Shown in pieces: positions 1 to 64,000 of a stretch of 64,000 bases of DNA; positions within the stretch are counted from its first letter, which is position 1, and each line of letters starts with the position of its first letter. The DNA is from Flavipsychrobacter sp. GTDB taxonomy: Bacteria > Bacteroidota > Bacteroidia > Chitinophagales > Chitinophagaceae. A model generated the notes under the pieces. It was given only the letters and a program-made list of their open reading frames with translations. It made no database searches and had not been told where the DNA came from. The translations under genes were made by a program, and so were the position numbers. The DNA lies in assembly GCA_031292525.1 (NCBI GenBank), contig JARLGY010000045.1:248001-312000 (forward strand), written 5' to 3'.

Positions 1-105
1 TTGGCCATAGTAAAGAAAATTGTAGATAATCATAATGGCCTCATATTCGCTGTAAGCGAAATCACAAAAGGAGCTACATTCGAGATCTACATTCCCCACA
101 TATAA
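1..105 (+). CDS. C-terminal end of a sensor histidine kinase (partial)
   Basis: Only the last 34 codons are inside the window. They read LAIVKKIVDNHNG at the edge, which is the G2-box helix of a HATPase_c domain (normally preceded by GLG), and end in FEIYIPHI, the usual last beta strand of a sensor kinase. The gene therefore ends in an ATP-binding kinase domain, and any sensor part lies to the left. It is the only plus-strand gene before 7.6 kb and converges with the next gene. A phosphorelay hybrid cannot be excluded because the rest is missing. Confidence 0.8.
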   Translation: MAIVKKIVDNHNGLIFAVSEITKGATFEIYIPHI

Positions 106-187
106 ACGCCCTAGATTAAATGAATGCTTCGCAAGTACAGCGCTTGCTCAATAACACACGGCAACCTATATAGTAAACCCTTTAGGT

Positions 188-2014
188 TTACCTGATCAGC
201 ACGGCTGTGCCCTTCAACATCTTCTGTACGCCGTCTTTTGTAGTACCTACCATCTGGTAGAAATACGTATCCATCGGGGCAGGAGAACCATTATAATTGC
301 CATCCCAGCCAGCGCTCTCTGCCTGGTTAGAATAGAATACTTTTTCTCCCCAACGATTGAAGACTGTAAACTCCGCTATCCTGAAACCACAATAAGGTAT
401 AGGGTGCAACCTATCATTGTCACCATCTCCATTAGGTGTAAAGGCCGTTGGTACAAATGCCTTTGAAATATCCGGAACAGTCACTGTTACACTATCAGTA
501 TTAGTGCACTTATTGGTATCAGTACCTATTACAATATACATTGTGGTCTCATCCGGCGTAGCATATGGATTTGCTGATAAAGGATCGCTTACATAAGCGG
601 CGGGATACCATACGTAAGTTAGTGCACCACTCACATGCAATTGCAACACAGGATGCATACAAGTATATACTCCATCAGTTGGCGTAGCAATAACAACCGG
701 TAACGGCATTACCGATACAGTTACCGTATCGTGAGAAATACAATTGTCACCAAAGTTCACAACAACGGTATAAGTAGTAGTATCCGTAGGGGAAGCAAGC
801 GGCATTTGGGCCGAAGTATCACTCAACCCGGCCGATGGCGTCCACACATAGCTATTACCACCTGCAACCCAAAGGCGTGCGATCTGCCCTGCACATATAG
901 ATGTGTCTTTACTTATAGGCAGGTGTGGTGTAAAATTGTCAACATATATAATGCTGAAGAAAGAATCAGCACAGCTGTGATCTATTACATTCAGGCTCAC
1001 CATGTAAAAGTTTTGTGATCCATAGGTATGCTGTTGTGTAAGACCTCCTGCTGCGGTAGTATGATCGCCAAAACTCCAACTATATTGTGCAGTGCTGCTA
1101 TAAAAAGAGTCTTTGTTGTAAATAGAAAAATTAACCAGTCCATCCTGGCAAGGTGGTTTTACCAGTTCTATACTGTCATTAAGGTCAGGTACACCAACAT
1201 ATACACTCGCGGTGCTTTGACATACTAGTTTAAAAGAAACATCGTCTATAGCAAAGTCATTACCACTAAGTGCAGTTTGCTGGTCGTTAATGCATATCGT
1301 AATCACAGTACTGGTATCGCTGTACCATAGCGCATGAAACTCTCTCCACAAACCATTAGTGTCTGTAAGATGTAATGGAGAGTCAACCAGCACACCATTT
1401 ATTTTGAACTGTAATATTGCTGTATTAGTATTTGTACAAGAGGCCGCCCATGCAGAAAAGTCATAGTATGTGCCAGGTGAAACACTAATGGTCTGACACC
1501 AAATATCCGAGTTGGAGGAGTCGCCATTTATCACCATCATATTTCCCGTTCCGGTAGTATGGTCGCCAAACGATGCAAAATTTGTGTGCACATTAAAAGG
1601 ATTATCCTGTATAGAATAATACCCTTCAGGCCATAGCGAGTTGGGGCCGCTTGTATCCCTGTAAGTGCTGGAAAAATACTGATTGCTGGTATTCAGAGAA
1701 TCAAAATTGCCATTTTGTACATACTCGGTAGGGGTAAGGCTGTATATCTTAAGCGTATATGTTTGTGATGTGCTACCAGGACTGAAAATGGGATTATAGA
1801 AGTTACTAAAGTTAATGCCGGTATTAGGTGTCCATGTGCTGTCTATTACAGTAAGCCCCGTAGGCACAGTATATTGTGCCTGTATTGATACGGTATCATT
1901 ATTACACGCATACACCGAATCGGGCATAGCAATAGTAGTACAGGTTTGTGCTGTACCAGTATTAAAAGCAATCACTAAAATTAAAAAAAAGATTATCCTG
2001 ATAGATAAACGCAT
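188..2014 (-). CDS. Secreted protein with PKD-like and type B type IX sorting domain
   Basis: A 608-residue exported protein. Residues 1-22 form a signal peptide ending NTGTAQ. Residues of about 95-265 look like a beta-sandwich carbohydrate-binding-type module (starts YVQNGNFDSLN). Around 310-345 there is a PKD-like motif (YSWSFGDHTT). The last 90 residues are a gliding-motility-associated C-terminal domain: PTAFTPNGDGDND, then FNRWGEKVF, GWDG, and GTAVLIR at the end. Such domains send proteins through the type IX secretion system to the cell surface. The middle is rich in Thr, Ser and Asp as in surface adhesins. No catalytic motif is visible, so adhesin or matrix protein is inference. The upstream DUF58 gene is separated by a terminator, so it is probably its own unit. 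Confidence 0.88.
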   Translation of the reverse strand: MRLSIRIIFFLILVIAFNTGTAQTCTTIAMPDSVYACNNDTVSIQAQYTVPTGLTVIDSTWTPNTGINFSNFYNPIFSPGSTSQTYTLKIYSLTPTEYVQNGNFDSLNTSNQYFSSTYRDTSGPNSLWPEGYYSIQDNPFNVHTNFASFGDHTTGTGNMMVINGDSSNSDIWCQTISVSPGTYYDFSAWAASCTNTNTAILQFKINGVLVDSPLHLTDTNGLWREFHALWYSDTSTVITICINDQQTALSGNDFAIDDVSFKLVCQSTASVYVGVPDLNDSIELVKPPCQDGLVNFSIYNKDSFYSSTAQYSWSFGDHTTAAGGLTQQHTYGSQNFYMVSLNVIDHSCADSFFSIIYVDNFTPHLPISKDTSICAGQIARLWVAGGNSYVWTPSAGLSDTSAQMPLASPTDTTTYTVVVNFGDNCISHDTVTVSVMPLPVVIATPTDGVYTCMHPVLQLHVSGALTYVWYPAAYVSDPLSANPYATPDETTMYIVIGTDTNKCTNTDSVTVTVPDISKAFVPTAFTPNGDGDNDRLHPIPYCGFRIAEFTVFNRWGEKVFYSNQAESAGWDGNYNGSPAPMDTYFYQMVGTTKDGVQKMLKGTAVLIR

Positions 2015-2074
2015 TTCAACAAAAATTAAATTGGCCTATCGCCGATATAATAGACACTAAAGAACAAAAAAAAG

Positions 2075-2106
2075 TTGGTATTTCCTATATTAAATAACAA
2101 TACCAA
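2075..2106 (-). terminator. Rho-independent terminator of the DUF58 gene
   Basis: Arms TTGGTATT (2075-2082) and AATACCAA (2099-2106) pair over 8 bp. On the minus strand they are followed by a long T run (A run at 2065-2073 on plus). It starts 3 bases past the DUF58 stop codon. Confidence 0.7.
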
Positions 2107-2108
2107 TA

Positions 2109-3491
2109 TTAAAGTACCCCATAAATAACATGACTCTTGCTAAGTATCTCTTCCAATTCTTTTTCCCGCTTCACAATAGCAAACCTCATAGGAGAGAAAA
2201 CCCAGCGAGAACGCACCTTTGAAAGCCGGTCCTGGGGCGGCAGAAAGATAAATCGCTTCAACCAGTTCCATGCTATCATGTGCCGGAAAACCAATGAAGT
2301 TTTGATTAAATAAACTACGGTAGATGCATCACACTGCTCCAGTATATTGTGCAATTCTTCGGCATCGGTAAGGGAGGATATACAAATAACCGCAGCCTGC
2401 CGGGGATTAAAGTATGCAGTTAGAGACTTATCTGTATGCCAGGTACTGTTACTAATAATGCGTGCTGCCTTTTCGGTTGTTGACAAATGTTCAGGGATAG
2501 TAAATGATTGATCGGGGATGTACTTCATTTCCCATTCCTTATGCGATAGTGTATCATAAACCGTCCATACGTTGTTTTTGAAGTAGTTCAACATCTCCTT
2601 CAGGTAGCGCTCACCCAACCACTGAGCTTTCACCGCCGCATGAAAGGATGCATAAAAATACAGGTGAGATGCATAGGGTTCATATTGCTCTGGCATACGC
2701 ACTACCAGTTCCCTGTTCTTCGCATATACTTTCCATACTATGCGGCGTACGTCGTCTCCTGCCTCAAAGTCCTTGTAGTTCAGGTACTCGCCTTCTACCC
2801 TGCGCAGCTGGTCTATCCGCACATCCATCGTCTCCGTTTTTTTAGGATACACCTCGCGGTCTTCTTCTTCTTTTAGCACAGGGGGTTGGTAGAAATGGCC
2901 GCTCACAGGTTGTTTCACGGCTAGCGAAAAAAGATGCAGCATATCTTCAAAAAAGATAAAACCTCCTTTAAGTTCGTATTCTTTTATATCTGGCAGATTG
3001 ATGCGGCTGCGACCTGTAACAGCAATGCGCCTAAAACCATTCTCCTTACGTTTGTTCGATAGTAAGCTGAACTTATCGGTAAGCTCATGATCATCATAAA
3101 AAAGACGACCTTTTATAAAACCCAAAATAGGCCTGAAAACGCCTTGAAGTGTGGCAGTAAGGAATAATTTGTTTTTACGTCCATCCCTTGTTTCTGTTGC
3201 GAAACTAACTTCAAGATGATATTGTTTCTTTTTTTGCAACCACAGGTAGTATAGCCAGCTAACCAATGTGCTGATAACTGACACTGCTAAAAGCCCGATA
3301 ATAAGGTCGAAAGTCATTTTACCCATAAGGGTAATGAATGGAGAAAAAGAAGAAGTATCGTCTTTTACAACAGGCCGGTACAATACTTTATAGCATAGCC
3401 ATATAGCTATGCCACACAATAAAGTATTAATGGTAAAAGGAAAATATTGCAGGTAGTAGCGTATGTTCCATTTTATCTTTTTCCAGTTCAT
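2109..3491 (-). CDS. DUF58 domain membrane protein
   Basis: A 460-residue protein with two N-terminal membrane helices (about 20-40 and 60-85) and a cytoplasmic C-terminal half. The diagnostic DUF58 signature lies near residue 245: FEAGDDVRRIVWKVYAKNRE, i.e. D-xx-R-x-I-x-W and the A-K-x-x-E-L stretch. DUF58 proteins are von Willebrand-like and usually accompany MoxR ATPases and BatA/BatB proteins; none of these is next to it here. The function of the family is not settled (a role in envelope or chaperone-like assembly is suspected). It is followed by its own terminator, and no TAnnTTTG box is evident before the start. Confidence 0.8.
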   Translation of the reverse strand: MNWKKIKWNIRYYLQYFPFTINTLLCGIAIWLCYKVLYRPVVKDDTSSFSPFITLMGKMTFDLIIGLLAVSVISTLVSWLYYLWLQKKKQYHLEVSFATETRDGRKNKLFLTATLQGVFRPILGFIKGRLFYDDHELTDKFSLLSNKRKENGFRRIAVTGRSRINLPDIKEYELKGGFIFFEDMLHLFSLAVKQPVSGHFYQPPVLKEEEDREVYPKKTETMDVRIDQLRRVEGEYLNYKDFEAGDDVRRIVWKVYAKNRELVVRMPEQYEPYASHLYFYASFHAAVKAQWLGERYLKEMLNYFKNNVWTVYDTLSHKEWEMKYIPDQSFTIPEHLSTTEKAARIISNSTWHTDKSLTAYFNPRQAAVICISSLTDAEELHNILEQCDASTVVYLIKTSLVFRHMIAWNWLKRFIFLPPQDRLSKVRSRWVFSPMRFAIVKREKELEEILSKSHVIYGVL

Positions 3492-3650
3492 TGCTGCTGT
3501 TTGCCGTGCTGTTTAAAAGGCTTTTTACAATACCAATTTAAACAGTTACATTAATAAATAATGTTAAATAGTATCGTACAGGAGGTCAGAGACAAAAGGC
3601 ATAACTCCAGTATCTGAAGTTTGGCAAATAAATACAGGCCAAAACTAAGA

Positions 3651-4562
3651 TCAGGATTTGGTCAATGTGCGGAACACATCTTCCAGCGACTGTGTTTCAG
3701 CCTGCATCGTGCTGATATTAATGTTATTATTCAAAGCCCATTGCATCACTTCTTTGCGTATCTCTTCAGGTTTATCTGTATTCAACTTCCATTTGTTGCC
3801 CTCTATGTTTTCAAGGCTTTTAATTGATTTTATACCTGCAAACATTTTCTTGTCCACAGCGCTTTCAAAAGTTACTATCAGTGCTCCTTGCGTAGTGTTC
3901 ACTTGTTGTATGTGGTCTATTGAATCATCAGCAACGATCTTCCCGTTATTAATAATAATAACACGGCTGCACATGGCTTGTACCTCTTGCATGATGTGTG
4001 TTGACAACAATACTGTTTTCTCTTCGCCTATCCTTTTTATCAAGTCCCGTATTTCCACTATTTGGTTGGGGTCCAGGCCCGATGTCGGCTCATCAAGTAT
4101 CAGTACCTCAGGATTATGCAACATAGCTTGCGCCAGGCCTACACGTTGCTTGTACCCTTTAGATAGAGCACCTATTTTCTTATGCGCTTCCTTATTCAGT
4201 CCGGTAAGCGCTATCATCTCCTCAATACGTTTATTGGTGTCCTTTCCCAGTTTATGGATGCCCGCAGAAAACTCAAGGTATTCACGCACATACATTTCAA
4301 AATACAACGGATTAGCCTCCGGCAGATAGCCTAGTCGCTTACGTACCTCCATAGATTGTTCACGCACATCAAAACCACATACCTCTGCCGTTCCTTCAGT
4401 AGGAGGCAAATAGGTAGTTATCATCTTCATGGTAGTTGATTTACCTGCCCCATTCGGCCCAAGGAAACCAACAATTTCTCCCTTCTTTATATCAAAGGAA
4501 ATATTGTCAACAGCTTTCTGGGTTTCGTAAATTTTTGTAAGCGATGCAACTTTAATAGACAT
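3651..4562 (-). CDS. gldA: GldA-like ABC transporter ATP-binding protein
   Basis: A 303-residue ABC ATPase. Walker A is GPNGAGKS near residue 37, the signature loop is LSKGYKQRVG near 135, and Walker B is VLILDEPTSGLD near 155, followed by the switch His in LLSTHIMQEV. The C-terminal 80 residues are the extra domain found in GldA and related export ATPases. In Bacteroidota, GldA works with the membrane proteins GldF and GldG, and is needed for gliding in some species. Neither partner is adjacent, so this may instead serve another permease. A -7 box (TAGATTTG, minus) ends 4 bases before the ATG, so the mRNA may be leaderless. The LytTR gene upstream ends 145 bases away. Confidence 0.8.
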   Translation of the reverse strand: MSIKVASLTKIYETQKAVDNISFDIKKGEIVGFLGPNGAGKSTTMKMITTYLPPTEGTAEVCGFDVREQSMEVRKRLGYLPEANPLYFEMYVREYLEFSAGIHKLGKDTNKRIEEMIALTGLNKEAHKKIGALSKGYKQRVGLAQAMLHNPEVLILDEPTSGLDPNQIVEIRDLIKRIGEEKTVLLSTHIMQEVQAMCSRVIIINNGKIVADDSIDHIQQVNTTQGALIVTFESAVDKKMFAGIKSIKSLENIEGNKWKLNTDKPEEIRKEVMQWALNNNINISTMQAETQSLEDVFRTLTKS

Positions 4563-4566
4563 ACGG

Positions 4567-4574
4567 CAAATCTA
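4567..4574 (-). promoter_or_regulatory. -7 box of gldA (TAGATTTG)
   Basis: Exact match to the Bacteroidota TAnnTTTG box on the minus strand. Only four bases separate it from the ATG at 4562, which predicts a leaderless transcript. A tandem GAAATGTGA repeat (4604-4612, 4615-4623) lies about 40-60 bases upstream of the presumed start. Confidence 0.5.
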
Positions 4575-4707
4575 CAGATTTTAGGTGCTAAATCAATGTA
4601 GCAGAAATGTGAAAGAAATGTGATAGAATAGCCAATATAGCCCCAAACCCTACAACCTCTAAAACTATTGAAATACAATAAAAGGATCTGGAAAAATAAA
4701 ATGCACT

Positions 4708-5442
4708 CTACCGTAAGTTTAACTTCTCAAGCAGTTCTGCCTTGCTATGTTTAGAGAGTGGTATTTTATTGCCACCTACTATTACATACTCTGTATTGAT
4801 GGTATCAATGTGCTGCAGGTTTATTACATAGCTGCGATGTACCCTGAAAAACATTTTGTCGCTGAAATTAGAAATATAGTGCTGTAATGCAGCCCTTACT
4901 AAAATCTTTCTGCTCGCGGTATGCACATTCACATAAACATGCTCACTTTCCAGGTACAGTATGTCTTTGAATAGTATTTTATGGATATAGTTACCCTCCT
5001 TAATAAATACAGCGTCTTGTACCACATAGTTCCCCTCAACCTGCAGTTGATTGCTAGACTGTTGTTTACTAAAATTGTGCAGGCATATTTCTATCGAAGT
5101 ATATAGCTCTTCTTTATTAAATGGTTTTACCAGGTAACCAGGTGGTTCTGTTTCCTTGGCCCTTGCCACTGTAGCAGCATCTGAGTTGGCAGAAAGGAAT
5201 ATGAACGGGATATTGAATTGTTGCTTAATAACGTGTGCCAGGTCTATACCGTCTTTACTACCTCCCAAAGTAATGTCTATCAATATCAGGTCTGGTTTTT
5301 CTTCAGCAACCATTACCAATGCTTCCGAATAAGTAAAGGCGGGTTCTGTAACTGTATAACCAAGTTGCTGCAGCGCATTGCTAATGCCTTCGGCAATGAT
5401 CATTTCATCTTCTACTATTCCTATTTTTATAGGTTGCCCCAT
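4708..5442 (-). CDS. LytTR-family response regulator
   Basis: A 244-residue cytoplasmic regulator. The receiver domain (1-120) has the acidic pair in IGIVEDE, the phospho-acceptor Asp in LILIDITLGG (about 56) and the Lys in YLVKPFN. The C-terminal LytTR DNA-binding domain (about 145-244) includes FRVHRSYVINLQHID and PLSKHSKAELLEKL. LytTR domains bind pairs of direct repeats spaced by two helical turns. The gene lies 128 bases downstream of a TPR histidine kinase on the same strand, its likely partner. A matching repeat pair occurs upstream of that kinase at 7549-7583. Confidence 0.92.
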   Translation of the reverse strand: MGQPIKIGIVEDEMIIAEGISNALQQLGYTVTEPAFTYSEALVMVAEEKPDLILIDITLGGSKDGIDLAHVIKQQFNIPFIFLSANSDAATVARAKETEPPGYLVKPFNKEELYTSIEICLHNFSKQQSSNQLQVEGNYVVQDAVFIKEGNYIHKILFKDILYLESEHVYVNVHTASRKILVRAALQHYISNFSDKMFFRVHRSYVINLQHIDTINTEYVIVGGNKIPLSKHSKAELLEKLNLR

Positions 5443-5570
5443 ATATCAAAACTCGGTTAAACAAGTCAAAACTTATAATAAAAGCAATGCATTAGCAACT
5501 ATTTATGAAAACAACACTATAGACTAGCATTTACTTAAATGTTGTTACAAACAAACTTCTTTGCTACGCC

Positions 5571-7466
5571 TTATAACACCTTTTTACGCTCGTAAACGTC
5601 TTTAAAAAAAATATTAAATATACTTCCATTATCATACTTGTACTCAGTATATCCTCCTAATTGTTTAGATAAACGTGATATCAGCTTCATACCTAATGAT
5701 GAAAAAGACTTAAGATTCTGATGAACCGGTAAGCCAGGACCATTATCTCTTACCTGTAACAGGAAGTATGTTTCGTCCCTGCTTAACATCATCCTTAATA
5801 TTCCTTTCTCTCCTTGTCTGAATGCATATTTAAACGCATTTGTCAACAACTCATTTATGATCAGACCTAACGGTATAGCAGTATCAATATCCAGTATTAT
5901 TTCAGGCACATCAAATTGTACATCAAGGTCTTGGCCAGGATAAGTAAACACCATAGCTACCTGGCTATACAGATCTTCTAAAAAACTATGGAGTTCTATT
6001 TTGGTTATATCTTCGTTCTGGTAGAGTTTTTGGTGTATAAGCCCTATCGATTTCACCCTGCCCTGCCCCACTGCTATGGCTGCTTTTGCTACCTTGTCAT
6101 CAAGCGCATGCCCTTGCAGTTCCAATAGGTTACTGATCACCTGCAGGTTATTCTTCACCCTGTGGTGTATTTCCTTCATCAATACCTCTTTTTGCTGCAG
6201 CGATGCTTCAAGGTTCTGCATCAATCCATCAGATTTTATTTTTTCCTTACCCAGCAGGTTGTTTATCTTTCTCTGTGCTCTATTACTTTTGAGTACTAAA
6301 CCTATAATTAAAATAAGTACAACTATGCCTGCGAGATAAAAACCACGTTCATTACGTTTTTTTGCTACAGCCAATTGAGCAAGCTGTATATCCTTCTCCT
6401 TAATATCCAAAACCTGTTTATTTTCCAGTTCTTTTATCTTCTGGTTATTCTCATTGGAAAAAACGGAGTCCTTAACATCAATATATTTCCTGTAGCTCTT
6501 TAGTGCACTTTTATAGTTACCATCTGCCTGGTAAGCTTCTGAAAGGCTGAGCATGAATGCCATGGTTGCATCCCTATAACTTATTTCCCTACTCGCATTA
6601 ATACCCTTATTAAGGTATGCGATCCCTTTTTCTAACCTTGCCGATCTATTAACAGGTATTAAAGAATCGGGCAATGTTGTATGTGCGGTATCTGTTACAA
6701 TACGTACATACAACTCTCCAATATTACCAAGGTTGCGGGCTGTGCCATATTTATCCCCTATTTCTTCATATATTTTCAATGCTCTGAAATCATAATCAAG
6801 TGCCTTACTATATTGTTTCTTTTCATCATAAATATTCCCTATGTTGCCCAGGTTTTTTGCAATATTTTTTTTATCATTTAGCGCCTCACTCATAGCTAAT
6901 GCTTTACTGCTATACTCTAGCGCCTTACCTTGATTTCCTAAAGCCCAATAAACATCACCTATATTCCCCAGGTTGTTAGCTATCTTTATTTTGTAACCCA
7001 TCTCCTCGCACAATTTTAACGACTTCAGCTGGTACTCCAGAGCCTTATTAAAATTCCGTTGCAGGCGGTAGGTAATACCTATGTTTTCAAGAGCTGTTTC
7101 CTCATCATCTTTATTATGGATATCTCTACTCTTTTTCAATGTAATAAACTCATACTCTAGTGACTTAGGGTAGTTTGAAAATGCCATATAATTAATCGCC
7201 ATATTGCTATATGCCCTTTCTACACCCTGTTCCCAGCCAAGCTGATTTGCTAATTCTAATTGTTTATTTGCATATTTTAAACCTTCTTCCGGGTTTATAG
7301 TATAATATGTAAAAGATAACCTTGCCAGCAATTTAACTTTATTGGTATCAACTTTGGCTTTCGGCAGTTCTTGTAGCAAAGAATCAATACGTGCTTGCCC
7401 AACCTTCTGTGCCCATAGCAAAGCGGGGCCTAAAATAAGAAGCGATATGAATATTAGTTTTTTCAA
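5571..7466 (-). CDS. TPR sensor histidine kinase, HisKA_2 type
   Basis: About 631 residues if it starts at the TTG at 7466. A signal peptide or anchor (LKKLIFISLLILG) is followed by a periplasmic array of TPRs with repeated LGNIG motifs. A coiled coil and a membrane helix come next (about 374-390, FYLAGIVVLILIIG). The HisKA_2 H-box is KEIHHRVKNNLQ near 434, then the HATPase_c N-box NELLTNAFKYAF and G-box DNGPGLP. It probably phosphorylates the LytTR regulator downstream. The same frame is open back to 7529, but a -7 box (7506-7513) sits inside that extension and the extension would push the signal peptide inward, so the TTG start is preferred. Confidence 0.88.
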   Translation of the reverse strand: MKKLIFISLLILGPALLWAQKVGQARIDSLLQELPKAKVDTNKVKLLARLSFTYYTINPEEGLKYANKQLELANQLGWEQGVERAYSNMAINYMAFSNYPKSLEYEFITLKKSRDIHNKDDEETALENIGITYRLQRNFNKALEYQLKSLKLCEEMGYKIKIANNLGNIGDVYWALGNQGKALEYSSKALAMSEALNDKKNIAKNLGNIGNIYDEKKQYSKALDYDFRALKIYEEIGDKYGTARNLGNIGELYVRIVTDTAHTTLPDSLIPVNRSARLEKGIAYLNKGINASREISYRDATMAFMLSLSEAYQADGNYKSALKSYRKYIDVKDSVFSNENNQKIKELENKQVLDIKEKDIQLAQLAVAKKRNERGFYLAGIVVLILIIGLVLKSNRAQRKINNLLGKEKIKSDGLMQNLEASLQQKEVLMKEIHHRVKNNLQVISNLLELQGHALDDKVAKAAIAVGQGRVKSIGLIHQKLYQNEDITKIELHSFLEDLYSQVAMVFTYPGQDLDVQFDVPEIILDIDTAIPLGLIINELLTNAFKYAFRQGEKGILRMMLSRDETYFLLQVRDNGPGLPVHQNLKSFSSLGMKLISRLSKQLGGYTEYKYDNGSIFNIFFKDVYERKKVL

Positions 7467-7505
7467 AAGTATATAATTAGTATATTTTTTACTTGCAATA
7501 ACGAT

Positions 7506-7513
7506 CAAATATA
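7506..7513 (-). promoter_or_regulatory. -7 box of the TPR kinase (TATATTTG)
   Basis: Exact TAnnTTTG match on the minus strand, 39 bases before the proposed TTG start at 7466. It lies inside the longest possible frame of the kinase gene and so supports the shorter protein. Confidence 0.5.
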
Positions 7514-7548
7514 TATAACGATATGCCATAATAAAAACTAATAATCTG

Positions 7549-7583
7549 CATTTCAGAACATTATACGGTCATTTCAGAACATT
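7549..7583. promoter_or_regulatory. Direct repeat, 21-bp period, candidate LytTR site
   Basis: CATTTCAGAACATT occurs at 7549-7562 and again, identical, at 7570-7583. The 21 bp period is two helical turns, the geometry known for LytTR-domain binding sites. It lies between the kinase/LytTR genes and the divergent small gene, so it could control both. Confidence 0.5.
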
Positions 7584-7651
7584 TGAAGAATATTTAAACA
7601 TAAGATGTGTATTCTTGTAATACTTATCTACCACTACCAAATAAAACTGCC

Positions 7652-7921
7652 ATGAGCTTAAAGTACAAACTAAACGGGGAAAGGGCAAGCAGAGAAGACC
7701 TCACATATACTGTAGGAATAGCAGACCTCATAACAAGGTGGGAAAACGCAGTCCGAAAATTTGCAGCCGACATAGATCGGGAAAAGGTAAGCATCATACT
7801 ACACTTGGTAAATGGCGAATTAAAAATAATTACCGATACCCGCATGTTGATGAAGCTTTATTGTGAAGTATACAAAAACATGTTTCAAAGCAGCACATTA
7901 AAACAAGCCGTAAGAACATAA
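7652..7921 (+). CDS. Small conserved-looking hypothetical protein
   Basis: An 89-residue cytoplasmic protein starting MSLKYKLNGE, mixed alpha/beta and without Cys. I do not recognise a family. The frame extends to a GTG at 7607, but the ATG at 7652 gives a better N-terminus. It is divergent from the TPR kinase/LytTR genes and shares their upstream region with the 21-bp-period repeat, so it may be a target of that system (inference). It ends 24 bases before a strong bidirectional hairpin. Confidence 0.65.
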   Translation: MSLKYKLNGERASREDLTYTVGIADLITRWENAVRKFAADIDREKVSIILHLVNGELKIITDTRMLMKLYCEVYKNMFQSSTLKQAVRT

Positions 7922-7944
7922 TTTTTTAAAGATTGACAATATAA

Positions 7945-7970
7945 AAAATGGGGCTGTCTAGCCCCATTTT
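7945..7970. terminator. Bidirectional terminator
   Basis: Perfect 11-bp arms AAAATGGGGCT (7945-7955) and AGCCCCATTTT (7960-7970) with a 4-base loop. It serves the converging small gene and the DksA-like gene. Confidence 0.9.
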
Positions 7971-7994
7971 CATTTCCTATATTATCAATGACGT

Positions 7995-9254
7995 TTATTT
8001 TCCTGCCATATATTTTTTTGCTTCTATGCTTAGCGTAGCATGTGGCACTGCACGTAAACGTGCTTTATCTATCAGCTTACCTGTTACACGGCAAATACCA
8101 TAGGTTTTGTTCTCTATACGTATCATCGCTTTTTCCAGGTGATTAATGAACTGTATCTGGCGGCTCGCAAGCTGGGCAAGTTGTTCACGCTCCATAGCGC
8201 CACTGCCATCTTCCATATTCATATAGCGATTTTCAGTATCTTCCGTACCGGCTTCATCCTTACGGGTTATAAGACCTTGGAGGTACATCAGCTCTTTGCG
8301 GGCACTTTCCAGCCTGCTCGTTATAAGTTCCCTGAATTCAGTCAGTTCCTCATCACTGTACCTATAAACGGGGCCTTGCTGCTGTACTGGTTCGTCAAGT
8401 ATAGAACGGTTAAAGTCAGGCTGATAGTTGATCATGGTACGGCTTTCATTATTGCCGGCACTTTTACTTTCCACGCGACGATGTGCTACTATTATATTAG
8501 GTTTCTTCTCTTCACGCATCATTCTCGATGTTGCTGAAGCAGGAATAGGCGCGGGGGCCGGACGACCAGTAACAGATGTAGTTATTGTTTTTATGGGCGC
8601 TTTTACTATCTTCTTACCAGATGCAGTACGCGCAGCCGGTTTTGATTTCTTAGGATCAGGTGGTGGAGGCGGTGGTGTTAGCGTTTTTTTGGCAACAGGT
8701 GCAGCAGCTTTTACAGGTTCTGCTGCCTTCACTGGAACCGCTTTTTTTACAGGCTCAGCCTTAGGTGCAGGTGCAGCGGCTTTGGGGGCCGGTTTAGGAG
8801 CCGCAACTACTTTTTTTACTACTTTGGTTTCTGCCACTTTTTTTGCAGGCGCAGCTTTGCTGGCCGGAGCGGCTTTTTTTGCAGGTGTTTTAGATGTTGT
8901 CGTATTCTTCACCGGAGATGGATTTTTTTTTGCTTGTTTGGAAACAGGCTTAGGCTGTGCCTTTTTAACGGCCACGGCTTTTACCTCTATTTTTGCTTTT
9001 GCACCTTTTTTTGCAGGTGCTGCTTTTGAACTTCCCTTTGCTACTGCAATTGCCTTTTTAGCTGGGGCCGCTTTTTTTATACTCTTAATCGCTATTGCTT
9101 TCTTGGCAGGAGCAACTTTTTTAGCTGGTACCGAAGCCTTTTTAGCTGGGGCAGCTACTACTTTCTTGGCAGGGGCAGTTGCTTTTTTAGTTGCAGGTGC
9201 TGTAGGTTTTACACTTTTTACTGCCTTAGCAGCCACTTTCTTTTTAGTAGCCAT
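7995..9254 (-). CDS. DksA/TraR-like protein with histone-H1-like Lys-Ala-Pro tail
   Basis: A 419-residue fusion. Residues 1 to about 250 are a low-complexity basic region of AKK, APAKK and KAAP units, like histone H1 tails. From about 298 to the end it is a DksA/TraR domain: YSDEELTEFRELITSRLESA coiled coil, an acidic tip (NMEDGSGAMERE), then TYGICRVTGKLIDKARLRAV. DksA proteins enter the RNA polymerase secondary channel and tune initiation. The four zinc Cys are reduced to one (C in GIC), so zinc is probably not bound. It lies 13 bases downstream of ileS and is very likely cotranscribed with it. A basic tail could bind DNA (inference). Confidence 0.85.
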   Translation of the reverse strand: MATKKKVAAKAVKSVKPTAPATKKATAPAKKVVAAPAKKASVPAKKVAPAKKAIAIKSIKKAAPAKKAIAVAKGSSKAAPAKKGAKAKIEVKAVAVKKAQPKPVSKQAKKNPSPVKNTTTSKTPAKKAAPASKAAPAKKVAETKVVKKVVAAPKPAPKAAAPAPKAEPVKKAVPVKAAEPVKAAAPVAKKTLTPPPPPPDPKKSKPAARTASGKKIVKAPIKTITTSVTGRPAPAPIPASATSRMMREEKKPNIIVAHRRVESKSAGNNESRTMINYQPDFNRSILDEPVQQQGPVYRYSDEELTEFRELITSRLESARKELMYLQGLITRKDEAGTEDTENRYMNMEDGSGAMEREQLAQLASRQIQFINHLEKAMIRIENKTYGICRVTGKLIDKARLRAVPHATLSIEAKKYMAGK

Positions 9255-9267
9255 AGCTCAAATAGCT

Positions 9268-12200
9268 TTAAGAGTTTTTAAATATGTGAACTTTCAGAGT
9301 CGCTTCGTTTATTTCAATGTCAACCCCATCATTAACATGAGGCATTAAATTGATGTTATCCGCTAAAATTTCGGCGCAAATATAATCGTTATAATTTATT
9401 ATAGCTGTTTTTAATGGCTCGTACTCTTCTATGTTCACTACTATCCGGTCTGTTAGTTCCAGTCCACTCTCTTTGCGTATGCGCTGTATTCGGTTTACCA
9501 GTTCGCGGGCATTGCCTTCGTCCTGCAATTCAGGTGTTACTGTCACATCCAGCGCTACCGTAAGTGTACCGCTGTTTGCTACTGCCCAACCTGGTATATC
9601 TTCTGCTATTATATCTACATCATCTGTTGTCAGCAACACCATGTCACCATATACCGACAAATTATACTGTTTTTCTTTTTCAAGCAATGTTATAGCATGC
9701 TGATCCATCAAGACTATCGCTGCTGCCACTGCTTTCATTTTTGCCCCCATACGGGCACCCAGCGACTTAAAGTTGGGTTTTAGCTTCTTTTTTATAAATC
9801 CTTCAGTATCTGCCAGGTATTCTATTTCCTTTACATTTACTTCACTCATTATAAGATCAGCTATCTTCTCTATTTGTTCCTGTACATGCTTATCTGCAAC
9901 AGGTATCAGTATTTTCTGCAGTGGCTGACGCACCTTTAGGTTCACCTTCTTACGTATAGACAGCACTAACGAGCACGTATCTTGCGCAAGCTGCATACGT
10001 TCTTCCAGATCTTTATCTATACAGCTGCTGTCTGCAACCGGGAAATCACACAGATGTATCGATGTACTTGTGTTACGTTTGGTAACGGCATTCAGGTTGT
10101 TATACATCCAATCGGCAAAGAACGGCGCTATCGGGGCCATAAGCAGGCTCAATGTTTCCAGGCATTGATACAATGTCTGGTAGGCGCATATCTTGTCAAA
10201 TTCGTATTCACCTTTCCAAAACCGGCGGCGGCACAAACGTACATACCAGTTACTCAGCTGTTCATCCAGGAAGTACTCCATAGCCCTGCCTGCCTGTGTG
10301 GGTTCAAAGTCATCCAGGTAAGTAGTAACATCAGCAACAAGGCTTTGCAGCGATGAAAGTATCCAACGGTCTATTTCAGGCCGCTGTGCTACGGGTATGT
10401 ATTTCTCTTTAAATGTAAAACTATCCACGTTTGCATACAGTGCAAAGAACTGGTATGTGTTGTATAGTGTACCAAAGTATTTGCGCTGCACTTCCCTTAT
10501 ACCTTCCACATCAAAACGCAGGCTATCCCACGGCGATGCATTGGTGATCAGGTACCAGCGTGTAGCATCGGCACTGTATTTTTCTATAGTGCTGAATGGG
10601 TCTATCACGTTGCCAACGCGTTTGCTCATCTTATTACCGTTCTTATCCAGCACCAGGCCGTTGGATACAACAGTTTTATAAGCCACATTATCAAACAACA
10701 TTACTCCAAGTGCATGCAGGGTATAGAACCAGCCTCTCGTCTGGTCCACACCTTCTGCTATAAAATCGGCAGGAAAATTCTTATGCAGATCATTTTTATG
10801 TTCAAAAGGATAATGCAACTGGGCATAAGGCATAGCGCCCGAGTCAAACCATACATCCACAAGATCAGGCTCACGGTGCATGGCTTTACCATGTGCAGAT
10901 GCAAGGACTATATTATCAACATAAGGTTTGTGCAAGTCAAGATTTTCCCTGGTTATATCCTGGTTGATGTTCAGTACTTTATTAGCATGGGTGGCTTCTT
11001 TTATTAGCTCATCTATGCTGCCTATGCACTTAGTTTCCGTACCATCTTCACTCACCCATACCGGTAGCGGTGTACCCCAGTAGCGGCTGCGGCTCAGATT
11101 CCAGTCCACCATATTCTCCAGCCAGTTACCAAAACGACCTTCACCGGTAGCTTTGGGCTTCCAGTTTATGGTCTTGTTCAGTTCTATCATCCTGTCCTTA
11201 ACTGCAGTGGTCCTTATGAACCATGCATCAAGCGGATAGTAGATGATCGGCTTATCAGTACGCCAGCAGTGCGGGTAAGTATGTTCATACTTTTCCACCT
11301 TAAATGCGCGGCCTTCTATTTTTAGTTTTACAGCTATATCAACGTCAACGTCTTTATAGTCTGCATCGTCTTTATAATTCTTTACATAACGACCGCTAAA
11401 CTCGCCCAGGTAGTCAATAAACTTACCTTGCTTATCCACCATCGTCAATATACCTATGTTATTCTTCTTACCAACCTTGTAGTCATCTGCACCAAATGCG
11501 GGAGCTGTATGTACTATACCGGTACCGTCTTCAGTAGTTACAAAGTCGCCGGTTATAACTCTCCAGGGGTCTCCTCCTGTTACTTCGCGCGTATTGCCTT
11601 CGTAGGGTAGCAGTTGCTTGTAACGCAATCCTTCCAGTTCTTTACCGGTATATGAGGCCAGTATCTTCCAGGGTTGTACTTTGCTTTCTGCAGTATAGAT
11701 ATTAAAATCACCTTCGGCAGCTTCTGGCTTAAAGTACTTATTTAATAAAGCTTTCGCCAGTATTACATTCGTAGGCTGGTGTGTATATGGATTGTAGGTT
11801 TGTACCAAAACATACTCTATGTTCGGCCCTACAGTCAGTCCAAGGTTAGATGGTAAAGTCCACGGTGTGGTGGTCCATGCCATAAAGAATACCTCCTTCC
11901 CCTTGCCTTCGTAAGGTGTACCCCACCATGCTTTAGCGGCAGTGTCCAATATGCTTACAGCCAGCTCGTTAGTACCACCATCCCAATCCAGGTTAGGTAA
12001 CAATTCAAACATAGCTACAACTGTAGTATCCTTCACATCTTTGTAAGTACCTGGCTGGTTCAGCTCATGGCTGCTCAACCCCGTACCTGCAGCGGGACTA
12101 TAAGGCTGTATGCTTACGCTTTTATACAGGAAATCTTTTTCGTGCAACTGTTTCAACGCCCACCAAAGCGTTTCTATATAGTCGTTATCAAAGGTAACAT

Positions 12201-12648
12201 AGGGCTTACCCATATCTACCCAATAACCCATTTTCTCGGTTATTTCCTCCCATTTGTCTTTATACCGCATTACCACTTCGCGGCACTTAGCATTGTAGTC
12301 AGCTACCGATATTTTTTTACCTATATCTTCCTTAGTAATGCCCAGTTCTTTTTCAACACCCAGTTCTATGGGCAAACCATGGGTATCCCAGCCAGCTTTA
12401 CGCTTTACTTGGTACCCTTGCATAGTTTTGTACCGGCAAATAAGGTCTTTTAGGGTACGGGATATAACGTGATGTATGCCAGGCATGCCATTGGCACTTG
12501 GAGGGCCTTCGTAAAAAACGAAAGGGGTTGCGCCTTCGCGCATATTAACACTTTGTTCAAAAGTTTTTTGATCCTTCCACCTCGCCAGGAAATCCTGCTC
12601 AATGGTTGGCATATGTAAACCTTTATGCTCTAAATACTTATCTGACAT
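9268..12648 (-). CDS. ileS: Isoleucyl-tRNA synthetase, long eukaryote-like form
   Basis: At 1126 residues it charges tRNA-Ile with isoleucine. The HIGH-class motif appears as GMPGIHHV near residue 57, the catalytic loop as NKMSKRVGN near 671, and the editing domain contains TTPWTLPSNLGLTV. Common bacterial IleRS is about 930 residues. This length, the KMSKR rather than KMSKS loop and the extended C-terminus fit the type 2 class, often less sensitive to mupirocin (family knowledge, not shown here). It begins an operon with the DksA-like gene. A -7 box, TAACTTTG, lies 28 bases upstream. The start MSDKYLEHKG is kept; MPTIEQ at residue 13 is a possible alternative. Confidence 0.97.
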   Translation of the reverse strand: MSDKYLEHKGLHMPTIEQDFLARWKDQKTFEQSVNMREGATPFVFYEGPPSANGMPGIHHVISRTLKDLICRYKTMQGYQVKRKAGWDTHGLPIELGVEKELGITKEDIGKKISVADYNAKCREVVMRYKDKWEEITEKMGYWVDMGKPYVTFDNDYIETLWWALKQLHEKDFLYKSVSIQPYSPAAGTGLSSHELNQPGTYKDVKDTTVVAMFELLPNLDWDGGTNELAVSILDTAAKAWWGTPYEGKGKEVFFMAWTTTPWTLPSNLGLTVGPNIEYVLVQTYNPYTHQPTNVILAKALLNKYFKPEAAEGDFNIYTAESKVQPWKILASYTGKELEGLRYKQLLPYEGNTREVTGGDPWRVITGDFVTTEDGTGIVHTAPAFGADDYKVGKKNNIGILTMVDKQGKFIDYLGEFSGRYVKNYKDDADYKDVDVDIAVKLKIEGRAFKVEKYEHTYPHCWRTDKPIIYYPLDAWFIRTTAVKDRMIELNKTINWKPKATGEGRFGNWLENMVDWNLSRSRYWGTPLPVWVSEDGTETKCIGSIDELIKEATHANKVLNINQDITRENLDLHKPYVDNIVLASAHGKAMHREPDLVDVWFDSGAMPYAQLHYPFEHKNDLHKNFPADFIAEGVDQTRGWFYTLHALGVMLFDNVAYKTVVSNGLVLDKNGNKMSKRVGNVIDPFSTIEKYSADATRWYLITNASPWDSLRFDVEGIREVQRKYFGTLYNTYQFFALYANVDSFTFKEKYIPVAQRPEIDRWILSSLQSLVADVTTYLDDFEPTQAGRAMEYFLDEQLSNWYVRLCRRRFWKGEYEFDKICAYQTLYQCLETLSLLMAPIAPFFADWMYNNLNAVTKRNTSTSIHLCDFPVADSSCIDKDLEERMQLAQDTCSLVLSIRKKVNLKVRQPLQKILIPVADKHVQEQIEKIADLIMSEVNVKEIEYLADTEGFIKKKLKPNFKSLGARMGAKMKAVAAAIVLMDQHAITLLEKEKQYNLSVYGDMVLLTTDDVDIIAEDIPGWAVANSGTLTVALDVTVTPELQDEGNARELVNRIQRIRKESGLELTDRIVVNIEEYEPLKTAIINYNDYICAEILADNINLMPHVNDGVDIEINEATLKVHIFKNS

Positions 12649-12676
12649 AGACTATGTCCAATCTAAAAATAAGGCG

Positions 12677-12684
12677 CAAAGTTA
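12677..12684 (-). promoter_or_regulatory. -7 box of ileS (TAACTTTG)
   Basis: Exact TAnnTTTG match on the minus strand, 28 bases upstream of the ileS ATG. Confidence 0.5.
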
Positions 12685-12851
12685 TGTAATAAATTTGATA
12701 TGATACGAACGATGTTTTAATAATGTGTCATACAATTATAATATTTATACCAAAATGACAGGAAAACGATTGAATAAAATACATATAATTATCTCGCATG
12801 CATTTTCGAGTTAAAGGCACAATTTTTACCACACAAATCCAAAAAGGAAAC

Positions 12852-13073
12852 ATGAGCCAGGCATTTGTAAAAGAGAGTGAGGAACAATGGTTGCACGATG
12901 TAGCGCCCACAATAAATGCTTTAACAATATACCTTACCCGCGAAAACAACGGGATTAGGGTTTATGAAAAGGACATTTACACAGATAGCAGCACAGGAAA
13001 AACAGTTTACAATATGAGTAATGGACTTTCCTACAGTTTAGATAAAGACAGTAAGTGGTTCATTATCAATTAA
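12852..13073 (+). CDS. Small hypothetical protein
   Basis: A 73-residue soluble protein beginning MSQAFVKESEEQW. It contains LTRENNGIRVYEKD and ends SLDKDSKWFIIN. The longer frame (to 12798) is rejected: the ATG at 12852 has a purine-rich AAAAAGGAAA just ahead. I do not recognise the family. The regular alternation of polar and hydrophobic residues fits a small beta-rich fold. It is divergent from ileS and lies 129 bases before mutS, with no visible terminator between them. Confidence 0.7.
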   Translation: MSQAFVKESEEQWLHDVAPTINALTIYLTRENNGIRVYEKDIYTDSSTGKTVYNMSNGLSYSLDKDSKWFIIN

Positions 13074-13186
13074 AGATTTACTGCCACCACCAATTCTGTA
13101 CAACTTTTCGTAAAATAAAATAGAAGGCGGTCTTAGTTATCCACAAGTGTCCAATAACCGGCTTTTAAAGGTTGTATCCTTTTTGT

Positions 13187-13194
13187 TAGGTTTG
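13187..13194 (+). promoter_or_regulatory. -7 box of mutS (TAGGTTTG)
   Basis: Exact TAnnTTTG match, 8 bases before the mutS ATG, so the leader would be only a few bases long. Confidence 0.5.
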
Positions 13195-13202
13195 TACCAG
13201 TT

Positions 13203-15818
13203 ATGGTACAGAAGGAACAGGTGGTAACACCGTTAATGAAACAACACCGCGATATCAAGGCCAAATATCCTGATGCGGTGTTGCTGTTCCGTGTGGGCGA
13301 CTTTTACGAGACCTTTGCTGAAGACGCCCTTATCGCGTCACGCGTGTTAGGCATCACCCTTACCAAGCGTTCAAATGGTGCTGCAAACTCTGTAGAGCTG
13401 GCGGGCTTTCCCCACCACTCGCTCGATACTTACCTTCACAAACTGGTAAAAGCAGGTTATCGTGTAGCCATATGCGACCAGCTTGAAGATCCTAAAACAG
13501 TAAAGGGAATTGTAAAACGTGGCGTTACTGAACTTGTAACTCCTGGCGTAGCAACCAGCGATAAACTGCTTGAAAACAAAACCAACAACTTCTTGGCAGC
13601 CATTTACATTGGTGAATCTGCATCAGGAGTTTCATTTCTTGATATTACAACCGGCGAGTTTTTTGTGGCCGAGGGCGATGTGGAATACATGGACAAGTTG
13701 CTGCAAAGCTTTCAGCCTTCAGAGATCATATTGTCCAAATCACAACAAAAGAAATTTAAAGAACTTTTTGATAATAAGACCTACACTTTCCAGTTAGATG
13801 AGTGGGTGTTCCAGGAACAATACACTTACGATATGCTGCTGGCGCACTTCCAAACTCAATCATTGAAAGGATTTGGTATTGAGGGCCTGAAGGCGGCAAC
13901 CATAGCTGCCGGTGCAGCCCTTCATTACCTGAAAGATACCGAGCACCCCAACCTGCAGCACATCAATAGCCTGCAGCGCATAGTGGCTAATGACTTTTTG
14001 TGGATGGATCGTTTTACCATTCGCAACCTGGAATTAGTAGGCAGTGCTGCCGAAAACGGGAACAACCTGCTCAATGCCATAGACCATACTTGCACGCCAA
14101 TGGGGGCACGCTTGCTCAAGCGTTGGTTACTCCTTCCCTTGTTCGATATGAATAAGATACAGCACCGGCTCGATCTTGTTGCGCATTTTATATTGGAGCA
14201 GGATATGAACAAATCGCTCACCCACCATATAAAACAGGTAGGCGATATTGAACGGCTTATTGGCAAAATACCGTTGAAAAAAGCCAATCCGCGCGAGGTA
14301 TCGCAGCTCGGTAAGGGCTTGCACTTTATAGAGCGCATGCGCGAAGAATGCATGGCGGGAAATGAAGAGGCCCTGTGCAACATGGTACGTCCATTGCAAC
14401 CCATGCAGGAGCTACAATTGCTGATAAGAAGCACCCTGGCTGATGACCTGCCCGCCATTGCAAACAAAGGCGGAATGATTCGCGAAGGAGTATCCGAAGA
14501 ATTAGATCATTTAAGGAATATCTCTCGCAATGGTAAAGATTACCTGTTGCAGATACAACAGAAAGAGGCGCAGCTTACCGGCATATCGTCTCTTAAAATT
14601 GCTTACAACAATGTATTTGGCTATTATCTGGAGGTAACACATACCCACAAGGACAAAGTACCGACAGAGTGGATACGCAAGCAAACCCTGGCAAACGCAG
14701 AACGTTACATAACGCCTGAATTAAAAGAATACGAAGAAAAAATACTGGGTGCCGAAGATCGCATTATGGTGCTTGAAATGAGTCTGTACCAGCAATTGCT
14801 CAGCGCCATAGAACCACACATATCTACCATACAGGCCAATGCGCATATCATAGCCCAGGTCGATTGCCTGCTGTGCTTTGCCAACAATGCACGCCAGTAC
14901 AACTATCACCGGCCTACAGTGGTGCAGGAAGCTGTGCTGGATATAAAGCAGGGCCGCCACCCGGTAATAGAACAGCAATTACCACCCGGCGAAAGCTATG
15001 TAGCTAACGATACCCTGCTGGATAAAGAAAAGCAGCAGATCATTATACTTACTGGTCCCAATATGAGTGGTAAGTCGGCATTACTGCGCCAGACAGCCAT
15101 AATAACGCTTATGGCGCACATGGGCAGTTTTGTACCGGCTACCAGCGCTACCATTGGCCTTACCGATAAAATATTTACCCGCGTAGGCGCATCAGATAAC
15201 CTGAGCGGTGGCGAGAGTACCTTCATGGTCGAAATGAATGAGACCGCCAGCATCATCAATAACCTCAGTGAGCGCAGCCTGGTCATACTGGACGAGATAG
15301 GTCGCGGTACCAGCACTTATGATGGTATAAGTATAGCCTGGTCTATTGTAGAGCACCTGCACGGCAGCCCCACGCGCCCTAAAACGTTGTTCGCTACCCA
15401 CTACCACGAACTGAACGAACTGGAACACCAGTTGCCACGTGTACACAATTACCACATCACACACAAAGAAGCAGGCAACAAGGTCATCTTCCTGCGCAAG
15501 CTTGAGCCCGGCGGCAGTCGCCACAGCTTTGGTATACAGGTAGCTCGCATGGCGGGCATGCCCCCTGCCCTGCTCGACCGTGCCAACCAGATACTTGCCT
15601 TGCTGGAAGAAAAGCATGGCGCTAACGAAAGCACTACGCAGCAGGTAAAAAAGATTCCACCTAAGCCACAGTACCAGCTCAATATTTTTGATGGCCTTAC
15701 CGAAGATCTGCGTCGTATACAGCAAGTACTGCAAACTACCGATGTGAACACACTTACTCCGGTTGAGGCGCTGCTAAGGCTAAACGAGCTGAAAGGCATT
15801 GTATCCCAATACAAATAA
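13203..15818 (+). CDS. mutS: DNA mismatch repair protein MutS
   Basis: An 871-residue mismatch sensor. The N-terminal mismatch-reading Phe-x-Glu is in VGDFYETF near residue 36. The ATPase has Walker A GPNMSGKS near 618, the ABC-type signature SGGESTF, Walker B LVILDEIGRGTSTYDG and the His switch in LFATHYHEL. The family binds mismatches as a clamp-forming dimer and normally recruits MutL, which is not in this window. Length and domain order are those of full MutS1 with clamp and C-terminal dimerisation helix. A -7 box directly before the ATG suggests a near-leaderless mRNA. Confidence 0.98.
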   Translation: MVQKEQVVTPLMKQHRDIKAKYPDAVLLFRVGDFYETFAEDALIASRVLGITLTKRSNGAANSVELAGFPHHSLDTYLHKLVKAGYRVAICDQLEDPKTVKGIVKRGVTELVTPGVATSDKLLENKTNNFLAAIYIGESASGVSFLDITTGEFFVAEGDVEYMDKLLQSFQPSEIILSKSQQKKFKELFDNKTYTFQLDEWVFQEQYTYDMLLAHFQTQSLKGFGIEGLKAATIAAGAALHYLKDTEHPNLQHINSLQRIVANDFLWMDRFTIRNLELVGSAAENGNNLLNAIDHTCTPMGARLLKRWLLLPLFDMNKIQHRLDLVAHFILEQDMNKSLTHHIKQVGDIERLIGKIPLKKANPREVSQLGKGLHFIERMREECMAGNEEALCNMVRPLQPMQELQLLIRSTLADDLPAIANKGGMIREGVSEELDHLRNISRNGKDYLLQIQQKEAQLTGISSLKIAYNNVFGYYLEVTHTHKDKVPTEWIRKQTLANAERYITPELKEYEEKILGAEDRIMVLEMSLYQQLLSAIEPHISTIQANAHIIAQVDCLLCFANNARQYNYHRPTVVQEAVLDIKQGRHPVIEQQLPPGESYVANDTLLDKEKQQIIILTGPNMSGKSALLRQTAIITLMAHMGSFVPATSATIGLTDKIFTRVGASDNLSGGESTFMVEMNETASIINNLSERSLVILDEIGRGTSTYDGISIAWSIVEHLHGSPTRPKTLFATHYHELNELEHQLPRVHNYHITHKEAGNKVIFLRKLEPGGSRHSFGIQVARMAGMPPALLDRANQILALLEEKHGANESTTQQVKKIPPKPQYQLNIFDGLTEDLRRIQQVLQTTDVNTLTPVEALLRLNELKGIVSQYK

Positions 15819-15882
15819 GGTAAGTCATCATTGCCAATGTATTGCCAAATCTTAATGAAACATTCACACGCCCGATAACTAT

Positions 15883-15890
15883 TATCTTTA
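15883..15890 (+). promoter_or_regulatory. Near-consensus -7 box of the YdcF-like gene (TATCTTTA)
   Basis: One mismatch from TAnnTTTG (last base A), 36 bases upstream of the ATG at 15927. Confidence 0.3.
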
Positions 15891-15926
15891 TACCTTACTT
15901 CGCAATCTATAATAATTTAAAAAAAA

Positions 15927-16616
15927 TTGAAGAAGAGCCACGCACGCACCCTTTCCGCCACATCTATGGGTGTGTTCCTGGCGTACCTTATATACCGCAT
16001 CACACCACACCGTACCACCCAGCTCGCGCTCGATAGGGTGAAAGACATTGCCCCTCTCGATGCTATTATAGTGCCCGGTGTACCCTTCGATGGCAAGAAA
16101 TGGCATGCCGTAATGCAGGCCCGGGTTATGTGGTCGGTCATACTATACCGCAATGGTTATGCACGCAACATCATCTATTCCGGTGGTGCGGTGTACACCC
16201 CATATAAGGAGGGTATCGTTATGGGGTTATATGCTGAGAAACTCGGCATACCAAAAGAAAATATCATTTGCGATACCCGCGCCCGCCACAGCACCGAAAA
16301 TATTTATTACAGTTACAAGGAAGCGCAAAAAGCAGGTTTCAAAACAATTGGCATAGCTACCGATGTGTTTCAGAGCACCATGCTCCGGCCATTTACCATT
16401 CGTAAGTTCAGCAGCACCATTTACCACTTGCCCTTTACCCAGGATGCAATAGCGGCCTTCACTAATATCACCCCCGAAATAGACCCCACGCCTGCCTTTA
16501 CACCCGACTTTGTATCCATAGTTACCAAAGAGTCTTTGATCAAGCGACTGAAAGGAACACTGGGTGGTAATATGGACCTGGGTAAGTACCCAAAAGGCAA
16601 ACTGCCCCCATTATAG
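15927..16616 (+). CDS. YdcF/SanA/ElyC family (DUF218) protein
   Basis: A 229-residue protein with a short hydrophobic N-terminus (SMGVFLAYLIY, about 13-24) followed by a DUF218 alpha/beta domain. Diagnostic features are DAIIVPGVPFDG near 45-57, the RNIIYSGGAVYTPYKEG nucleotide-type loop, and RARHSTENIYYSYKEAQKAG near 117-136 (the conserved S/T-E-N). DUF218 proteins are linked to envelope polysaccharide or vancomycin tolerance in other bacteria; the substrate is unknown. It lies 108 bases after mutS with its own weak -7 box, so it is probably separate. Confidence 0.82.
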   Translation: MKKSHARTLSATSMGVFLAYLIYRITPHRTTQLALDRVKDIAPLDAIIVPGVPFDGKKWHAVMQARVMWSVILYRNGYARNIIYSGGAVYTPYKEGIVMGLYAEKLGIPKENIICDTRARHSTENIYYSYKEAQKAGFKTIGIATDVFQSTMLRPFTIRKFSSTIYHLPFTQDAIAAFTNITPEIDPTPAFTPDFVSIVTKESLIKRLKGTLGGNMDLGKYPKGKLPPL

Positions 16617-16730
16617 ATTATGATAAGTGTCACCCGTAATTATATATCCGGCTCATACACTTTATGTATCTTTCAGTAAATTCGTAATGCATTACGGCAC
16701 ACCTTTTATATCATTTCACAAAACGCAACC

Positions 16731-17177
16731 ATGAAAGACGAAAAAAAGAAAGAGGAATTCCCAGGTTATCCTCACTACCCTGCAAGCGACGATATAACCC
16801 ATGCCGGCAATAATACAGGCGAAGAATCTCTTGAAGAAGAAACCGATGAGCCCGGCAGCACTCCAGATGTGGCAGGTGATATAGATAATGATGCCGATAT
16901 AACCGCCGAAGACCTGAAAATACTCGGAGCCATAGAGAATGGAAGTACTGAAGATGATAATAATCTGCTTGAAGGTGAACTGGACGATACCGATGAAGAT
17001 GGCGATCCCCTAAACGAAAGCAGCACCCTAAGCCTCAGCGGCAGCGACCTGGACGTCCCAGGCAGCGAAGATGATGATGCAGATGAAGCTATGGGCGAAG
17101 AAGACGAAGAAAATAACTACTACAGTCTTGGCGGTGATAACCACGAGGGCCAGGAAGAAAATAATGGTGATCAGTAG
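16731..17177 (+). CDS. Very acidic low-complexity protein
   Basis: A 148-residue protein rich in Asp, Glu, Gly and Asn with almost no hydrophobic core, so probably disordered. The most ordered part is near the C-terminus: DLDVPGSEDDDADEAMGEED then ENNYYSLGGDNHE. I recall this last motif as recurring in Bacteroidota proteins of unknown function, but I cannot check that here. A short Lys-rich N-terminus (MKDEKKKEEFPGYPHYP) precedes it. No signal peptide. It is monocistronic, with a strong terminator 28 bases after the stop. A DNA-mimic, chaperone or cation-binding role is possible, but nothing in the sequence decides it. Confidence 0.75.
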   Translation: MKDEKKKEEFPGYPHYPASDDITHAGNNTGEESLEEETDEPGSTPDVAGDIDNDADITAEDLKILGAIENGSTEDDNNLLEGELDDTDEDGDPLNESSTLSLSGSDLDVPGSEDDDADEAMGEEDEENNYYSLGGDNHEGQEENNGDQ

Positions 17178-17204
17178 CTAACTAATAAATATCTATGTTT
17201 AAGG

Positions 17205-17228
17205 GCCCCGCGAATAGCGGGGCTTTTT
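17205..17228 (+). terminator. Terminator of the acidic-protein gene
   Basis: GCCCCGC (17205-17211) pairs with GCGGGGC (17217-17223), 5-base loop, then TTTTT. Confidence 0.9.
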
Positions 17229-17262
17229 ATATCTATTAAATTTCATAGTCTATACATTATTG

Positions 17263-17520
17263 TAGATTTGCAAAACCAAGATTTAATTTTTTACAATTTG
17301 GCGTGGATCTTCTGCAGACGATCCGTGTCAATAAAGGGCAGCCGGTCTCTCGGCCGGAATTCAAAAAACAGATGCTGATAATTAGCCGCTAAGCCTACAA
17401 GAATTCATAGCATCCTTGTGGAACATCACAACGCGTGGAACTGTGGATATGTTCTTTATATAAATAACATCGCTCGTCTTATCTTGCGCTACGGTGAGAA
17501 AAGCTAACAATAGCTGCTAT
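17263..17520 (+). ncRNA. Possible structured noncoding RNA
   Basis: No frame longer than about 60 codons crosses this stretch. It begins with an exact -7 box (TAGATTTG, 17263-17270) and then has several local inverted repeats: GGATC/GATCC near 17306-17325, GCCG/CGGC near 17341-17354, GATGCT/AGCATC spanning about 17382-17416, ACAAG/CTTGT, and GAACAT/ATGTTC near 17421-17454. I could not match it to 6S, tmRNA, SRP or RNase P RNA. The end is undefined. Confidence 0.25.
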
Positions 17521-17590
17521 ATTTACATACACATAAACCATTAGCAATATGTTTTCCTACACGCGATCAATTAAAAACAAGGCAAAAAAA

Positions 17591-17629
17591 ATGCCCGGAG
17601 TCGGGCATAATCGGGCATTAATCGGGCAT
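17591..17629. repeat. CGGGCAT repeat cluster 1
   Basis: One ATGCCCG (17591-17597) is followed by three CGGGCAT copies (17602-17608, 17612-17618, 17623-17629) spaced 10-11 bp, about one helical turn. The single ATGCCCG can pair with any of the three, giving mutually exclusive hairpins flanked by A and T runs. Confidence 0.8.
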
Positions 17630-17693
17630 TTTTAGCTTGCTTAAAATAATTAATATCAGCCACCACAAATCATTTCAACCATTTACAAACCTC

Positions 17694-17735
17694 AAAATGC
17701 CCGGTTTGCATTTCTTACAAATAGTCGGGCATTTT
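17694..17735. terminator. CGGGCAT cluster 2, probable merR terminator
   Basis: AAAATGCCCG (17694-17703) and CGGGCATTTT (17726-17735) are a perfect 10-bp inverted repeat with a 22-base loop, beginning 33 bases after the merR stop. It uses the same core as cluster 1. Confidence 0.55.
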
Positions 17736-17768
17736 ACAAAACAGGAAAACATAAGGTAAACTACGCTC

Positions 17769-18098
17769 CTACTTTTTAGTCAACGCAGCGGCACGTTTAA
17801 ACACCTCTGCCATTTTCTGGCAGCGCTCATTTAATTTTTTGGCAGTAGTATCTAGGGTATAGCCTTCGTCCAAGAGGTCTTTGATAAGTACTATTTTTTT
17901 TATGTTCAGGTAATCATATTGCCGCGTGGTCGATGTAGTATCCACCGGTTCTATCAATCCCTTTTCGTCCCAGTACCTGATCTTTCGTTGTGGCACTCCT
18001 GTTATGTTTGCCACTTCTCCAATAGCCACAATTACTGATACCAGGAACTCCACATCCATAAGGATATCAATATCAGATTTATCTATCTTGTCTTCCAT
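17769..18098 (-). CDS. MerR-family transcriptional regulator
   Basis: A 109-residue regulator starting MEDKIDKSD. The winged helix-turn-helix reads IGEVANITGVPQRKIRYWDE then GLIEPV, followed by the wing segment TTRQYDYLNIKKI. A short coiled tail ends FKRAAALTKK. No effector domain or metal-binding Cys is present, so the ligand is unknown. The frame is open further to a TTG at 18122; the ATG at 18098 is preferred. It is divergent from an EmrB/QacA-type exporter, with ACAAT-type dyads between them, so control of that exporter and of itself is likely (inference). Confidence 0.88.
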   Translation of the reverse strand: MEDKIDKSDIDILMDVEFLVSVIVAIGEVANITGVPQRKIRYWDEKGLIEPVDTTSTTRQYDYLNIKKIVLIKDLLDEGYTLDTTAKKLNERCQKMAEVFKRAAALTKK

Positions 18099-18103
18099 AA
18101 TTT

Positions 18104-18131
18104 CATTGTAACCAAACGACAATCATTGTAA
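18104..18131. promoter_or_regulatory. CATTGTAA direct repeat with ACAATcATTGT dyad
   Basis: CATTGTAA occurs at 18104-18111 and 18124-18131 (20-bp period), and ACAATCATTGT at 18119-18129 is an 11-bp dyad. It overlaps the merR leader, fitting an operator for the dimeric MerR protein. Confidence 0.5.
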
Positions 18132-18151
18132 GATTATTACACGCGATCCGT

Positions 18152-18159
18152 TAATTTTG
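18152..18159 (+). promoter_or_regulatory. -7 box toward the MFS gene (TAATTTTG)
   Basis: Exact TAnnTTTG match on plus. It gives a leader of roughly 80 bases before the exporter ATG at 18247 that contains the ACAATTG sites. Confidence 0.4.
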
Positions 18160-18169
18160 TCACCAAATT

Positions 18170-18196
18170 ACAATTGTCGGCACTAGACCACAATTG
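18170..18196. promoter_or_regulatory. Paired ACAATTG operator-like sites
   Basis: ACAATTGT (18170-18177, self-complementary) and ACAATTG (18190-18196) are 20 bp apart, the same period as the CATTGTAA pair. Both lie between the two facing -7 boxes. Confidence 0.45.
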
Positions 18197-18203
18197 CAAG
18201 GTA

Positions 18204-18211
18204 CAAATTTA
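18204..18211 (-). promoter_or_regulatory. -7 box toward merR (TAAATTTG)
   Basis: Exact TAnnTTTG match on minus, giving a merR leader of about 100 bases. It lies downstream of the MFS promoter on the opposite strand, so the two would fire across each other. Confidence 0.35.
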
Positions 18212-18246
18212 CACCAAAATACCGCGCTAACAACTACACATATTAC

Positions 18247-19806
18247 ATGGAAACCGGCTTTAGAAAATGGATCATTGTTGTCACTATCATCACCGCCACC
18301 ATCATTGAACTCATAGATACCACCATTGTAAACGTTTCTATAAATACCATGAGTGGTAACCTCGGTGCTTCGCTTGAAGATACTGCCTGGGTCATCACCT
18401 CTTATGCTATCGCCAACGTGATCATTATACCTATGACCAGCTTCCTGGCTGAGAAAATAGGCAGGAAACAGTACTACATAGGTTCTATTATATTGTTCAC
18501 CCTGGCTTCGGCCATGTGTGGCTTTTCCAACAACTTGTGGGAGCTCGTTGCATTCCGTTTCATACAGGGTATCGGCGGCGGTGCATTACTTTCCACTTCA
18601 CAATCCATATTGTTCGAGACTTTTCCACCCAAAGAGCGTGGCACTGCCAGCGGTATTTTTAGCCTAGGTATCATCATTGGGCCGTCTATAGGACCGGTAA
18701 TGGGTGGCTATATCGTTGACAACCTATCATGGCAATGGATATTTTATGTGAACATTCCTATTGGTATTATGGCCGCCTTCCTGTCATATTTATACCTCAG
18801 GCCCACCACAAGGTCCACGGATGGCAGAACTATCGATTGGTTCGGCATCTTCCTGCTAGCCATAGGCGTGGGTTCACTACAAATAGTGCTGGAACGTGGC
18901 GAAACTGATGACTGGTTCTCTGCCAACTACATTATTGCCCTAAGTGTCATTTCGGCCTTATCGCTTATCATATTGGTGTGGTGGGAGCTGCGTATTAAAT
19001 ACCCTGTCATCAATCTCCGGGTTTTAAAAAGCCCCACCCTGGCTATATCCGCTATCATGACGTTTGTATTAGGTTTCGGGTTGTTCAGCGCAGTATTTGT
19101 ATTTCCCTTGTATGCCCAGCGGCTTATAGGTTATTCTGCCTTCCAAACGGGTACCATGCTATTACCCGGCACCCTCATGGCAGCAATGATATCACCGTTC
19201 CTGGGTAGGATGCTGCAAAGTGGCGTACGCCCGCAATATCTCATTATCATAGGGTTTGGCATGTCGGCAATTTTTGGCTATATGATGTCTGGCGCAAACC
19301 TGGAAACTGGGGGCGCTTACTTTTTTATCCCTTTAATATTCCGGGGCATAGGTGCTGCTCTGCTTATTGTGCCGCTCACCGCACTGGCTGTATCTGCGCT
19401 TAAACCACAAGACATACCGCAAGGGGCCGCATTAAATAATATGATGCGGCAGATGGGTGGCTCATTTGGCATAGCCCTCATCAACACATATATCGCCCAC
19501 AGGGCCGCCGCCAACAGAACAGACCTTATAACCCACATCACAGCAAGCAACTATGCCACACATCAACGAATACAAACAATAACAGGCAATCTTATGGCGC
19601 ACGGCGCAAATTATATGCAAGCCATGAAACAAGCTATGGGCGCCCTTGAAGCCACTGTAGTAAGACAAACCTTCCTGCTCAGTTATATGAATGCCTTCCT
19701 GCTGCTGGCTATCTTAAATGCAGCATGTATACCACTTGTGCTCATCACCATAAAAAGAAAGGGGGCGCCGAAATCAGATGTAAAACTGACTATTCCTGAT
19801 CATTAA
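18247..19806 (+). CDS. DHA2-family (EmrB/QacA) drug exporter
   Basis: A 519-residue inner-membrane proton antiporter of the 14-helix DHA2 class. Near residue 20 it has the DTTIVNVS motif typical of EmrB/QacA, then the motif A loop in FLAEKIGRKQYYIGS. Motif C (GIIIGPSIGPVMGGYIVD) lies near 140-157. It likely expels organic cations, acids or antibiotics. No membrane fusion protein (EmrA/HlyD) or TolC-like gene is adjacent, so it either works alone or uses partners elsewhere. Control by the divergent MerR protein is likely from the dyads between the genes. Confidence 0.92.
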   Translation: METGFRKWIIVVTIITATIIELIDTTIVNVSINTMSGNLGASLEDTAWVITSYAIANVIIIPMTSFLAEKIGRKQYYIGSIILFTLASAMCGFSNNLWELVAFRFIQGIGGGALLSTSQSILFETFPPKERGTASGIFSLGIIIGPSIGPVMGGYIVDNLSWQWIFYVNIPIGIMAAFLSYLYLRPTTRSTDGRTIDWFGIFLLAIGVGSLQIVLERGETDDWFSANYIIALSVISALSLIILVWWELRIKYPVINLRVLKSPTLAISAIMTFVLGFGLFSAVFVFPLYAQRLIGYSAFQTGTMLLPGTLMAAMISPFLGRMLQSGVRPQYLIIIGFGMSAIFGYMMSGANLETGGAYFFIPLIFRGIGAALLIVPLTALAVSALKPQDIPQGAALNNMMRQMGGSFGIALINTYIAHRAAANRTDLITHITASNYATHQRIQTITGNLMAHGANYMQAMKQAMGALEATVVRQTFLLSYMNAFLLLAILNAACIPLVLITIKRKGAPKSDVKLTIPDH

Positions 19807-19864
19807 AAGCGTAACAAAATCAATAAAACTATTAGTAACGCACCGCTGCTTGAAGAGGATCAAT

Positions 19865-21913
19865 TTAAATTAATGGCAGCGAAAAATAAAACGAGGTTCC
19901 CTTGCCCACATTGCTTTCCAGCCATATACGGCCGCCTTGTTCTTCTATCACCTGTTTAGATATGTAAAGCCCTAGCCCAAAGGTTTCTTCTCCGTCCGTG
20001 CCCTGCCTTTTGGCATCTGTTGACAGCAGGAATATCTTATCCTTCAGCTCTGCAGGTATGCCAATGCCCTGGTCTTTTACGCATACTATCGCTTCCTGCT
20101 CCAGCAATTCAATGCTTATATTGATCTGTGTATGTCCGGGACTGAATTTTATGGCATTCACGATTAGGTTGTTGACCACACGCCATACCCTATCCCGGTT
20201 AATACTTACCCTGCAATGCTGCCCATCGGCAAGCACTATCTGTTGTTTCTTCTCTTCGGCCCTGTATTGCAATAATGATACACTTTCCTGCAGTAAATGA
20301 AGCAGGTCTACAGGTACTTTCGCTTTATCACCAGATACCTTATTCACTTTAGCGGCCAGCAGATCCAATATAATAGTATCTAGGTTCTTGCTAGATACTT
20401 TAATGAGTTCCAGCATTTCCAGGTCCTCTTCGTTGCGTCCTTCGTCCTCAGCCATCAGCGTGCTGATACCGTAAATAGCGCTAATGGGATTTCTAAGATC
20501 ATGTGCCACTACACCCAGCAGTTGGGTATTTTCCTGGTTGCTTTTTTCAAGTGCATCAAGCGTCATCTCCAGCTGCTTATTGTGGAGTTGCGATTCCAGC
20601 ATAATGGTTTTGGTTTGCTTGCTGCTTTTTAGCACCAGGTAAATGATAATTACCGCCATCAGGCACATCAGCACTGCAGCCAGCAGGTACAGATTTTTTT
20701 GCAGATTTTGTCTTTGTAGCTCCTGCAGGTCATACTGCCTCTTCAATAATTCAAACTCTTTAGTGAAATCCGTGGCCATAAGAGCCTGGTTTTCATTCTT
20801 CATTGCATTCATTTGTTCAATGGACTGCGTCAGCAGCGCATATGCTTGTGCGGTTTGCCCTATTGCATTTTGGTACGATGCTTCTAGTTGTAGTTTCTGC
20901 AGTTTGTCTTGGGTGTCAGCTAATGTATCTGGACCTGATTTTATTTGTTGTATCAATATCCCTGCAGAGTCTAACTGTTTTGTATGCAAATACAGCTCAG
21001 CCAGTTTCATCTTCGTGATCAGTGCATCTTGGTTAACATATCCCTTTTGGCTATTTATAGCTATACTTTCCGTAAAATTCCGGTCAGCCAAACCCAAGTT
21101 TCCTTGTCTGAAATTGATCGTACCAATATTGCCCAATATGACCCCACGTGCCATAGCAAGATTGTTTTTTTCTTTAACATTGGCTGGCCGTACCGACTCT
21201 ACCGTCTCAAGCGCCTGCTGATAATAGAACAATGCGGTATCATTTATTCCAACTTTACTGTAGCACAAAGCGATATTGTCAAGCAGTCCCTGTAGCAGGT
21301 ATTCTTTTTGAAAATCCATTTTACACGCTACCAGGTAGGGCATCCCAGCTTTATGCCAGGCTATCGCATCCATAAAGCGACTCTGGCCATAACATATTTT
21401 GGCGAGCCGGGCATAAAAATCAAACAAGAATGCAGAATATGCGCAAGTATCATTTGTTGCTATTACACTGGTTTTGCCTTCATAATAGTTCAGGTAAGCC
21501 GCGTTAAACCTTTTCTGCTTAAATAAAGCATCACCTTTATGCAGGTATGCCTCAGCATATTCCAGATTGTAGGCGGGTTCTGTAGCATGGGGCTTCAGTA
21601 CGTTCAGCATGCTGTCTATATAAAGCAAAGCCTGTGGATAATTTTTGTCCTCATAATAAAACTTTCTGTAAAAGTTGTACCTGGCATACATGTCTCCGGG
21701 CCCGGGATGCTCTATAGTCCTGTATGTAGACTCAATATATTGAAGTGCCCTTGTTCTATTTGTTTGAAAAAGATCTTCAGCATGAACCAACGCTGGTTTT
21801 AGCACAACAGGGTGATCAGTATTACTGGCAGCAAAATAATTACAGGAAGACAACAACAGTATAAATATCAGGCAGTTTACGTGCCAGATACCATCCGATT
21901 GGTTTTTTATCAT
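19865..21913 (-). CDS. TPR sensor histidine kinase with lipoprotein signal
   Basis: A 682-residue kinase starting MIKNQSDG; the frame to a GTG at 21928 adds five residues and is less likely. The N-terminus carries a lipobox, LLLSSC, so the protein may be lipid-anchored. A periplasmic TPR region follows (to about 400), a membrane helix at 405-427 (LYLLAAVLMCLMAVIIIYL), the H-box VVAHDLRNPISAIYG near 467, the N-box VNNLIVNAIKFSP and G-boxes DQGIGIP and FGLGLYIS. No response regulator is adjacent, so it is an orphan. The upstream region has a 15-bp direct repeat and an 18-bp palindrome. Confidence 0.88.
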   Translation of the reverse strand: MIKNQSDGIWHVNCLIFILLLSSCNYFAASNTDHPVVLKPALVHAEDLFQTNRTRALQYIESTYRTIEHPGPGDMYARYNFYRKFYYEDKNYPQALLYIDSMLNVLKPHATEPAYNLEYAEAYLHKGDALFKQKRFNAAYLNYYEGKTSVIATNDTCAYSAFLFDFYARLAKICYGQSRFMDAIAWHKAGMPYLVACKMDFQKEYLLQGLLDNIALCYSKVGINDTALFYYQQALETVESVRPANVKEKNNLAMARGVILGNIGTINFRQGNLGLADRNFTESIAINSQKGYVNQDALITKMKLAELYLHTKQLDSAGILIQQIKSGPDTLADTQDKLQKLQLEASYQNAIGQTAQAYALLTQSIEQMNAMKNENQALMATDFTKEFELLKRQYDLQELQRQNLQKNLYLLAAVLMCLMAVIIIYLVLKSSKQTKTIMLESQLHNKQLEMTLDALEKSNQENTQLLGVVAHDLRNPISAIYGISTLMAEDEGRNEEDLEMLELIKVSSKNLDTIILDLLAAKVNKVSGDKAKVPVDLLHLLQESVSLLQYRAEEKKQQIVLADGQHCRVSINRDRVWRVVNNLIVNAIKFSPGHTQINISIELLEQEAIVCVKDQGIGIPAELKDKIFLLSTDAKRQGTDGEETFGLGLYISKQVIEEQGGRIWLESNVGKGTSFYFSLPLI

Positions 21914-22101
21914 AAAAATTCCTGTCACATTTAAATACTGATCATTAGCTGATCCAATTATTATTGCCTTATCTCAAAGGCCAAACTTCTGTTTCACACA
22001 TTAAAAACCCAATTTCTGTAAATAACGCTTTTAAATACCCAACAAGAAAAAAATTGCAAATATTCACAACTTACGTCAAAACAAGAAAAAAATTTCCTTA
22101 A

Positions 22102-22119
22102 AAAAACATATATGTTTTT
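22102..22119. repeat. 18-bp perfect palindrome
   Basis: AAAAACATATATGTTTTT is fully self-complementary, about 190 bases upstream of the orphan kinase start. Could be an operator or simply AT-rich symmetry. Confidence 0.5.
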
Positions 22120-22178
22120 GATAACCAACATATAATCATCTTAACAAAATGATTATGCATTTTAACGCTCGGTACAAT

Positions 22179-22223
22179 ACATGAAGATCGCCTGCTATTA
22201 TTGAAAGCAGGCGATCTTCATGT
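22179..22223. repeat. Perfect 17-bp inverted repeat
   Basis: ACATGAAGATCGCCTGC (22179-22195) and its exact complement (22207-22223) flank an 11-base loop. It lies 62 bases after the peroxidase stop (minus strand) but has no T tract, so it is an atypical terminator at best. Confidence 0.85.
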
Positions 22224-22284
22224 GTAGATAAAAGCATTATTGTGGGAGCTAAACAATTATATAGCAGAACATTATCAGTACCCG

Positions 22285-24078
22285 CTACTTGCTATCCAGG
22301 CTTTTTATAAATGCAACCAGTTCATTGCTTTCTACTGTAGTGAGGTTAAGCTTGTCAAAGGGAAGTGTCTGGTTATCTATTTTCATTCCGAGGCCATTGC
22401 CCCCACCCTTATTGTAGAAATCCACAACCTGCTCCAGGGTAGTGAATACACCATTGTGCATATAAGGCGCTGTACGGGCTGCATTGCGTACTGTAGTTGT
22501 TTTAAATGCATGTTTCAATGACGGTGATCGTAGTATATTGTACCGCCCCATATCGCTGTCAACAATATTATTGGTTAGGGATTGTGGAACACCTATTACT
22601 TCAGTTTCTATTTTCATGAACCGTGGAGGAAATGTGCCGTTGAACAAAGGCATATAATGACAGGTACCACATTTAGCCTTACCCATAAATAAGTTGAACC
22701 CATTTATTTCAGTTGCAGTCATAGCGTTTTTATTGCCACGCATATACTCATCAAAACGACTGTTGAGTGCTACCAGGCTGCGTACATAGCAGCCAATGGC
22801 ATTCATCACTTCAAGTGTATCTATCCAGTTCCTGTTTGCTCGAGGAAAAGTTTCTGAAAATATTTTCCTGTAAGTGTTATCTCGCCATAGCCTATTCACA
22901 GCCACCTTCATGTTGCCGTGCATTTCATCTTTGTTTTGCACTACGCTTAGCGATTGGTCTTCCAGCGTACTCGCTCTAAGATCGTAAAATTGTGCAGGCT
23001 GTAGAGCTGCATTCAGTAATGTTGGCGTGTTCCTTCTTAATAATTTATTGCCATTAACGGTCACATTTTTTGCAAGCCCGTCCGTAAAAGCCAATTCAGG
23101 CCTATGGCAAGACTGGCAACTTCTTCCTCCTCCACCCGATAATATAGCATCTGAAAACAAGGCCTTACCCAGTGCTATTTTTTTATCGTTGGTAAAAGCC
23201 CACTGGTCGGGTACATATGCGTTTGCATTAAAGGCATTAGTATCAAACAAGGTCTTTGCATCCTGGTTCAGTAATCGGTTGTACCTGGTCACAGGTATCT
23301 TTAACTGCTCCCCGAGTTTACTAATGTCAATACTTATAGCATTGCTATAATCTGTAATAAATACGGACCTGTTAAATGTATTAAAATCTGTGTTGCTATT
23401 AAGGTATGTTACGGCGTCACCTATTTTTTTAGTAATATCTGCTGCATCTTTTTCATCCCCATAATATCTAATTATATCACCCAGGCTTGCCAGGGCTGCC
23501 CCAGATTCTGCCATGCTTTTTTGAGAAAGCGGATCGTCAAAGCCTGTAATACCAAGCGTTATTATTCTGAACACCTCTAGCTTTGCAGCATCAAGAACCT
23601 GCCAGTTAAGAATATCAACATTACTAAAATAACTTTTGTAGTTATCACATCGTTTTTGCAATAGGTTTAGTTGTCGTAATAATTCTTTTTTCTGAGTTGT
23701 ATCATACTTGGGGTATAGCATACCCTCTATTACTTGTAAACCGGCCGGCTCATAAACCTGGTTATCTAAAGCCTCAATTTCAGGTACTGGTGGCCCATTC
23801 ACAAATCTCGATGCTACAGGTACAAAATATTCTGCAGCCCATTCCATTCTCTTATAAGCTATTCTGATTTGCAAAAATTGTTGCTGCAATTCCTCTGTAC
23901 GTGCATTTCTGGTAACACCATCAATAAGCTTATTTTTAAAGAGAATAAAACTATCCACTTGTACCAACAAGGTTTTAGCTATTGCCTTTTCAGGAACTAA
24001 GGTTTTTTGTTTGCAGGAAAAGAAAATGCATCCGGCAATTGCTATCAGTAGAATGGATAAGAAAATATATTTCCTCAT
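22285..24078 (-). CDS. Di-haem cytochrome c peroxidase with imelysin-like N-terminus
   Basis: A 597-residue lipoprotein (MRKYIFLSILLIAIAGC, then FFSC with a second possible lipobox). Residues 40-250 are helical and resemble the imelysin/EfeM fold: GLQVIEGMLYP near 111 matches the imelysin GxHxxE motif except that Gln replaces His. Residues 290-597 are a MauG/CcpA peroxidase with two haem motifs: CQSCH near 321 and CGTCH near 470. The family reduces hydrogen peroxide with electrons from cytochromes or oxidises a partner protein in the periplasm. It lies downstream of the phosphoesterase gene on the same strand, with a hairpin between. The two-module layout is common in Bacteroidota (recall, unchecked). 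Confidence 0.88.
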   Translation of the reverse strand: MRKYIFLSILLIAIAGCIFFSCKQKTLVPEKAIAKTLLVQVDSFILFKNKLIDGVTRNARTEELQQQFLQIRIAYKRMEWAAEYFVPVASRFVNGPPVPEIEALDNQVYEPAGLQVIEGMLYPKYDTTQKKELLRQLNLLQKRCDNYKSYFSNVDILNWQVLDAAKLEVFRIITLGITGFDDPLSQKSMAESGAALASLGDIIRYYGDEKDAADITKKIGDAVTYLNSNTDFNTFNRSVFITDYSNAISIDISKLGEQLKIPVTRYNRLLNQDAKTLFDTNAFNANAYVPDQWAFTNDKKIALGKALFSDAILSGGGGRSCQSCHRPELAFTDGLAKNVTVNGNKLLRRNTPTLLNAALQPAQFYDLRASTLEDQSLSVVQNKDEMHGNMKVAVNRLWRDNTYRKIFSETFPRANRNWIDTLEVMNAIGCYVRSLVALNSRFDEYMRGNKNAMTATEINGFNLFMGKAKCGTCHYMPLFNGTFPPRFMKIETEVIGVPQSLTNNIVDSDMGRYNILRSPSLKHAFKTTTVRNAARTAPYMHNGVFTTLEQVVDFYNKGGGNGLGMKIDNQTLPFDKLNLTTVESNELVAFIKSLDSK

Positions 24079-24112
24079 TAATAAAAAGATTAGTTACAGC
24101 GCTTATACAAAA

Positions 24113-24148
24113 GAATAATGGGGCAACGATACAGTTGCCCCTTATTCT
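24113..24148 (-). terminator. Hairpin between phosphoesterase and peroxidase genes
   Basis: GGGGCAAC (24120-24127) pairs with GTTGCCCC (24134-24141), extended by GAATAA/TTATTC after one mismatch. A short T run follows on minus. It may terminate the phosphoesterase mRNA or attenuate the peroxidase. Confidence 0.7.
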
Positions 24149-24198
24149 CATTTAAATTAAATTACTATTACTACTTACCCGCAATAAGGTAGGACAGT

Positions 24199-25569
24199 TT
24201 AAAAATTGAATGCATTAGTTAAAGGCGTAGCATTCTTATCGCGAGACGTAAGTGGTTGCAATCCCCATCTTTGTTCTATGAACGAAAGGATACCAACTGT
24301 TTCATATTGGGTATGATCCACAAATCCTTTCTTAGCATAGTTTGATATGATGATGGCAGGAACACGTGTACCTGGTCCCCACTTGTCAATTACCGGTGGT
24401 GCTACGTGATCCCAAAAGCCCCCGTTCTCATCATAAGTAACAATGATCACCGCGTCCTTACCATCAGGGCCGTTTAGTACATCGTTGATCAGTTCCACAG
24501 CGTGGGTTTCACCGTTTGTTACATCAGAATAACCGGGGTGCTCATTGTTGATACCCAAAGGCTTTACAAAAGATACATAAGGCAGCGTACCGTCCTTAGT
24601 GGAAGCGATAAATGCTGTTTCATCCAGCAAGTGATCTTTTTTCGCTTGTGTGCCGTCAGCAAAGTTGGTAAAATAAGCAAATGGCTGGTGGTGGAACTGG
24701 AAAGTGGCATCAGGGTTGCCTGCAAGAGCATTATTCCAACCGCCGGAGTACCAAGCCCAGGTTACGCCTTTAGCACTTAACCTATCACCAATAGTAGGCA
24801 TGGTTTGGTTGGGCACTAATGCGGTAGCAGAAGCTGTTGAAGGGTGTGGTGCATTTACAGTATAGCTTGTATTAACAACATAGCCATCAGGGGTTACTGC
24901 GCCATCTTTTATCATTTTGCCAGAGGCATCTACAGTTGCAACAATACTGGCTGGAGCATTAGGAAACACAGGGCTTGCAGCAGCTATCAACCAAATATGG
25001 TTTAAGAAAGATCCTCCAAAAGCGCTATGATAAAAATTATCACATAATGTGTATTTCTGGGCTATTGGTAATAATGGTAGTAAATTGGTATTATAATAAC
25101 CCTGCGATAATCCGGCTGATGTATTATATAAAGCATATTTATCCATCTTGCCTCCATCTATTTGCATTTGCTCCTGGTAGTAGCGGTGCAGAACATCAGG
25201 GGTCATCATATCTGCAGGTACGTACTGGTCTATGTTGAAGTAGGTATTAGGCAAATTGGTAGGAAATGCCGTTGTACCTGATACGGGTGGCAAAACAGTA
25301 TATGCTTTCCCTGCAGAGTCCACCTGTGTAATGGTATTGGCTGCAGAAGCGTTAGATAATCCGTTAGCGCCAGAAAAACTTCCGTATAGATTATCAAAAC
25401 TGTGGTTCTCCAGATAGATTACTACGATCTTCCCCACTTTATTTATCCCTGTAGAACCAGAACTGTTGCTACTTTTTTTACAGCCGAGAAAAGGCGCACT
25501 AAAAAGAAGCATACTTGCCATGCCAATGGCTAAAGGATTTGATTTTAAAATACGATAATTGTTTTTCAT
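24199..25569 (-). CDS. Secreted phosphoesterase, AcpA/phospholipase C family
   Basis: A 456-residue lipoprotein (ATG at 25569; lipobox LGC in FLGCKKSS). The metal-site motifs of the phosphoesterase family follow: VVIYLENHSFDNLYG near 50, DNFYHSAFGGSFLNHIW, then NNEHPGYSDVTNGE, and IIVTYDENGGFWDHVAPP near the end. Members hydrolyse phosphate mono- or diesters, including phospholipids, and act in the periplasm or outside the cell; the substrate is open. The frame extends 19 codons upstream to 25626, but that would bury the signal peptide. It lies upstream of the peroxidase gene; a shared function is not established. Confidence 0.88.
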   Translation of the reverse strand: MKNNYRILKSNPLAIGMASMLLFSAPFLGCKKSSNSSGSTGINKVGKIVVIYLENHSFDNLYGSFSGANGLSNASAANTITQVDSAGKAYTVLPPVSGTTAFPTNLPNTYFNIDQYVPADMMTPDVLHRYYQEQMQIDGGKMDKYALYNTSAGLSQGYYNTNLLPLLPIAQKYTLCDNFYHSAFGGSFLNHIWLIAAASPVFPNAPASIVATVDASGKMIKDGAVTPDGYVVNTSYTVNAPHPSTASATALVPNQTMPTIGDRLSAKGVTWAWYSGGWNNALAGNPDATFQFHHQPFAYFTNFADGTQAKKDHLLDETAFIASTKDGTLPYVSFVKPLGINNEHPGYSDVTNGETHAVELINDVLNGPDGKDAVIIVTYDENGGFWDHVAPPVIDKWGPGTRVPAIIISNYAKKGFVDHTQYETVGILSFIEQRWGLQPLTSRDKNATPLTNAFNF

Positions 25570-25796
25570 AGATATTTGTCTTTTGTCTTTGCTGGGTTGT
25601 TTCAAGTGTAAAAAAACGCTTACCATGTAAATAGAATGTTAGGTGTAAGTAACCTCTATGTTATCTTCATTTTTTAGTAAACGCTACTTGGGCAAAGCCA
25701 TTAATAATTTTAACAGTTAGTCATTTATTTTATAACATTTAAATATTCCATATCCTGCTATAAACAAATAAAAACAAAGCATAACCTGCCGCAACG

Positions 25797-25804
25797 TACT
25801 TTTG
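25797..25804 (+). promoter_or_regulatory. -7 box of the methyltransferase gene (TACTTTTG)
   Basis: Exact TAnnTTTG match, 16 bases before the ATG at 25821. Confidence 0.5.
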
Positions 25805-25820
25805 CGCATTCTTATTTTGT

Positions 25821-26564
25821 ATGGAACACGTAGATTGGTTTGAAAATTGGTTTGGGTCACCTTATTACAATCTCCTTTACCAAAACAGGGATGTTAAAGA
25901 AGCACAGGCCTTTGTAGAAACGCTACTTCAATACCTGCAACCACCTAAAAGCAGCCGTATGCTGGATATTGCCTGTGGCGAGGGACGCTATGCGATACAG
26001 CTGGCAGAGCACGGGCATGATGTGGTGGGCATAGACCTCTCGCACACAAGTATATTAAAAGCCAATAAGTTTGAGCGGGAAAATCTGCACTTCTATGTGC
26101 ACGATATGCGTATGCCCTTTTATATCAATTATTTCGATTACGCCTTTAACTTTTTCACCAGCTTCGGATATTTCGCCTCGCAGATAGACCATCTGAATGC
26201 CGCAAAATCGTTTGCTGCTGCATTGAAAAAAGATGGAATACTTGTAATGGACTACCTGAATAAAAAGTTTGTGCAATCGTGCATAAAGCCCGAAGACACC
26301 ATACAAAAAGGTGGTTGCACCTTTCATATCAAGAAAAGTATAGAGAACGGCCAGATACTGAAAGAAATATCATTTACTGATGCTGGGAACAAAGAACGGA
26401 TCTATACCGAGCATGTAGCCACCTTTACACTTGCTGATTTTATTGCTTTATTTAAAGAGGCTGGCCTCACACTCACTACCACATTCGGCGACTACGCTTT
26501 AAACAGCTATGACGAAAATTCTTCCCCTCGCATGATCATGCTCTTCAAAAAGGAAATGATATAA
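25821..26564 (+). CDS. Class I SAM-dependent methyltransferase
   Basis: A 247-residue cytoplasmic enzyme. Motif I is MLDIACGEGRYAIQLAEHG near 53-71, followed by DVVGIDLS with the acidic residue that contacts the SAM ribose, then the motif II region FYVHDMRMPF and YAFNFFTSFGYF. The C-terminal beta sheet reads HVATFTLADFIALFKEAGL. This is the Methyltransf_25/11 layout; the methyl acceptor cannot be inferred. It is a single-gene unit with its own -7 box and a bidirectional terminator. Confidence 0.88.
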   Translation: MEHVDWFENWFGSPYYNLLYQNRDVKEAQAFVETLLQYLQPPKSSRMLDIACGEGRYAIQLAEHGHDVVGIDLSHTSILKANKFERENLHFYVHDMRMPFYINYFDYAFNFFTSFGYFASQIDHLNAAKSFAAALKKDGILVMDYLNKKFVQSCIKPEDTIQKGGCTFHIKKSIENGQILKEISFTDAGNKERIYTEHVATFTLADFIALFKEAGLTLTTTFGDYALNSYDENSSPRMIMLFKKEMI

Positions 26565-26570
26565 ATAACA

Positions 26571-26593
26571 AACCCCGGCATATTACCGGGGTT
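26571..26593. terminator. Bidirectional terminator
   Basis: AACCCCGG (26571-26578) and CCGGGGTT (26586-26593) pair perfectly over 8 bp with a 7-base loop; T-rich on both sides. It lies between the converging methyltransferase and DUF4476 genes. Confidence 0.85.
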
Positions 26594-26625
26594 GAAGTTT
26601 TATTACAAGTTATTCCAAGCAAATT

Positions 26626-27510
26626 CTAATTCTGGCTGTTGATATAACTATCCAGTTCGTAGCGGTTATTGTTTTCAGTAAATTGGCTTTTTTCAAGATT
26701 TGGAAAATTCCCCTTGTCAGTTGTATGTGAGAACGCCCATTTGGCAAGTTCCAGTCTGCTTTCCTCAAATGTAAGCCATCCCATCATCGCCGCCAGTTGA
26801 TCTGTATTGAAGGATTTCTTCTTCAAAGCGGACTCCAAAACCTTCAATTTGTCTGTATCTGTTATTTTTTCTTTTACCTTTTGCTCTGTTTTTGATACAG
26901 CATCAGGTGTCATTGCTACATAATCTGCGGGTACGGGTGCATATGCTTTAGGTGCTGGTGCAGGGTGCGGATGCATCCGCTCAACGGCAACTGCACCACT
27001 TGGCTGGCTATTGTCACCATTACCCTGGTAGTTAGTTCCTTGATAGTTGCGATTACCATTATTACCATTACCATTGTTGCCGTTACTCTGCATATTATTT
27101 TCATATTGCAAACCATTATTCTCCGGCTGAGCACCCATTGGTGGCAAGTCTTGTATGCTCTTGTCCAGGTAACCAGTATTTATATCAAGAACAGCATCGG
27201 TTAGCTTATGCTTACGTACGCGTATACCGCCCTCATAAACTATTTGCCAATGCCTTTGCTCATTGTCGTTACGCTCAAATACTTTTACTCTTATCTTTAT
27301 ATAATGCCTACCCTTAGGCAAGTCGCCCACTGTTAAAGAACTTGCATTTTTAGAAAACCGGCGCCCATCAACCTCAATACTTATACGGCTGTTATCTCTT
27401 GTACTTATGCGCAGAGCACCCCGGTTATCCGGCATGTCATATCCTGGCTGGGCATTTGCAAAAGGCAATACACCTGCCATCACCAATACTACGAACAATA
27501 TTTTTTTCAT
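26626..27510 (-). CDS. Exported DUF4476 protein
   Basis: A 294-residue protein with a signal peptide (MKKILFVVLVMAGVLPFANA). An N-terminal beta domain (about 30-120) includes ISIEVDGRRFSKNASSLTVG and PKGRHYIKIRVKVFERN, like a PEGA-type sandwich. An Asn/Gly-rich linker (about 125-170) is followed by a DUF4476 domain at the C-terminus (KVLESALKKKSFNTDQLAAM, then SRLELAKWAFSHTTDK). DUF4476 occurs mainly in Bacteroidota and has no known activity. A second DUF4476 protein lies at 36803-37798. Confidence 0.83.
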   Translation of the reverse strand: MKKILFVVLVMAGVLPFANAQPGYDMPDNRGALRISTRDNSRISIEVDGRRFSKNASSLTVGDLPKGRHYIKIRVKVFERNDNEQRHWQIVYEGGIRVRKHKLTDAVLDINTGYLDKSIQDLPPMGAQPENNGLQYENNMQSNGNNGNGNNGNRNYQGTNYQGNGDNSQPSGAVAVERMHPHPAPAPKAYAPVPADYVAMTPDAVSKTEQKVKEKITDTDKLKVLESALKKKSFNTDQLAAMMGWLTFEESRLELAKWAFSHTTDKGNFPNLEKSQFTENNNRYELDSYINSQN

Positions 27511-27588
27511 GTATTTGTTTTGTATTTCTCTTTATTTACGACTCAAGAGCTATGCCAAAGTTTAACTGCTAAACAATACCATGCGTAT

Positions 27589-28329
27589 TTAACAAGCTAC
27601 TAACAGGGCACATAATATTCCTGCCGATACTCCTGCATTTAACGATTCGGCGCCTCCTTTACGGGGTATGGTTATCTTTTGCGTAGCAAGCTGCATCACC
27701 ACTTCTGATACACCTTTCGATTCATTACCAAGAACTAATATGCCATACAGCTGCTTAGGTAACTGATAAACATTGCTGCCATGCAGGGTTGCTGCCAACA
27801 CAGGCATATTCACTTCTTTAAAAAAAACAGGTAGTTCTGCCGTGTGTATCATTACGCGCAAATGGCTTCCCATAGCTGCCTGCACTACTTTAGAGTTATA
27901 AACATCAACACAACCTGGCGAACAAACAATATGCTTTACGCCAAACCAATCTGCTATACGTATGATAGTACCCATGTTACCCGGGTCTTGTATATCATCA
28001 AGTGCAAAGCACCATTCTTTTTCAGGGAGAGCCAGGGGAGTGCCAGGCATATGTACTACCAGTAGCACCTGATTAGGTGTTTGCAATGCAGAAATACTTG
28101 CAAGTGTCTGTTCATCTACAATGTGCACTGATGCTTCAGGGTGTTTATTGATGAGGGGTGCATGCGCATCTATCCAATGCTGCAAGCCAACTATCATTTC
28201 AATTTTTGTAGCTTCACTCAGCCACTCACGGGCTATCTTATCGCCTTCCGCAAGAAACACCTGGTATTCCTTGCGGTATTTTTGCTGCGTTAATGAACGA
28301 ATATATTTATTTTGCGCCTTGGACAACAT
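27589..28329 (-). CDS. TrmH/SpoU-family RNA 2'-O-methyltransferase
   Basis: A 246-residue SPOUT enzyme that probably methylates a ribose in rRNA (RlmB-like). The start MLSKAQNKYIRSL is the family-typical N-terminus; the frame extends to 28368 and 28374 but would overlap the tamL start, and a -7 box (28336-28343) sits inside that extension. Motif 1 is LDDIQDPGNMGTIIRIADWF, motif 2 LVLGNESKGVSEVV and motif 3 IPRKGGAESLNAGVSAGIL, which form the knotted SAM site. N-terminal residues 10-90 are the SpoU substrate-binding domain (FLAEGDKIAREWL). It could instead target tRNA. Confidence 0.9.
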   Translation of the reverse strand: MLSKAQNKYIRSLTQQKYRKEYQVFLAEGDKIAREWLSEATKIEMIVGLQHWIDAHAPLINKHPEASVHIVDEQTLASISALQTPNQVLLVVHMPGTPLALPEKEWCFALDDIQDPGNMGTIIRIADWFGVKHIVCSPGCVDVYNSKVVQAAMGSHLRVMIHTAELPVFFKEVNMPVLAATLHGSNVYQLPKQLYGILVLGNESKGVSEVVMQLATQKITIPRKGGAESLNAGVSAGILCALLVAC

Positions 28330-28335
28330 GCGGTA

Positions 28336-28343
28336 CAAAGCTA
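28336..28343 (-). promoter_or_regulatory. -7 box of the TrmH-like gene (TAGCTTTG)
   Basis: Exact TAnnTTTG match on minus, 6 bases before the ATG at 28329, predicting a leaderless mRNA and ruling out the longer start. Confidence 0.5.
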
Positions 28344-28366
28344 TGTAACTTGCGCTAACCTTAGAC

Positions 28367-30838
28367 ATGGGCATAAAGACTACAAAACATAAAAGCTACA
28401 TTTTATTCCTGTTTATAGGTATAATGTTGTTGGGCGCAAGTTGTAACACAACCCGACAGGTGCCTGAAGGGCAATACCTGCTCCGGAAAACGTCTATTGT
28501 TTTTAAGTCAAGCCATAAAATAAGCCGTAAAAGCGAAATAAAAGATAACCTTGCGCGCATACAAGCACAAAAACCTAACACTCGTTTCCTGGGTATAGTC
28601 CCATTAAAATTGCTGCTCTACAATTCAAGAAGAAAAAAATACCGCGACGATACTACCAATTTCCAGCTACGGTCTAAGACTGTGGAGAAACCCGTTATTT
28701 TTGATACCTCCATGCTGCGTCGCTCTGCTCAGGACATGAAAAGCTACATGTACAATCAGGGCTATTTTTATGCGCGTATTACTGATACGTTTAAGTATAA
28801 AAAGAGAAAAGCTTATGTCACCTTCAAGGTGATGCCGGGCAAAAATTACCTGGTAGACAAAGTAAACTATACGGCTGATGACAGCCTTGTAGCAAAAATT
28901 GCAAACAATGCAGCAGCTGAAACCGGGCTCAAAAGCAAGAAAGAATTTACAATGAGTATGCTGGAGGAGGAAAGATCGCGAATCACTACCCTGCTGCGCG
29001 ACCACGGCTACTACCGCTTTGCCCAGGACAATGTAACTTTCGTATTGGATACTGTTAATAAGGCCATGTTTCGCGATGTGGAAAATCCTTTCGAAGGCGC
29101 AGCAGACTTTATTAAACATCAGCAGGACAATAAAGACCCAACAGTTACCATAAATGTCGTTATTAGTATAACAGACGATAGTGCCGTCTATACCCGCTAC
29201 ACCGTAAAAAGTGTACGTGTATTTCCGGATTTTTTGAATAATGCAGACCTGCATAATACTGACGTGCTCATTCATAAACAGCAACACGATATAGATTTCT
29301 TCTATCACAAATACTACATCAATTCTAATGTTCTGTACCAGCATATGTACTTGTTACCTGGTAAAGAATATACCCAAAGCGATTATGACAAAACGATAAC
29401 CAAACTCAATGAATTAGGCATATTCCAGTACATACGCATTGTTTTCCACGAGGATACCGCTAATAATAACATGCTGAACTGTGTCATAGAAATGGACAGA
29501 ACCAAGAAGCATGATTTTTCACTTAACCTTGAAGTGAGCAACGGATCAACCTATACACTGGGGGTAAGTCCAAGTGTAAGTTATCGCGATAGGAATTTTG
29601 CCCACGGCGCCAATCTTTTTACTGCAACCATAAATTTTGGATTAGAAACAATTTATGATGACAACCTGGGCACGGGCTTTTTTAATGACTTTTACATTAT
29701 TACCCGCTATTACGGTTTCAACACCAGTCTCGATATTCCAAAATTCCTTGCACCTTTACCCGCAAGCCTTTTCAATAATAGCAGTCTGCCGCATACCATC
29801 TTTAGTTTTGGATATAATTTGATGGATAGGAATATTACCGGCATCACCACTAATATAGATTCATTACAGTCGGCTTCAGCCGATTATTTTACACTCATTA
29901 ATACCAGTGCAAGTTTTGCCTATAACTGGCACCAGTCGCAAACGGTAACGTGGTCATTGTCACCCGCTTTCATCAATATCATCAGGTTGCCCAGGGAGTC
30001 TGCAGCCTTCCAGAGAGAGCTTGATTCTAACGAGTTTTTAAAGAATACCTACAAACAAACATTTATAGAAGGTGAAAACCTCACATTCACATATTCAGAT
30101 CTTGAAAAGAAAAGAGGAAAGAATTATTCATTTGTAAAACTGGGAATAGAAGAATCCGGCGCTCTTTTATCCGCTGTAAACAGTTTGGGCACAGCGCTAA
30201 ACAATCTGTACAACATCAACTATTCTCAATACACCAAGTTCGATTTTGATACACGACACTACTTTACCTTTCCCAATTCCACAATTGCCGTACGTTTTGT
30301 GGGTGGTGTTGGTTTCCCGTACGGTCAGTCTCAAACTTTACCATATATTAAACAGTATTTTGTAGGTGGTCCTTATAGCCTCCGTGGCTGGCGCATACGC
30401 ACGCTGGGCCCAGGAAGTTATTATAATCCTGCCGATCAGAATAACATTAATGTCATTGACCGTACCGGGGATATAAAGCTGGAATGGAACGGTGAGTATC
30501 GGTTTTTCATTGCCAATATTGTGGCTGGTGCGGCTAAATTAAATGGTGCTTTATTTACAGACGCGGGTAATATATGGCTCACACATGCTGACCCTAGCTA
30601 CCCTGGTGGCGACTTTCAATTCAGCACTTTAGGCCAGGACATCGCTGCCGATATGGGAGCTGGGATACGTGTAGATATAGCCTCCTTCCTCACCTTGCGC
30701 ATGGATGTTGCAATGCCCATAAAGAAGCCTTATGTATTCACAAACGGTGGTTTCGTTTTCAATCAGATAGATTTTAATAACCCTACCTGGCGCGCAAATA
30801 ATATCATTTTCAACCTTTCAATAGGCTATCCTTTTTAG
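28367..30838 (+). CDS. tamL: TamL, lipoprotein TamA-type outer-membrane assembly factor
   Basis: An 823-residue Omp85-family protein. It begins with a lipoprotein signal (FLFIGIMLLGASC) and the TamL-typical NTTRQVPEGQYLLRK. POTRA domains follow to about 400 (for example MKSYMYNQGYFYARITDTFK), then a 16-strand barrel with the landmark VGGPYSLRGWRIRTLGPGSY near 667-686 and a final aromatic strand IIFNLSIGYPF. TamL is the Bacteroidota lipid-anchored version of TamA, which helps insert proteins in the outer membrane together with TamB. No tamB is in the window. Its start lies 37 bases from that of the divergent methyltransferase gene. BamA itself is a less likely reading because of the lipobox. 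Confidence 0.88.
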   Translation: MGIKTTKHKSYILFLFIGIMLLGASCNTTRQVPEGQYLLRKTSIVFKSSHKISRKSEIKDNLARIQAQKPNTRFLGIVPLKLLLYNSRRKKYRDDTTNFQLRSKTVEKPVIFDTSMLRRSAQDMKSYMYNQGYFYARITDTFKYKKRKAYVTFKVMPGKNYLVDKVNYTADDSLVAKIANNAAAETGLKSKKEFTMSMLEEERSRITTLLRDHGYYRFAQDNVTFVLDTVNKAMFRDVENPFEGAADFIKHQQDNKDPTVTINVVISITDDSAVYTRYTVKSVRVFPDFLNNADLHNTDVLIHKQQHDIDFFYHKYYINSNVLYQHMYLLPGKEYTQSDYDKTITKLNELGIFQYIRIVFHEDTANNNMLNCVIEMDRTKKHDFSLNLEVSNGSTYTLGVSPSVSYRDRNFAHGANLFTATINFGLETIYDDNLGTGFFNDFYIITRYYGFNTSLDIPKFLAPLPASLFNNSSLPHTIFSFGYNLMDRNITGITTNIDSLQSASADYFTLINTSASFAYNWHQSQTVTWSLSPAFINIIRLPRESAAFQRELDSNEFLKNTYKQTFIEGENLTFTYSDLEKKRGKNYSFVKLGIEESGALLSAVNSLGTALNNLYNINYSQYTKFDFDTRHYFTFPNSTIAVRFVGGVGFPYGQSQTLPYIKQYFVGGPYSLRGWRIRTLGPGSYYNPADQNNINVIDRTGDIKLEWNGEYRFFIANIVAGAAKLNGALFTDAGNIWLTHADPSYPGGDFQFSTLGQDIAADMGAGIRVDIASFLTLRMDVAMPIKKPYVFTNGGFVFNQIDFNNPTWRANNIIFNLSIGYPF

Positions 30839-30900
30839 GTATCCTGCCCTATTTTATAAAAACACCTTTTATTCTTGGTTTCAAAATCAATCAAAAGGCT

Positions 30901-30908
30901 TAACTTTG
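30901..30908 (+). promoter_or_regulatory. -7 box of nusB (TAACTTTG)
   Basis: Exact TAnnTTTG match, 27 bases before the nusB ATG at 30936. Confidence 0.5.
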
Positions 30909-30935
30909 CCGCCGCTAAATACGTTCTTAATTATT

Positions 30936-31877
30936 ATGATAAGTCGCAGGAATATCCGGGTGAAGGTGATGCAAACGCTATATACTATTGCAAGCACAGA
31001 GCACACGGAGGTAGCTGAAAGCAAACGCGCCGGCGCCGCAATACTGAACGAAAAGTTGGCGCGTGCCCTCGACCTGTTCATTATCTCCATCCTTTATACT
31101 GTGCGTGCCGCACAATATGCCGAGGCTGATGCTTTACATAGGGCATCAAAATATCTGGTTACAGATGCTGACAAAAATGTAAATACTAAAATTGCCGGTA
31201 ACGAATTTTTATGGCAGACACTGGAAAATCAAACTTTTGCCGAAAAAGCTAAAGATCTGAAAATACAGCACTTTGTGCATGACGACCAGGTGAAGAAGAT
31301 ATACCTGCAACTTGTAAAAAGCAACGAATATCAGGAATATATTAGCACCCAAAGCAGGACTCCTAAAGAAGAAAAAGCTATAATAAAATTTATCTGGGAA
31401 CAGCTTATTCGCGATAGCGAAGATGTACAGGAGTATTTTTACGATGAATTGCAGGGATGGGAAGACGATAAAGAGATGATCTTCATGCTGATGGACAACT
31501 TCTTTAAAAGCAGCGCGAAGGTTAACTTCCTGAACTTGGTAAGCAGCGAAAAAAAGGAATATGCTGTAAGCCTGATGAATACCGTGCTGGAGAAAGAAGA
31601 ATATTGTACCACCCTTATACAACCCAGGCTCAATAACTGGGATGCTGAGCGCATTGCAATAATAGATATGATATTGCTGCGTATGGGAGTTTGTGAGCTA
31701 CTGTTCTTCCCCACTATACCAACCAAGGTTACAATCAATGAATATATAGAAGTTGCCAAAATGTATAGTACCCCTCAAAGCGGTCAATTTGTTAATGGCG
31801 TTTTAGACCATATACTTAAAGACCTGGAAAAGGAGAAACAAATAAATAAAGAAGCCCGCGGCACCAAAAACAGCTAA
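30936..31877 (+). CDS. nusB: Transcription antitermination factor NusB (long form)
   Basis: A 313-residue NusB starting MISRRNIRVKVMQTLYTI, the canonical N-terminus of the family. The NusB fold lies in the C-terminal part, with TTLIQPRLNNWDAERIAIID, LLRMGVCELLF, IPTKVTINEYIEVAKMY and FVNGVLDHILKDL. Bacterial NusB is often about 140-150 residues; this form has a 150-residue helical insert, as in other Bacteroidota. NusB joins S10 (NusE) at boxA of rRNA transcripts to prevent early termination. A -7 box upstream suggests its own promoter, with the DUF1573 gene 128 bases downstream. Confidence 0.95.
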   Translation: MISRRNIRVKVMQTLYTIASTEHTEVAESKRAGAAILNEKLARALDLFIISILYTVRAAQYAEADALHRASKYLVTDADKNVNTKIAGNEFLWQTLENQTFAEKAKDLKIQHFVHDDQVKKIYLQLVKSNEYQEYISTQSRTPKEEKAIIKFIWEQLIRDSEDVQEYFYDELQGWEDDKEMIFMLMDNFFKSSAKVNFLNLVSSEKKEYAVSLMNTVLEKEEYCTTLIQPRLNNWDAERIAIIDMILLRMGVCELLFFPTIPTKVTINEYIEVAKMYSTPQSGQFVNGVLDHILKDLEKEKQINKEARGTKNS

Positions 31878-31982
31878 GGGATATCCTCAGTTAAAGCAAA
31901 TAAATAGTACCGGGATATTTTAATTATGTGATAGCTATTGTAACCCGCCATACCGATTTATTTTGTTGTCGTTCCTATATCT

Positions 31983-31990
31983 TAACTTTG
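31983..31990 (+). promoter_or_regulatory. -7 box of the DUF1573 gene (TAACTTTG)
   Basis: Exact TAnnTTTG match 14 bases before the ATG at 32005, with TTTTG at 31961-31965 suitably placed as a -33 element. Confidence 0.6.
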
Positions 31991-32004
31991 ACAATAATTT
32001 TTTT

Positions 32005-32508
32005 ATGAAGCAGTTATTATACGTTAGCCTGTTACTTTCACTGGCTGCATGCAACCAGTCTGGCACAGGAACAAAAAGCACTACCGATAGCGGCATGCTA
32101 AGCACCTCACTGATATCTAATCCACGTTCAGCAAACGGGATAGATTCGGCAAAAGCCAACAGGATGCCATCCATGTCTTTTAAAGATACCCTGCACAACT
32201 TCAATACCATACAGGAAGGCGAGCAAGTGATGCACGATTTTGAATTTGTAAACAACGGCAAAAGCCCACTCATAATCAGTAGCGCTACAGGCTCTTGTGG
32301 CTGCACCATAGCAGAATACCCACGCGATCCCATACTTGCAGGCAAGGGTGGTACCATAAAGGTATTATTCAACTCCTCTGGCAAGTTTGGCCACCAGGAA
32401 AAGTCAGTAACCATTGCTACAAACACAGTACGTGGTATTTATATGCTGTATATACAGGGCGATGTGATTGGCACAAAAGAAAATAGTCCTAATGCTAAAC
32501 CTCAATAA
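32005..32508 (+). CDS. DUF1573 lipoprotein
   Basis: A 167-residue exported protein. Start MKQLLYVSLLLSLAAC has a lipobox ending in LAAC; an upstream in-frame TTG at 31963 is rejected. The mature part is an Ig-like beta sandwich of the DUF1573 type: KDTLHNFNTIQEGEQVMHDF, then FVNNGKSPLIIS, the family signature SATGSCGCTIAEYP, and GGTIKVLFNSSGKFG. Its biochemical role is unknown. It precedes yajC and coaE by 33 bases, so all three may share an mRNA. Confidence 0.88.
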   Translation: MKQLLYVSLLLSLAACNQSGTGTKSTTDSGMLSTSLISNPRSANGIDSAKANRMPSMSFKDTLHNFNTIQEGEQVMHDFEFVNNGKSPLIISSATGSCGCTIAEYPRDPILAGKGGTIKVLFNSSGKFGHQEKSVTIATNTVRGIYMLYIQGDVIGTKENSPNAKPQ

Positions 32509-32541
32509 AACAATATATTTTCATCTCAATAATCAATAATA

Positions 32542-32910
32542 ATGCAAGCAAATTTCGCAACAATTTTATTACAGGCAGCCCCCCAGGCAGGTGGCGGTAT
32601 GATGCCACTTTTCCTGATGGGCGGTATGTTCATCGTAATGTATTTCTTCATGATACGCCCACAGGCAAAAAAAGCTAAAGACCAGAAAGCTTTTGCAGAC
32701 AGCATTGCTGTCGACGAGCAGGTGGTTACAACTTCCGGTATCCATGGCCGTATCAACCGTATTAACGATGATGGCACTTTGCAGCTGGATATTGCACGTG
32801 GCACCTTTGTTACTATCGAACGCTCTGCAGTATCTATGGAAATGACGGCTGCTTTCCGTAAAAAGAAAGAAACAGCTGCTACCACAACTACCGCTACTGT
32901 AACTAAATAA
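32542..32910 (+). CDS. yajC: Preprotein translocase subunit YajC
   Basis: A 122-residue single-pass membrane protein. One helix (about 21-38, PLFLMGGMFIVMYFFMI) is followed by the family marker RPQAKKAKDQKAF and the DEQVVTTSGIHGRINRINDD beta domain. YajC binds SecDF and the Sec translocon; it is not essential in E. coli. The Thr-rich end (ETAATTTTATVTK) is low complexity. It lies 11 bases before coaE, so the two are very likely cotranscribed. Confidence 0.95.
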   Translation: MQANFATILLQAAPQAGGGMMPLFLMGGMFIVMYFFMIRPQAKKAKDQKAFADSIAVDEQVVTTSGIHGRINRINDDGTLQLDIARGTFVTIERSAVSMEMTAAFRKKKETAATTTTATVTK

Positions 32911-32921
32911 TTATTCTCACA

Positions 32922-33524
32922 ATGCTTAAAGTAGGTATTACCGGCGGCATTGGATCAGGCAAGTCAATTGTATGCCAGGTGTTCTCAACACTTGGCATAC
33001 CTGTTTTCAGGGCAGACGATGCCGCACGCTACCTGCTTGAAACAAACCCGGACGTAATAACAAAAGTAAAAGCGCTTCTGGGTGATAATATCTATATAAA
33101 TGCACTCCCAGATCGTGCTGCTATAGCTGCTATAGTTTTCAAGGATCCTTCTAAGCTCACGCAGCTTAATGCTATCCTACACCCTGCCACAATAGCATAC
33201 GGTAATCAGTGGATGGAAACACAGCATGCACCGTATGTGATGAAGGAAGCTGCTATTTTCTTTGAAAGCGGCAGTTATAAAGACATGGATGTGATGGTAG
33301 GCGTATATGCCCCGCAGGAGCTGCGCATCCACCGCGCCATGCAGCGCCCTGGCGCTACCCTTCCCGATGTTTTAAACCGCATCAGCCAGCAGATGGATGA
33401 AGACGAAAAAATGAAACGCTGTGACCATGTCATCATCAATGATGATAACACTGCCGTACTGCCTCAGATACTAGCCATACACGAAATATTATTGCGGCAA
33501 GCAACCATTAATTCACATCATTAG
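32922..33524 (+). CDS. coaE: Dephospho-CoA kinase
   Basis: A 200-residue kinase for the last step of CoA synthesis (ATP + dephospho-CoA to CoA). The P-loop is GITGGIGSGKS at 5-15, followed by FRADDAARYLLE, ILHPATIAYGNQWM and the lid region RPGATLPDVLNRISQQMDED. Normal length and domain order. Its last 17 bases overlap the converging peptidase gene. Confidence 0.96.
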   Translation: MLKVGITGGIGSGKSIVCQVFSTLGIPVFRADDAARYLLETNPDVITKVKALLGDNIYINALPDRAAIAAIVFKDPSKLTQLNAILHPATIAYGNQWMETQHAPYVMKEAAIFFESGSYKDMDVMVGVYAPQELRIHRAMQRPGATLPDVLNRISQQMDEDEKMKRCDHVIINDDNTAVLPQILAIHEILLRQATINSHH

Positions 33525-36123
33525 GATCGTACTCTATACTCTCCAATAGAGCTTTAAACTGCTTTTGGTTCTCAGGATCTTTTTCTGAGTCATCTAGTCT
33601 TTGCAAATATCCCCTTATCAATTCTATACGCTGATCGTCATGTTGTCGTTCTTCCCTATGCTCGTGCTTGCTTTTTTCAAGGTAGCTCTTGCCCACGTTG
33701 TAGAGAAAAGAGGCAAGCCCCATCCGGTACATACGGATACTTTCGTTACTGGCCAGGCTCGACATCACATTTACCGCTTCATCAAAAACCACATCATTCT
33801 TTACACGGCGCAGATAATACATTAGCCCTATAGCAAACTGGAACTTATTAGCGCCATACAAGTGCGGAGCTGCCTTTTGGAATATCACTATATCTTCTTC
33901 ATTAGCCATACGCCCTATTACGCTCCATATGGCAGCTTGTTCATCACCCTGTGCTCTCGATCCTATCAGCCCTTTCGCAAGCCTGTAAGCCTCTACACTA
34001 TCTATTTCCCACAAAGCATCCAGCGCTGTACCTGCCACCATGTAAGAGCTATCTTTTATGGCATCAACAAGCACAAGTTTTGCTTCCTCTATCTCCCATT
34101 CGCCCAGTACATTCAGCGCACTTGCGCGTACCGCATTTGTGTTCCCGTTTACCGCAAGGTATTGCACCTGCGCCTGCCATTTTTTGCGTAGTTTTTCATT
34201 TTTCACATCGCTCAGCCCATTTAGTGCATATTCTGTTATGTACGGAAATTTCTCCTTCAGGGTCAGATCTACTATAGTCTGCGCAGTAACATCATCCAGG
34301 TCTTTAAAGGCGGCATTTACAGCTAGTCTTTTATTTATATAATCATCGCAGGTCTCATATTGCTTCAGCCAGCCACTCATCCGCTTATTTTCTTTATAGG
34401 TGCCCGCCAGCATATGGTTATAATCTGGCACTACCATCGGCCTAACGCTGTCTTTATAAGCATAAACAAACTTTTCGGTTCTTTTCTTTAAGTTCCAATC
34501 AACCACTGTTTTGCTATCTGTATATAGTACAGCAGCTTTCAATGGCAGCCTATATACCATATCTGTATCTTTTTGCACTTGTGTAACGGTTACTGTAAGC
34601 TGCTGAGCTGAATCATTAAAATTGTAGTGGATGTCGAGTTCCGGGTGACCTCCATGATAATAATATTCATTAAAGAACCAGTTCCAGTCCTGGCCGGTAG
34701 CCTCTTCTACGGCCAGCCGCCAGTTGGTAGCTTCTGCCGAATGCAATGCATTACGGGTAAGGTATATGTTCATCGCTTTATCAAAAGCAGCATCTCCCAT
34801 CAATTTATTTAAATACCCGAGCACCGCACCACCTTTCTCATAAGATATCCTGTCGAAAACGGCCTCACGGTCGTTATAGTAAAAACGCACAAGGGTTGGG
34901 TCGGTTGTATTGGTCACGCTCAAATACTTGCGTAGGTCGTCGTTAGCCAGCTTGTCTGCACTGGCATCGCCATACTTGTGTCTGCGCCACAATTGCTCAC
35001 TGTAGTTAGCAAACGATTCATTTACGGTAATGTTCGACCATGACTCACAGGTTACATAATCGCCAAACCACTGGTGAAATAACTCGTGTGATACTACATC
35101 CTCAAAATTCTTATCCGCTATCTCCCTGAAATTTTCGTTCATAAACTCTCCGAACAAGCTTGCAGATGTATTTTCCATGGCACCCGATACATAGTCGCGC
35201 ACTATCACCTGGTCATACTTATTCCACGGATATTGTACACCTGTGATGTTTGAAAAGTATTCGATCATCTCAGGCGTATTATTAAATATTTTGCGTCCGT
35301 AAGCTGCAAACCTGGGTTCTACATAGTAGTTTACTTCCTTATCTTTCCAATGGTCCTTTATTATAGTAAACTTACCTATAGCAAACATAACAGCATATGC
35401 CTGTATGGGTTTGTCCATTTTCCAGGTATCCTTCCGCATCCCGCCGATTTCCTTAGTACTCGATATAAGAGCGCCGTTGCTCAGGGTTTGCATGGTATCA
35501 GGTACCAGCAGTTCTATTTCTGTAGTGAACCGGGTATTGGGTTTATCAATGGTAGGCATCCAATGGCTGTTCGATTCTGTTTCACCTTGTGTCCATATCT
35601 GGGAAGGTTTGCCAGGTATTTTGTGGTCCGTATTTATAAAATAAAGACCTCTGTCATCTGTAATTGCTGCGCTGCCACCGGTAACACTGCTATATGGCAT
35701 AGCCTTATAAACAATATGAAGACTGATCGTATCGGCAGCGCTATATACCTTGTTAAAGTTGATTTTCAGGCTATCGTTATGATATGTAAATGCTACGGGC
35801 CAGGTTAATTGCCCTTTTATCAACTCCACCCGTTGTATGTTCATGCTTTTTGCATCAAGCAGCAAAGTATCCGTAGCATAGAAATAAGGATGTAATGTAA
35901 TCCATTCATTAGCATCTGCCGTCTTTTCGTTCCAGTCGAAGGTTAAAGAAACATGGCTGTGCATTATTTCCCAAACCTTGTCTGCTGCTGCTCTGTAGGG
36001 GTCGCCACTTTTTGCAGTCACCGTTAGGGTATCCAAAACTACTTCCTGGCGGGCGATCTTTTTAGAATGGCCGCACGATATCAAAAAAGCCGCAGCAACA
36101 ACAATAGACAAATACTTCTTCAT
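33508..36123 (-). CDS. M1-family metallopeptidase (aminopeptidase N-like)
   Basis: An 871-residue exported zinc aminopeptidase. Start MKKYLSIVVAAAFLISC is a lipoprotein signal; the frame extends 23 codons further to 36192 but that buries the signal. Substrate-binding VSGAMENTSA precedes the zinc site HELFHQWFGDY (about 345), whose second zinc ligand is in NITVNESFANYSEQLW. The C-terminal third (about 560-871) is helical and HEAT-like. The family removes N-terminal residues from peptides. It converges on and overlaps coaE by 17 bases. Confidence 0.93.
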   Translation of the reverse strand: MKKYLSIVVAAAFLISCGHSKKIARQEVVLDTLTVTAKSGDPYRAAADKVWEIMHSHVSLTFDWNEKTADANEWITLHPYFYATDTLLLDAKSMNIQRVELIKGQLTWPVAFTYHNDSLKINFNKVYSAADTISLHIVYKAMPYSSVTGGSAAITDDRGLYFINTDHKIPGKPSQIWTQGETESNSHWMPTIDKPNTRFTTEIELLVPDTMQTLSNGALISSTKEIGGMRKDTWKMDKPIQAYAVMFAIGKFTIIKDHWKDKEVNYYVEPRFAAYGRKIFNNTPEMIEYFSNITGVQYPWNKYDQVIVRDYVSGAMENTSASLFGEFMNENFREIADKNFEDVVSHELFHQWFGDYVTCESWSNITVNESFANYSEQLWRRHKYGDASADKLANDDLRKYLSVTNTTDPTLVRFYYNDREAVFDRISYEKGGAVLGYLNKLMGDAAFDKAMNIYLTRNALHSAEATNWRLAVEEATGQDWNWFFNEYYYHGGHPELDIHYNFNDSAQQLTVTVTQVQKDTDMVYRLPLKAAVLYTDSKTVVDWNLKKRTEKFVYAYKDSVRPMVVPDYNHMLAGTYKENKRMSGWLKQYETCDDYINKRLAVNAAFKDLDDVTAQTIVDLTLKEKFPYITEYALNGLSDVKNEKLRKKWQAQVQYLAVNGNTNAVRASALNVLGEWEIEEAKLVLVDAIKDSSYMVAGTALDALWEIDSVEAYRLAKGLIGSRAQGDEQAAIWSVIGRMANEEDIVIFQKAAPHLYGANKFQFAIGLMYYLRRVKNDVVFDEAVNVMSSLASNESIRMYRMGLASFLYNVGKSYLEKSKHEHREERQHDDQRIELIRGYLQRLDDSEKDPENQKQFKALLESIEYDPNDVN

Positions 36124-36263
36124 ACCTAACTGAATACGAAACGTGTTTAATAACGAAAGTAAGGTGAAAAGCCCAAAACAATCATCACGCAAATAAAGGG
36201 AAATATTACGGTAACATATCGGTTATGCTGGCGGAAATATATGCACATGCATTTGTAAATCCT

Positions 36264-36271
36264 TATTTTTG
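36264..36271 (+). promoter_or_regulatory. -7 box of the biotin carrier gene (TATTTTTG)
   Basis: Exact TAnnTTTG match, 28 bases before the ATG at 36300. Confidence 0.5.
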
Positions 36272-36299
36272 CCCATTATCAAAATTCCAACAACCATTT

Positions 36300-36800
36300 A
36301 TGTTGCAGGTAACAGTAAATGAACATAATTCTTTTTCAGTAGCACAAGGCGAAGACGGATGGTCTTTGAACAACGAACCGGTAATGCTGGATGTGCGCAA
36401 CAGGCCTAATGGTCTCATTAGCGTTTTGCTCAATGGCAAAAGCTATACTGCCATTCTGGAGAATATTGATACAAAGAATAAAGAGTTGACGCTTACCATA
36501 AATGGCCAGACTTTTAAAAGCACTATCAAAGAGCCCATAGACCTATTGCTTACCAGCATGGGGCTGGATCTGAAAGCTATGCAAAAGGCTGAGCCGGTAA
36601 AAGCGCCTATGCCTGGTATGATATTAAAGATATTGGTAGAGCAAGGTCAGGTGATAAATAAAGGTGACGGCATGCTGATACTTGAAGCCATGAAAATGGA
36701 AAACATAATAAAAGCAACCGGTACCGCCACTGTAAAAAATATAAAGGTAACAGAACGTACTGCAGTTGAAAAAGGTGCTGTATTGATAGAATTAGAATAA
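36300..36800 (+). CDS. Biotin carboxyl carrier domain protein
   Basis: A 166-residue protein starting MLQVTVNEHNSFSVAQ; a longer frame to 36225 is not supported because a -7 box (36264-36271) lies inside it. The C-terminal half (about 95-166) is a biotinyl domain: APMPGMILKILVEQGQ, then LEAMKMENIIKA with the biotinylated Lys near 132, and VEKGAVLIELE. Such a carrier shuttles carboxyl groups in acyl-CoA carboxylases (acetyl-, propionyl- or 3-methylcrotonyl-CoA). No carboxylase or transferase subunit is nearby. It is followed after 2 bases by a secreted protein gene. Confidence 0.9.
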   Translation: MLQVTVNEHNSFSVAQGEDGWSLNNEPVMLDVRNRPNGLISVLLNGKSYTAILENIDTKNKELTLTINGQTFKSTIKEPIDLLLTSMGLDLKAMQKAEPVKAPMPGMILKILVEQGQVINKGDGMLILEAMKMENIIKATGTATVKNIKVTERTAVEKGAVLIELE

Positions 36801-36802
36801 GC

Positions 36803-37798
36803 ATGCTATTTACATACAAACTAAATTACCTTTTACTGCTTGCCGTTTTGTTCTGCCATTCCGCAATGGCACAAACCTTTTCTTACTTGTATATACAAGG
36901 CGATAAAGAAACGCCCATCTATGTAAAGATGGAAGACGAAATGCAACCCCGTTATGGCAAAAACTATTGCATTATCTCCCAGTTAGCACCCGGCCCTGTA
37001 CACATACAGGTATTGTTCCAGCAAAACGTTTACCCTCCACAGAATTTCCTTATACAAGTACCAGAAAACAGCTACCGTGGATTTATTGTCACCCACAAAG
37101 GAGATGATTTTGCGCTGTACGACCTGCAACAAAAAATATACATTCCCGCCGGCAACAGCATTGCAAGTGCTGCTGCGCCTGCAACACCTCGTCAGGCAGC
37201 TACAGAGTCAGCTGACCCCATAGTTAACACACCTGCTATAGCGGTTGTTACCGAACCTTCAGTTTCAATCTCGGCAACTACTGCTGTAGCTTCTCCCGCA
37301 ATAGAGCCTATTTCACCTACGAGAAATGAGATTGCGGCACGCAAAGCACACATAGACAGTCTTGTAGCTGTAGCAAACACTAAAAAAACAAAAAAAGGAA
37401 ATACTCAGCCACAATTCATTGATAATATGGTGCTGGATAATGAACGTACACCTCAAAAAGGCACTTATACCATCGTTACTAATGGGGAACCGCCTCCTGT
37501 TATTACCAACAGCGATTGCCCTACTCCACTAGACAACAACACATTTGAGGACATGTATTTGCACATGACCCAGAAACAAGGTGATGAAAGACTCAAATTT
37601 CTGATGCAAAACAGTAAACATTGCTTTAGTTGCAATCAAGTATATATACTAGCCAAAGAATTAGATAAAGACCAGCAGCGATACTCTTTCTTGAAACATA
37701 TCTACCCCAGGGTCACCGATCAGGCCAATTTCAAATCAATGCAAAATCTGTTTACAAGTGCAGAATGGGAAAGCTATTTTCTGCTCATTGTCCAATAA
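36803..37798 (+). CDS. Exported DUF4476 protein
   Basis: A 331-residue protein with a signal peptide (LLLLAVLFCHSAMAQ). An N-terminal beta domain (SYLYIQGDKETPIYVKMED, GYxKNYC-type turns) is followed by a low-complexity Ala/Thr/Pro/Val stretch (about 115-185) and then a C-terminal DUF4476 domain: DERLKFLMQNSKHCFSCNQV, AKELDKDQQRYSFLKHIYPR, VTDQANFKSMQNLFTS. Two Cys (HCFSC) could form a disulphide. It starts 2 bases after the biotin carrier gene and is probably cotranscribed, followed 11 bases on by a lipoprotein gene. Function unknown. Confidence 0.82.
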   Translation: MLFTYKLNYLLLLAVLFCHSAMAQTFSYLYIQGDKETPIYVKMEDEMQPRYGKNYCIISQLAPGPVHIQVLFQQNVYPPQNFLIQVPENSYRGFIVTHKGDDFALYDLQQKIYIPAGNSIASAAAPATPRQAATESADPIVNTPAIAVVTEPSVSISATTAVASPAIEPISPTRNEIAARKAHIDSLVAVANTKKTKKGNTQPQFIDNMVLDNERTPQKGTYTIVTNGEPPPVITNSDCPTPLDNNTFEDMYLHMTQKQGDERLKFLMQNSKHCFSCNQVYILAKELDKDQQRYSFLKHIYPRVTDQANFKSMQNLFTSAEWESYFLLIVQ

Positions 37799-37809
37799 CA
37801 TTCAATCAG

Positions 37810-38331
37810 ATGAAAAGATCCCTTATTTTATTCCTTATCTGTTCTACTCTCTTTTCCTGCAAACCAGATAGGAAAGCAATGCTTGAACGTACCTGGCGGG
37901 CAGATGTGCTCAACAATCCGCAAATGGACGAAATGATGAGGAACGGACAAATGTTTATAGATACAGTAGGCGCTCATACAGACGCTGGCACCAATGTAAT
38001 CTTATATGGTACCACTAATATGGATAGCCTGAAGAAAGGGCTGCAGTTGCAATTAGATAGTGTAAAAAACATGCAGCAAAGTGCAGTACAGCAAACTGTA
38101 TTTACCTTCCGCAAAGACGGGGTGGCTATACTACAGTTTAATGGCAATACCGATTCATCCAAGTGGTATTTTGACGATCAGGGAGCTATTATATTGGATG
38201 AAATGAGAGAAAAAGGTGCAGGAGATAAAATAAAAATGGAAATAGTATCACTCAGTGATACCGCATTAAAATTAAATTTCCAGGAAAATGAAACAAATAG
38301 CGTGGTAACCTTTCATCCAGATACAAAATAA
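37810..38331 (+). CDS. Hypothetical lipoprotein
   Basis: A 173-residue exported lipoprotein. Start MKRSLILFLICSTLFSC contains a lipobox (LFSC); an upstream in-frame ATG would bury it. The mature part is mostly beta, with QQTVFTFRKDGVAILQFNG, SKWYFDDQGAIILDE and SDTALKLNFQENETNSVVTF, like a lipocalin-type or DUF4923-like envelope domain (inference, unchecked). It follows the DUF4476 gene by 11 bases and ends the biotin-carrier operon. Confidence 0.78.
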   Translation: MKRSLILFLICSTLFSCKPDRKAMLERTWRADVLNNPQMDEMMRNGQMFIDTVGAHTDAGTNVILYGTTNMDSLKKGLQLQLDSVKNMQQSAVQQTVFTFRKDGVAILQFNGNTDSSKWYFDDQGAIILDEMREKGAGDKIKMEIVSLSDTALKLNFQENETNSVVTFHPDTK

Positions 38332-38344
38332 TCGCTGTTATGAT

Positions 38345-38352
38345 TATATTTG
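38345..38352 (+). promoter_or_regulatory. -7 box of pdhB (TATATTTG)
   Basis: Exact TAnnTTTG match, 51 bases before the ATG at 38404. Confidence 0.5.
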
Positions 38353-38403
38353 CTGGCACTTTGCAAAAACCATTGATAATTTTTTAATTCTTTAAATAAA
38401 ATT

Positions 38404-39387
38404 ATGCGTAGTATACCATTACGTCAAGCCTTACGTGAAGCCATGGAAGAAGAGATGCGTCGCGATCCGCGCGTATTCCTGATGGGCGAAGAAGTAGCAC
38501 AATATAATGGAGCTTACAAAGTAAGCCAGGGCATGCTAGACGAATTTGGCGCTAAGCGTGTTATAGATACACCTATTACCGAACTTGGCTTTGCTGCCGT
38601 AGGCGTTGGTGCAGCTATGAATAACACTCGCCCTATTATTGAATTTATGACTTGGAACTTTGCCGAATTAGCTATTGACCAAGTGGTAAACCATGCTGCA
38701 AAAACATATTCAATGAGTGGCGGACAGTTTACTTGTCCTATAGTTTTTCGTGGTCCAAACGGTTCAGCAGGTCAGTTGGGCGCACAGCATTCGCAGGCTT
38801 TCGAAAACTGGTATGCAAACGTACCAGGCCTTAAGGTTATATCTACCTGCGATCCTTATGATGCAAAGGGACTGATGAAGTCTGCTATTAGAGATGAAGA
38901 TCCCGTTGTTTTTATGGAATCTGAATCAGCTTATGGTGATCTTGGTGAAGTTCCTGAAGAGGAATATCTGATACCTATTGGTAAGGCTGCTGTAAAACGT
39001 GCCGGTACAGATGTTACTGTTGTGTCTTACAACAAAATGATGAAGGTTGCTATGGGCGCGGCTGAAGAACTTGCTAAGGAAGGAATAAGCGCAGAGGTTA
39101 TAGATTTGCGCACTATACGCCCACTCGATTGGCAGACCATTGCAGAATCCGTAAAGAAAACAAACCGTTTAGTTATAGTTGAAGAACAGTGGCCTTTTGG
39201 TAGCATTTCTTCTGAGATCACTTATCGCATACAAAAAGAAGTATTCGATTATCTGGATGCTCCAATACGCCGTATCACATCGGCTGATGCTAACATGCAC
39301 TATGCACCAAATCTTGTGGCTCAATTCCTGCCAGATGTGCCACGTACTGTTAAACTGATAAAAGAAGTAATGTACCTGAAAAAATAG
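38404..39387 (+). CDS. pdhB: Pyruvate dehydrogenase E1 beta subunit
   Basis: A 327-residue thiamine-diphosphate enzyme subunit. Start MRSIPLRQALREAMEEEMRR, then FLMGEEVAQYNGAYKVSQGM, RVIDTPITELGF (the conserved Glu that activates thiamine), FRGPNGSAGQLGAQHSQAFE and the C-terminal VIDLRTIRPLDWQTI, EEQWPFGS. It pairs with E1 alpha in the 2-oxo acid dehydrogenase complex that turns pyruvate into acetyl-CoA. The alpha subunit, E2 and E3 genes are not adjacent. A branched-chain 2-oxo acid enzyme is possible, but the sequence fits PdhB best. Confidence 0.93.
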   Translation: MRSIPLRQALREAMEEEMRRDPRVFLMGEEVAQYNGAYKVSQGMLDEFGAKRVIDTPITELGFAAVGVGAAMNNTRPIIEFMTWNFAELAIDQVVNHAAKTYSMSGGQFTCPIVFRGPNGSAGQLGAQHSQAFENWYANVPGLKVISTCDPYDAKGLMKSAIRDEDPVVFMESESAYGDLGEVPEEEYLIPIGKAAVKRAGTDVTVVSYNKMMKVAMGAAEELAKEGISAEVIDLRTIRPLDWQTIAESVKKTNRLVIVEEQWPFGSISSEITYRIQKEVFDYLDAPIRRITSADANMHYAPNLVAQFLPDVPRTVKLIKEVMYLKK

Positions 39388-39409
39388 TACTGACTTTACA
39401 TATACTTAC

Positions 39410-39445
39410 ATACCCCTTGTGCTATATGCAAGGGGTATTTTTTTC
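39410..39445 (+). terminator. Terminator of pdhB
   Basis: ATACCCCTTG (39410-39419) pairs with CAAGGGGTAT (39429-39438) over 10 bp with a 9-base loop, followed by a T run. Confidence 0.9.
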
Positions 39446-39479
39446 TATACCCCTGCCACGTTTTCTTACGGTATCAACC

Positions 39480-39487
39480 TATATTTG
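39480..39487 (+). promoter_or_regulatory. -7 box of the flavin reductase gene (TATATTTG)
   Basis: Exact TAnnTTTG match only 8 bases before the ATG at 39496. Confidence 0.5.
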
Positions 39488-39495
39488 GCCTCGTT

Positions 39496-40758
39496 ATGAC
39501 CACCACCCAACTTAAAACTTCAGTGATCATTATAGGCGCAGGCCCTGCCGGAGCAGGTACTTCGTTCTTTTTATCCAATTCAGGTATACCCCATATTGTA
39601 ATCGATAAAGAAACTTTTCCACGCGATAAAGTATGCGGTGACGCGTGTAGTGGCAAAACCGCATTGGTCATAAGACGGGCAAACCCTGAATGGCTGGACG
39701 AAATACTGGCTAATGAACAGGAGTTTACACCTTCATGGGGCATAACTTTCGTAGCCCCAAATGGTAAACCACTCGATATACCCTTTACCAACAAACGCAC
39801 TCCTGAAACCAAAGCGCCTGGATTTACTGTACCGCGCATGGATTTCGACTACTTTCTCTTTCAGAAAATGCAGTTGTCTGAGCACTGCACCATATTTCAG
39901 AAAAGCAAGGTTACAAGTATAGAAGATTTGGGTAAGGATGGGGTACGTGTATTGATGACACACAATAATGAGCAATATGAAATTACAGCTCCCCTTATTG
40001 TGGGTGCCGACGGCGACAAAAGCATGGTGCGCAAAAAATACATCAATAGTGATGTTTCGGACAAAGCATATTGTGTAGGCCTACGTGGATATTATGAGGG
40101 CGTAGCAGATCTTAAAGCCGATAACTATATAGAACTGCATTTCTTACCCGAAATGTTGCCTGGTTATTTATGGATATTCCCGCTACCTAATGGAAAGGCA
40201 AATGTAGGAGTGGGCATACTGTCAGAAAAAATAAGGAGTAAAAAAATAAACCTTCGCGAGCAGATGCTCTACGCGCTAAAAACCAATCCTGAAATAAGCC
40301 GCAGGTTTGCCAACGCAAAACTGGTAGACAAGATACAGGGTTGGGGACTTCCTCTTGCCATGAACAGGGATGCTATGTCGGGCGATAACTTTATCCTTAC
40401 AGGTGATGCTGCATGCCTTGTTGACCCTTTTAGTGGCGAAGGCATAGGCAACGCACTGTACAGCGGTATGCTGGCTGCGGCAGCTATAAAACAAGCTATA
40501 GAACAAAACAATTTTACCGGCGCCTTCTTTAAAGAAACATACGACGATGTAGTGTGGAAACGACTAGGTGATGAATTTAAGATAAGCGCTACACTACAAC
40601 GTTTGTGCAATTATCCATGGCTATTCAATTTTGTAGTAAACAAAGCTTATAAAAGCGCTTCCCTACGCAATACCATCAGTTGTATGTTCACAGATATGGA
40701 TTTGCGCGACCAGTTGAGCAATCCCATGTTTTATCTTCGCATACTTTTTAACCGCTAA
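39496..40758 (+). CDS. Geranylgeranyl-reductase-family flavoprotein
   Basis: A 420-residue FAD enzyme. The dinucleotide fold is VIIIGAGPAGAGTSFFL near 11-27, followed by KVCGDACSGK, a family-typical Cys-Gly-Asp motif. The second FAD motif is FILTGDAACLVDPFSGEGIG near 300. Relatives saturate isoprenoid chains (geranylgeranyl lipids) or act as monooxygenases in menaquinone or pigment paths; the substrate is not evident. It has its own promoter box, and a MarR gene lies 92 bases downstream on the same strand, so a regulator-enzyme link is possible (inference). Confidence 0.87.
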   Translation: MTTTQLKTSVIIIGAGPAGAGTSFFLSNSGIPHIVIDKETFPRDKVCGDACSGKTALVIRRANPEWLDEILANEQEFTPSWGITFVAPNGKPLDIPFTNKRTPETKAPGFTVPRMDFDYFLFQKMQLSEHCTIFQKSKVTSIEDLGKDGVRVLMTHNNEQYEITAPLIVGADGDKSMVRKKYINSDVSDKAYCVGLRGYYEGVADLKADNYIELHFLPEMLPGYLWIFPLPNGKANVGVGILSEKIRSKKINLREQMLYALKTNPEISRRFANAKLVDKIQGWGLPLAMNRDAMSGDNFILTGDAACLVDPFSGEGIGNALYSGMLAAAAIKQAIEQNNFTGAFFKETYDDVVWKRLGDEFKISATLQRLCNYPWLFNFVVNKAYKSASLRNTISCMFTDMDLRDQLSNPMFYLRILFNR

Positions 40759-40798
40759 TTATAGTTTCCGTTTATCGCCTTTGCGTGTTTATCTGTAC

Positions 40799-40836
40799 AA
40801 GGATATAATAGTTTGTACCTAAACTATTATATCCTT
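40799..40836 (+). promoter_or_regulatory. Perfect 16-bp dyad, probable MarR operator
   Basis: AAGGATATAATAGTTT (40799-40814) and its exact complement (40821-40836) are separated by 6 bases and end 14 bases before the marR ATG at 40851. A -7-like TAACTTTA (40836-40843) overlaps the right arm. The position fits autoregulation by the dimeric MarR protein. There is no T run, so a terminator is less likely. Confidence 0.75.
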
Positions 40837-40850
40837 AACTTTATACAAGA

Positions 40851-41291
40851 ATGGTGAATACAGAATATGATATTGTAGCATCTTTTACAAGAGAGATCAC
40901 ACGCGTCAACCTTGCCTTCAAACAGCATATACAGCTAAAACTTCGCCAAAATAATATTGATCTTACGTTCGAAATGCTCTCAGTGCTGAGTTGTTTGTGG
41001 GAGCAGGATGGCATAAATCAGCAAGAAATAGCCAATATAACAGTAAAAGATAAAGCCAGCATGACTTACTTGTTGGATAATCTTACCAAACGTGAGTTAG
41101 TTTATCGTCAGGAAGATGACACTGACAGGCGCAACAAGAAAGTGTACCTTACGAGTAAGGGCAAAGAGCTCAGAGTGCAAATACAACCATGGGTAACCGA
41201 AATGTTTGGCATGGTAGGCAATAACCTGCCAGCAGATTCTGTAAAATCGCTAACCCAAACACTGGAAAAAATTAGAGAGAATTTGCGTTAA
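40851..41291 (+). CDS. MarR-family transcriptional regulator
   Basis: A 146-residue winged-helix repressor. The HTH reads LTFEMLSVLSCLWEQDGINQ, then VKDKASMTYLLDNLTKRELV (recognition helix) and the wing RQEDDTDRRNKKVYLTSKG with the conserved D-x-R. Dimerising helices are at both ends. The ligand is unknown. A perfect 38-bp dyad just upstream is a likely operator. Flavin reductase upstream and UspA downstream are the nearest candidate targets besides itself. Confidence 0.92.
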   Translation: MVNTEYDIVASFTREITRVNLAFKQHIQLKLRQNNIDLTFEMLSVLSCLWEQDGINQQEIANITVKDKASMTYLLDNLTKRELVYRQEDDTDRRNKKVYLTSKGKELRVQIQPWVTEMFGMVGNNLPADSVKSLTQTLEKIRENLR

Positions 41292-41359
41292 TTTTTTTTT
41301 GAATAATTAGTAAAGAATTAAACAGTATAACATTTATCTAACTAACAAAAAATTGTCTT

Positions 41360-42178
41360 ATGAAACCATCAATGATCGTAACAACAGACTTTACAGAATC
41401 ATCAGCCAACGCTCTTGACTACGTTTCCACTACAGCTATAAACAGGTATAACATCATCCTGGTCCATATCTATACTATGCCCATCAGTTATTCAGCAGAG
41501 GGTCTGGCGCTTACCACTGTTGATGACTACATACGCAATGCTGATATAAAAATTCATGAAGAAGCTGCCAGAGTATGTTCTGCCCACCCCGATCTTCAAA
41601 TAGAAACAAAGGTAATAGTTGGCGGATTCTTGCAATCTTTAAGAGATATTATAAAAGAATTACATCCAGACGCTGTAGTGATGGGAGCGCTAAAAGACTA
41701 TGCTGATCTGGGTACATGGGATAACGAAGTGCTGGATGCACTTACAGGACTGCCAATACCTGTACTCATTGTACCACACCACTTCAAAAGCACTACTATA
41801 CGTAACATCGGGTTCGCCAGCGATTATCGTACAACTAATAGCGTAGATCAGGTAAGTTTCGTTAAAAGAATAATTAAAGATACAGGAGCGCAATTGCATG
41901 TCATTCACATCTCAAGAACTAAACTGCAGTACGATGAAGTAAAACACAAAAATGAGCTAAATCTGCAAGCGCTGTTGGAAGACGTGCAACCCAAATACTA
42001 TGCTGCAGAAGACCCGAATGTGATAGACGCCATAGCACGTTATGTAAAAGACCTGCAGTTAGATATGATGGTGGTTATACCTCACAGACATGGTTTCTTA
42101 TATAGCTTGTTTAATCAAAGCCACACTAAGCAATTAGCTAAACTAAACCACCTGCCGGTATTGGCCCTACACGATTGA
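41360..42178 (+). CDS. Universal stress protein with two Usp domains
   Basis: A 272-residue cytoplasmic protein with two tandem Usp folds: MKPSMIVTTDFTESSANALD at the start of the first and TIRNIGFASDYRTTNSVDQV at the start of the second. The first ends AVVMGALKDYADLGTWDNEV, which lacks the full ATP-binding G-x2-G-x9-G-S/T motif, so nucleotide binding is doubtful. Tandem UspA proteins help bacteria survive stress. It follows marR after 68 bases without a visible terminator and may be cotranscribed with it. Confidence 0.9.
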   Translation: MKPSMIVTTDFTESSANALDYVSTTAINRYNIILVHIYTMPISYSAEGLALTTVDDYIRNADIKIHEEAARVCSAHPDLQIETKVIVGGFLQSLRDIIKELHPDAVVMGALKDYADLGTWDNEVLDALTGLPIPVLIVPHHFKSTTIRNIGFASDYRTTNSVDQVSFVKRIIKDTGAQLHVIHISRTKLQYDEVKHKNELNLQALLEDVQPKYYAAEDPNVIDAIARYVKDLQLDMMVVIPHRHGFLYSLFNQSHTKQLAKLNHLPVLALHD

Positions 42179-42180
42179 TC

Positions 42181-42408
42181 TTAGCTAGGCGGATGATTGG
42201 AATTTTTTCTTAGGTTCATACCGTAGGTGTAGTTAGTGGAAAGAATAATGTCGTTACAATCAAAGTGTTTTACTATCCCGTTTTCACTCATTGCAACTAC
42301 CCAACATGTATTTTGGTGCATACCATAGTCTATAATAAAAATAGCATGTCCCCTCCCTAGCGGGGTTTCCACCATTATTGTAGGGTCCAGTTGTAATATC
42401 ATACTCAT
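42181..42408 (-). CDS. Small hypothetical protein
   Basis: A 75-residue soluble protein, MSMILQLDPTIMVETPLGRG then HAIFIIDYGMHQNTCWVV, and HFDCNDIILSTNYTYGMN. The pattern (two beta hairpins, a turn with TPLGRGHA, and final NDI-L---NYT-G) resembles small proteins I recall from Bacteroidota genomes, some in phages, but without a named family. It converges on uspA with a 2-base gap. A perfect 19-bp dyad (42402-42420) covers its start. A second in-frame ATG lies at codon 3. Confidence 0.65.
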   Translation of the reverse strand: MSMILQLDPTIMVETPLGRGHAIFIIDYGMHQNTCWVVAMSENGIVKHFDCNDIILSTNYTYGMNLRKNSNHPPS

Positions 42409-42420
42409 GCACCATGAGTA
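42402..42420 (-). promoter_or_regulatory. Perfect dyad over the small-gene start
   Basis: TACTCATG (42402-42409) and CATGAGTA (42413-42420) flank a 3-base spacer. On the mRNA the start codon lies in one arm, so it could be an operator or a start-blocking hairpin. Confidence 0.5.
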
Positions 42421-42523
42421 ATTAATACCATGCCATAACAGTATAATAGAAACTAAAAGTGAGAATCCTAGTTAATCGGGAAAATTATATTAAACCTTAC
42501 TGCCAAAATTGATTAGAACAGTT

Positions 42524-43399
42524 CTATTCGTTTTCAACCAGTTTCATTAACTGCTGTATTTCATGGGCCTTGTCATACTCTTTCCTGTATTGATAACAGA
42601 GGCTTAGCTCCTCCAGCATTTTATAAATAATACCGCGGGTAAGTATAGGCGCGAAATACGATTCATTTTCGTGCGCATTTATCTTCTTCAGATAGTTATT
42701 TACGTCCTGGCGATTATATATCATTCCATTTATAGGATCTATAAAAAACTGTATCTGCTGTATGCCTTCATTACCTGTACTAAAAAACGAGTATAAAGTG
42801 TCTATATACGCGAATATGAATTGGCGGGGAACGTTTACTGCAAATATGGGTATATCAAGCAATTCACAAAGCGATAGAAAAAGTACACCTATGGTGTAAG
42901 CATTTCCCTGCTTGCTTTCCATTACTTGGTTAATGAAGAAGTATTTAGGATCTCGGTCGGTTAGCTCATGACCATGTAGTTTATAATAGTTGTACAGTAT
43001 GCTATTAAACACATTTACCTGCTCAAGAGGAGTAAGGTAATTATTGAGCTCCAGCCATATATTTCGGCGTACCTGGTCAAATTGCGTAAGCAGTGCAGCT
43101 ACATTCAGGTCAGGAAACTGGTAACGGGCTACTAATATCGCCCCCCTGAACAGTTCAGGATGTTCAGCTTTGTTCCACTCCAGAAAATCGTGCTGTAGAT
43201 CCTGGAAGTGTACCCTGTGTATGAGTAGCTCTATCCGTTCCTGCACCTCCTGGTCAGCTGTGGTTTCCCACAACTGCTCCAGGTTAGGTATTATATCTTT
43301 TCCGTAATCCAGCAGCTTACCGGCAACGGTATCAAATACCTCATCATCGGGGTCATCTATCAATCGTAAAAGGGCCGTTATTTCCTTATTGTACTGCAT
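42524..43399 (-). CDS. SirB1-like transglutaminase-fold protein
   Basis: A 291-residue cytoplasmic protein. The first 85 residues are helical repeats (LIDDPDDEVFDTVAGKLLDY), followed by a SirB1/Transglut_core2 domain: YFFINQVMESKQGNAYTIGV, LCELLDIPIFAVNVPRQFIF. The usual family His (as in the H-F-L of related proteins) is replaced by Arg-Gln-Phe, and no clear catalytic Cys is visible, so peptidase-like activity is doubtful. It starts 36 bases downstream of the topA stop on the same strand and may be cotranscribed with it. Confidence 0.8.
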   Translation of the reverse strand: MQYNKEITALLRLIDDPDDEVFDTVAGKLLDYGKDIIPNLEQLWETTADQEVQERIELLIHRVHFQDLQHDFLEWNKAEHPELFRGAILVARYQFPDLNVAALLTQFDQVRRNIWLELNNYLTPLEQVNVFNSILYNYYKLHGHELTDRDPKYFFINQVMESKQGNAYTIGVLFLSLCELLDIPIFAVNVPRQFIFAYIDTLYSFFSTGNEGIQQIQFFIDPINGMIYNRQDVNNYLKKINAHENESYFAPILTRGIIYKMLEELSLCYQYRKEYDKAHEIQQLMKLVENE

Positions 43400-43434
43400 A
43401 CCTCCTGCCTTTCATCTTCAATGTACAACAATTA

Positions 43435-45780
43435 TCACTTTGCTTTCTTTCCTCTGGCAACTTTTTTCGGTGGGTTAGCTTTTACATCTTCAATAATTGC
43501 CTTCACCTCTTCAATAGTAAGGTCTGCCGCAGTCTCCGTTCTTTCCTTAGGTATTTTAAAATTGCGCAAACCTTGTTTTATATAAGGGCCATACGGACCT
43601 TTCAAAATTCTTATCTTTTCCTTTTCAAATATTTTTATTGTACTTTCCTCTGCAGTCTTGCGTTTTTCCTCAATCAACGGGGCCACCTCTTCCAGCTCCA
43701 CTGTGTAAGGATCCATTTCTTTCTTCAGCGAATAGAACTTAGAAGCATGTTGTGCATATGGTCCAAACCTGCCAATATTCACAGTCACATCCTCACCTTC
43801 AAACAGCCCAAGTTTTCGTGGCAACCTAAAGAGTTCATATGCTTCATCCAATGTTATGGTTTCAATGCTCTGGTTAGCACGCAGCTTGGCAAACCTTGGC
43901 TTTTCTTCACCTTCCACAGTACCTATCTGCACCATAGGTCCAAAACGTCCCAGGCGGGCTACTACCGGCTTGCCGGTAGCTGCATCTGTTCCTAGCATGC
44001 GCTCACCTTTTATCCTGCCGGCAGTTTCCATTGTATGCTCTACACTTTCATGAAACGGGTGATAGAATGTATCTATCATCTTGTTCCACACCTTTTTGCC
44101 TTGAGCTATTTCATCAAATTCTTCTTCTATTTTGGCGGTGAAGCTATAATCCATCACCTTGTCAAAATGTTCGTTCAGGAAGTCCGTAACAACCATTCCA
44201 AGGTCAGTTGGGAACAACTTTGCTCGTTCTGCTCCTACGTTCTCATTATCTTTCCTATGACTTATCTTATTGTCTTTAAGCAGCAATATGTCAAATTCTC
44301 TTTTCACTCCTTCTTTATCACGTTTTTCAACATACCCACGGGCCTGTATGGTGCTTATGGTCGGTGCGTAGGTCGATGGGCGGCCTATACCTAGTTCTTC
44401 TAATTTTTTTACAAGCGATGCTTCTGTATATCTGGGCTGTGGACGGGTGAAACGTTCAGTAGCCTGCATATGTTGCAAATCTAGTTTTTGGCCTGCTGTT
44501 AACGGTGGCAACATACCCTCATTCTCTTCTTCACCATCTTCGTCATCCTTGCCTTCACTATATACCTTTAGAAAACCATCAAAACGCATTACTTCTCCGG
44601 TTGCAGTTAATGGATCGTCCGGATGAGCCGATACATTTATCTTGGCTATGGTCCTTTCCAGTACCGCGTCTGCCATTTGGCTGGCCATAGTACGTTTCCA
44701 TATCAGTTCGTAAAGTCTGTGGGTATCAGCATCCCCGGCCGATGGTGCCTCCATATTGGTAGGGCGTATAGCTTCATGCGCTTCCTGTGCTGATTCACTC
44801 TTTGTTTTATAAACCCTTTTCTGGTGATATTTTTCACCATACTGGTTTATGATCGCACTTCTCGATCCATCAAGTGCGGTATCAGACAGGTTTACCGAGT
44901 CAGTACGCATATAGGTGATATGCCCGTTCTCATATAGCTTTTGAGCAAGCAACATGGTTTTGGACACAGAATACCCCAGCTTACGGCTGGCTTCCTGCTG
45001 TAATGTAGATGTTGTAAATGGAGCAGCTGGCGATTTCTTTGCTGGTTTTACCTGTACATCTTTAACCTCGTAAGTTGCATTAATGCACTTTTCAAGATAA
45101 GTCTGCGCTGTATTTATATCAGTAAGCTTATCTGGACCTTCAGCTTTAAAAGTTACATTTTTATTATTAATGTCTGGCGCTTGTAAAAATGCCTCAACCT
45201 TAAAACTGTGCTTGGTATTAAACTTTGTAATGTCTCTCTCACGTTCCACAATAAGGCGCACTGCTACAGACTGTACACGACCTGCAGAAAGGTTTTTCTG
45301 CATACTCATTTTACGCCACAATATTGGGGATATTTCAAATCCCACTATGCGGTCCAGCACCCTGCGTGCCTGTTGGGCATATACCAGGTCCATATTTACA
45401 GTACGGGGGCTATTTACAGCTTTCTGTATCGCCTGTGCTGTTATTTCATGAAACACAATTCGCTTGGTAGTTATAGGATCCAGGCCCAATACTTCACACA
45501 AATGCCATGATATAGCTTCTCCCTCACGATCCTCATCCGTTGCCAGCCATACATCATCTGTTTTTTTAGCCAGTGCCTTTAGTTCTTTTACAACCTTCAG
45601 CTTGTCATCCGATATTTTATATTTAGGCGTAAAACCGTGCTTGATATCAATACCCATGTCCTCTTTTTCCAGGTCGCGGATATGGCCATAGCAGGATTTT
45701 ACTTCAAAATCGCTGCCCAATATTTTTTCAATTGTTTTGGCTTTGGCCGGCGACTCAACTATCAACAAGTGTTTTGCCAT
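43435..45780 (-). CDS. topA: DNA topoisomerase I
   Basis: A 781-residue type IA topoisomerase that relaxes negative supercoils. The start MAKHLLIVESPAKAKTIEKI is the typical N-terminus with the Toprim Glu; the frame extends 19 codons to 45837. The active Tyr is in GHITYMRTDSVNLS near 290, and the Toprim DxD is in WLATDEDREGEAISWHL. The C-terminus has topoisomerase repeat motifs (GRFGPYAQHA, KGPYGPYIKQG) and a basic tail instead of zinc fingers, as in other Bacteroidota. It may be cotranscribed with the SirB1-like gene downstream. Confidence 0.96.
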   Translation of the reverse strand: MAKHLLIVESPAKAKTIEKILGSDFEVKSCYGHIRDLEKEDMGIDIKHGFTPKYKISDDKLKVVKELKALAKKTDDVWLATDEDREGEAISWHLCEVLGLDPITTKRIVFHEITAQAIQKAVNSPRTVNMDLVYAQQARRVLDRIVGFEISPILWRKMSMQKNLSAGRVQSVAVRLIVERERDITKFNTKHSFKVEAFLQAPDINNKNVTFKAEGPDKLTDINTAQTYLEKCINATYEVKDVQVKPAKKSPAAPFTTSTLQQEASRKLGYSVSKTMLLAQKLYENGHITYMRTDSVNLSDTALDGSRSAIINQYGEKYHQKRVYKTKSESAQEAHEAIRPTNMEAPSAGDADTHRLYELIWKRTMASQMADAVLERTIAKINVSAHPDDPLTATGEVMRFDGFLKVYSEGKDDEDGEEENEGMLPPLTAGQKLDLQHMQATERFTRPQPRYTEASLVKKLEELGIGRPSTYAPTISTIQARGYVEKRDKEGVKREFDILLLKDNKISHRKDNENVGAERAKLFPTDLGMVVTDFLNEHFDKVMDYSFTAKIEEEFDEIAQGKKVWNKMIDTFYHPFHESVEHTMETAGRIKGERMLGTDAATGKPVVARLGRFGPMVQIGTVEGEEKPRFAKLRANQSIETITLDEAYELFRLPRKLGLFEGEDVTVNIGRFGPYAQHASKFYSLKKEMDPYTVELEEVAPLIEEKRKTAEESTIKIFEKEKIRILKGPYGPYIKQGLRNFKIPKERTETAADLTIEEVKAIIEDVKANPPKKVARGKKAK

Positions 45781-45867
45781 TCTATTCTTTTCTTTAACTG
45801 CTATTTTTCTGCCACTCATTTTTGTGACAACGTGCAATAATAAACGATTGTTTTGTAAAAAAGAAAA

Positions 45868-45891
45868 AAGGGTAACAAGTATGCTACCCTT
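45868..45891 (-). terminator. Terminator of the type IX substrate gene
   Basis: AAGGGTA (45868-45874) pairs with TACCCTT (45885-45891); the minus strand continues into TTTTCTTTTTT. Confidence 0.75.
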
Positions 45892-45916
45892 TCTCCTTAT
45901 ATTATTTAATTAATTA

Positions 45917-47293
45917 TTAACGAGCTACTACAAAACGGCCTGTTGTTCTTTCGCCATTTGCTTCAACTGTGTAAAAATATACACCAGCAGCAAAAGAAGA
46001 AGTGTTAAAGGCAGCCTTGCCAGTTGTTACATTACTGAAAGACTGGGTATTTGTCACCTGGCCTAAAGTGTTTGTAACAGTTACGTTTACGTTAGCGTTG
46101 TGGCTCAAAGTGAAAGGGATAAACACTTCACTTGTTGCTGGGTTAGGATAAGCGCTAGCTGTTGCTATTGTGCTTACGTTAGCAACACCTGCATTAAAGC
46201 AACCTGTGCAATTAACATGGAATGCAAAGAATGGATCCTGGAAACCTGCTGTTACAAAGAAATAAGAACTCAGGATATATTGTGTACCTGCATTCACCAT
46301 TTCCTGCTGGTTCATCCAATATCTTTCCTGGCCAGTCATAACCAGGCCACTGTTATAATCGTTGTTCAACTGGCTAGGGAAAGCACCTGTACCATTAAGA
46401 GCATAAGAAACAACATCCCATGTATTTGCTGAATCTATACTTGTGTTAAACGGATATTGATGACCGCTTTTAAATTGCTGGTATGCAACAACTTTACCAC
46501 CTGCTGGTACACTTAAGCCGCCAGGTACATTCAAAGTATATATATGACCACCATTACTTCCGTCAGAGTTAACTATAGAGTCGCTATAAGCAGCAGAGTC
46601 AAGAAGCTTAGTTATTTTTATAAGACCTGTTACTTTGCTAGATAAGATACCGTTTGTAGTTGAGTCATAAGCCATAGTAGCTACGTGGAAAGTACCATTA
46701 GGAATAGAGAAAGTATCCACAAAGAAATTAGCTGGACCATAAGTAAATGCAGCAGTACCCGCGGCTGGCGTTGCAGCTAAATAGATAAACAATGTATCTA
46801 CATAGTGGTTATAGCTTTTCCTGTCGTCAAAACCATAAACAGTTATGCTATCTATAGAGTAAGCATTTTTAGCTCCAATACCAAAAGCTGGCTGTGGAAA
46901 AGACGGAGTAGCATTTTTGAAACCATTTGGCGTAAATGCAATGCTGGTAGGGTCAAAAGAAGTACCTAAACCTTCCAAAAACCAGTTAAACGCAGCATTA
47001 CCATTATTAGCCGGAACTAATAAGCTCGTGTCGTTATAGATAGGATAAGGAACTGGAGCCGCAGTGTTAGAATTGATATTTGCATCCTGGAAGCAAAACC
47101 ATGCACTCTGCGTACTTGTTGCTTTATTCAGCGCACCAGCAGTGGTTTTGATTTGTTTTTGAATATTCACATTTTTGGGTGAATGAGTTCCTGGTATAGC
47201 GTATGCCTTATTAAAGACAACACTCTGATTCTCCTGTGCGTTGGCAGCAATCACACTTACCCCCCCGGCTAATAGTAAAAATAATTTTTTCAT
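45917..47293 (-). CDS. Secreted protein with type A type IX sorting domain
   Basis: A 458-residue exported protein. Signal peptide MKKLFLLLAGGVSVIAANAQ. The central beta-rich part (about 60-365) has no recognised catalytic motif. The last 75 residues are a type A sorting domain: SAYPNPATSEVFIPFTL, NTLGQVTNTQSF, FAAGVYFYTVEANG, and RTTGRFVVAR at the end. It is secreted by the type IX system and probably anchored at the surface. A -7-like TATCTTTA on minus (47333-47340) lies 39 bases upstream. It has its own terminator. Confidence 0.9.
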   Translation of the reverse strand: MKKLFLLLAGGVSVIAANAQENQSVVFNKAYAIPGTHSPKNVNIQKQIKTTAGALNKATSTQSAWFCFQDANINSNTAAPVPYPIYNDTSLLVPANNGNAAFNWFLEGLGTSFDPTSIAFTPNGFKNATPSFPQPAFGIGAKNAYSIDSITVYGFDDRKSYNHYVDTLFIYLAATPAAGTAAFTYGPANFFVDTFSIPNGTFHVATMAYDSTTNGILSSKVTGLIKITKLLDSAAYSDSIVNSDGSNGGHIYTLNVPGGLSVPAGGKVVAYQQFKSGHQYPFNTSIDSANTWDVVSYALNGTGAFPSQLNNDYNSGLVMTGQERYWMNQQEMVNAGTQYILSSYFFVTAGFQDPFFAFHVNCTGCFNAGVANVSTIATASAYPNPATSEVFIPFTLSHNANVNVTVTNTLGQVTNTQSFSNVTTGKAAFNTSSFAAGVYFYTVEANGERTTGRFVVAR

Positions 47294-47432
47294 TGTTTGA
47301 TTTAGTTTAATTGTAGAAATAGAAAGATGCCGTAAAGATAACCAATAGTTAACTATCGCTCCAAATTAAATATGCTCAAACACCATGCCAATTGTTAAAT
47401 AAATTACAATTTCACACACTCGCTTCTGGCTA

Positions 47433-47440
47433 GTACTTTT
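47433..47440 (+). promoter_or_regulatory. -7 box of the proline dehydrogenase gene (TACTTTTG)
   Basis: Exact TAnnTTTG match, 30 bases before the ATG at 47471. Confidence 0.5.
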
Positions 47441-47470
47441 GCGGCAACAATAATTATATATAGTAGTTTC

Positions 47471-48640
47471 ATGCTCCCACAATTCGACGACACTCAAGTG
47501 GCTTTTGAATATAAAAGCAATAGCGACCTCAAGAGGGCTCGTTTCCTTTTTTCATCTATGGGGTCTCCTACGCTCACCGCTCTGGGCATGCGTTTCACCA
47601 AAGTAGCTATGGCCCTCGGCCTTCCCATTAAAGGGCTTATTAAAAAAACTATTTTCAGCCAGTTCTGTGGTGGTGAATCCATTGAAGAAGCCGCTGGCAC
47701 TGCCAATATGCTGGCAAAGTACGGAATAGGTATTATACTCGATTACGGTGTAGAAGGCAAAGCAAGCGAGGATGACTTTGATAAAGCAGTCCCTGAATTT
47801 ATTAAAGCAATAAAGTACGCTGCCTCACAAAAAAACATCCCCTTCATCAGCATTAAGATTACTGGGTTTGCCAGGTTTGCATTGTTGGAAAAATTACACA
47901 GTGGGGAGCCACTTACCCAATCGGAAGCTGAGGAATGGGAACGTGTAAAAAGCAGGATAGACAAAATATGCAACGAGGCATACCGCTCTAACATTATGGT
48001 ACTGGTAGATGCTGAAGAAAGTTGGGTACAAAAGCCTGTGGATGACCTTAGCGATTTGATGATGGAAAAATACAACATCAAAAAAGCTATTATTTTCAAC
48101 ACCTTCCAGCTTTACAGGCACGACAGGCTGGATTTCTTAAAGGTATCTTACGATAGAGCAGTTGCTAAGAATTACCTGTTGGGCGCAAAGTTGGTGCGTG
48201 GCGCATACATGGAAAAAGAACGAAACCGCGCCGTCGCCAACGGCTATCCATCACCCATACAGCCAAATAAAGAAAGTACGGATAAGGACTATGACGCAGC
48301 TGTCGACTTTTGCCTGCAAAGACTCGATCATCTTGCTGTTTTTATAGGTACACACAATGAAAAAAGTTGCCTGCGCGCTGCACAGTATATGATAGACCAC
48401 AAGATTCCATCAAATACAGAACGTGTATATTTCTCCCAGCTTTATGGCATGAGCGACAATATATCTTTCAACCTCGCGCACGAAGGCTATCATGTGGCTA
48501 AGTACCTGCCATACGGACCTGTAAAAGATGTAATACCCTACCTCATGCGCCGCGCACAGGAAAACACATCTGTTGCAGGCCAAACCGGGCGCGAGCTATC
48601 ACTCATCAATAAAGAAATGAAAAGAAGAGCATTGTTATAG
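47471..48640 (+). CDS. Proline dehydrogenase
   Basis: A 389-residue flavoenzyme that oxidises proline to pyrroline-5-carboxylate and passes electrons to quinone. Hallmarks are GILDYGVEGK-type early strand (IILDYGVEGKAS), MVLVDAEESWVQKPVDDL, the KLVRGAYMEKER substrate and flavin motif near 240, AVFIGTHNEKSCL, and YLPYGPVKDVIPYLMRRAQE at the end. It is the monofunctional form, without a P5C dehydrogenase half. No dehydrogenase partner is adjacent. It has its own promoter box and a strong terminator. Confidence 0.94.
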   Translation: MLPQFDDTQVAFEYKSNSDLKRARFLFSSMGSPTLTALGMRFTKVAMALGLPIKGLIKKTIFSQFCGGESIEEAAGTANMLAKYGIGIILDYGVEGKASEDDFDKAVPEFIKAIKYAASQKNIPFISIKITGFARFALLEKLHSGEPLTQSEAEEWERVKSRIDKICNEAYRSNIMVLVDAEESWVQKPVDDLSDLMMEKYNIKKAIIFNTFQLYRHDRLDFLKVSYDRAVAKNYLLGAKLVRGAYMEKERNRAVANGYPSPIQPNKESTDKDYDAAVDFCLQRLDHLAVFIGTHNEKSCLRAAQYMIDHKIPSNTERVYFSQLYGMSDNISFNLAHEGYHVAKYLPYGPVKDVIPYLMRRAQENTSVAGQTGRELSLINKEMKRRALL

Positions 48641-48660
48641 ATGCTCTATAAGTTAAATAT

Positions 48661-48694
48661 AAAATGGCCGCAGAACAAACGCTGCGGCCATTTT
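48661..48694. terminator. Bidirectional terminator
   Basis: AAAATGGCCGCAG (48661-48673) and CTGCGGCCATTTT (48682-48694) pair perfectly over 13 bp with an 8-base loop, between converging genes. Confidence 0.92.
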
Positions 48695-48718
48695 CTGTAA
48701 TGGAATATCTTTATCAGC

Positions 48719-48919
48719 TTACAGCTCATCATCTACCTCACCTTCTTCCACGTCCTCATCCTCATCAAGCTCTTCATCTTCAAATGTGTCTTCGTCATCT
48801 TCATCAAAATCATCGGTATCTACGTCCAGGTCTTCTTCCTGTTCGTCCATGTCATCATCCTGTTTTTTAGCTGCAACAGGATAATTAATCAATTCTTCGG
48901 TTTCAAATTGGTGTTTCAT
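48719..48919 (-). CDS. Very acidic mini-protein
   Basis: A 66-residue protein, MKHQFETEELINYPVAAKKQ then a tail made almost only of Asp and Glu (DDFDEDDEDTFEDEEL). The ordered N-terminal 20 residues with NYP suggest a real protein rather than a chance frame. I recall similar short proteins in related genomes but know no function. It is unusual in charge, and the converging gene ends 25 bases before a strong terminator. Confidence 0.65.
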   Translation of the reverse strand: MKHQFETEELINYPVAAKKQDDDMDEQEEDLDVDTDDFDEDDEDTFEDEELDEDEDVEEGEVDDEL

Positions 48920-49033
48920 AATTTTCTGATTTAGTTGGCAGTAAATGTTTATACAATTTTAAGGCATTTAATTGCCCATACTTCCACTTCACATAAATTT
49001 AATGCCACTTAAAAGTGAGGAGCTTATATAGCA

Positions 49034-49063
49034 AAAAGCCACCTCTACTAGATGGTGGCTTTT
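49034..49063 (-). terminator. Terminator of the cysteine desulfurase gene
   Basis: AAAAGCCACC (49034-49043) pairs with GGTGGCTTTT (49054-49063) with a 10-base loop, 19 bases after the stop on minus. Confidence 0.85.
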
Positions 49064-49081
49064 CAAGAAACTTTTTATAAG

Positions 49082-50212
49082 TTATAAGTTGGTCTTTAGA
49101 GTGTTCAGCACCATATCTATTTCGTCTTTCGTGCTGTGCCTTGAAAAAGAAAAACGGATCGGAACAATGTTCTCATGATTACTATTAATAGCCTTTATAA
49201 CATGACTTGTTGAGTTTGCACCACTGGTGCAGGCGCTGCCGCCGCTCACACAAATACCCGCCATATCCAGGTTAAAAAGAAGCATATCAGACTTTTCAGT
49301 AAGCGGGAAGCTTGCATTCAAAACCGTATAAAGGCTTTTCCCATTCGTATCACCATTAAAAGTAACACCAGGAAAATTTTGCACCAGGGCCGATGCCATA
49401 TACTCCTTTAATCCTTGCATGTATGCACTGTCTTCTGCATAACGTTGGGTAGCTATTTCTAGTGCTTTAGCAAACCCTATTATGCCATACAGATTCTCTG
49501 TTCCTGCACGCATATTGCGTTCTTGCGCACCACCATTTATATATGGCTTTATATTAATACTTTCATTTACGTACAATATACCAACCCCTTTAGGGCCATG
49601 GAATTTGTGCCCTGATCCATTAATGAAGTGTATGTATGTTTCCTTTAAATTAAACGGGTAGTGGCCAACGGTCTGCACAGTATCACTATGAAAAATGCAA
49701 TCATATTTCTTGCAGAGGGCGCTTACTGCATCCATATCCAGCAGGTTGCCTATTTCATTATTTGCGTGCATCAACGTCACAAGCGTTTTCTCATTGCTTC
49801 CAGCCATCAGCTCTTCAAGGTGGGCTAAGTCTATATGCCCTGTCGGTAGCATATTCACAAAACTAAGCTTCACTTTACTGAAGTGTGCCATATGCTCTAC
49901 TGTATGCAGCGTAGCATGATGTTCTACTGGCGAACTGATAATGTGTTTACATCCGAGGTCATTTACCGCTGCATGTATGGCTGTATTGCTGCTTTCTGTC
50001 CCTCCCGATGTAAAGAAGATCTCCCCAGGGTTTGCACCCAATATTTTTGCCACGCTTTTACGCGCATTTTCTATGGCAAGTTTGGTTTCCCTTCCATAAG
50101 AATATATAGAAGATGGATTGCCAAATTTCTCAGTCAAAAAAGGCATCATAGCGTCAAGAACTTCGGGGTCTAAAGAGGTCGTTGCTGCATTATCAAGATA
50201 TATACGTGCCAT
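49082..50212 (-). CDS. Cysteine desulfurase, NifS/IscS class
   Basis: A 376-residue pyridoxal-phosphate enzyme that takes sulfur from cysteine for Fe-S clusters or thiolation. The start is MARIYLDNAATTSLDPEVLD. The cofactor Lys is in GSGHKFHGPKGVGILYVN near 203, and the catalytic Cys loop is CVSGGSACTSGANSTSHVI near 327. The family-typical TLMHANNEIGNLLDMD is present. Scaffold genes (IscU) or a regulator are not adjacent, so the partner is unknown. It has its own -7 box; dnaB ends 182 bases upstream with a terminator in between. Confidence 0.93.
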   Translation of the reverse strand: MARIYLDNAATTSLDPEVLDAMMPFLTEKFGNPSSIYSYGRETKLAIENARKSVAKILGANPGEIFFTSGGTESSNTAIHAAVNDLGCKHIISSPVEHHATLHTVEHMAHFSKVKLSFVNMLPTGHIDLAHLEELMAGSNEKTLVTLMHANNEIGNLLDMDAVSALCKKYDCIFHSDTVQTVGHYPFNLKETYIHFINGSGHKFHGPKGVGILYVNESINIKPYINGGAQERNMRAGTENLYGIIGFAKALEIATQRYAEDSAYMQGLKEYMASALVQNFPGVTFNGDTNGKSLYTVLNASFPLTEKSDMLLFNLDMAGICVSGGSACTSGANSTSHVIKAINSNHENIVPIRFSFSRHSTKDEIDMVLNTLKTNL

Positions 50213-50233
50213 GTGCTTGTTTTAAAATGGATG

Positions 50234-50241
50234 CAAAAATA
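50234..50241 (-). promoter_or_regulatory. -7 box of the cysteine desulfurase gene (TATTTTTG)
   Basis: Exact TAnnTTTG match on minus, 21 bases before the ATG at 50212. Confidence 0.5.
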
Positions 50242-50317
50242 AAACAACTGCGCATTAATGACGATACTCTTTCTTAATAATATTATAATGCTTTATCAAT
50301 ATTAATATACAACAATA

Positions 50318-50365
50318 AAAAAGGACAATTGTGAAAGCCTTCGCTTATATACAATTGTCCTTTTT
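50318..50365 (-). terminator. Terminator of dnaB
   Basis: AAAAAGGACAATTGT (50318-50332) pairs perfectly with ACAATTGTCCTTTTT (50351-50365), loop 18 bases, T-rich on minus. It lies 28 bases after the dnaB stop. Confidence 0.85.
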
Positions 50366-50393
50366 ATTAAAAATATTTTAAGCTGCGGCATCC

Positions 50394-52046
50394 TTAAAAA
50401 GGTGCCTGGTCATCGTCATCAGGATTTGGTTTCCTGAAGGGTTGCCGCAGGCTAAGCCCGTCTTCATCGTCCCAGTTCACATTATTCGCCTTAGATGGCA
50501 TAGTTTGGAACCCATTGGGTATAAAGAGTTTTGATCCGCCAAATTCACTCGGATCCCTGCGTATGCCCGCCTGCGGGTTTGGCCCCTCCTTAAACGGAGT
50601 GAATCCGCCGCCGCCACCATCATCACCAAAACCATCGTCAGGTAGATCGGTAAATTTTTGAAATTCTTTTATGAAGCGAACCTTTACCGTATCCGTACTA
50701 CCATTACGGTGCTTGGCTACGTGTATATGGGTCTCCCCTTCTATGGTATTACCCATAGCATCATTATTTATGCCGTAATATTCTGGGCGGTACAGGAACA
50801 TAACCATATCCGCATCCTGCTCTATCGCTCCCGATTCCCTCAAATCGCTCAACTGTGGCACTTTCGATTCTTTACGTGTCTCCACTGAACGGTTCAACTG
50901 AGAAAGCGCTATAATTGGCACTTCAAGCTCCTTTGCCAATGCCTTAAGGTCGCGCGATATTTTAGATATTTCCTGTTCCCTGTTCCCTCCTTTGTCAATG
51001 CTGGCCTGCATCAACTGCAGATAATCTATTATTATTAGTTGTATATCATGCTTCTGCTTCAACCTTCTCGACTTTGCCCTCAACTCAAATATGTTCAAGG
51101 CCGCCTGGTCATCCAAAAATATAGGTGCAGCTGCAAGTTTGTTCATGCGCTGGGTCATCTGCACAAACTCGTGCTCTTGCATACGCCCCTTGGTTATAGC
51201 ATCCATGTTCACCTCTGTTACCGCTGCAAGCATCCTTTTTACCAGCTGCGTTGCACCCATTTCAAGCGAGAAGAACGCTACAGGGAAAGGCTTTGGCGAC
51301 TGCATAGCGGCATTCATGGCCAGGTTAAGACAAAACGCTGTCTTACCCACAGCAGGCCTTGCCGCAAGTATGATAAGATCGGTCTTTTGCCATCCTGAGG
51401 TTAGCTTGTCTAACCCTGTAAACCCGGTAGGCACACCGGTCATGTCATCTTTTTTGTTCTTTGCTTCCTCTATTTCGTGTACGGTTCTTACCAGTACTTC
51501 TTTCAGGCTTTTAAAATTTTTACGTAAGTGTTTGTCGGTGATCTCATACAGGTTCGATTCTGCCTTGTCCAGCAGGTCAAACACATCTGTACTGTCTTCA
51601 TATGCATCACTGATCACCGCCCCAGATATGCGTATCAATTCCCGCTGTATGAACTTTTCCATGATGATCCTGGCGTGTGCTTCAACGTGTGCGCTCGACA
51701 GTACGCTCATGGTAAGGCGGGTTATATAGTATGCTCCCCCAACTATCTCCAGGTCTCCGCTTTTCCTTAGTTCATCGGTCACAGTCAGCAGATCTACCGG
51801 CTGCCCTTTATCAAACAGCCTGCGTATGGCCGCATATATTTTTTGGTTAGCATCTACATAAAAACAATCCTCACTTTGTATGATTTCAAGTACTTCTGCA
51901 AGCTTGTCTTTTTCAAGCATCACAGCACCCAATACCGCTTCTTCCATTTCCGGTGCCTGTGGGGGCACTTTACCATACACTAAAGTTGAAAGGTCGGGCT
52001 TACGAACCCGTGATCCACCAAAGTCTTTTTTAATATTTACCGACAT
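50394..52046 (-). CDS. dnaB: Replicative DNA helicase DnaB
   Basis: A 550-residue hexameric helicase of the replication fork. The N-terminal domain (PQAPEMEEAVLGAVMLEKDK) is followed by the RecA-like core: LAARPAVGKTAFCLNLAMN near 230 (Walker A), SLEMGATQLVKRMLA, IIIDYLQLMQA (Walker B) and SQLNRSVETR. The C-terminal 70 residues are an acidic, Gly-rich low-complexity tail (DGFGDDGGGGGFTP) typical of Bacteroidota DnaB. The start at 52046 is supported by MSVNIKKDFGG. Its upstream region holds a DnaA-box cluster; regulation by DnaA is possible. Confidence 0.97.
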   Translation of the reverse strand: MSVNIKKDFGGSRVRKPDLSTLVYGKVPPQAPEMEEAVLGAVMLEKDKLAEVLEIIQSEDCFYVDANQKIYAAIRRLFDKGQPVDLLTVTDELRKSGDLEIVGGAYYITRLTMSVLSSAHVEAHARIIMEKFIQRELIRISGAVISDAYEDSTDVFDLLDKAESNLYEITDKHLRKNFKSLKEVLVRTVHEIEEAKNKKDDMTGVPTGFTGLDKLTSGWQKTDLIILAARPAVGKTAFCLNLAMNAAMQSPKPFPVAFFSLEMGATQLVKRMLAAVTEVNMDAITKGRMQEHEFVQMTQRMNKLAAAPIFLDDQAALNIFELRAKSRRLKQKHDIQLIIIDYLQLMQASIDKGGNREQEISKISRDLKALAKELEVPIIALSQLNRSVETRKESKVPQLSDLRESGAIEQDADMVMFLYRPEYYGINNDAMGNTIEGETHIHVAKHRNGSTDTVKVRFIKEFQKFTDLPDDGFGDDGGGGGFTPFKEGPNPQAGIRRDPSEFGGSKLFIPNGFQTMPSKANNVNWDDEDGLSLRQPFRKPNPDDDDQAPF

Positions 52047-52552
52047 TATATAAAGTTCTTAATACTATATTTATCACTCATTATCATTGCAATTACATCT
52101 ACAACCGCGCCCACTTGAGGTGACAAATCCATAACCGGTATTTTTAATACCGATGCGCCTGCTCACTTACCAAAACCCTAAATTGAAAACCTCAAATTTG
52201 TAGCGGAGGACGAATGTATATCGAATAACTAAAGCAGAAAAATTTTCCGCGTATTTAAATTAAAACATCTGATTCACATCTTATCCACACACTTATTCCC
52301 CTAATTTCCACTCATCATCAGGTTTACCAACAAAGTTAAGGCTATACCAACACTAATCCACAGGAAATACACAACAGAATGTGAATAAATATGGCTGAAC
52401 CATTTTTGCTTTATAATCAGCTAATTTGCTATACTTAAGGGAGTAAATAGCTCCAAAAAATCAAAAAAAATGTCTTTGTTATATGCTTTCAATGCACAAT
52501 TTATTTTTTCATCGTTCCTAAGCTATCTTTACTGCAAATTCGTGTTTAATAG
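52047..52552. other. AT-rich region between dnaB and pheT with DnaA-box cluster
   Basis: 506 bases without a gene. It contains TTATCCACA (52281-52289), TAATCCACA (52354-52362) and TTATTCACA on minus (52380-52388), plus T- and A-rich runs near 52440-52510. It also holds both gene promoters, of which only a near-match TATCTTTA (52524-52531) for pheT was seen. An origin of replication is possible but unproven. Confidence 0.45.
52524..52531 (+). promoter_or_regulatory. Near-consensus -7 box of pheT (TATCTTTA)
   Basis: One mismatch from TAnnTTTG, 21 bases before the ATG at 52553. Confidence 0.3.
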
Positions 52553-54958
52553 ATGATCATCTCCTATAAATGGTTGCTCGATTATTTGCCGCAACCATTA
52601 CCTGTAAATGAACTGAGCAAAATACTTACCTCAATAGGACTTGAGGTAGAAGCAGTAGAAAATATTGAAGCTGTAAAAGGCGGACTGGAAGGATTATTGA
52701 CTGGTGAAGTACTCACCTGTGAAAAACATCCTAATGCTGATAAATTAAAAGTAACCACCGTAAATATAGGCGGCGCTGAACCTTTGCATATTGTATGCGG
52801 AGCGCCCAATGTTGCTGCCGGCCAAAAGGTGATTGTAGCGCCCGTAGGCGCCATGGTACACCCTACCAACGGCTCTCCGTTCCTGATAAAAAAAGCCAAA
52901 ATACGTGGCGAGGACAGCGAGGGGATGATATGCGCCGAAGACGAAATAGGTCTTGGGGAAAGCCATGCTGGTATTATGATATTGCCTGCCGATACCAAAG
53001 TTGGCCTGCTGGCAAAAGACTACTTTAAACTACCGGAAACCGATCACGCCATACACATAGGGCTTACGCCCAACCGTTCCGATGCCATGAGTCATATAGG
53101 CGTAGCTCGCGATGTATGCGCTTACCTTACCCATCATACAGGCACAGAGCACGTAGTTAAGTTACCTGCTGCTTCATTGTCTTTACCTGCAACTCCGTCC
53201 AGGGTGACTGTAACCATACAGGCTGCTGAAGCCTGCCCTCGTTATACCGGCATCAGCATAACCGGGGTTAAAGTAGGCCCGTCTCCCGAATGGTTACAAC
53301 AACGTTTAAAAACCATAGAAGTTCGTTCTATAAACAACATCGTTGATATTACTAATTATGTACTGCACGAATATGGTCAGCCTCTGCATGCTTTCGACGA
53401 AGAGGAAATTAACGGAAGCACTATTAATGTTGGCTTTGTAGCTGCTGACACACTGTTCACTACACTTGATGACAAGGAGCGTAAACTTCGCTCTGAAGAT
53501 CTGATGATAATGGATGGCTCTGGCCCCGTAGCTATTGCAGGTGTTTTCGGTGGCCTGCATAGCGGCGTTACACCCCAAACTGCTTCTATTTTTCTTGAAA
53601 GTGCATATTTCACACCTGTCTACGTAAGGCGTACATCTATGCACCATGGGTTACGTACAGATGCAGCCACCCACTTTGAGAAAGGCGTGGATATAAATAA
53701 CGTGATCCCCGCGCTTCAAAGAGCTGCATCGCTGATAGCAGAGTTAGCGGGTGGCACTGTTTCCTCTTCTATAACAGATGTATATCCACAGCCGCTTGAG
53801 CAGGTACAAGTAAAGATCACATACAGCTATATTCAAAAGTTAAGTGGCAAGTATTACAGCCCGGAATCGGTTAAGAACATTCTTACAGCGCTTGGGTTTG
53901 GTATTGAGGAAGAAACTGCTGATTCGCTTTACTTGAGCGTCCCATCTAATAAAACAGACGTTAAACAACCCGCTGATATCGTAGAAGAAATATTGCGGAT
54001 TGATGGTCTGGACAATATCGTCATCCCACAAAAACTAAACATAGACCTGATCAAGGCCTTGCCAACCGATCGCGACAAACGCGAAACTGTTGCAGACATA
54101 CTGCATGGTCTGGGCTTCCAGGAAATAGTTACCAATTCTATCGTCAATAGCAAATACTATCCTGGAGATACTAAGCTGGTACATATGCTCAACAGCTTAA
54201 GCAGCGATCTGGATGTAATGCGGCCAACCATGCTCGAAAGTGGTCTTGAAGTAATACAGTATAACTACAATCGCAAAAACAAAGATCTCCGCCTATTTGA
54301 ATTTGGACGTATATATCAGAACGAAAATAGTAAGTATATCGAGTATGATAGATTAGGTATCTGGATAACAGGTAACATCCAACAAGCACAATGGAACCAA
54401 AAAGCCAGACCAGCCGATATATTCTACGTGAAAGGTGTGATAAGCGATCTGTTACAACGTTCTGGTATAGACGGTGTACAGCCTGTTTATGCGCAAGAGG
54501 GCAATGAACTGCAATGGAAGTATAAAAATGCCGTCATTTGCACAGCACAGGCTATAGACCAGAAAAGACTTGATATATTTGACATCAAACAGGATACATA
54601 CTTTGTAAACATACTGTGGCAAGAGTGGACAAAAGCAATGGCCCAGAAGATGATCAGGTATAAAGAAGTTTCCAAATACCCGGCCGTGCAGCGCGATCTG
54701 GCTATTATACTGGACAAAACAACTGGCTATGGAGATGTGGTAAAACAAACCGAACAGTTGAAACTTGGCGCGTTAACCGGCATTAACCTTTTTGATGTAT
54801 TTGAAAGCGAAAAATTAGGGGCTGATAAAAAATCATATGCTGTCAACTATTCTTTCCAGTTACAGGACAGAACGCTTACAGACGCTGAAATAGAAGAAAT
54901 GATGCAACAGCTGGTAACAACTTATAAGACTAAACTTAACGCACAAATACGCGACTAA
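52553..54958 (+). CDS. pheT: Phenylalanyl-tRNA synthetase beta subunit
   Basis: An 801-residue subunit that binds tRNA-Phe and edits wrongly charged tyrosine. The N-terminal start MIISYKWLLDYLPQPLP is typical. A tRNA-binding (EMAP-like) domain follows (LLTGEVLTCEKHPNADKLKV near 50-70), then the B3/4 editing domain (SINNIVDITNYVLHEYGQPL), B5 (ISGKYYSP-type, LSGKYYSPESVKNILTALGF), the catalytic-like core and a C-terminal FDX-ACB domain (KYPAVQRDLAIILDKTTGYG). The alpha subunit gene pheS is not adjacent. The stop codon overlaps the next start (TAATG). Confidence 0.97.
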   Translation: MIISYKWLLDYLPQPLPVNELSKILTSIGLEVEAVENIEAVKGGLEGLLTGEVLTCEKHPNADKLKVTTVNIGGAEPLHIVCGAPNVAAGQKVIVAPVGAMVHPTNGSPFLIKKAKIRGEDSEGMICAEDEIGLGESHAGIMILPADTKVGLLAKDYFKLPETDHAIHIGLTPNRSDAMSHIGVARDVCAYLTHHTGTEHVVKLPAASLSLPATPSRVTVTIQAAEACPRYTGISITGVKVGPSPEWLQQRLKTIEVRSINNIVDITNYVLHEYGQPLHAFDEEEINGSTINVGFVAADTLFTTLDDKERKLRSEDLMIMDGSGPVAIAGVFGGLHSGVTPQTASIFLESAYFTPVYVRRTSMHHGLRTDAATHFEKGVDINNVIPALQRAASLIAELAGGTVSSSITDVYPQPLEQVQVKITYSYIQKLSGKYYSPESVKNILTALGFGIEEETADSLYLSVPSNKTDVKQPADIVEEILRIDGLDNIVIPQKLNIDLIKALPTDRDKRETVADILHGLGFQEIVTNSIVNSKYYPGDTKLVHMLNSLSSDLDVMRPTMLESGLEVIQYNYNRKNKDLRLFEFGRIYQNENSKYIEYDRLGIWITGNIQQAQWNQKARPADIFYVKGVISDLLQRSGIDGVQPVYAQEGNELQWKYKNAVICTAQAIDQKRLDIFDIKQDTYFVNILWQEWTKAMAQKMIRYKEVSKYPAVQRDLAIILDKTTGYGDVVKQTEQLKLGALTGINLFDVFESEKLGADKKSYAVNYSFQLQDRTLTDAEIEEMMQQLVTTYKTKLNAQIRD

Positions 54959-55233
54959 TGCAGGAATTACAGCTCTTAAAGGATAGGCTTGATGCGCTGT
55001 TAAAAAAATATACAGCCGTAGAGGCTGAAAATATACGCCTGAAAAATACTGTCACCGATCAACTGAAATTCATAGAGTCGCTGAACCATAAACTCACGTC
55101 TCTTGAAGATAATATGCTTGCGCATCAAATAGGCAAGTCTGTACTAGATGGTTCTGAAAAAGAGAAAATGCGCAGACAGATAGATAATGTGATAAGTGAG
55201 ATCGATAAAATAATGAACACCTTAAATGATTAA
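54958..55233 (+). CDS. Small coiled-coil protein downstream of pheT
   Basis: A 91-residue helical protein. Heptads run through LLKDRLDALLKKYTAVEAEN, IRLKNTVTDQLKFIESLNHK and SLEDNMLAHQIGK; the end MRRQIDNVISEIDKIMNTL is also coiled. In many Bacteroidota a gene of this type follows pheT and precedes zapA, and the protein resembles ZapB-like division helpers; that is family-context knowledge, and zapA is missing here. It overlaps pheT by one base and the next gene by 8 bases, so it is translationally coupled. Confidence 0.85.
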   Translation: MQELQLLKDRLDALLKKYTAVEAENIRLKNTVTDQLKFIESLNHKLTSLEDNMLAHQIGKSVLDGSEKEKMRRQIDNVISEIDKIMNTLND

Positions 55234-55789
55234 GAAATACATCCCCATATTATTGTTCATTGTTTGTGTTGTGGCTAGTTCGTGTACCCAGCAAAAACAA
55301 GCCTGTGTTGAGCCAATACTCGTATCCTTAAGGTTCAGCGTACTTTCTACGCATTGGGATTCTGCTCTTGCCCGTAGGATCACTTTCGACACCCTGCTGC
55401 CAAACGCCGAATTAAGGCCGATCGGAGCTAAGGATAATACGCCTTATTATTTTGGCAATACTGCTCAATTCTCGCTGTTCCTCGATCCTAACAACGATTC
55501 CTGCAAATGGTACCTGAGCCAAATGGGAGGCGACTCTATACGGGAAATAATAGATACTATTACATTCTATTACACCAGGAAACTGCAATTCCTTTCTAAT
55601 GCTTGCGGTTACACTTATTACTACAACCTTACTACTACACCAGCCACACCTAACCTAAAAAACAATGTCATCCAAAACTATACCGATACTGTACATAAAA
55701 TAGATTCCATTCTAATAGAAAATGCCGGTGTTACAAATAACGTAAATTTGGAACATCTGCAGATATACATACGCGACTCACTAAAATAA
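55226..55789 (+). CDS. DUF6452-family lipoprotein
   Basis: A 187-residue exported protein. Start MIKKYIPILLFIVCVVASSC has a lipobox (ASSC). The mature part is beta-rich with features of DUF6452: paired Cys (QACVEPI, NACGYTYYYNL), IRPIGAKDNT-like strand (RPIGAKDNTPYYFG) and FSLFLDPNNDSCKWYLSQMG. DUF6452 proteins are found next to DUF6048 proteins, as here. Function unknown; likely outer-membrane associated. It overlaps the coiled-coil gene by 8 bases and precedes the DUF6048 gene by 9. Confidence 0.83.
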   Translation: MIKKYIPILLFIVCVVASSCTQQKQACVEPILVSLRFSVLSTHWDSALARRITFDTLLPNAELRPIGAKDNTPYYFGNTAQFSLFLDPNNDSCKWYLSQMGGDSIREIIDTITFYYTRKLQFLSNACGYTYYYNLTTTPATPNLKNNVIQNYTDTVHKIDSILIENAGVTNNVNLEHLQIYIRDSLK

Positions 55790-55798
55790 TTAAAACCA

Positions 55799-56530
55799 AT
55801 GCGCATTTTCAAATGCATATTTTACGTACTCCCATTATTTATCTCCTGCTTCGCGTTGGGGCAAACTGCCGATACCACTAAACCCGTTGCTCCTACCCGA
55901 GAAAAAACTGGTCATCAGCTTACCTTTAGTATCGATGCTTCTCAGCCTATTATAAATGCGTTTATCAGTTATCGTCAGGGCTATGAGTTTGCTGCAGATT
56001 ACTACTTGCATAAAGAGCTCTATGCTGTTGTGGAAGGCGGTTTTGGTAATGCAACTGTTAACTATACAGGGCCGGTAAATTTGCAATATAATTCAAACAA
56101 TAGTTTCATCCGTGGTGGCATTAATCGCTGCATTCTTACCCGGCAATCTGTTGATGATTGGGATGCAGTATTTATTGGCGCACGTCTGGGTGTCGGCTTT
56201 ATTAACAGAACGGCCGCTCAGTACAATGTCGTGGATAGTATTTGGGGCAACACACCAAAGGGTATAACACCCGCCCAAAACTTTACTGGTTATTGGTTTG
56301 AACTTACAGGCGGTATGCGCATGGAACTTGTAAAACACTTTTTTGTGGGCTACTTGGTACGTGGCAAATTCCTGCTCAATACCAGCGCATTCCAGGACCT
56401 TGCCCCTATATATGTAGCCGGTTATGGCCGTGCCGATAAAAATGCGGTTTTCGATTTCAATTTTTATCTTACTTACGCCATTAGGTGGAAACGCCACAAC
56501 TTAAACCCCGTTAAAGTTAAAGTTCCATAA
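55799..56530 (+). CDS. DUF6048-family outer-membrane beta-barrel
   Basis: A 243-residue exported protein with signal peptide MRIFKCIFYVLPLFISCFAL then GQTADTT. The mature part has alternating beta strands with aromatic ends: FSIDASQPIINAFISYRQGY, DYYLHKELYAVVEGGFGNAT, NNSFIRGGINRCIL, RMELVKHFFVGYLVRGKFLL and VFDFNFYLTYAIRWKRHN. This fits a small outer-membrane barrel of the DUF6048 type. It is cotranscribed with the DUF6452 gene and may form a pair with it. Its last 14 bases overlap the converging ABC ATPase gene. Confidence 0.82.
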   Translation: MRIFKCIFYVLPLFISCFALGQTADTTKPVAPTREKTGHQLTFSIDASQPIINAFISYRQGYEFAADYYLHKELYAVVEGGFGNATVNYTGPVNLQYNSNNSFIRGGINRCILTRQSVDDWDAVFIGARLGVGFINRTAAQYNVVDSIWGNTPKGITPAQNFTGYWFELTGGMRMELVKHFFVGYLVRGKFLLNTSAFQDLAPIYVAGYGRADKNAVFDFNFYLTYAIRWKRHNLNPVKVKVP

Positions 56531-57164
56531 GGTCATTTTCTATCTGGTCAAACTGTTCCGGCATATACCTCAACACAAACTTGCCATCTTTTAGCAGGTG
56601 CACTTCATCACACAATTCTGTTAGCGATGAAACAATGTGTGATGATATAAATATCGTTTTTTGATGTTCTTTCAGCTCTAGAATTTTTCTTTTCAGCACC
56701 AGGTTGCTCTTTATATCCACACCATTAAAAGGCTCATCCAGTATATAAATTGCAGCATCACCCACCATAGCCCCGGTAAACGCAATTTTCCTTTTCATAC
56801 CGGTACTATAGTGATCTATATATTCATCAAGCGGTAGCTCAAACATGGCTGGCAATGCCGCTGCAATTGCATCTGCGCCTTTAGCATGTTGTATAAAGTG
56901 CAGGTACTCTATTCCCTTTGTCCTTGGGAAGAAATAAGGCTCTGTAGGTACATAACCTAGGTGGTTTTTCAGCGGGCTCAGTGTATCATGGGTTATTGTT
57001 CCTTCAAAGTCAATAAGCCCGCTCAGGCAGTTAAAAAATGTAGTTTTACCTGCACCGTTCAGCCCCACTATACCATACACCTTACCATCCACAAAGCTTG
57101 CATTTATATCTTTAAGTACAGTTTTTTTATTATAGCTTTTGTTCATATATTTTATAGTTATCAT
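56517..57164 (-). CDS. ABC transporter ATP-binding protein
   Basis: A 215-residue ABC ATPase. Walker A is VGLNGAGKTTFFNCLSG near 33, the signature is HYSTGMKRKIAFTGAM, Walker B is AIYILDEPFNGVD, and the His switch is TIFISSHIVSSL. The compact CcmA/YbhF-like layout suits a two-component exporter. The gene overlaps its permease by 4 bases (ATGA) and so is translationally coupled. The cargo is unknown. Confidence 0.92.
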   Translation of the reverse strand: MITIKYMNKSYNKKTVLKDINASFVDGKVYGIVGLNGAGKTTFFNCLSGLIDFEGTITHDTLSPLKNHLGYVPTEPYFFPRTKGIEYLHFIQHAKGADAIAAALPAMFELPLDEYIDHYSTGMKRKIAFTGAMVGDAAIYILDEPFNGVDIKSNLVLKRKILELKEHQKTIFISSHIVSSLTELCDEVHLLKDGKFVLRYMPEQFDQIENDLMEL

Positions 57165-58108
57165 ATCAGTGTATTTTTTAGCCTGGCCCTTGCTCTATAG
57201 TAAGAAAACAGAAGAAACGACAATGCAAAAACAAGTGCTACAGGCACAACTATACACAACAGGCACAAAAAGAAGAATATCGTTTGCGCTATTTGTATAG
57301 ATAGTGCGGAAGGATAAAAATGGTATTTCAATAACATACTACCCAGCACAGCTAGCAATCCCAATCCTGTAAGGCTCAATAAAAGCACGTAATGACTGTG
57401 ATAAGCAATAACCCCTGCCACAAGAAACAGGGAGAATGTGATAGCATAATTAATAACCACCATCCTGGCCTTGGCAATTAGGAACTGCCCCGGTGTCATC
57501 CTGTATATCCATACATAAAAAGGGTCTTCAACATAACCGAAAAAGCTGCACACGAAGAACAGCATCATAACAAACGGCAATATATAAATGTAATAATTGC
57601 CGGATATAATGCCTACAACAAGCAACAATAAGTACACCAGGTAAAATCCCGAGAAAGCCCTGAAACCATAGTTGAACTCAAATCCATACTTAAGATAAGG
57701 CGAGCGAATTGTTATCGCCTGCGGCTTTGATAAACTGACATTAAATACAGAATAAGGTGCAACAAACAGCCCCAGTAGCAACGCTTGCATGTAAGCTTTA
57801 AAACAGACTAATGCAATAAGAAAAGGGAGAATGATAAGATAGTTTTCCGCAAGCTTTGCCGGTACATATTGTTTACCGGTCTTTTCCTTTAAAAAACGAT
57901 TTGAATGTACGTTTTGCATTTGCAGCAGCCCGAGTAAACCCATTGCAGAGTATACCCATTCTGCATGGGGTGCTTTTACAAAAACAATGTAGGAGAACAG
58001 CCCAAAGAAAAAAACAGACAACGGTATCCCTATTAATGGATGAATACTGTTGAAACTGTAGAAACGCCAGAACTGTTTTAAACGGAGGGTAACATAGTAC
58101 CAGGCCAT
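57161..58108 (-). CDS. ABC transporter membrane protein (permease)
   Basis: A 315-residue protein with about 6-8 membrane helices, including LIGIPLSVFFFGLFSYIVFV, YLIILPFLIALVCFKAYMQA, YIYILPFVMMLFFVCSFFGY and VVPVALVFALSFLLFSYY. It starts MAWYYVTLRLKQFWRFYSF, like exporters of the ABC-2 class. No clear family name. The overlap with the ATPase gene makes them a two-gene transporter. Confidence 0.8.
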   Translation of the reverse strand: MAWYYVTLRLKQFWRFYSFNSIHPLIGIPLSVFFFGLFSYIVFVKAPHAEWVYSAMGLLGLLQMQNVHSNRFLKEKTGKQYVPAKLAENYLIILPFLIALVCFKAYMQALLLGLFVAPYSVFNVSLSKPQAITIRSPYLKYGFEFNYGFRAFSGFYLVYLLLLVVGIISGNYYIYILPFVMMLFFVCSFFGYVEDPFYVWIYRMTPGQFLIAKARMVVINYAITFSLFLVAGVIAYHSHYVLLLSLTGLGLLAVLGSMLLKYHFYPSALSIQIAQTIFFFLCLLCIVVPVALVFALSFLLFSYYRARARLKNTLI

Positions 58109-58144
58109 AAGCTATAAACGCAAATTACAGCGAAAAATTACAGC

Positions 58145-58510
58145 TTATATATGGCTGTGCAACATTTGGTGCATATAAACCGTATATAATGATAAAGGAA
58201 TCAACCCCAGCAGCATTTTTCGCTTCTCCATATCATGAAAAAGCATACTGGAAAAAGAATAGACATATATATTTTCAATAGCGTTTTTTACAGATGTATT
58301 GCCTTTTTTATATAATTTCTCTGCAACTGCCATACACTGTTTCACAGCGCCGAAGTTTGCTTCTTCCATTTTATCATAGGTATGGTCACGCAGTGCATTT
58401 ATGGTACTATGTACAATGCTGCAGTTTTCACCATCCAAGATTTTACCAGACAGTTCAGGTATTTCCTGCTCAACTATATGTGGTAATTCAGCTTCGTTTA
58501 TCATTGCCAT
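58145..58510 (-). CDS. Small helical hypothetical protein
   Basis: A 121-residue, mostly helical protein. MAMINEAELPHIVEQEIPEL, then IVHSTINALRDHTYDKMEEA, NFGAVKQCMAVAEKLYKKGN and YVYSFSSMLFHDMEKRKMLL. I do not recognise the family with certainty; the layout (helical, M-E-x-A-N-F, final F-H-x-M) is like short Bacteroidota proteins of the DUF7674 type. MINEAEL at residue 3 is an alternative start. A -7 box (TAGTTTTG) lies 11 bases upstream. The ABC permease starts 37 bases downstream and may be cotranscribed. Confidence 0.72.
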   Translation of the reverse strand: MAMINEAELPHIVEQEIPELSGKILDGENCSIVHSTINALRDHTYDKMEEANFGAVKQCMAVAEKLYKKGNTSVKNAIENIYVYSFSSMLFHDMEKRKMLLGLIPLSLYTVYMHQMLHSHI

Positions 58511-58521
58511 GATATTTTAAA

Positions 58522-58529
58522 CAAAACTA
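58522..58529 (-). promoter_or_regulatory. -7 box of the small helical gene (TAGTTTTG)
   Basis: Exact TAnnTTTG match on minus, 11 bases before the ATG at 58510. Confidence 0.5.
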
Positions 58530-58593
58530 TTAAAAACTCTGTGCCAATAGAATAAATAAGCCTAACTTTTGTGCTTATTTTAAAGACTTATAG

Positions 58594-59604
58594 TCAAGCA
58601 ACGGCCTGATAGCTCCTTATAAAGTCAGTAACCAAATACGCTATCAGTTTGGCGTTATATACGTCTTCTGTAGCCCCAATTTTCACAGCTCCTTCCGGCA
58701 GGTGCAGGTATGCAGCATTCCCGGCCATGGCGCATTGCGTTATGTACTGCCGTGCTTGTAGTGTGGTAATACCACAGGGCGTAGCTGCACTGCTCAGTAC
58801 CCGCTCTATACAGTCAATATCAAGTTCTATCCCCCGGGCTGTTCGCCCCGTATGCTTCAGTGCATCGCCCACACTTTGCAAGAACGTTTGCTCTTCTCTT
58901 AAAAAAATACCCTCATAAGTGCTGTAGTAAATATCATGGTCTGCATTCAGGGCATCCATAATGTACTGACTATTGTAGTTTTCATGTAGCCCCACAATGG
59001 CATACTTATGCAAATAACCTTTTCTTTTTGCATAGTGAAATCCATTACCACTGTGCCGGCCTTCCATCATACGGTAATCGCTGTGTGCATCCAGGTTAAT
59101 GCAATTTACCTTTTGTCCCTTCACTGTACTTAAGGCCTGCAGTAGTGGGTAAGCATTGTTATGCCCTCCACCAATTACTATGGGCACCTTGCCTGCAGTC
59201 ACTATCTTCTGTATCATGGCCGATACAGCTTCGTCTATATGCACTACAACTTGCCTCAAAGTGTTCACATCTGCTTCGCTTGTTTCGTCCATTAGTTCAC
59301 TAAAGTCAAAGGCGCCCAGCACCAATACATCTTTGCCTTGCAGTTTTTTCGTATCCTGCACATTCAAAATAGCGCGCAAAGCAGGTTCCCACATAGTGTG
59401 TGTTCCGCCCCTTCCGTAATTGGCACGTACTCCTATATCTTCAGGTATGCCCAGCAGCACAAACCGCGCATTACTATTATATAGCTCTTCTTCCCAATTA
59501 TATTCATGTACGGTTTGTACGTGTTCGCCAAGCTTGGTTTCACCTAGCCGCTTGCCTATCAGCCCATCCACATATGTACGCCCTGCTATTTGAAAAGGGA
59601 TCAT
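58594..59604 (-). CDS. Formimidoylglutamase / arginase-family hydrolase
   Basis: A 336-residue binuclear manganese enzyme. Metal-site motifs are VIGGGHNNAYPLLQALS, CINLDAHSDYRMMEGRHSGN (Asp-His-Asp) and IELDIDCIERVLSSAATPCG. The family cleaves formimidoylglutamate (last step of histidine use), arginine or agmatine; the layout with GGRGGTHTMWEPALRAI-type residues before the site fits formimidoylglutamase. No hut genes flank it, so the substrate is inferred. It has its own -7 box 36 bases upstream. Confidence 0.82.
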   Translation of the reverse strand: MIPFQIAGRTYVDGLIGKRLGETKLGEHVQTVHEYNWEEELYNSNARFVLLGIPEDIGVRANYGRGGTHTMWEPALRAILNVQDTKKLQGKDVLVLGAFDFSELMDETSEADVNTLRQVVVHIDEAVSAMIQKIVTAGKVPIVIGGGHNNAYPLLQALSTVKGQKVNCINLDAHSDYRMMEGRHSGNGFHYAKRKGYLHKYAIVGLHENYNSQYIMDALNADHDIYYSTYEGIFLREEQTFLQSVGDALKHTGRTARGIELDIDCIERVLSSAATPCGITTLQARQYITQCAMAGNAAYLHLPEGAVKIGATEDVYNAKLIAYLVTDFIRSYQAVA

Positions 59605-59640
59605 TTATTTCGGTTTTATCCTGCTCGTTTGGTCGAAGGT

Positions 59641-59648
59641 CAAAAATA
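59641..59648 (-). promoter_or_regulatory. -7 box of the formimidoylglutamase gene (TATTTTTG)
   Basis: Exact TAnnTTTG match on minus, 36 bases before the ATG at 59604. Confidence 0.45.
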
Positions 59649-59731
59649 GAAAGTTATTATAAACTACCTGTTACCTTTCCCTCTCTTTCAAGTTCCTGAC
59701 ATACGCTTTCTACCCAAAAGCGCACAACTTA

Positions 59732-61507
59732 TTATTTACTACTACCTCCCCACACCGCTAATTTCTCTTTCAATACATCTAGTGGCAGGCAACCATCTTT
59801 CAATACCTGGTTATGAAAATCAGCAATATTAAATTTACCCTGCAATTGATTTTCATATTTTTTACGCTCCGCACTTATGGTCATCTGCCCTATCTTGTAC
59901 GATAGTGCCTGTCCTGGTATAGCCATGTATCGTTCTATTTCTGCAGTAGCTTCAGGTACGGTAATGCGTTCATGCGCCACCATGTAAGCAATAGCATCTT
60001 CCCTCGTCATGCCCTTATCATGTATACTCACATCTACCACCAGCCTTATAGCACGGTGTATGGCATCGCTCAGGTGGCCAAAATACTGGTACGGATTGTC
60101 ATACATGCCCATTTCCTTACCCAAGGTTTCAGAATACAAGGCCCAACCTTCGCCATAAGCCCCATACCATAAAAACCGGCGAAACTTTGGCAGGTCTTTA
60201 TTTTCTTGCTGTATAGATATTTGGTAGTGATGCCCCGGTATAGCTTCGTGCAAAAACAGGGTCACCATTCCTACAGCATTAAATTTCTTCGCATCCAGCA
60301 CAGGTACGTAAAATATACCTGGTCTTGTCCCATCTTCCGATGGCTGATTATATTCAGCGCTGGCAGATGCTGCCCGGAATGCCTCTGTTTGTCTTATAGT
60401 GAACGGAGACTTAGGAACATGGCTGAACAATTTTTTCAGCTGTGGTTCTTCCTGTGCCTTTATATGCCAAAAGCTGTCTATCACATCTTGTGCTGTAGCA
60501 AAAGGAAAAAACTGTTTATCCTTATTCAGGTATTCAAAAAATGCCTTCATATCTCCTTTAAACCCCACCTGCTCTTTCACCTTGTTCATTTCTCCTTCCA
60601 GCCTTGCTACTTCATTCAAGCCAATATGGTAAATGCTATCAGCACTTAGGTTGGTTGTCGTCCAGTACCTGATGCAATATTTGTAGTATTCCGTACCACC
60701 AGGTAATGCGCTCATGCCGCTCGTGTTCCTTGCCTTTGGCAAGTACTCCTGCTCCATAAAATCGTACAGCTTTTTATAATTCGGTATTACTATACTGTCT
60801 ATAGCCCTTGTATATGCCGTAGTCAGTTGTTGTTTATTTGCAGTACCAAAACTGTCCGGTATGGCCTTTACAGGCGCGTAAAATATACTCTCGGTATCAT
60901 TTTTCACTACCATGGCTTTTAGCTGCGGTAGTATTTTCACAACTAGCGTGCGCGGCAGTACCCAGCCTGTATGAATGCCCTTACGCATATTGGCAATAGC
61001 TGTATCTGTCCATGCCGGGAAAACGGCAAGGCGTTTCAGGAAATTATTATAGTCTTTTACAGTCTTAAAGGGTTGATTGCCCTTTCCGCTGCCCAGCAAC
61101 GGCAGGTCCAGCGTCAGCGACCAAAACTGGTTGATAGGCATATTTTGGACCGGATATTTATAGCCTTCCAGGTCCATCTGCATTTCATACACAAACAGGC
61201 GATAGCTGATCATATCATTTTCGCTAAGTCCTGTGGTGTCTATGGCCTGTACCCTACCCAGGTAACCTCCGTAAAAACGCTTGGCGCTATCTATAAAATC
61301 CTGGCCAATAGTTATGGTCATACGGTCGTTGTAGCGGTTGTCCCCACTTGCCGTAGCTTCCAGCGGAAATAGCTGCATACGTTGCTCCCAGTACTCATCA
61401 TATATCTGCGCCAGTTGTTTGCCTGCGGGTACCGCCGCCGTTTGGGGTTTATTACTGCACGCAACAAATACAGAACACAGCGACAGGGCAACTAAAACTT
61501 TTTTCAT
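59732..61507 (-). CDS. DUF885-family exported protein, probable metallopeptidase
   Basis: A 591-residue lipoprotein (MKKVLVALSLCSVFVAC with lipobox). The DUF885 signature is a zinc-type motif, MVTLFLHEAIPGHHYQ near 415, followed downstream by GAYGEGWALYSETLGKEMGM. The N-terminal two thirds are helical, with DSIYHIGLNEVARLEGEMNK and FYVPVLDAKKFNAVGM before the motif. DUF885 proteins are regarded as M3/gluzincin-like peptidases; substrates are unknown. Normal family length. Confidence 0.9.
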   Translation of the reverse strand: MKKVLVALSLCSVFVACSNKPQTAAVPAGKQLAQIYDEYWEQRMQLFPLEATASGDNRYNDRMTITIGQDFIDSAKRFYGGYLGRVQAIDTTGLSENDMISYRLFVYEMQMDLEGYKYPVQNMPINQFWSLTLDLPLLGSGKGNQPFKTVKDYNNFLKRLAVFPAWTDTAIANMRKGIHTGWVLPRTLVVKILPQLKAMVVKNDTESIFYAPVKAIPDSFGTANKQQLTTAYTRAIDSIVIPNYKKLYDFMEQEYLPKARNTSGMSALPGGTEYYKYCIRYWTTTNLSADSIYHIGLNEVARLEGEMNKVKEQVGFKGDMKAFFEYLNKDKQFFPFATAQDVIDSFWHIKAQEEPQLKKLFSHVPKSPFTIRQTEAFRAASASAEYNQPSEDGTRPGIFYVPVLDAKKFNAVGMVTLFLHEAIPGHHYQISIQQENKDLPKFRRFLWYGAYGEGWALYSETLGKEMGMYDNPYQYFGHLSDAIHRAIRLVVDVSIHDKGMTREDAIAYMVAHERITVPEATAEIERYMAIPGQALSYKIGQMTISAERKKYENQLQGKFNIADFHNQVLKDGCLPLDVLKEKLAVWGGSSK

Positions 61508-61664
61508 GAAATTGGTTTGTGTAAAGAAAACAGATAACTGCTACAATTAAGTACCCTCTACTGGGGGAAGTTACAAATTTGATGAAAGCTGGGCTAAATC
61601 TATACTTTTTCTCAAAATTGATTTTACTTATTACTATATCACTTATCTGAAACACAGATGCGTT

Positions 61665-61672
61665 AACTTTGG
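61665..61672 (+). promoter_or_regulatory. -7 box of the bacilliredoxin gene (TAACTTTG)
   Basis: Exact TAnnTTTG match, 22 bases before the ATG at 61695. Confidence 0.5.
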
Positions 61673-61694
61673 AAAAAATAAAAAATCATTTTAA

Positions 61695-62111
61695 ATGTAT
61701 CCTATAGAATTAGTTGCCCCAATGAAGGCTGAATTGACGAGCCATGGTTTTGAAGAATTGCGCACACCCGAAGAAGTTGACGTTGCAATACATAAAACAG
61801 GCACTACCCTGCTGGTTATCAATTCAGTATGCGGTTGTTCTGCAGGTACTGCACGCCCGGGTGTTCTTATGGCCGTACATAATGCTACAAAGAAGCCAGA
61901 TCATCTTGCTACCAGCTTTGCCGGTTACGATGTAGATGCCGTAAAACAGGCCCGCAACTATCTGTTGCCTTACCCACCATCTTCACCCTCTATAGTTTTG
62001 CTGAAAGACGGTAAAGTGGTACACATGATCGAGCGCCACATGATTGAAGGTCGCCCCGCACAAATGATCGCAGCCAACCTGTTACAGGCTTTCGATACTT
62101 ATTGTGCTTAA
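61695..62111 (+). CDS. Bacilliredoxin, BrxA/BrxB family
   Basis: A 138-residue thioredoxin-fold protein. The CGC active motif is VCGCSAGTARPG with Cys46 and Cys48. Family features are MYPIELVAPMKAELTSHGFE and FAGYDVDAVKQARNYLLPYP at the right distances, then PSIVLLKDGKVVHMIERH. In Firmicutes BrxA and BrxB remove bacillithiol from oxidised proteins; Bacteroidota also carry this family, so a role in thiol repair with bacillithiol or a similar thiol is likely. It is monocistronic with a promoter box and a strong terminator. Confidence 0.93.
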   Translation: MYPIELVAPMKAELTSHGFEELRTPEEVDVAIHKTGTTLLVINSVCGCSAGTARPGVLMAVHNATKKPDHLATSFAGYDVDAVKQARNYLLPYPPSSPSIVLLKDGKVVHMIERHMIEGRPAQMIAANLLQAFDTYCA

Positions 62112-62130
62112 TATAGTTTTGGTTTTGTTG

Positions 62131-62166
62131 AACAAAGAAGGCTCCGTTTCGGGAGCCTTCTTTGTT
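62131..62166 (+). terminator. Terminator of the bacilliredoxin gene
   Basis: AACAAAGAAGGCTCC (62131-62145) pairs perfectly with GGAGCCTTCTTTGTT (62152-62166) over 15 bp with a 6-base loop. Confidence 0.92.
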
Positions 62167-62225
62167 TGGTAGAATTCACTACCCGGATGTTGTATCACCT
62201 GAAGCTGATCCTATGTTCAGCCTCC

Positions 62226-62259
62226 TTTTTTGCACCGATGCTTCATCGGCTGCAAAAAA
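62226..62259. terminator. Terminator of the NarL-type regulator gene
   Basis: TTTTTTGCACCGATG pairs with CATCGG, a one-base bulge, then TGCAAAAAA, loop CTT. T-rich on both strands; 24 bases after the regulator stop. Confidence 0.85.
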
Positions 62260-62282
62260 CCAAATGCAAATTTGTCGTAAAA

Positions 62283-62966
62283 CTACTTCGCCCCTTTCGG
62301 TTTCAGATCCTCTGCTAGCCTGTACTTCATAGCAAACAATACCAGCCCCGTTTTCGACTTTATATTAAACTTGTCAAACAGCGACTCCCTGTACCCGTCT
62401 ATCGTCCGGCGGTGTACCTTCAATATATCCGCCATCTGCTCATAAGTATATTCCTGTTCATCACACACCATTTGCAGGAACAACTTCTCTCGCTCGGTTA
62501 TCTTATCCAGTATCATTTGTCGTTCATCCTTTCGGCTGGCACGCTCGGTAGCCAGCAGCGCGTTCGACAGTAATTCATTATGATAATAGCCCGTGCTCAC
62601 AATATCATCAATAGCACGTTTCAGTATTTCTGCCGTGCAGGTCTTGGGCAGATAACCCCTTACCCCCAACCTGAACAATTCTATGATCGTCTGGTCTGTA
62701 GTATCCAGCGTCAGTATCAGTACAGGGTGCTTTACTTCATGCTCCTTCAGCCACGCCGCTGTTGCCTTCCCATCCATTACCGGCATGGCAACATCCAGCA
62801 GTATCACATCAGGTTCTGTGGGTAAGGGCAGGCTGTTCACCAGGTGTCTCCCATTGTCATATTCTGCCGTTACCGTATAGTTGCCCAGGCGCTCAATAAG
62901 CTGCTTCAGCCCGCTGCGCACAACGGTATGGTCATCAACCAGCACTATATTGTATTGTTTCAGCAT
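62283..62966 (-). CDS. NarL/FixJ-family response regulator
   Basis: A 227-residue two-component regulator. Receiver features are NIVLVDDHTVVRSGLKQLIE with the acidic pocket, phospho-acceptor Asp in VILLDVAMPVMDG near 55, and YLPKTC. The C-terminal LuxR helix-turn-helix reads ITEREKLFLQMVCDEQEYTY, EQMADILKVHRRTIDGYRES and LFDKFNIKSKTGLVLFAMKY. It starts 30 bases after the kinase gene stop and is its partner. Confidence 0.95.
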   Translation of the reverse strand: MLKQYNIVLVDDHTVVRSGLKQLIERLGNYTVTAEYDNGRHLVNSLPLPTEPDVILLDVAMPVMDGKATAAWLKEHEVKHPVLILTLDTTDQTIIELFRLGVRGYLPKTCTAEILKRAIDDIVSTGYYHNELLSNALLATERASRKDERQMILDKITEREKLFLQMVCDEQEYTYEQMADILKVHRRTIDGYRESLFDKFNIKSKTGLVLFAMKYRLAEDLKPKGAK

Positions 62967-62996
62967 AATAAGAGTACATCTTAAAACTAAAATAAA

Positions 62997-63761
62997 TTAC
63001 CCTAAAGTAAATATACTCCCTTTCCCTTTTTCTGTATCTATTTTTATATTAAGATTTGCCAATACCGCACGCTTCATCATATTCCTTAAACCAGACCCAC
63101 CGCCAGTTTGCAATGTATCCTCAAGGTCAAACCCATTACCATCATCCCTCACTATCAGCCCAAACTCGCCCCTGCCCTTCAGTTCCACATAAATATTCTG
63201 CGCCTCCGCATGCTTCATAGCATTGTTCAGTATCTCCTGGAACACCCTGTATGTCATCAGCTTCTGGTCCTTGCCAAGGTCAGGCTCAGTATCATCATGC
63301 TGCCAGTGTATCTTAAACCTGTTCAGTTGTTGCATCCGGTATATCTCCATCTGCATCGTATTCACCAGGCCATTCTGTTCCAGCACATCGCTGTTCAGGC
63401 TCTTGCCTAAAAGCTTCACTTGAATAATAGTATCTCCCAGCGTCTCATGCAGTGGCTTCAGCATACCTGTAAGTTCCGGCATATCCATACGGCTATGCTC
63501 CATTTGCAGGTGCATCGTAGTCAGAAGCTGCCCTATATTATCATGCAGTTCCCGGGCCACATGCACCAGCACTTGCTCCTGCACCTCTCCCTCCACCTGC
63601 CGCAGCTCCTTCTCATAGTCCACCTGCATCTTCGCCATCTTAGTTTCCTGTTGCATCCGCTGCCGGTTAGCAATAAATATAGTCAGCGCTACCCCTGCTA
63701 TCAGCAACAATATAATAAGGGTTGTAAAGACAACGGTGAATATGATGTCATTGTCTGTCAT
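62997..63761 (-). CDS. NarX/DegS-type sensor histidine kinase
   Basis: A 254-residue kinase. One N-terminal membrane helix (about 9-31, VVFTTLIILLLIAGVALTIF) and a coiled coil precede the HisKA_3 H-box HVARELHDNIGQLLTTMHLQ near 72. The HATPase_c domain includes the N-box FQEILNNAMKHAE and G-boxes VRDDGNGFDL and GGGSGLRNM. There is almost no periplasmic part, so it may sense within the membrane or from other proteins. It is upstream of and coupled in one operon with the NarL-type regulator. A -7 box (TATCTTTG) lies 36 bases before the start. Confidence 0.94.
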   Translation of the reverse strand: MTDNDIIFTVVFTTLIILLLIAGVALTIFIANRQRMQQETKMAKMQVDYEKELRQVEGEVQEQVLVHVARELHDNIGQLLTTMHLQMEHSRMDMPELTGMLKPLHETLGDTIIQVKLLGKSLNSDVLEQNGLVNTMQMEIYRMQQLNRFKIHWQHDDTEPDLGKDQKLMTYRVFQEILNNAMKHAEAQNIYVELKGRGEFGLIVRDDGNGFDLEDTLQTGGGSGLRNMMKRAVLANLNIKIDTEKGKGSIFTLG

Positions 63762-63797
63762 AAATTCTTAGATACTAAAGACATTGCCTGCTTCCGA

Positions 63798-63805
63798 CAA
63801 AGATA
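63798..63805 (-). promoter_or_regulatory. -7 box of the kinase/regulator operon (TATCTTTG)
   Basis: Exact TAnnTTTG match on minus, 36 bases before the ATG at 63761. Confidence 0.45.
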
Positions 63806-63883
63806 AAACGAATAGGAAATTAATGAATAATAAAATATGGATAATATATTATTAATATAATACAGATTTGTAGCTGCAAAATC

Positions 63884-64000
63884 ATGATGAGAAATCAAGT
63901 AATTAATCAGCCCAAAACTAGGAATGTTGCATGCATAATAAACTATTACGGCAATGGCAACCCAAAATTCTGGCTGTTTATAAAAAACAGTAGTAGAAAC
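63884..64000 (+). CDS. Possible start of a gene cut by the window edge
   Basis: An open frame of 39 codons begins with ATG ATG at 63884 and runs off the edge without a stop: MMRNQVINQPKTRNVACIIN then YYGNGNPKFWLFIKN. It is divergent from the kinase operon. Too short to identify, and no promoter box is an exact match. Could be noncoding. Confidence 0.35.
   Translation, partial: MMRNQVINQPKTRNVACIINYYGNGNPKFWLFIKNSSRN

Follow-up and report, generated by a model that had tools for sequence, protein, structure and literature searches.

Genes and direct repeat at the locus

The window, by which we mean the whole 64,000-nucleotide stretch of Flavipsychrobacter DNA analysed, contains a sensor kinase gene and a LytTR response regulator gene on one strand and, divergent from them, a gene for an 89-residue protein (Table 1). 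A receiver Asp together with a LytTR domain, and a histidine kinase gene adjoining, are the features of a two-component LytTR response regulator. The pair does not belong to the LytTR Regulatory Systems, which combine a LytTR protein with a membrane inhibitor; here the regulator carries a receiver domain and is paired with a TPR/HisKA_2/HATPase kinase. A 1-base length difference in the same-genus genome around 7480-7500 makes it probable that the listed kinase start, 7529, is too far upstream. The TTG codon at 7464-7466, followed by the signal-peptide-like KKLIFISLLILGPALLWA, is a better fit and leaves about 80 bp on the kinase side.

Table 1. Coordinates of genes, predicted operator half-sites and putative promoter elements in the window
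Feature	Coordinates	Strand	Remarks
Response regulator, predicted binder of the repeat	4708..5442	-	Pfam Response_reg and LytTR; receiver Asp56
Codon of His168, loop ESEHVYV, candidate specificity residue	4939..4941	-	
Sensor kinase (TPR, HisKA_2, HATPase), LytTR partner	5571..7466	-	TTG 7464-7466 preferred over ATG 7529
Possible kinase-operon -7 element, TATATTTG	7506..7513	-	Distance from the repeat is not the conserved one
Half-site 1 core, TTCAGAACA	7552..7560	+	Repeat unit 7549-7562; predicted -70 to -62; kept in G001 and distant orthologues
Half-site 2 core, TTCAGAACA	7573..7581	+	Repeat unit 7570-7583; predicted -49 to -41
Predicted -7 element, TATTCTTG	7610..7617	+	5/6 consensus positions of TAnnTTTG; 28 bp after second core
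Gene of 89-residue protein, predicted target	7652..7921	+	Genus-level family

An earlier note on this DNA had described a direct repeat between the divergent kinase gene and the 89-codon ORF, and both the repeat and its location were confirmed: CATTTCAGAACATT occurs at 7549-7562 and again at 7570-7583, 21 bp from start to start, with 0 mismatches. This pair is the only case in the whole window of exact direct repeats of at least 12 bases lying 15-30 bp apart, and a 14-base run at distances of 20-22 was absent from all 60 first-order shuffles of the window. The 4.44-Mb genome was scanned by pattern searches. No second copy of the full CATTTCAGAACATT pair was found in it with up to 3 mismatches, and the core pair TTCAGAACA-N12-TTCAGAACA is perfect at just two places. 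The second of these two places is 5' to a 79-residue gene. Matches to the core pair with 3 mismatches were at chance level in this genome and were discarded.

The portion of the repeat that is conserved across genera is 9 bases per unit (7552-7560 and 7573-7581) rather than 14, and 21 is the only spacing that is enriched. The resulting 9-12-9 arrangement agrees with the layout of LytTR operators, in which direct half-sites of about 9-11 bp are separated by a gap of 11-13 bp.

Conservation of the motif and its association with LytTR regulators

In a genome of the same genus (G001), both copies of the repeat are letter-for-letter identical and the flanking bases have changed. On the earlier note's reading, relatives that keep the gene pair should also keep the repeat. 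This can be checked in the sister species alone, because searches of the other genomes did not find the 89-residue gene, and in that species repeat and gene pair are both present. LytTR orthologues with 44-49% identity, which were fetched by protein alone, also have this core, with unchanged spacing, next to their genes; in G035, for example, where the LytTR is 46% identical, CATTCAGAACATT occurs twice, 21 bp apart, immediately 3' of the LytTR gene. In a set of 80 loci retrieved solely by LytTR protein, the motif at spacing 21 was found in 8 instances, and the reversed motif and six shuffled motifs gave 0 matches in the same 80 loci. When 398 genomes of the order were searched with up to 2 mismatches allowed, there were 41 matches, including members of two tandem arrays, versus 3 for the reversed pattern.

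The LytTRs adjoining the motif have His in a loop of the form S/A-D/E/A-H-V/I-Y. The motif was found within 3 kb of 24 of the 28 LytTR domains with His, versus 5 of the 89 with other residues (Fisher p 3.5e-16, a value that ignores relatedness and includes loci that had been fetched by motif). As expected for a LytTR operator, a regulator of the matching type is at hand: a Pfam LytTR domain is encoded next door, and among the 16 LytTRs of the genome this regulator alone has the H-V-Y loop. In one other (L203), His occupies this alignment column but the loop, LEHELV, is different. Proximity alone is no proof of the binding regulator, since no LytTR is encoded within 9 kb of some perfect sites in other genomes.

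Tandem arrays with a period of 21 bp, made of TTCAAAACAT- or TTCAGAACATC-like units, were also seen in other genomes (G379:C128:6652-6872, G697:C95:1767-1922 and G088:C238:70888-71024); these are perhaps multi-site operators.

Predicted promoter and proposed activation of the 89-residue gene

The -7 element of Bacteroidota promoters is TAnnTTTG, with its first T at -12 (PMC6847099). The distance from the second core to this element was analyzed for 78 collected non-array sites, which comprise both G and C types and a few near-copies. Exact TAnnTTTG was found 14 times at 28 bp and 5 times at 38-39 bp; with one mismatch allowed there were 25 at 28, 6 at 29 and 17 at 38-39, and 0-4 at all other offsets. 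The two peaks, 28 and 38-39, are one helical turn apart. In the window, TATTCTTG, which has one mismatch to the consensus, is located at offset 28, so that the repeat has the position of a LytTR operator, immediately upstream of a predicted core promoter. The predicted transcription start, near 7622, precedes the ATG of the 89-residue gene by about 30 bp. The other perfect site in the genome (G000:C13:4183-4212, L082, minus strand) also has TATTCTTG at 28, 5' to the 79-residue gene, for which there was no Pfam match, and this site is likely to be a second member of the regulon.

Comparison of sequences brings out the site itself and shows that it is conserved, that it goes with LytTRs sharing the loop and that it keeps a fixed distance from the -7 element. 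We consider it very probable that the adjacent LytTR response regulator uses the repeat as its operator to activate the 89-residue gene. That gene is the presumed target because the -7 element is at the conserved distance and on the same strand, and its activation is supported by the occurrence of a -7 element 28 bp after the core both in the window and at the second site of this genome. Activation is favoured over repression because the site ends at -41, upstream of the promoter. In the proposed mechanism, the TPR/HisKA_2 kinase would phosphorylate the regulator at Asp56; two LytTR domains would then occupy the two TTCAGAACA half-sites, which, at a distance of two helical turns, lie on the same face of the DNA immediately upstream of the promoter; and the bound LytTRs would aid RNA polymerase at the -7 element (7610-7617), giving a transcript of the 89-residue gene from near 7622.

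Alternative interpretations

The earlier note had proposed that the system controls both the 89-residue gene and itself. The first part is supported by the -7 element, which is on the strand of the 89-residue gene and at the conserved distance. Self-control is unsupported, as there is just one site, which is oriented away from the kinase gene. An autoregulated LytTR operon would be expected to have direct repeats facing its own promoter; here the one site is directed towards the divergent gene. We regard as unlikely the alternative that a LytTR at the repeat represses the 89-residue gene or drives both divergent promoters, including that of its own operon. It could draw on TATATTTG, found on the kinase strand at 7506-7513, on two relatives (L097 and L098) in which a site faces the kinase operon, and on the fact that LytTR regulatory systems are usually autoregulated (PMC6193735). 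However, the motif is directional, with the fixed promoter distance on its forward side, and the relatives that serve both directions do so with two sites, L097 and L098 each having a separate second site for the divergent gene. A site that ends at -41, upstream of the promoter, also fits activation better than repression.

The identity of the binding protein might also be questioned, as the genome encodes 16 LytTR domains and L203 shares the His, so that the repeat could be read by another LytTR or by an unrelated regulator. We find this quite improbable: H-V-Y occurs solely in the adjacent LytTR, and the motif lies beside H-V-Y LytTRs in many genomes. The orthologue sites and the sole H-V-Y loop of the genome likewise favour the earlier note's proposal that the adjacent LytTR reads the repeat. 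Short repeats in two copies are common, and arrays of similar words with a 21-bp period are present in G379, G697 and G088, as would be expected were the repeat a chance or purely repetitive element without function; that interpretation is effectively refuted by the shuffles, the conservation, the LytTR linkage and the promoter distance. Operator function for the adjacent regulator remains the preferred reading.

A possible recognition code in LytTR domains

A search for period-21 repeats that made no use of the motif identified TTCACAACA beside Asn-type regulators, and within the sets L102-L181 and L294-L320 the Asn-type LytTRs are those paired with TTCACAACA. When base 5 was left open in a scan of the 80 protein-fetched loci, His was accompanied by 10 GG and 1 TG, Asn by 30 CC and Gly by 1 TT; nothing was found for residues other than these three. 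A second sample, drawn from the family of the window regulator, had His with GG at 4 loci and Asn with CC at 3, with 0 crossing; the proteins of L102 and L106 recur among these seven, leaving five that are new. Pooled per locus, His had 12 GG, 1 TG and 6 with none, Asn had 25 CC and 11 with none, and among 55 loci with other residues 54 had none and one had TT. Control versions of the scan gave 0-2 hits for ten other spacings and 0-5 for nine altered cores, versus 53 hits. In 38 loci, His was found beside TTCAGAACA and Asn beside TTCACAACA, with 0 crossings. Perfect pairs in 395 genomes of the class were mostly G/G or C/C; A/A pairs came mainly from one tandem array, and of five mixed perfect pairs none was G/C.

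A weak spot in this pattern is that two perfect C/C pairs of the wider sample lie up to 2 kb from a LytTR with Lys rather than Asn at this position; they are served by another regulator, or else the His/Asn rule is not strict. For the Asn-type LytTR of the Flavipsychrobacter genome itself (G000:C3, L044/L197), the only pair found has 3 mismatches and is 8 kb away, and matches in this genome are at chance level. In G044 (L033, Asn-type, 50% identical), the only CC pair found has 2 mismatches and is 5.5 kb away. At single loci, Gly (L116, L150) occurs with the T-type sequences TTCATACCA and TTCGTATCA, and Arg (L167) with TTCGGACA; with few loci, these pairings are a hint.

When the loop was left out of the tree, there were at least two independent switches, one in the Asn clade forming the sister group of the window regulator and the other in the Asn clade of Flavobacteriaceae, both matched by G/C. 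The corresponding tree-corrected test had two independent pairs, both as predicted, which is too few for significance.

From these comparisons, the His/Asn with G/C pairing is strong as a correlation, and a causal role of the residue is a hypothesis. It may be that in Bacteroidota a single LytTR loop residue sets base 5 of TTCAxAACA, His giving G and Asn giving C, with regulators and sites switched together, a proposal on which our judgement is evenly balanced. In the window, His168 would then presumably read the G of each half-site. Such a pairing reduces the DNA choice of LytTR to one residue change plus one base change and, if true, would amount to a simple code of DNA recognition in a domain that has been said to lack a common consensus sequence. 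Of the results presented here, the specificity correlation is the one that merits specialist attention.

Comparison with known LytTR systems

In all likelihood, the repeat represents a LytTR operator of a known kind with a new sequence. In E. coli, the yhjX operator of the YpdA/YpdB system consists of GGCATTTCAT twice (PMC4847170). As proposed here, a LytTR response regulator acts there through two direct half-sites 21 bp apart to activate a neighbouring-type target, but the half-site sequence is another one and the kinase is of a different type. A resemblance to the CATTTCA of YpdB was set aside: what is conserved in Bacteroidota is the core TTCAGAACA and not these shared letters. AgrA, of the same domain family, recognizes DNA with His169, Asn201 and Arg233 (PMC4064291, PMC10482373). 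In an alignment, the His168 loop of the window regulator falls on the His169 loop of AgrA, and the position of the Asn is likewise conserved; however, identity is low, the window loop is two residues shorter and the half-site is different. His168 is a candidate equivalent of His169, in an alignment that is uncertain by 2-3 residues. The HdrRM and BrsRM systems of Streptococcus mutans have 9-12-9 direct repeats just upstream of the promoter (PMC6193735), the same arrangement and promoter-proximal position as here, but they have a membrane inhibitor protein and autoregulate, whereas in the window a kinase is paired with a receiver-containing regulator and no site is directed at their operon.

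A literature search, which covered papers outside subscription, returned no paper on the motif in Bacteroidota and no description of the code; likewise, no description of a binding site for this class of Bacteroidota kinase/LytTR systems was found in the open literature. For that large class, the present analysis offers a specific operator with its promoter geometry, as well as predicted targets.

The 89-residue protein and predicted targets in relatives

The 89-residue ORF appears to be a real gene, because its differences from the same-genus copy are distributed 7/8/25 by codon position. It is confined to the genus among 149 genomes searched. The protein had no Pfam match and no signal peptide by eye; its structure model has a mean pLDDT of 85, and no PDB match to the model was found at E below 0.001. 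Two distant paralogues are encoded in the same genome (G000:C60:44191-44439 and G000:C61:299437-299676; L324 and L325), with 34% and 26% identity, and the repeat was not found upstream of either.

In relatives, large secreted proteins are often encoded next to the motif. When six C-termini were scanned for a type IX secretion sorting domain, 5 of the 6 scored above the cut-off and the remaining one had a sub-threshold match; the motif-adjacent gene in G035 is lipoprotein-like. With the operator and promoter geometry described here, the regulons of Bacteroidota kinase/LytTR systems would become predictable from sequence, and the targets in relatives would include type IX secretion cargo.

The window also encodes, at 7995-9254, a DksA/TraR-type zinc-finger protein (Pfam zf-dskA_traR) with a long Ala/Lys/Pro-rich, histone-like N-terminal part.
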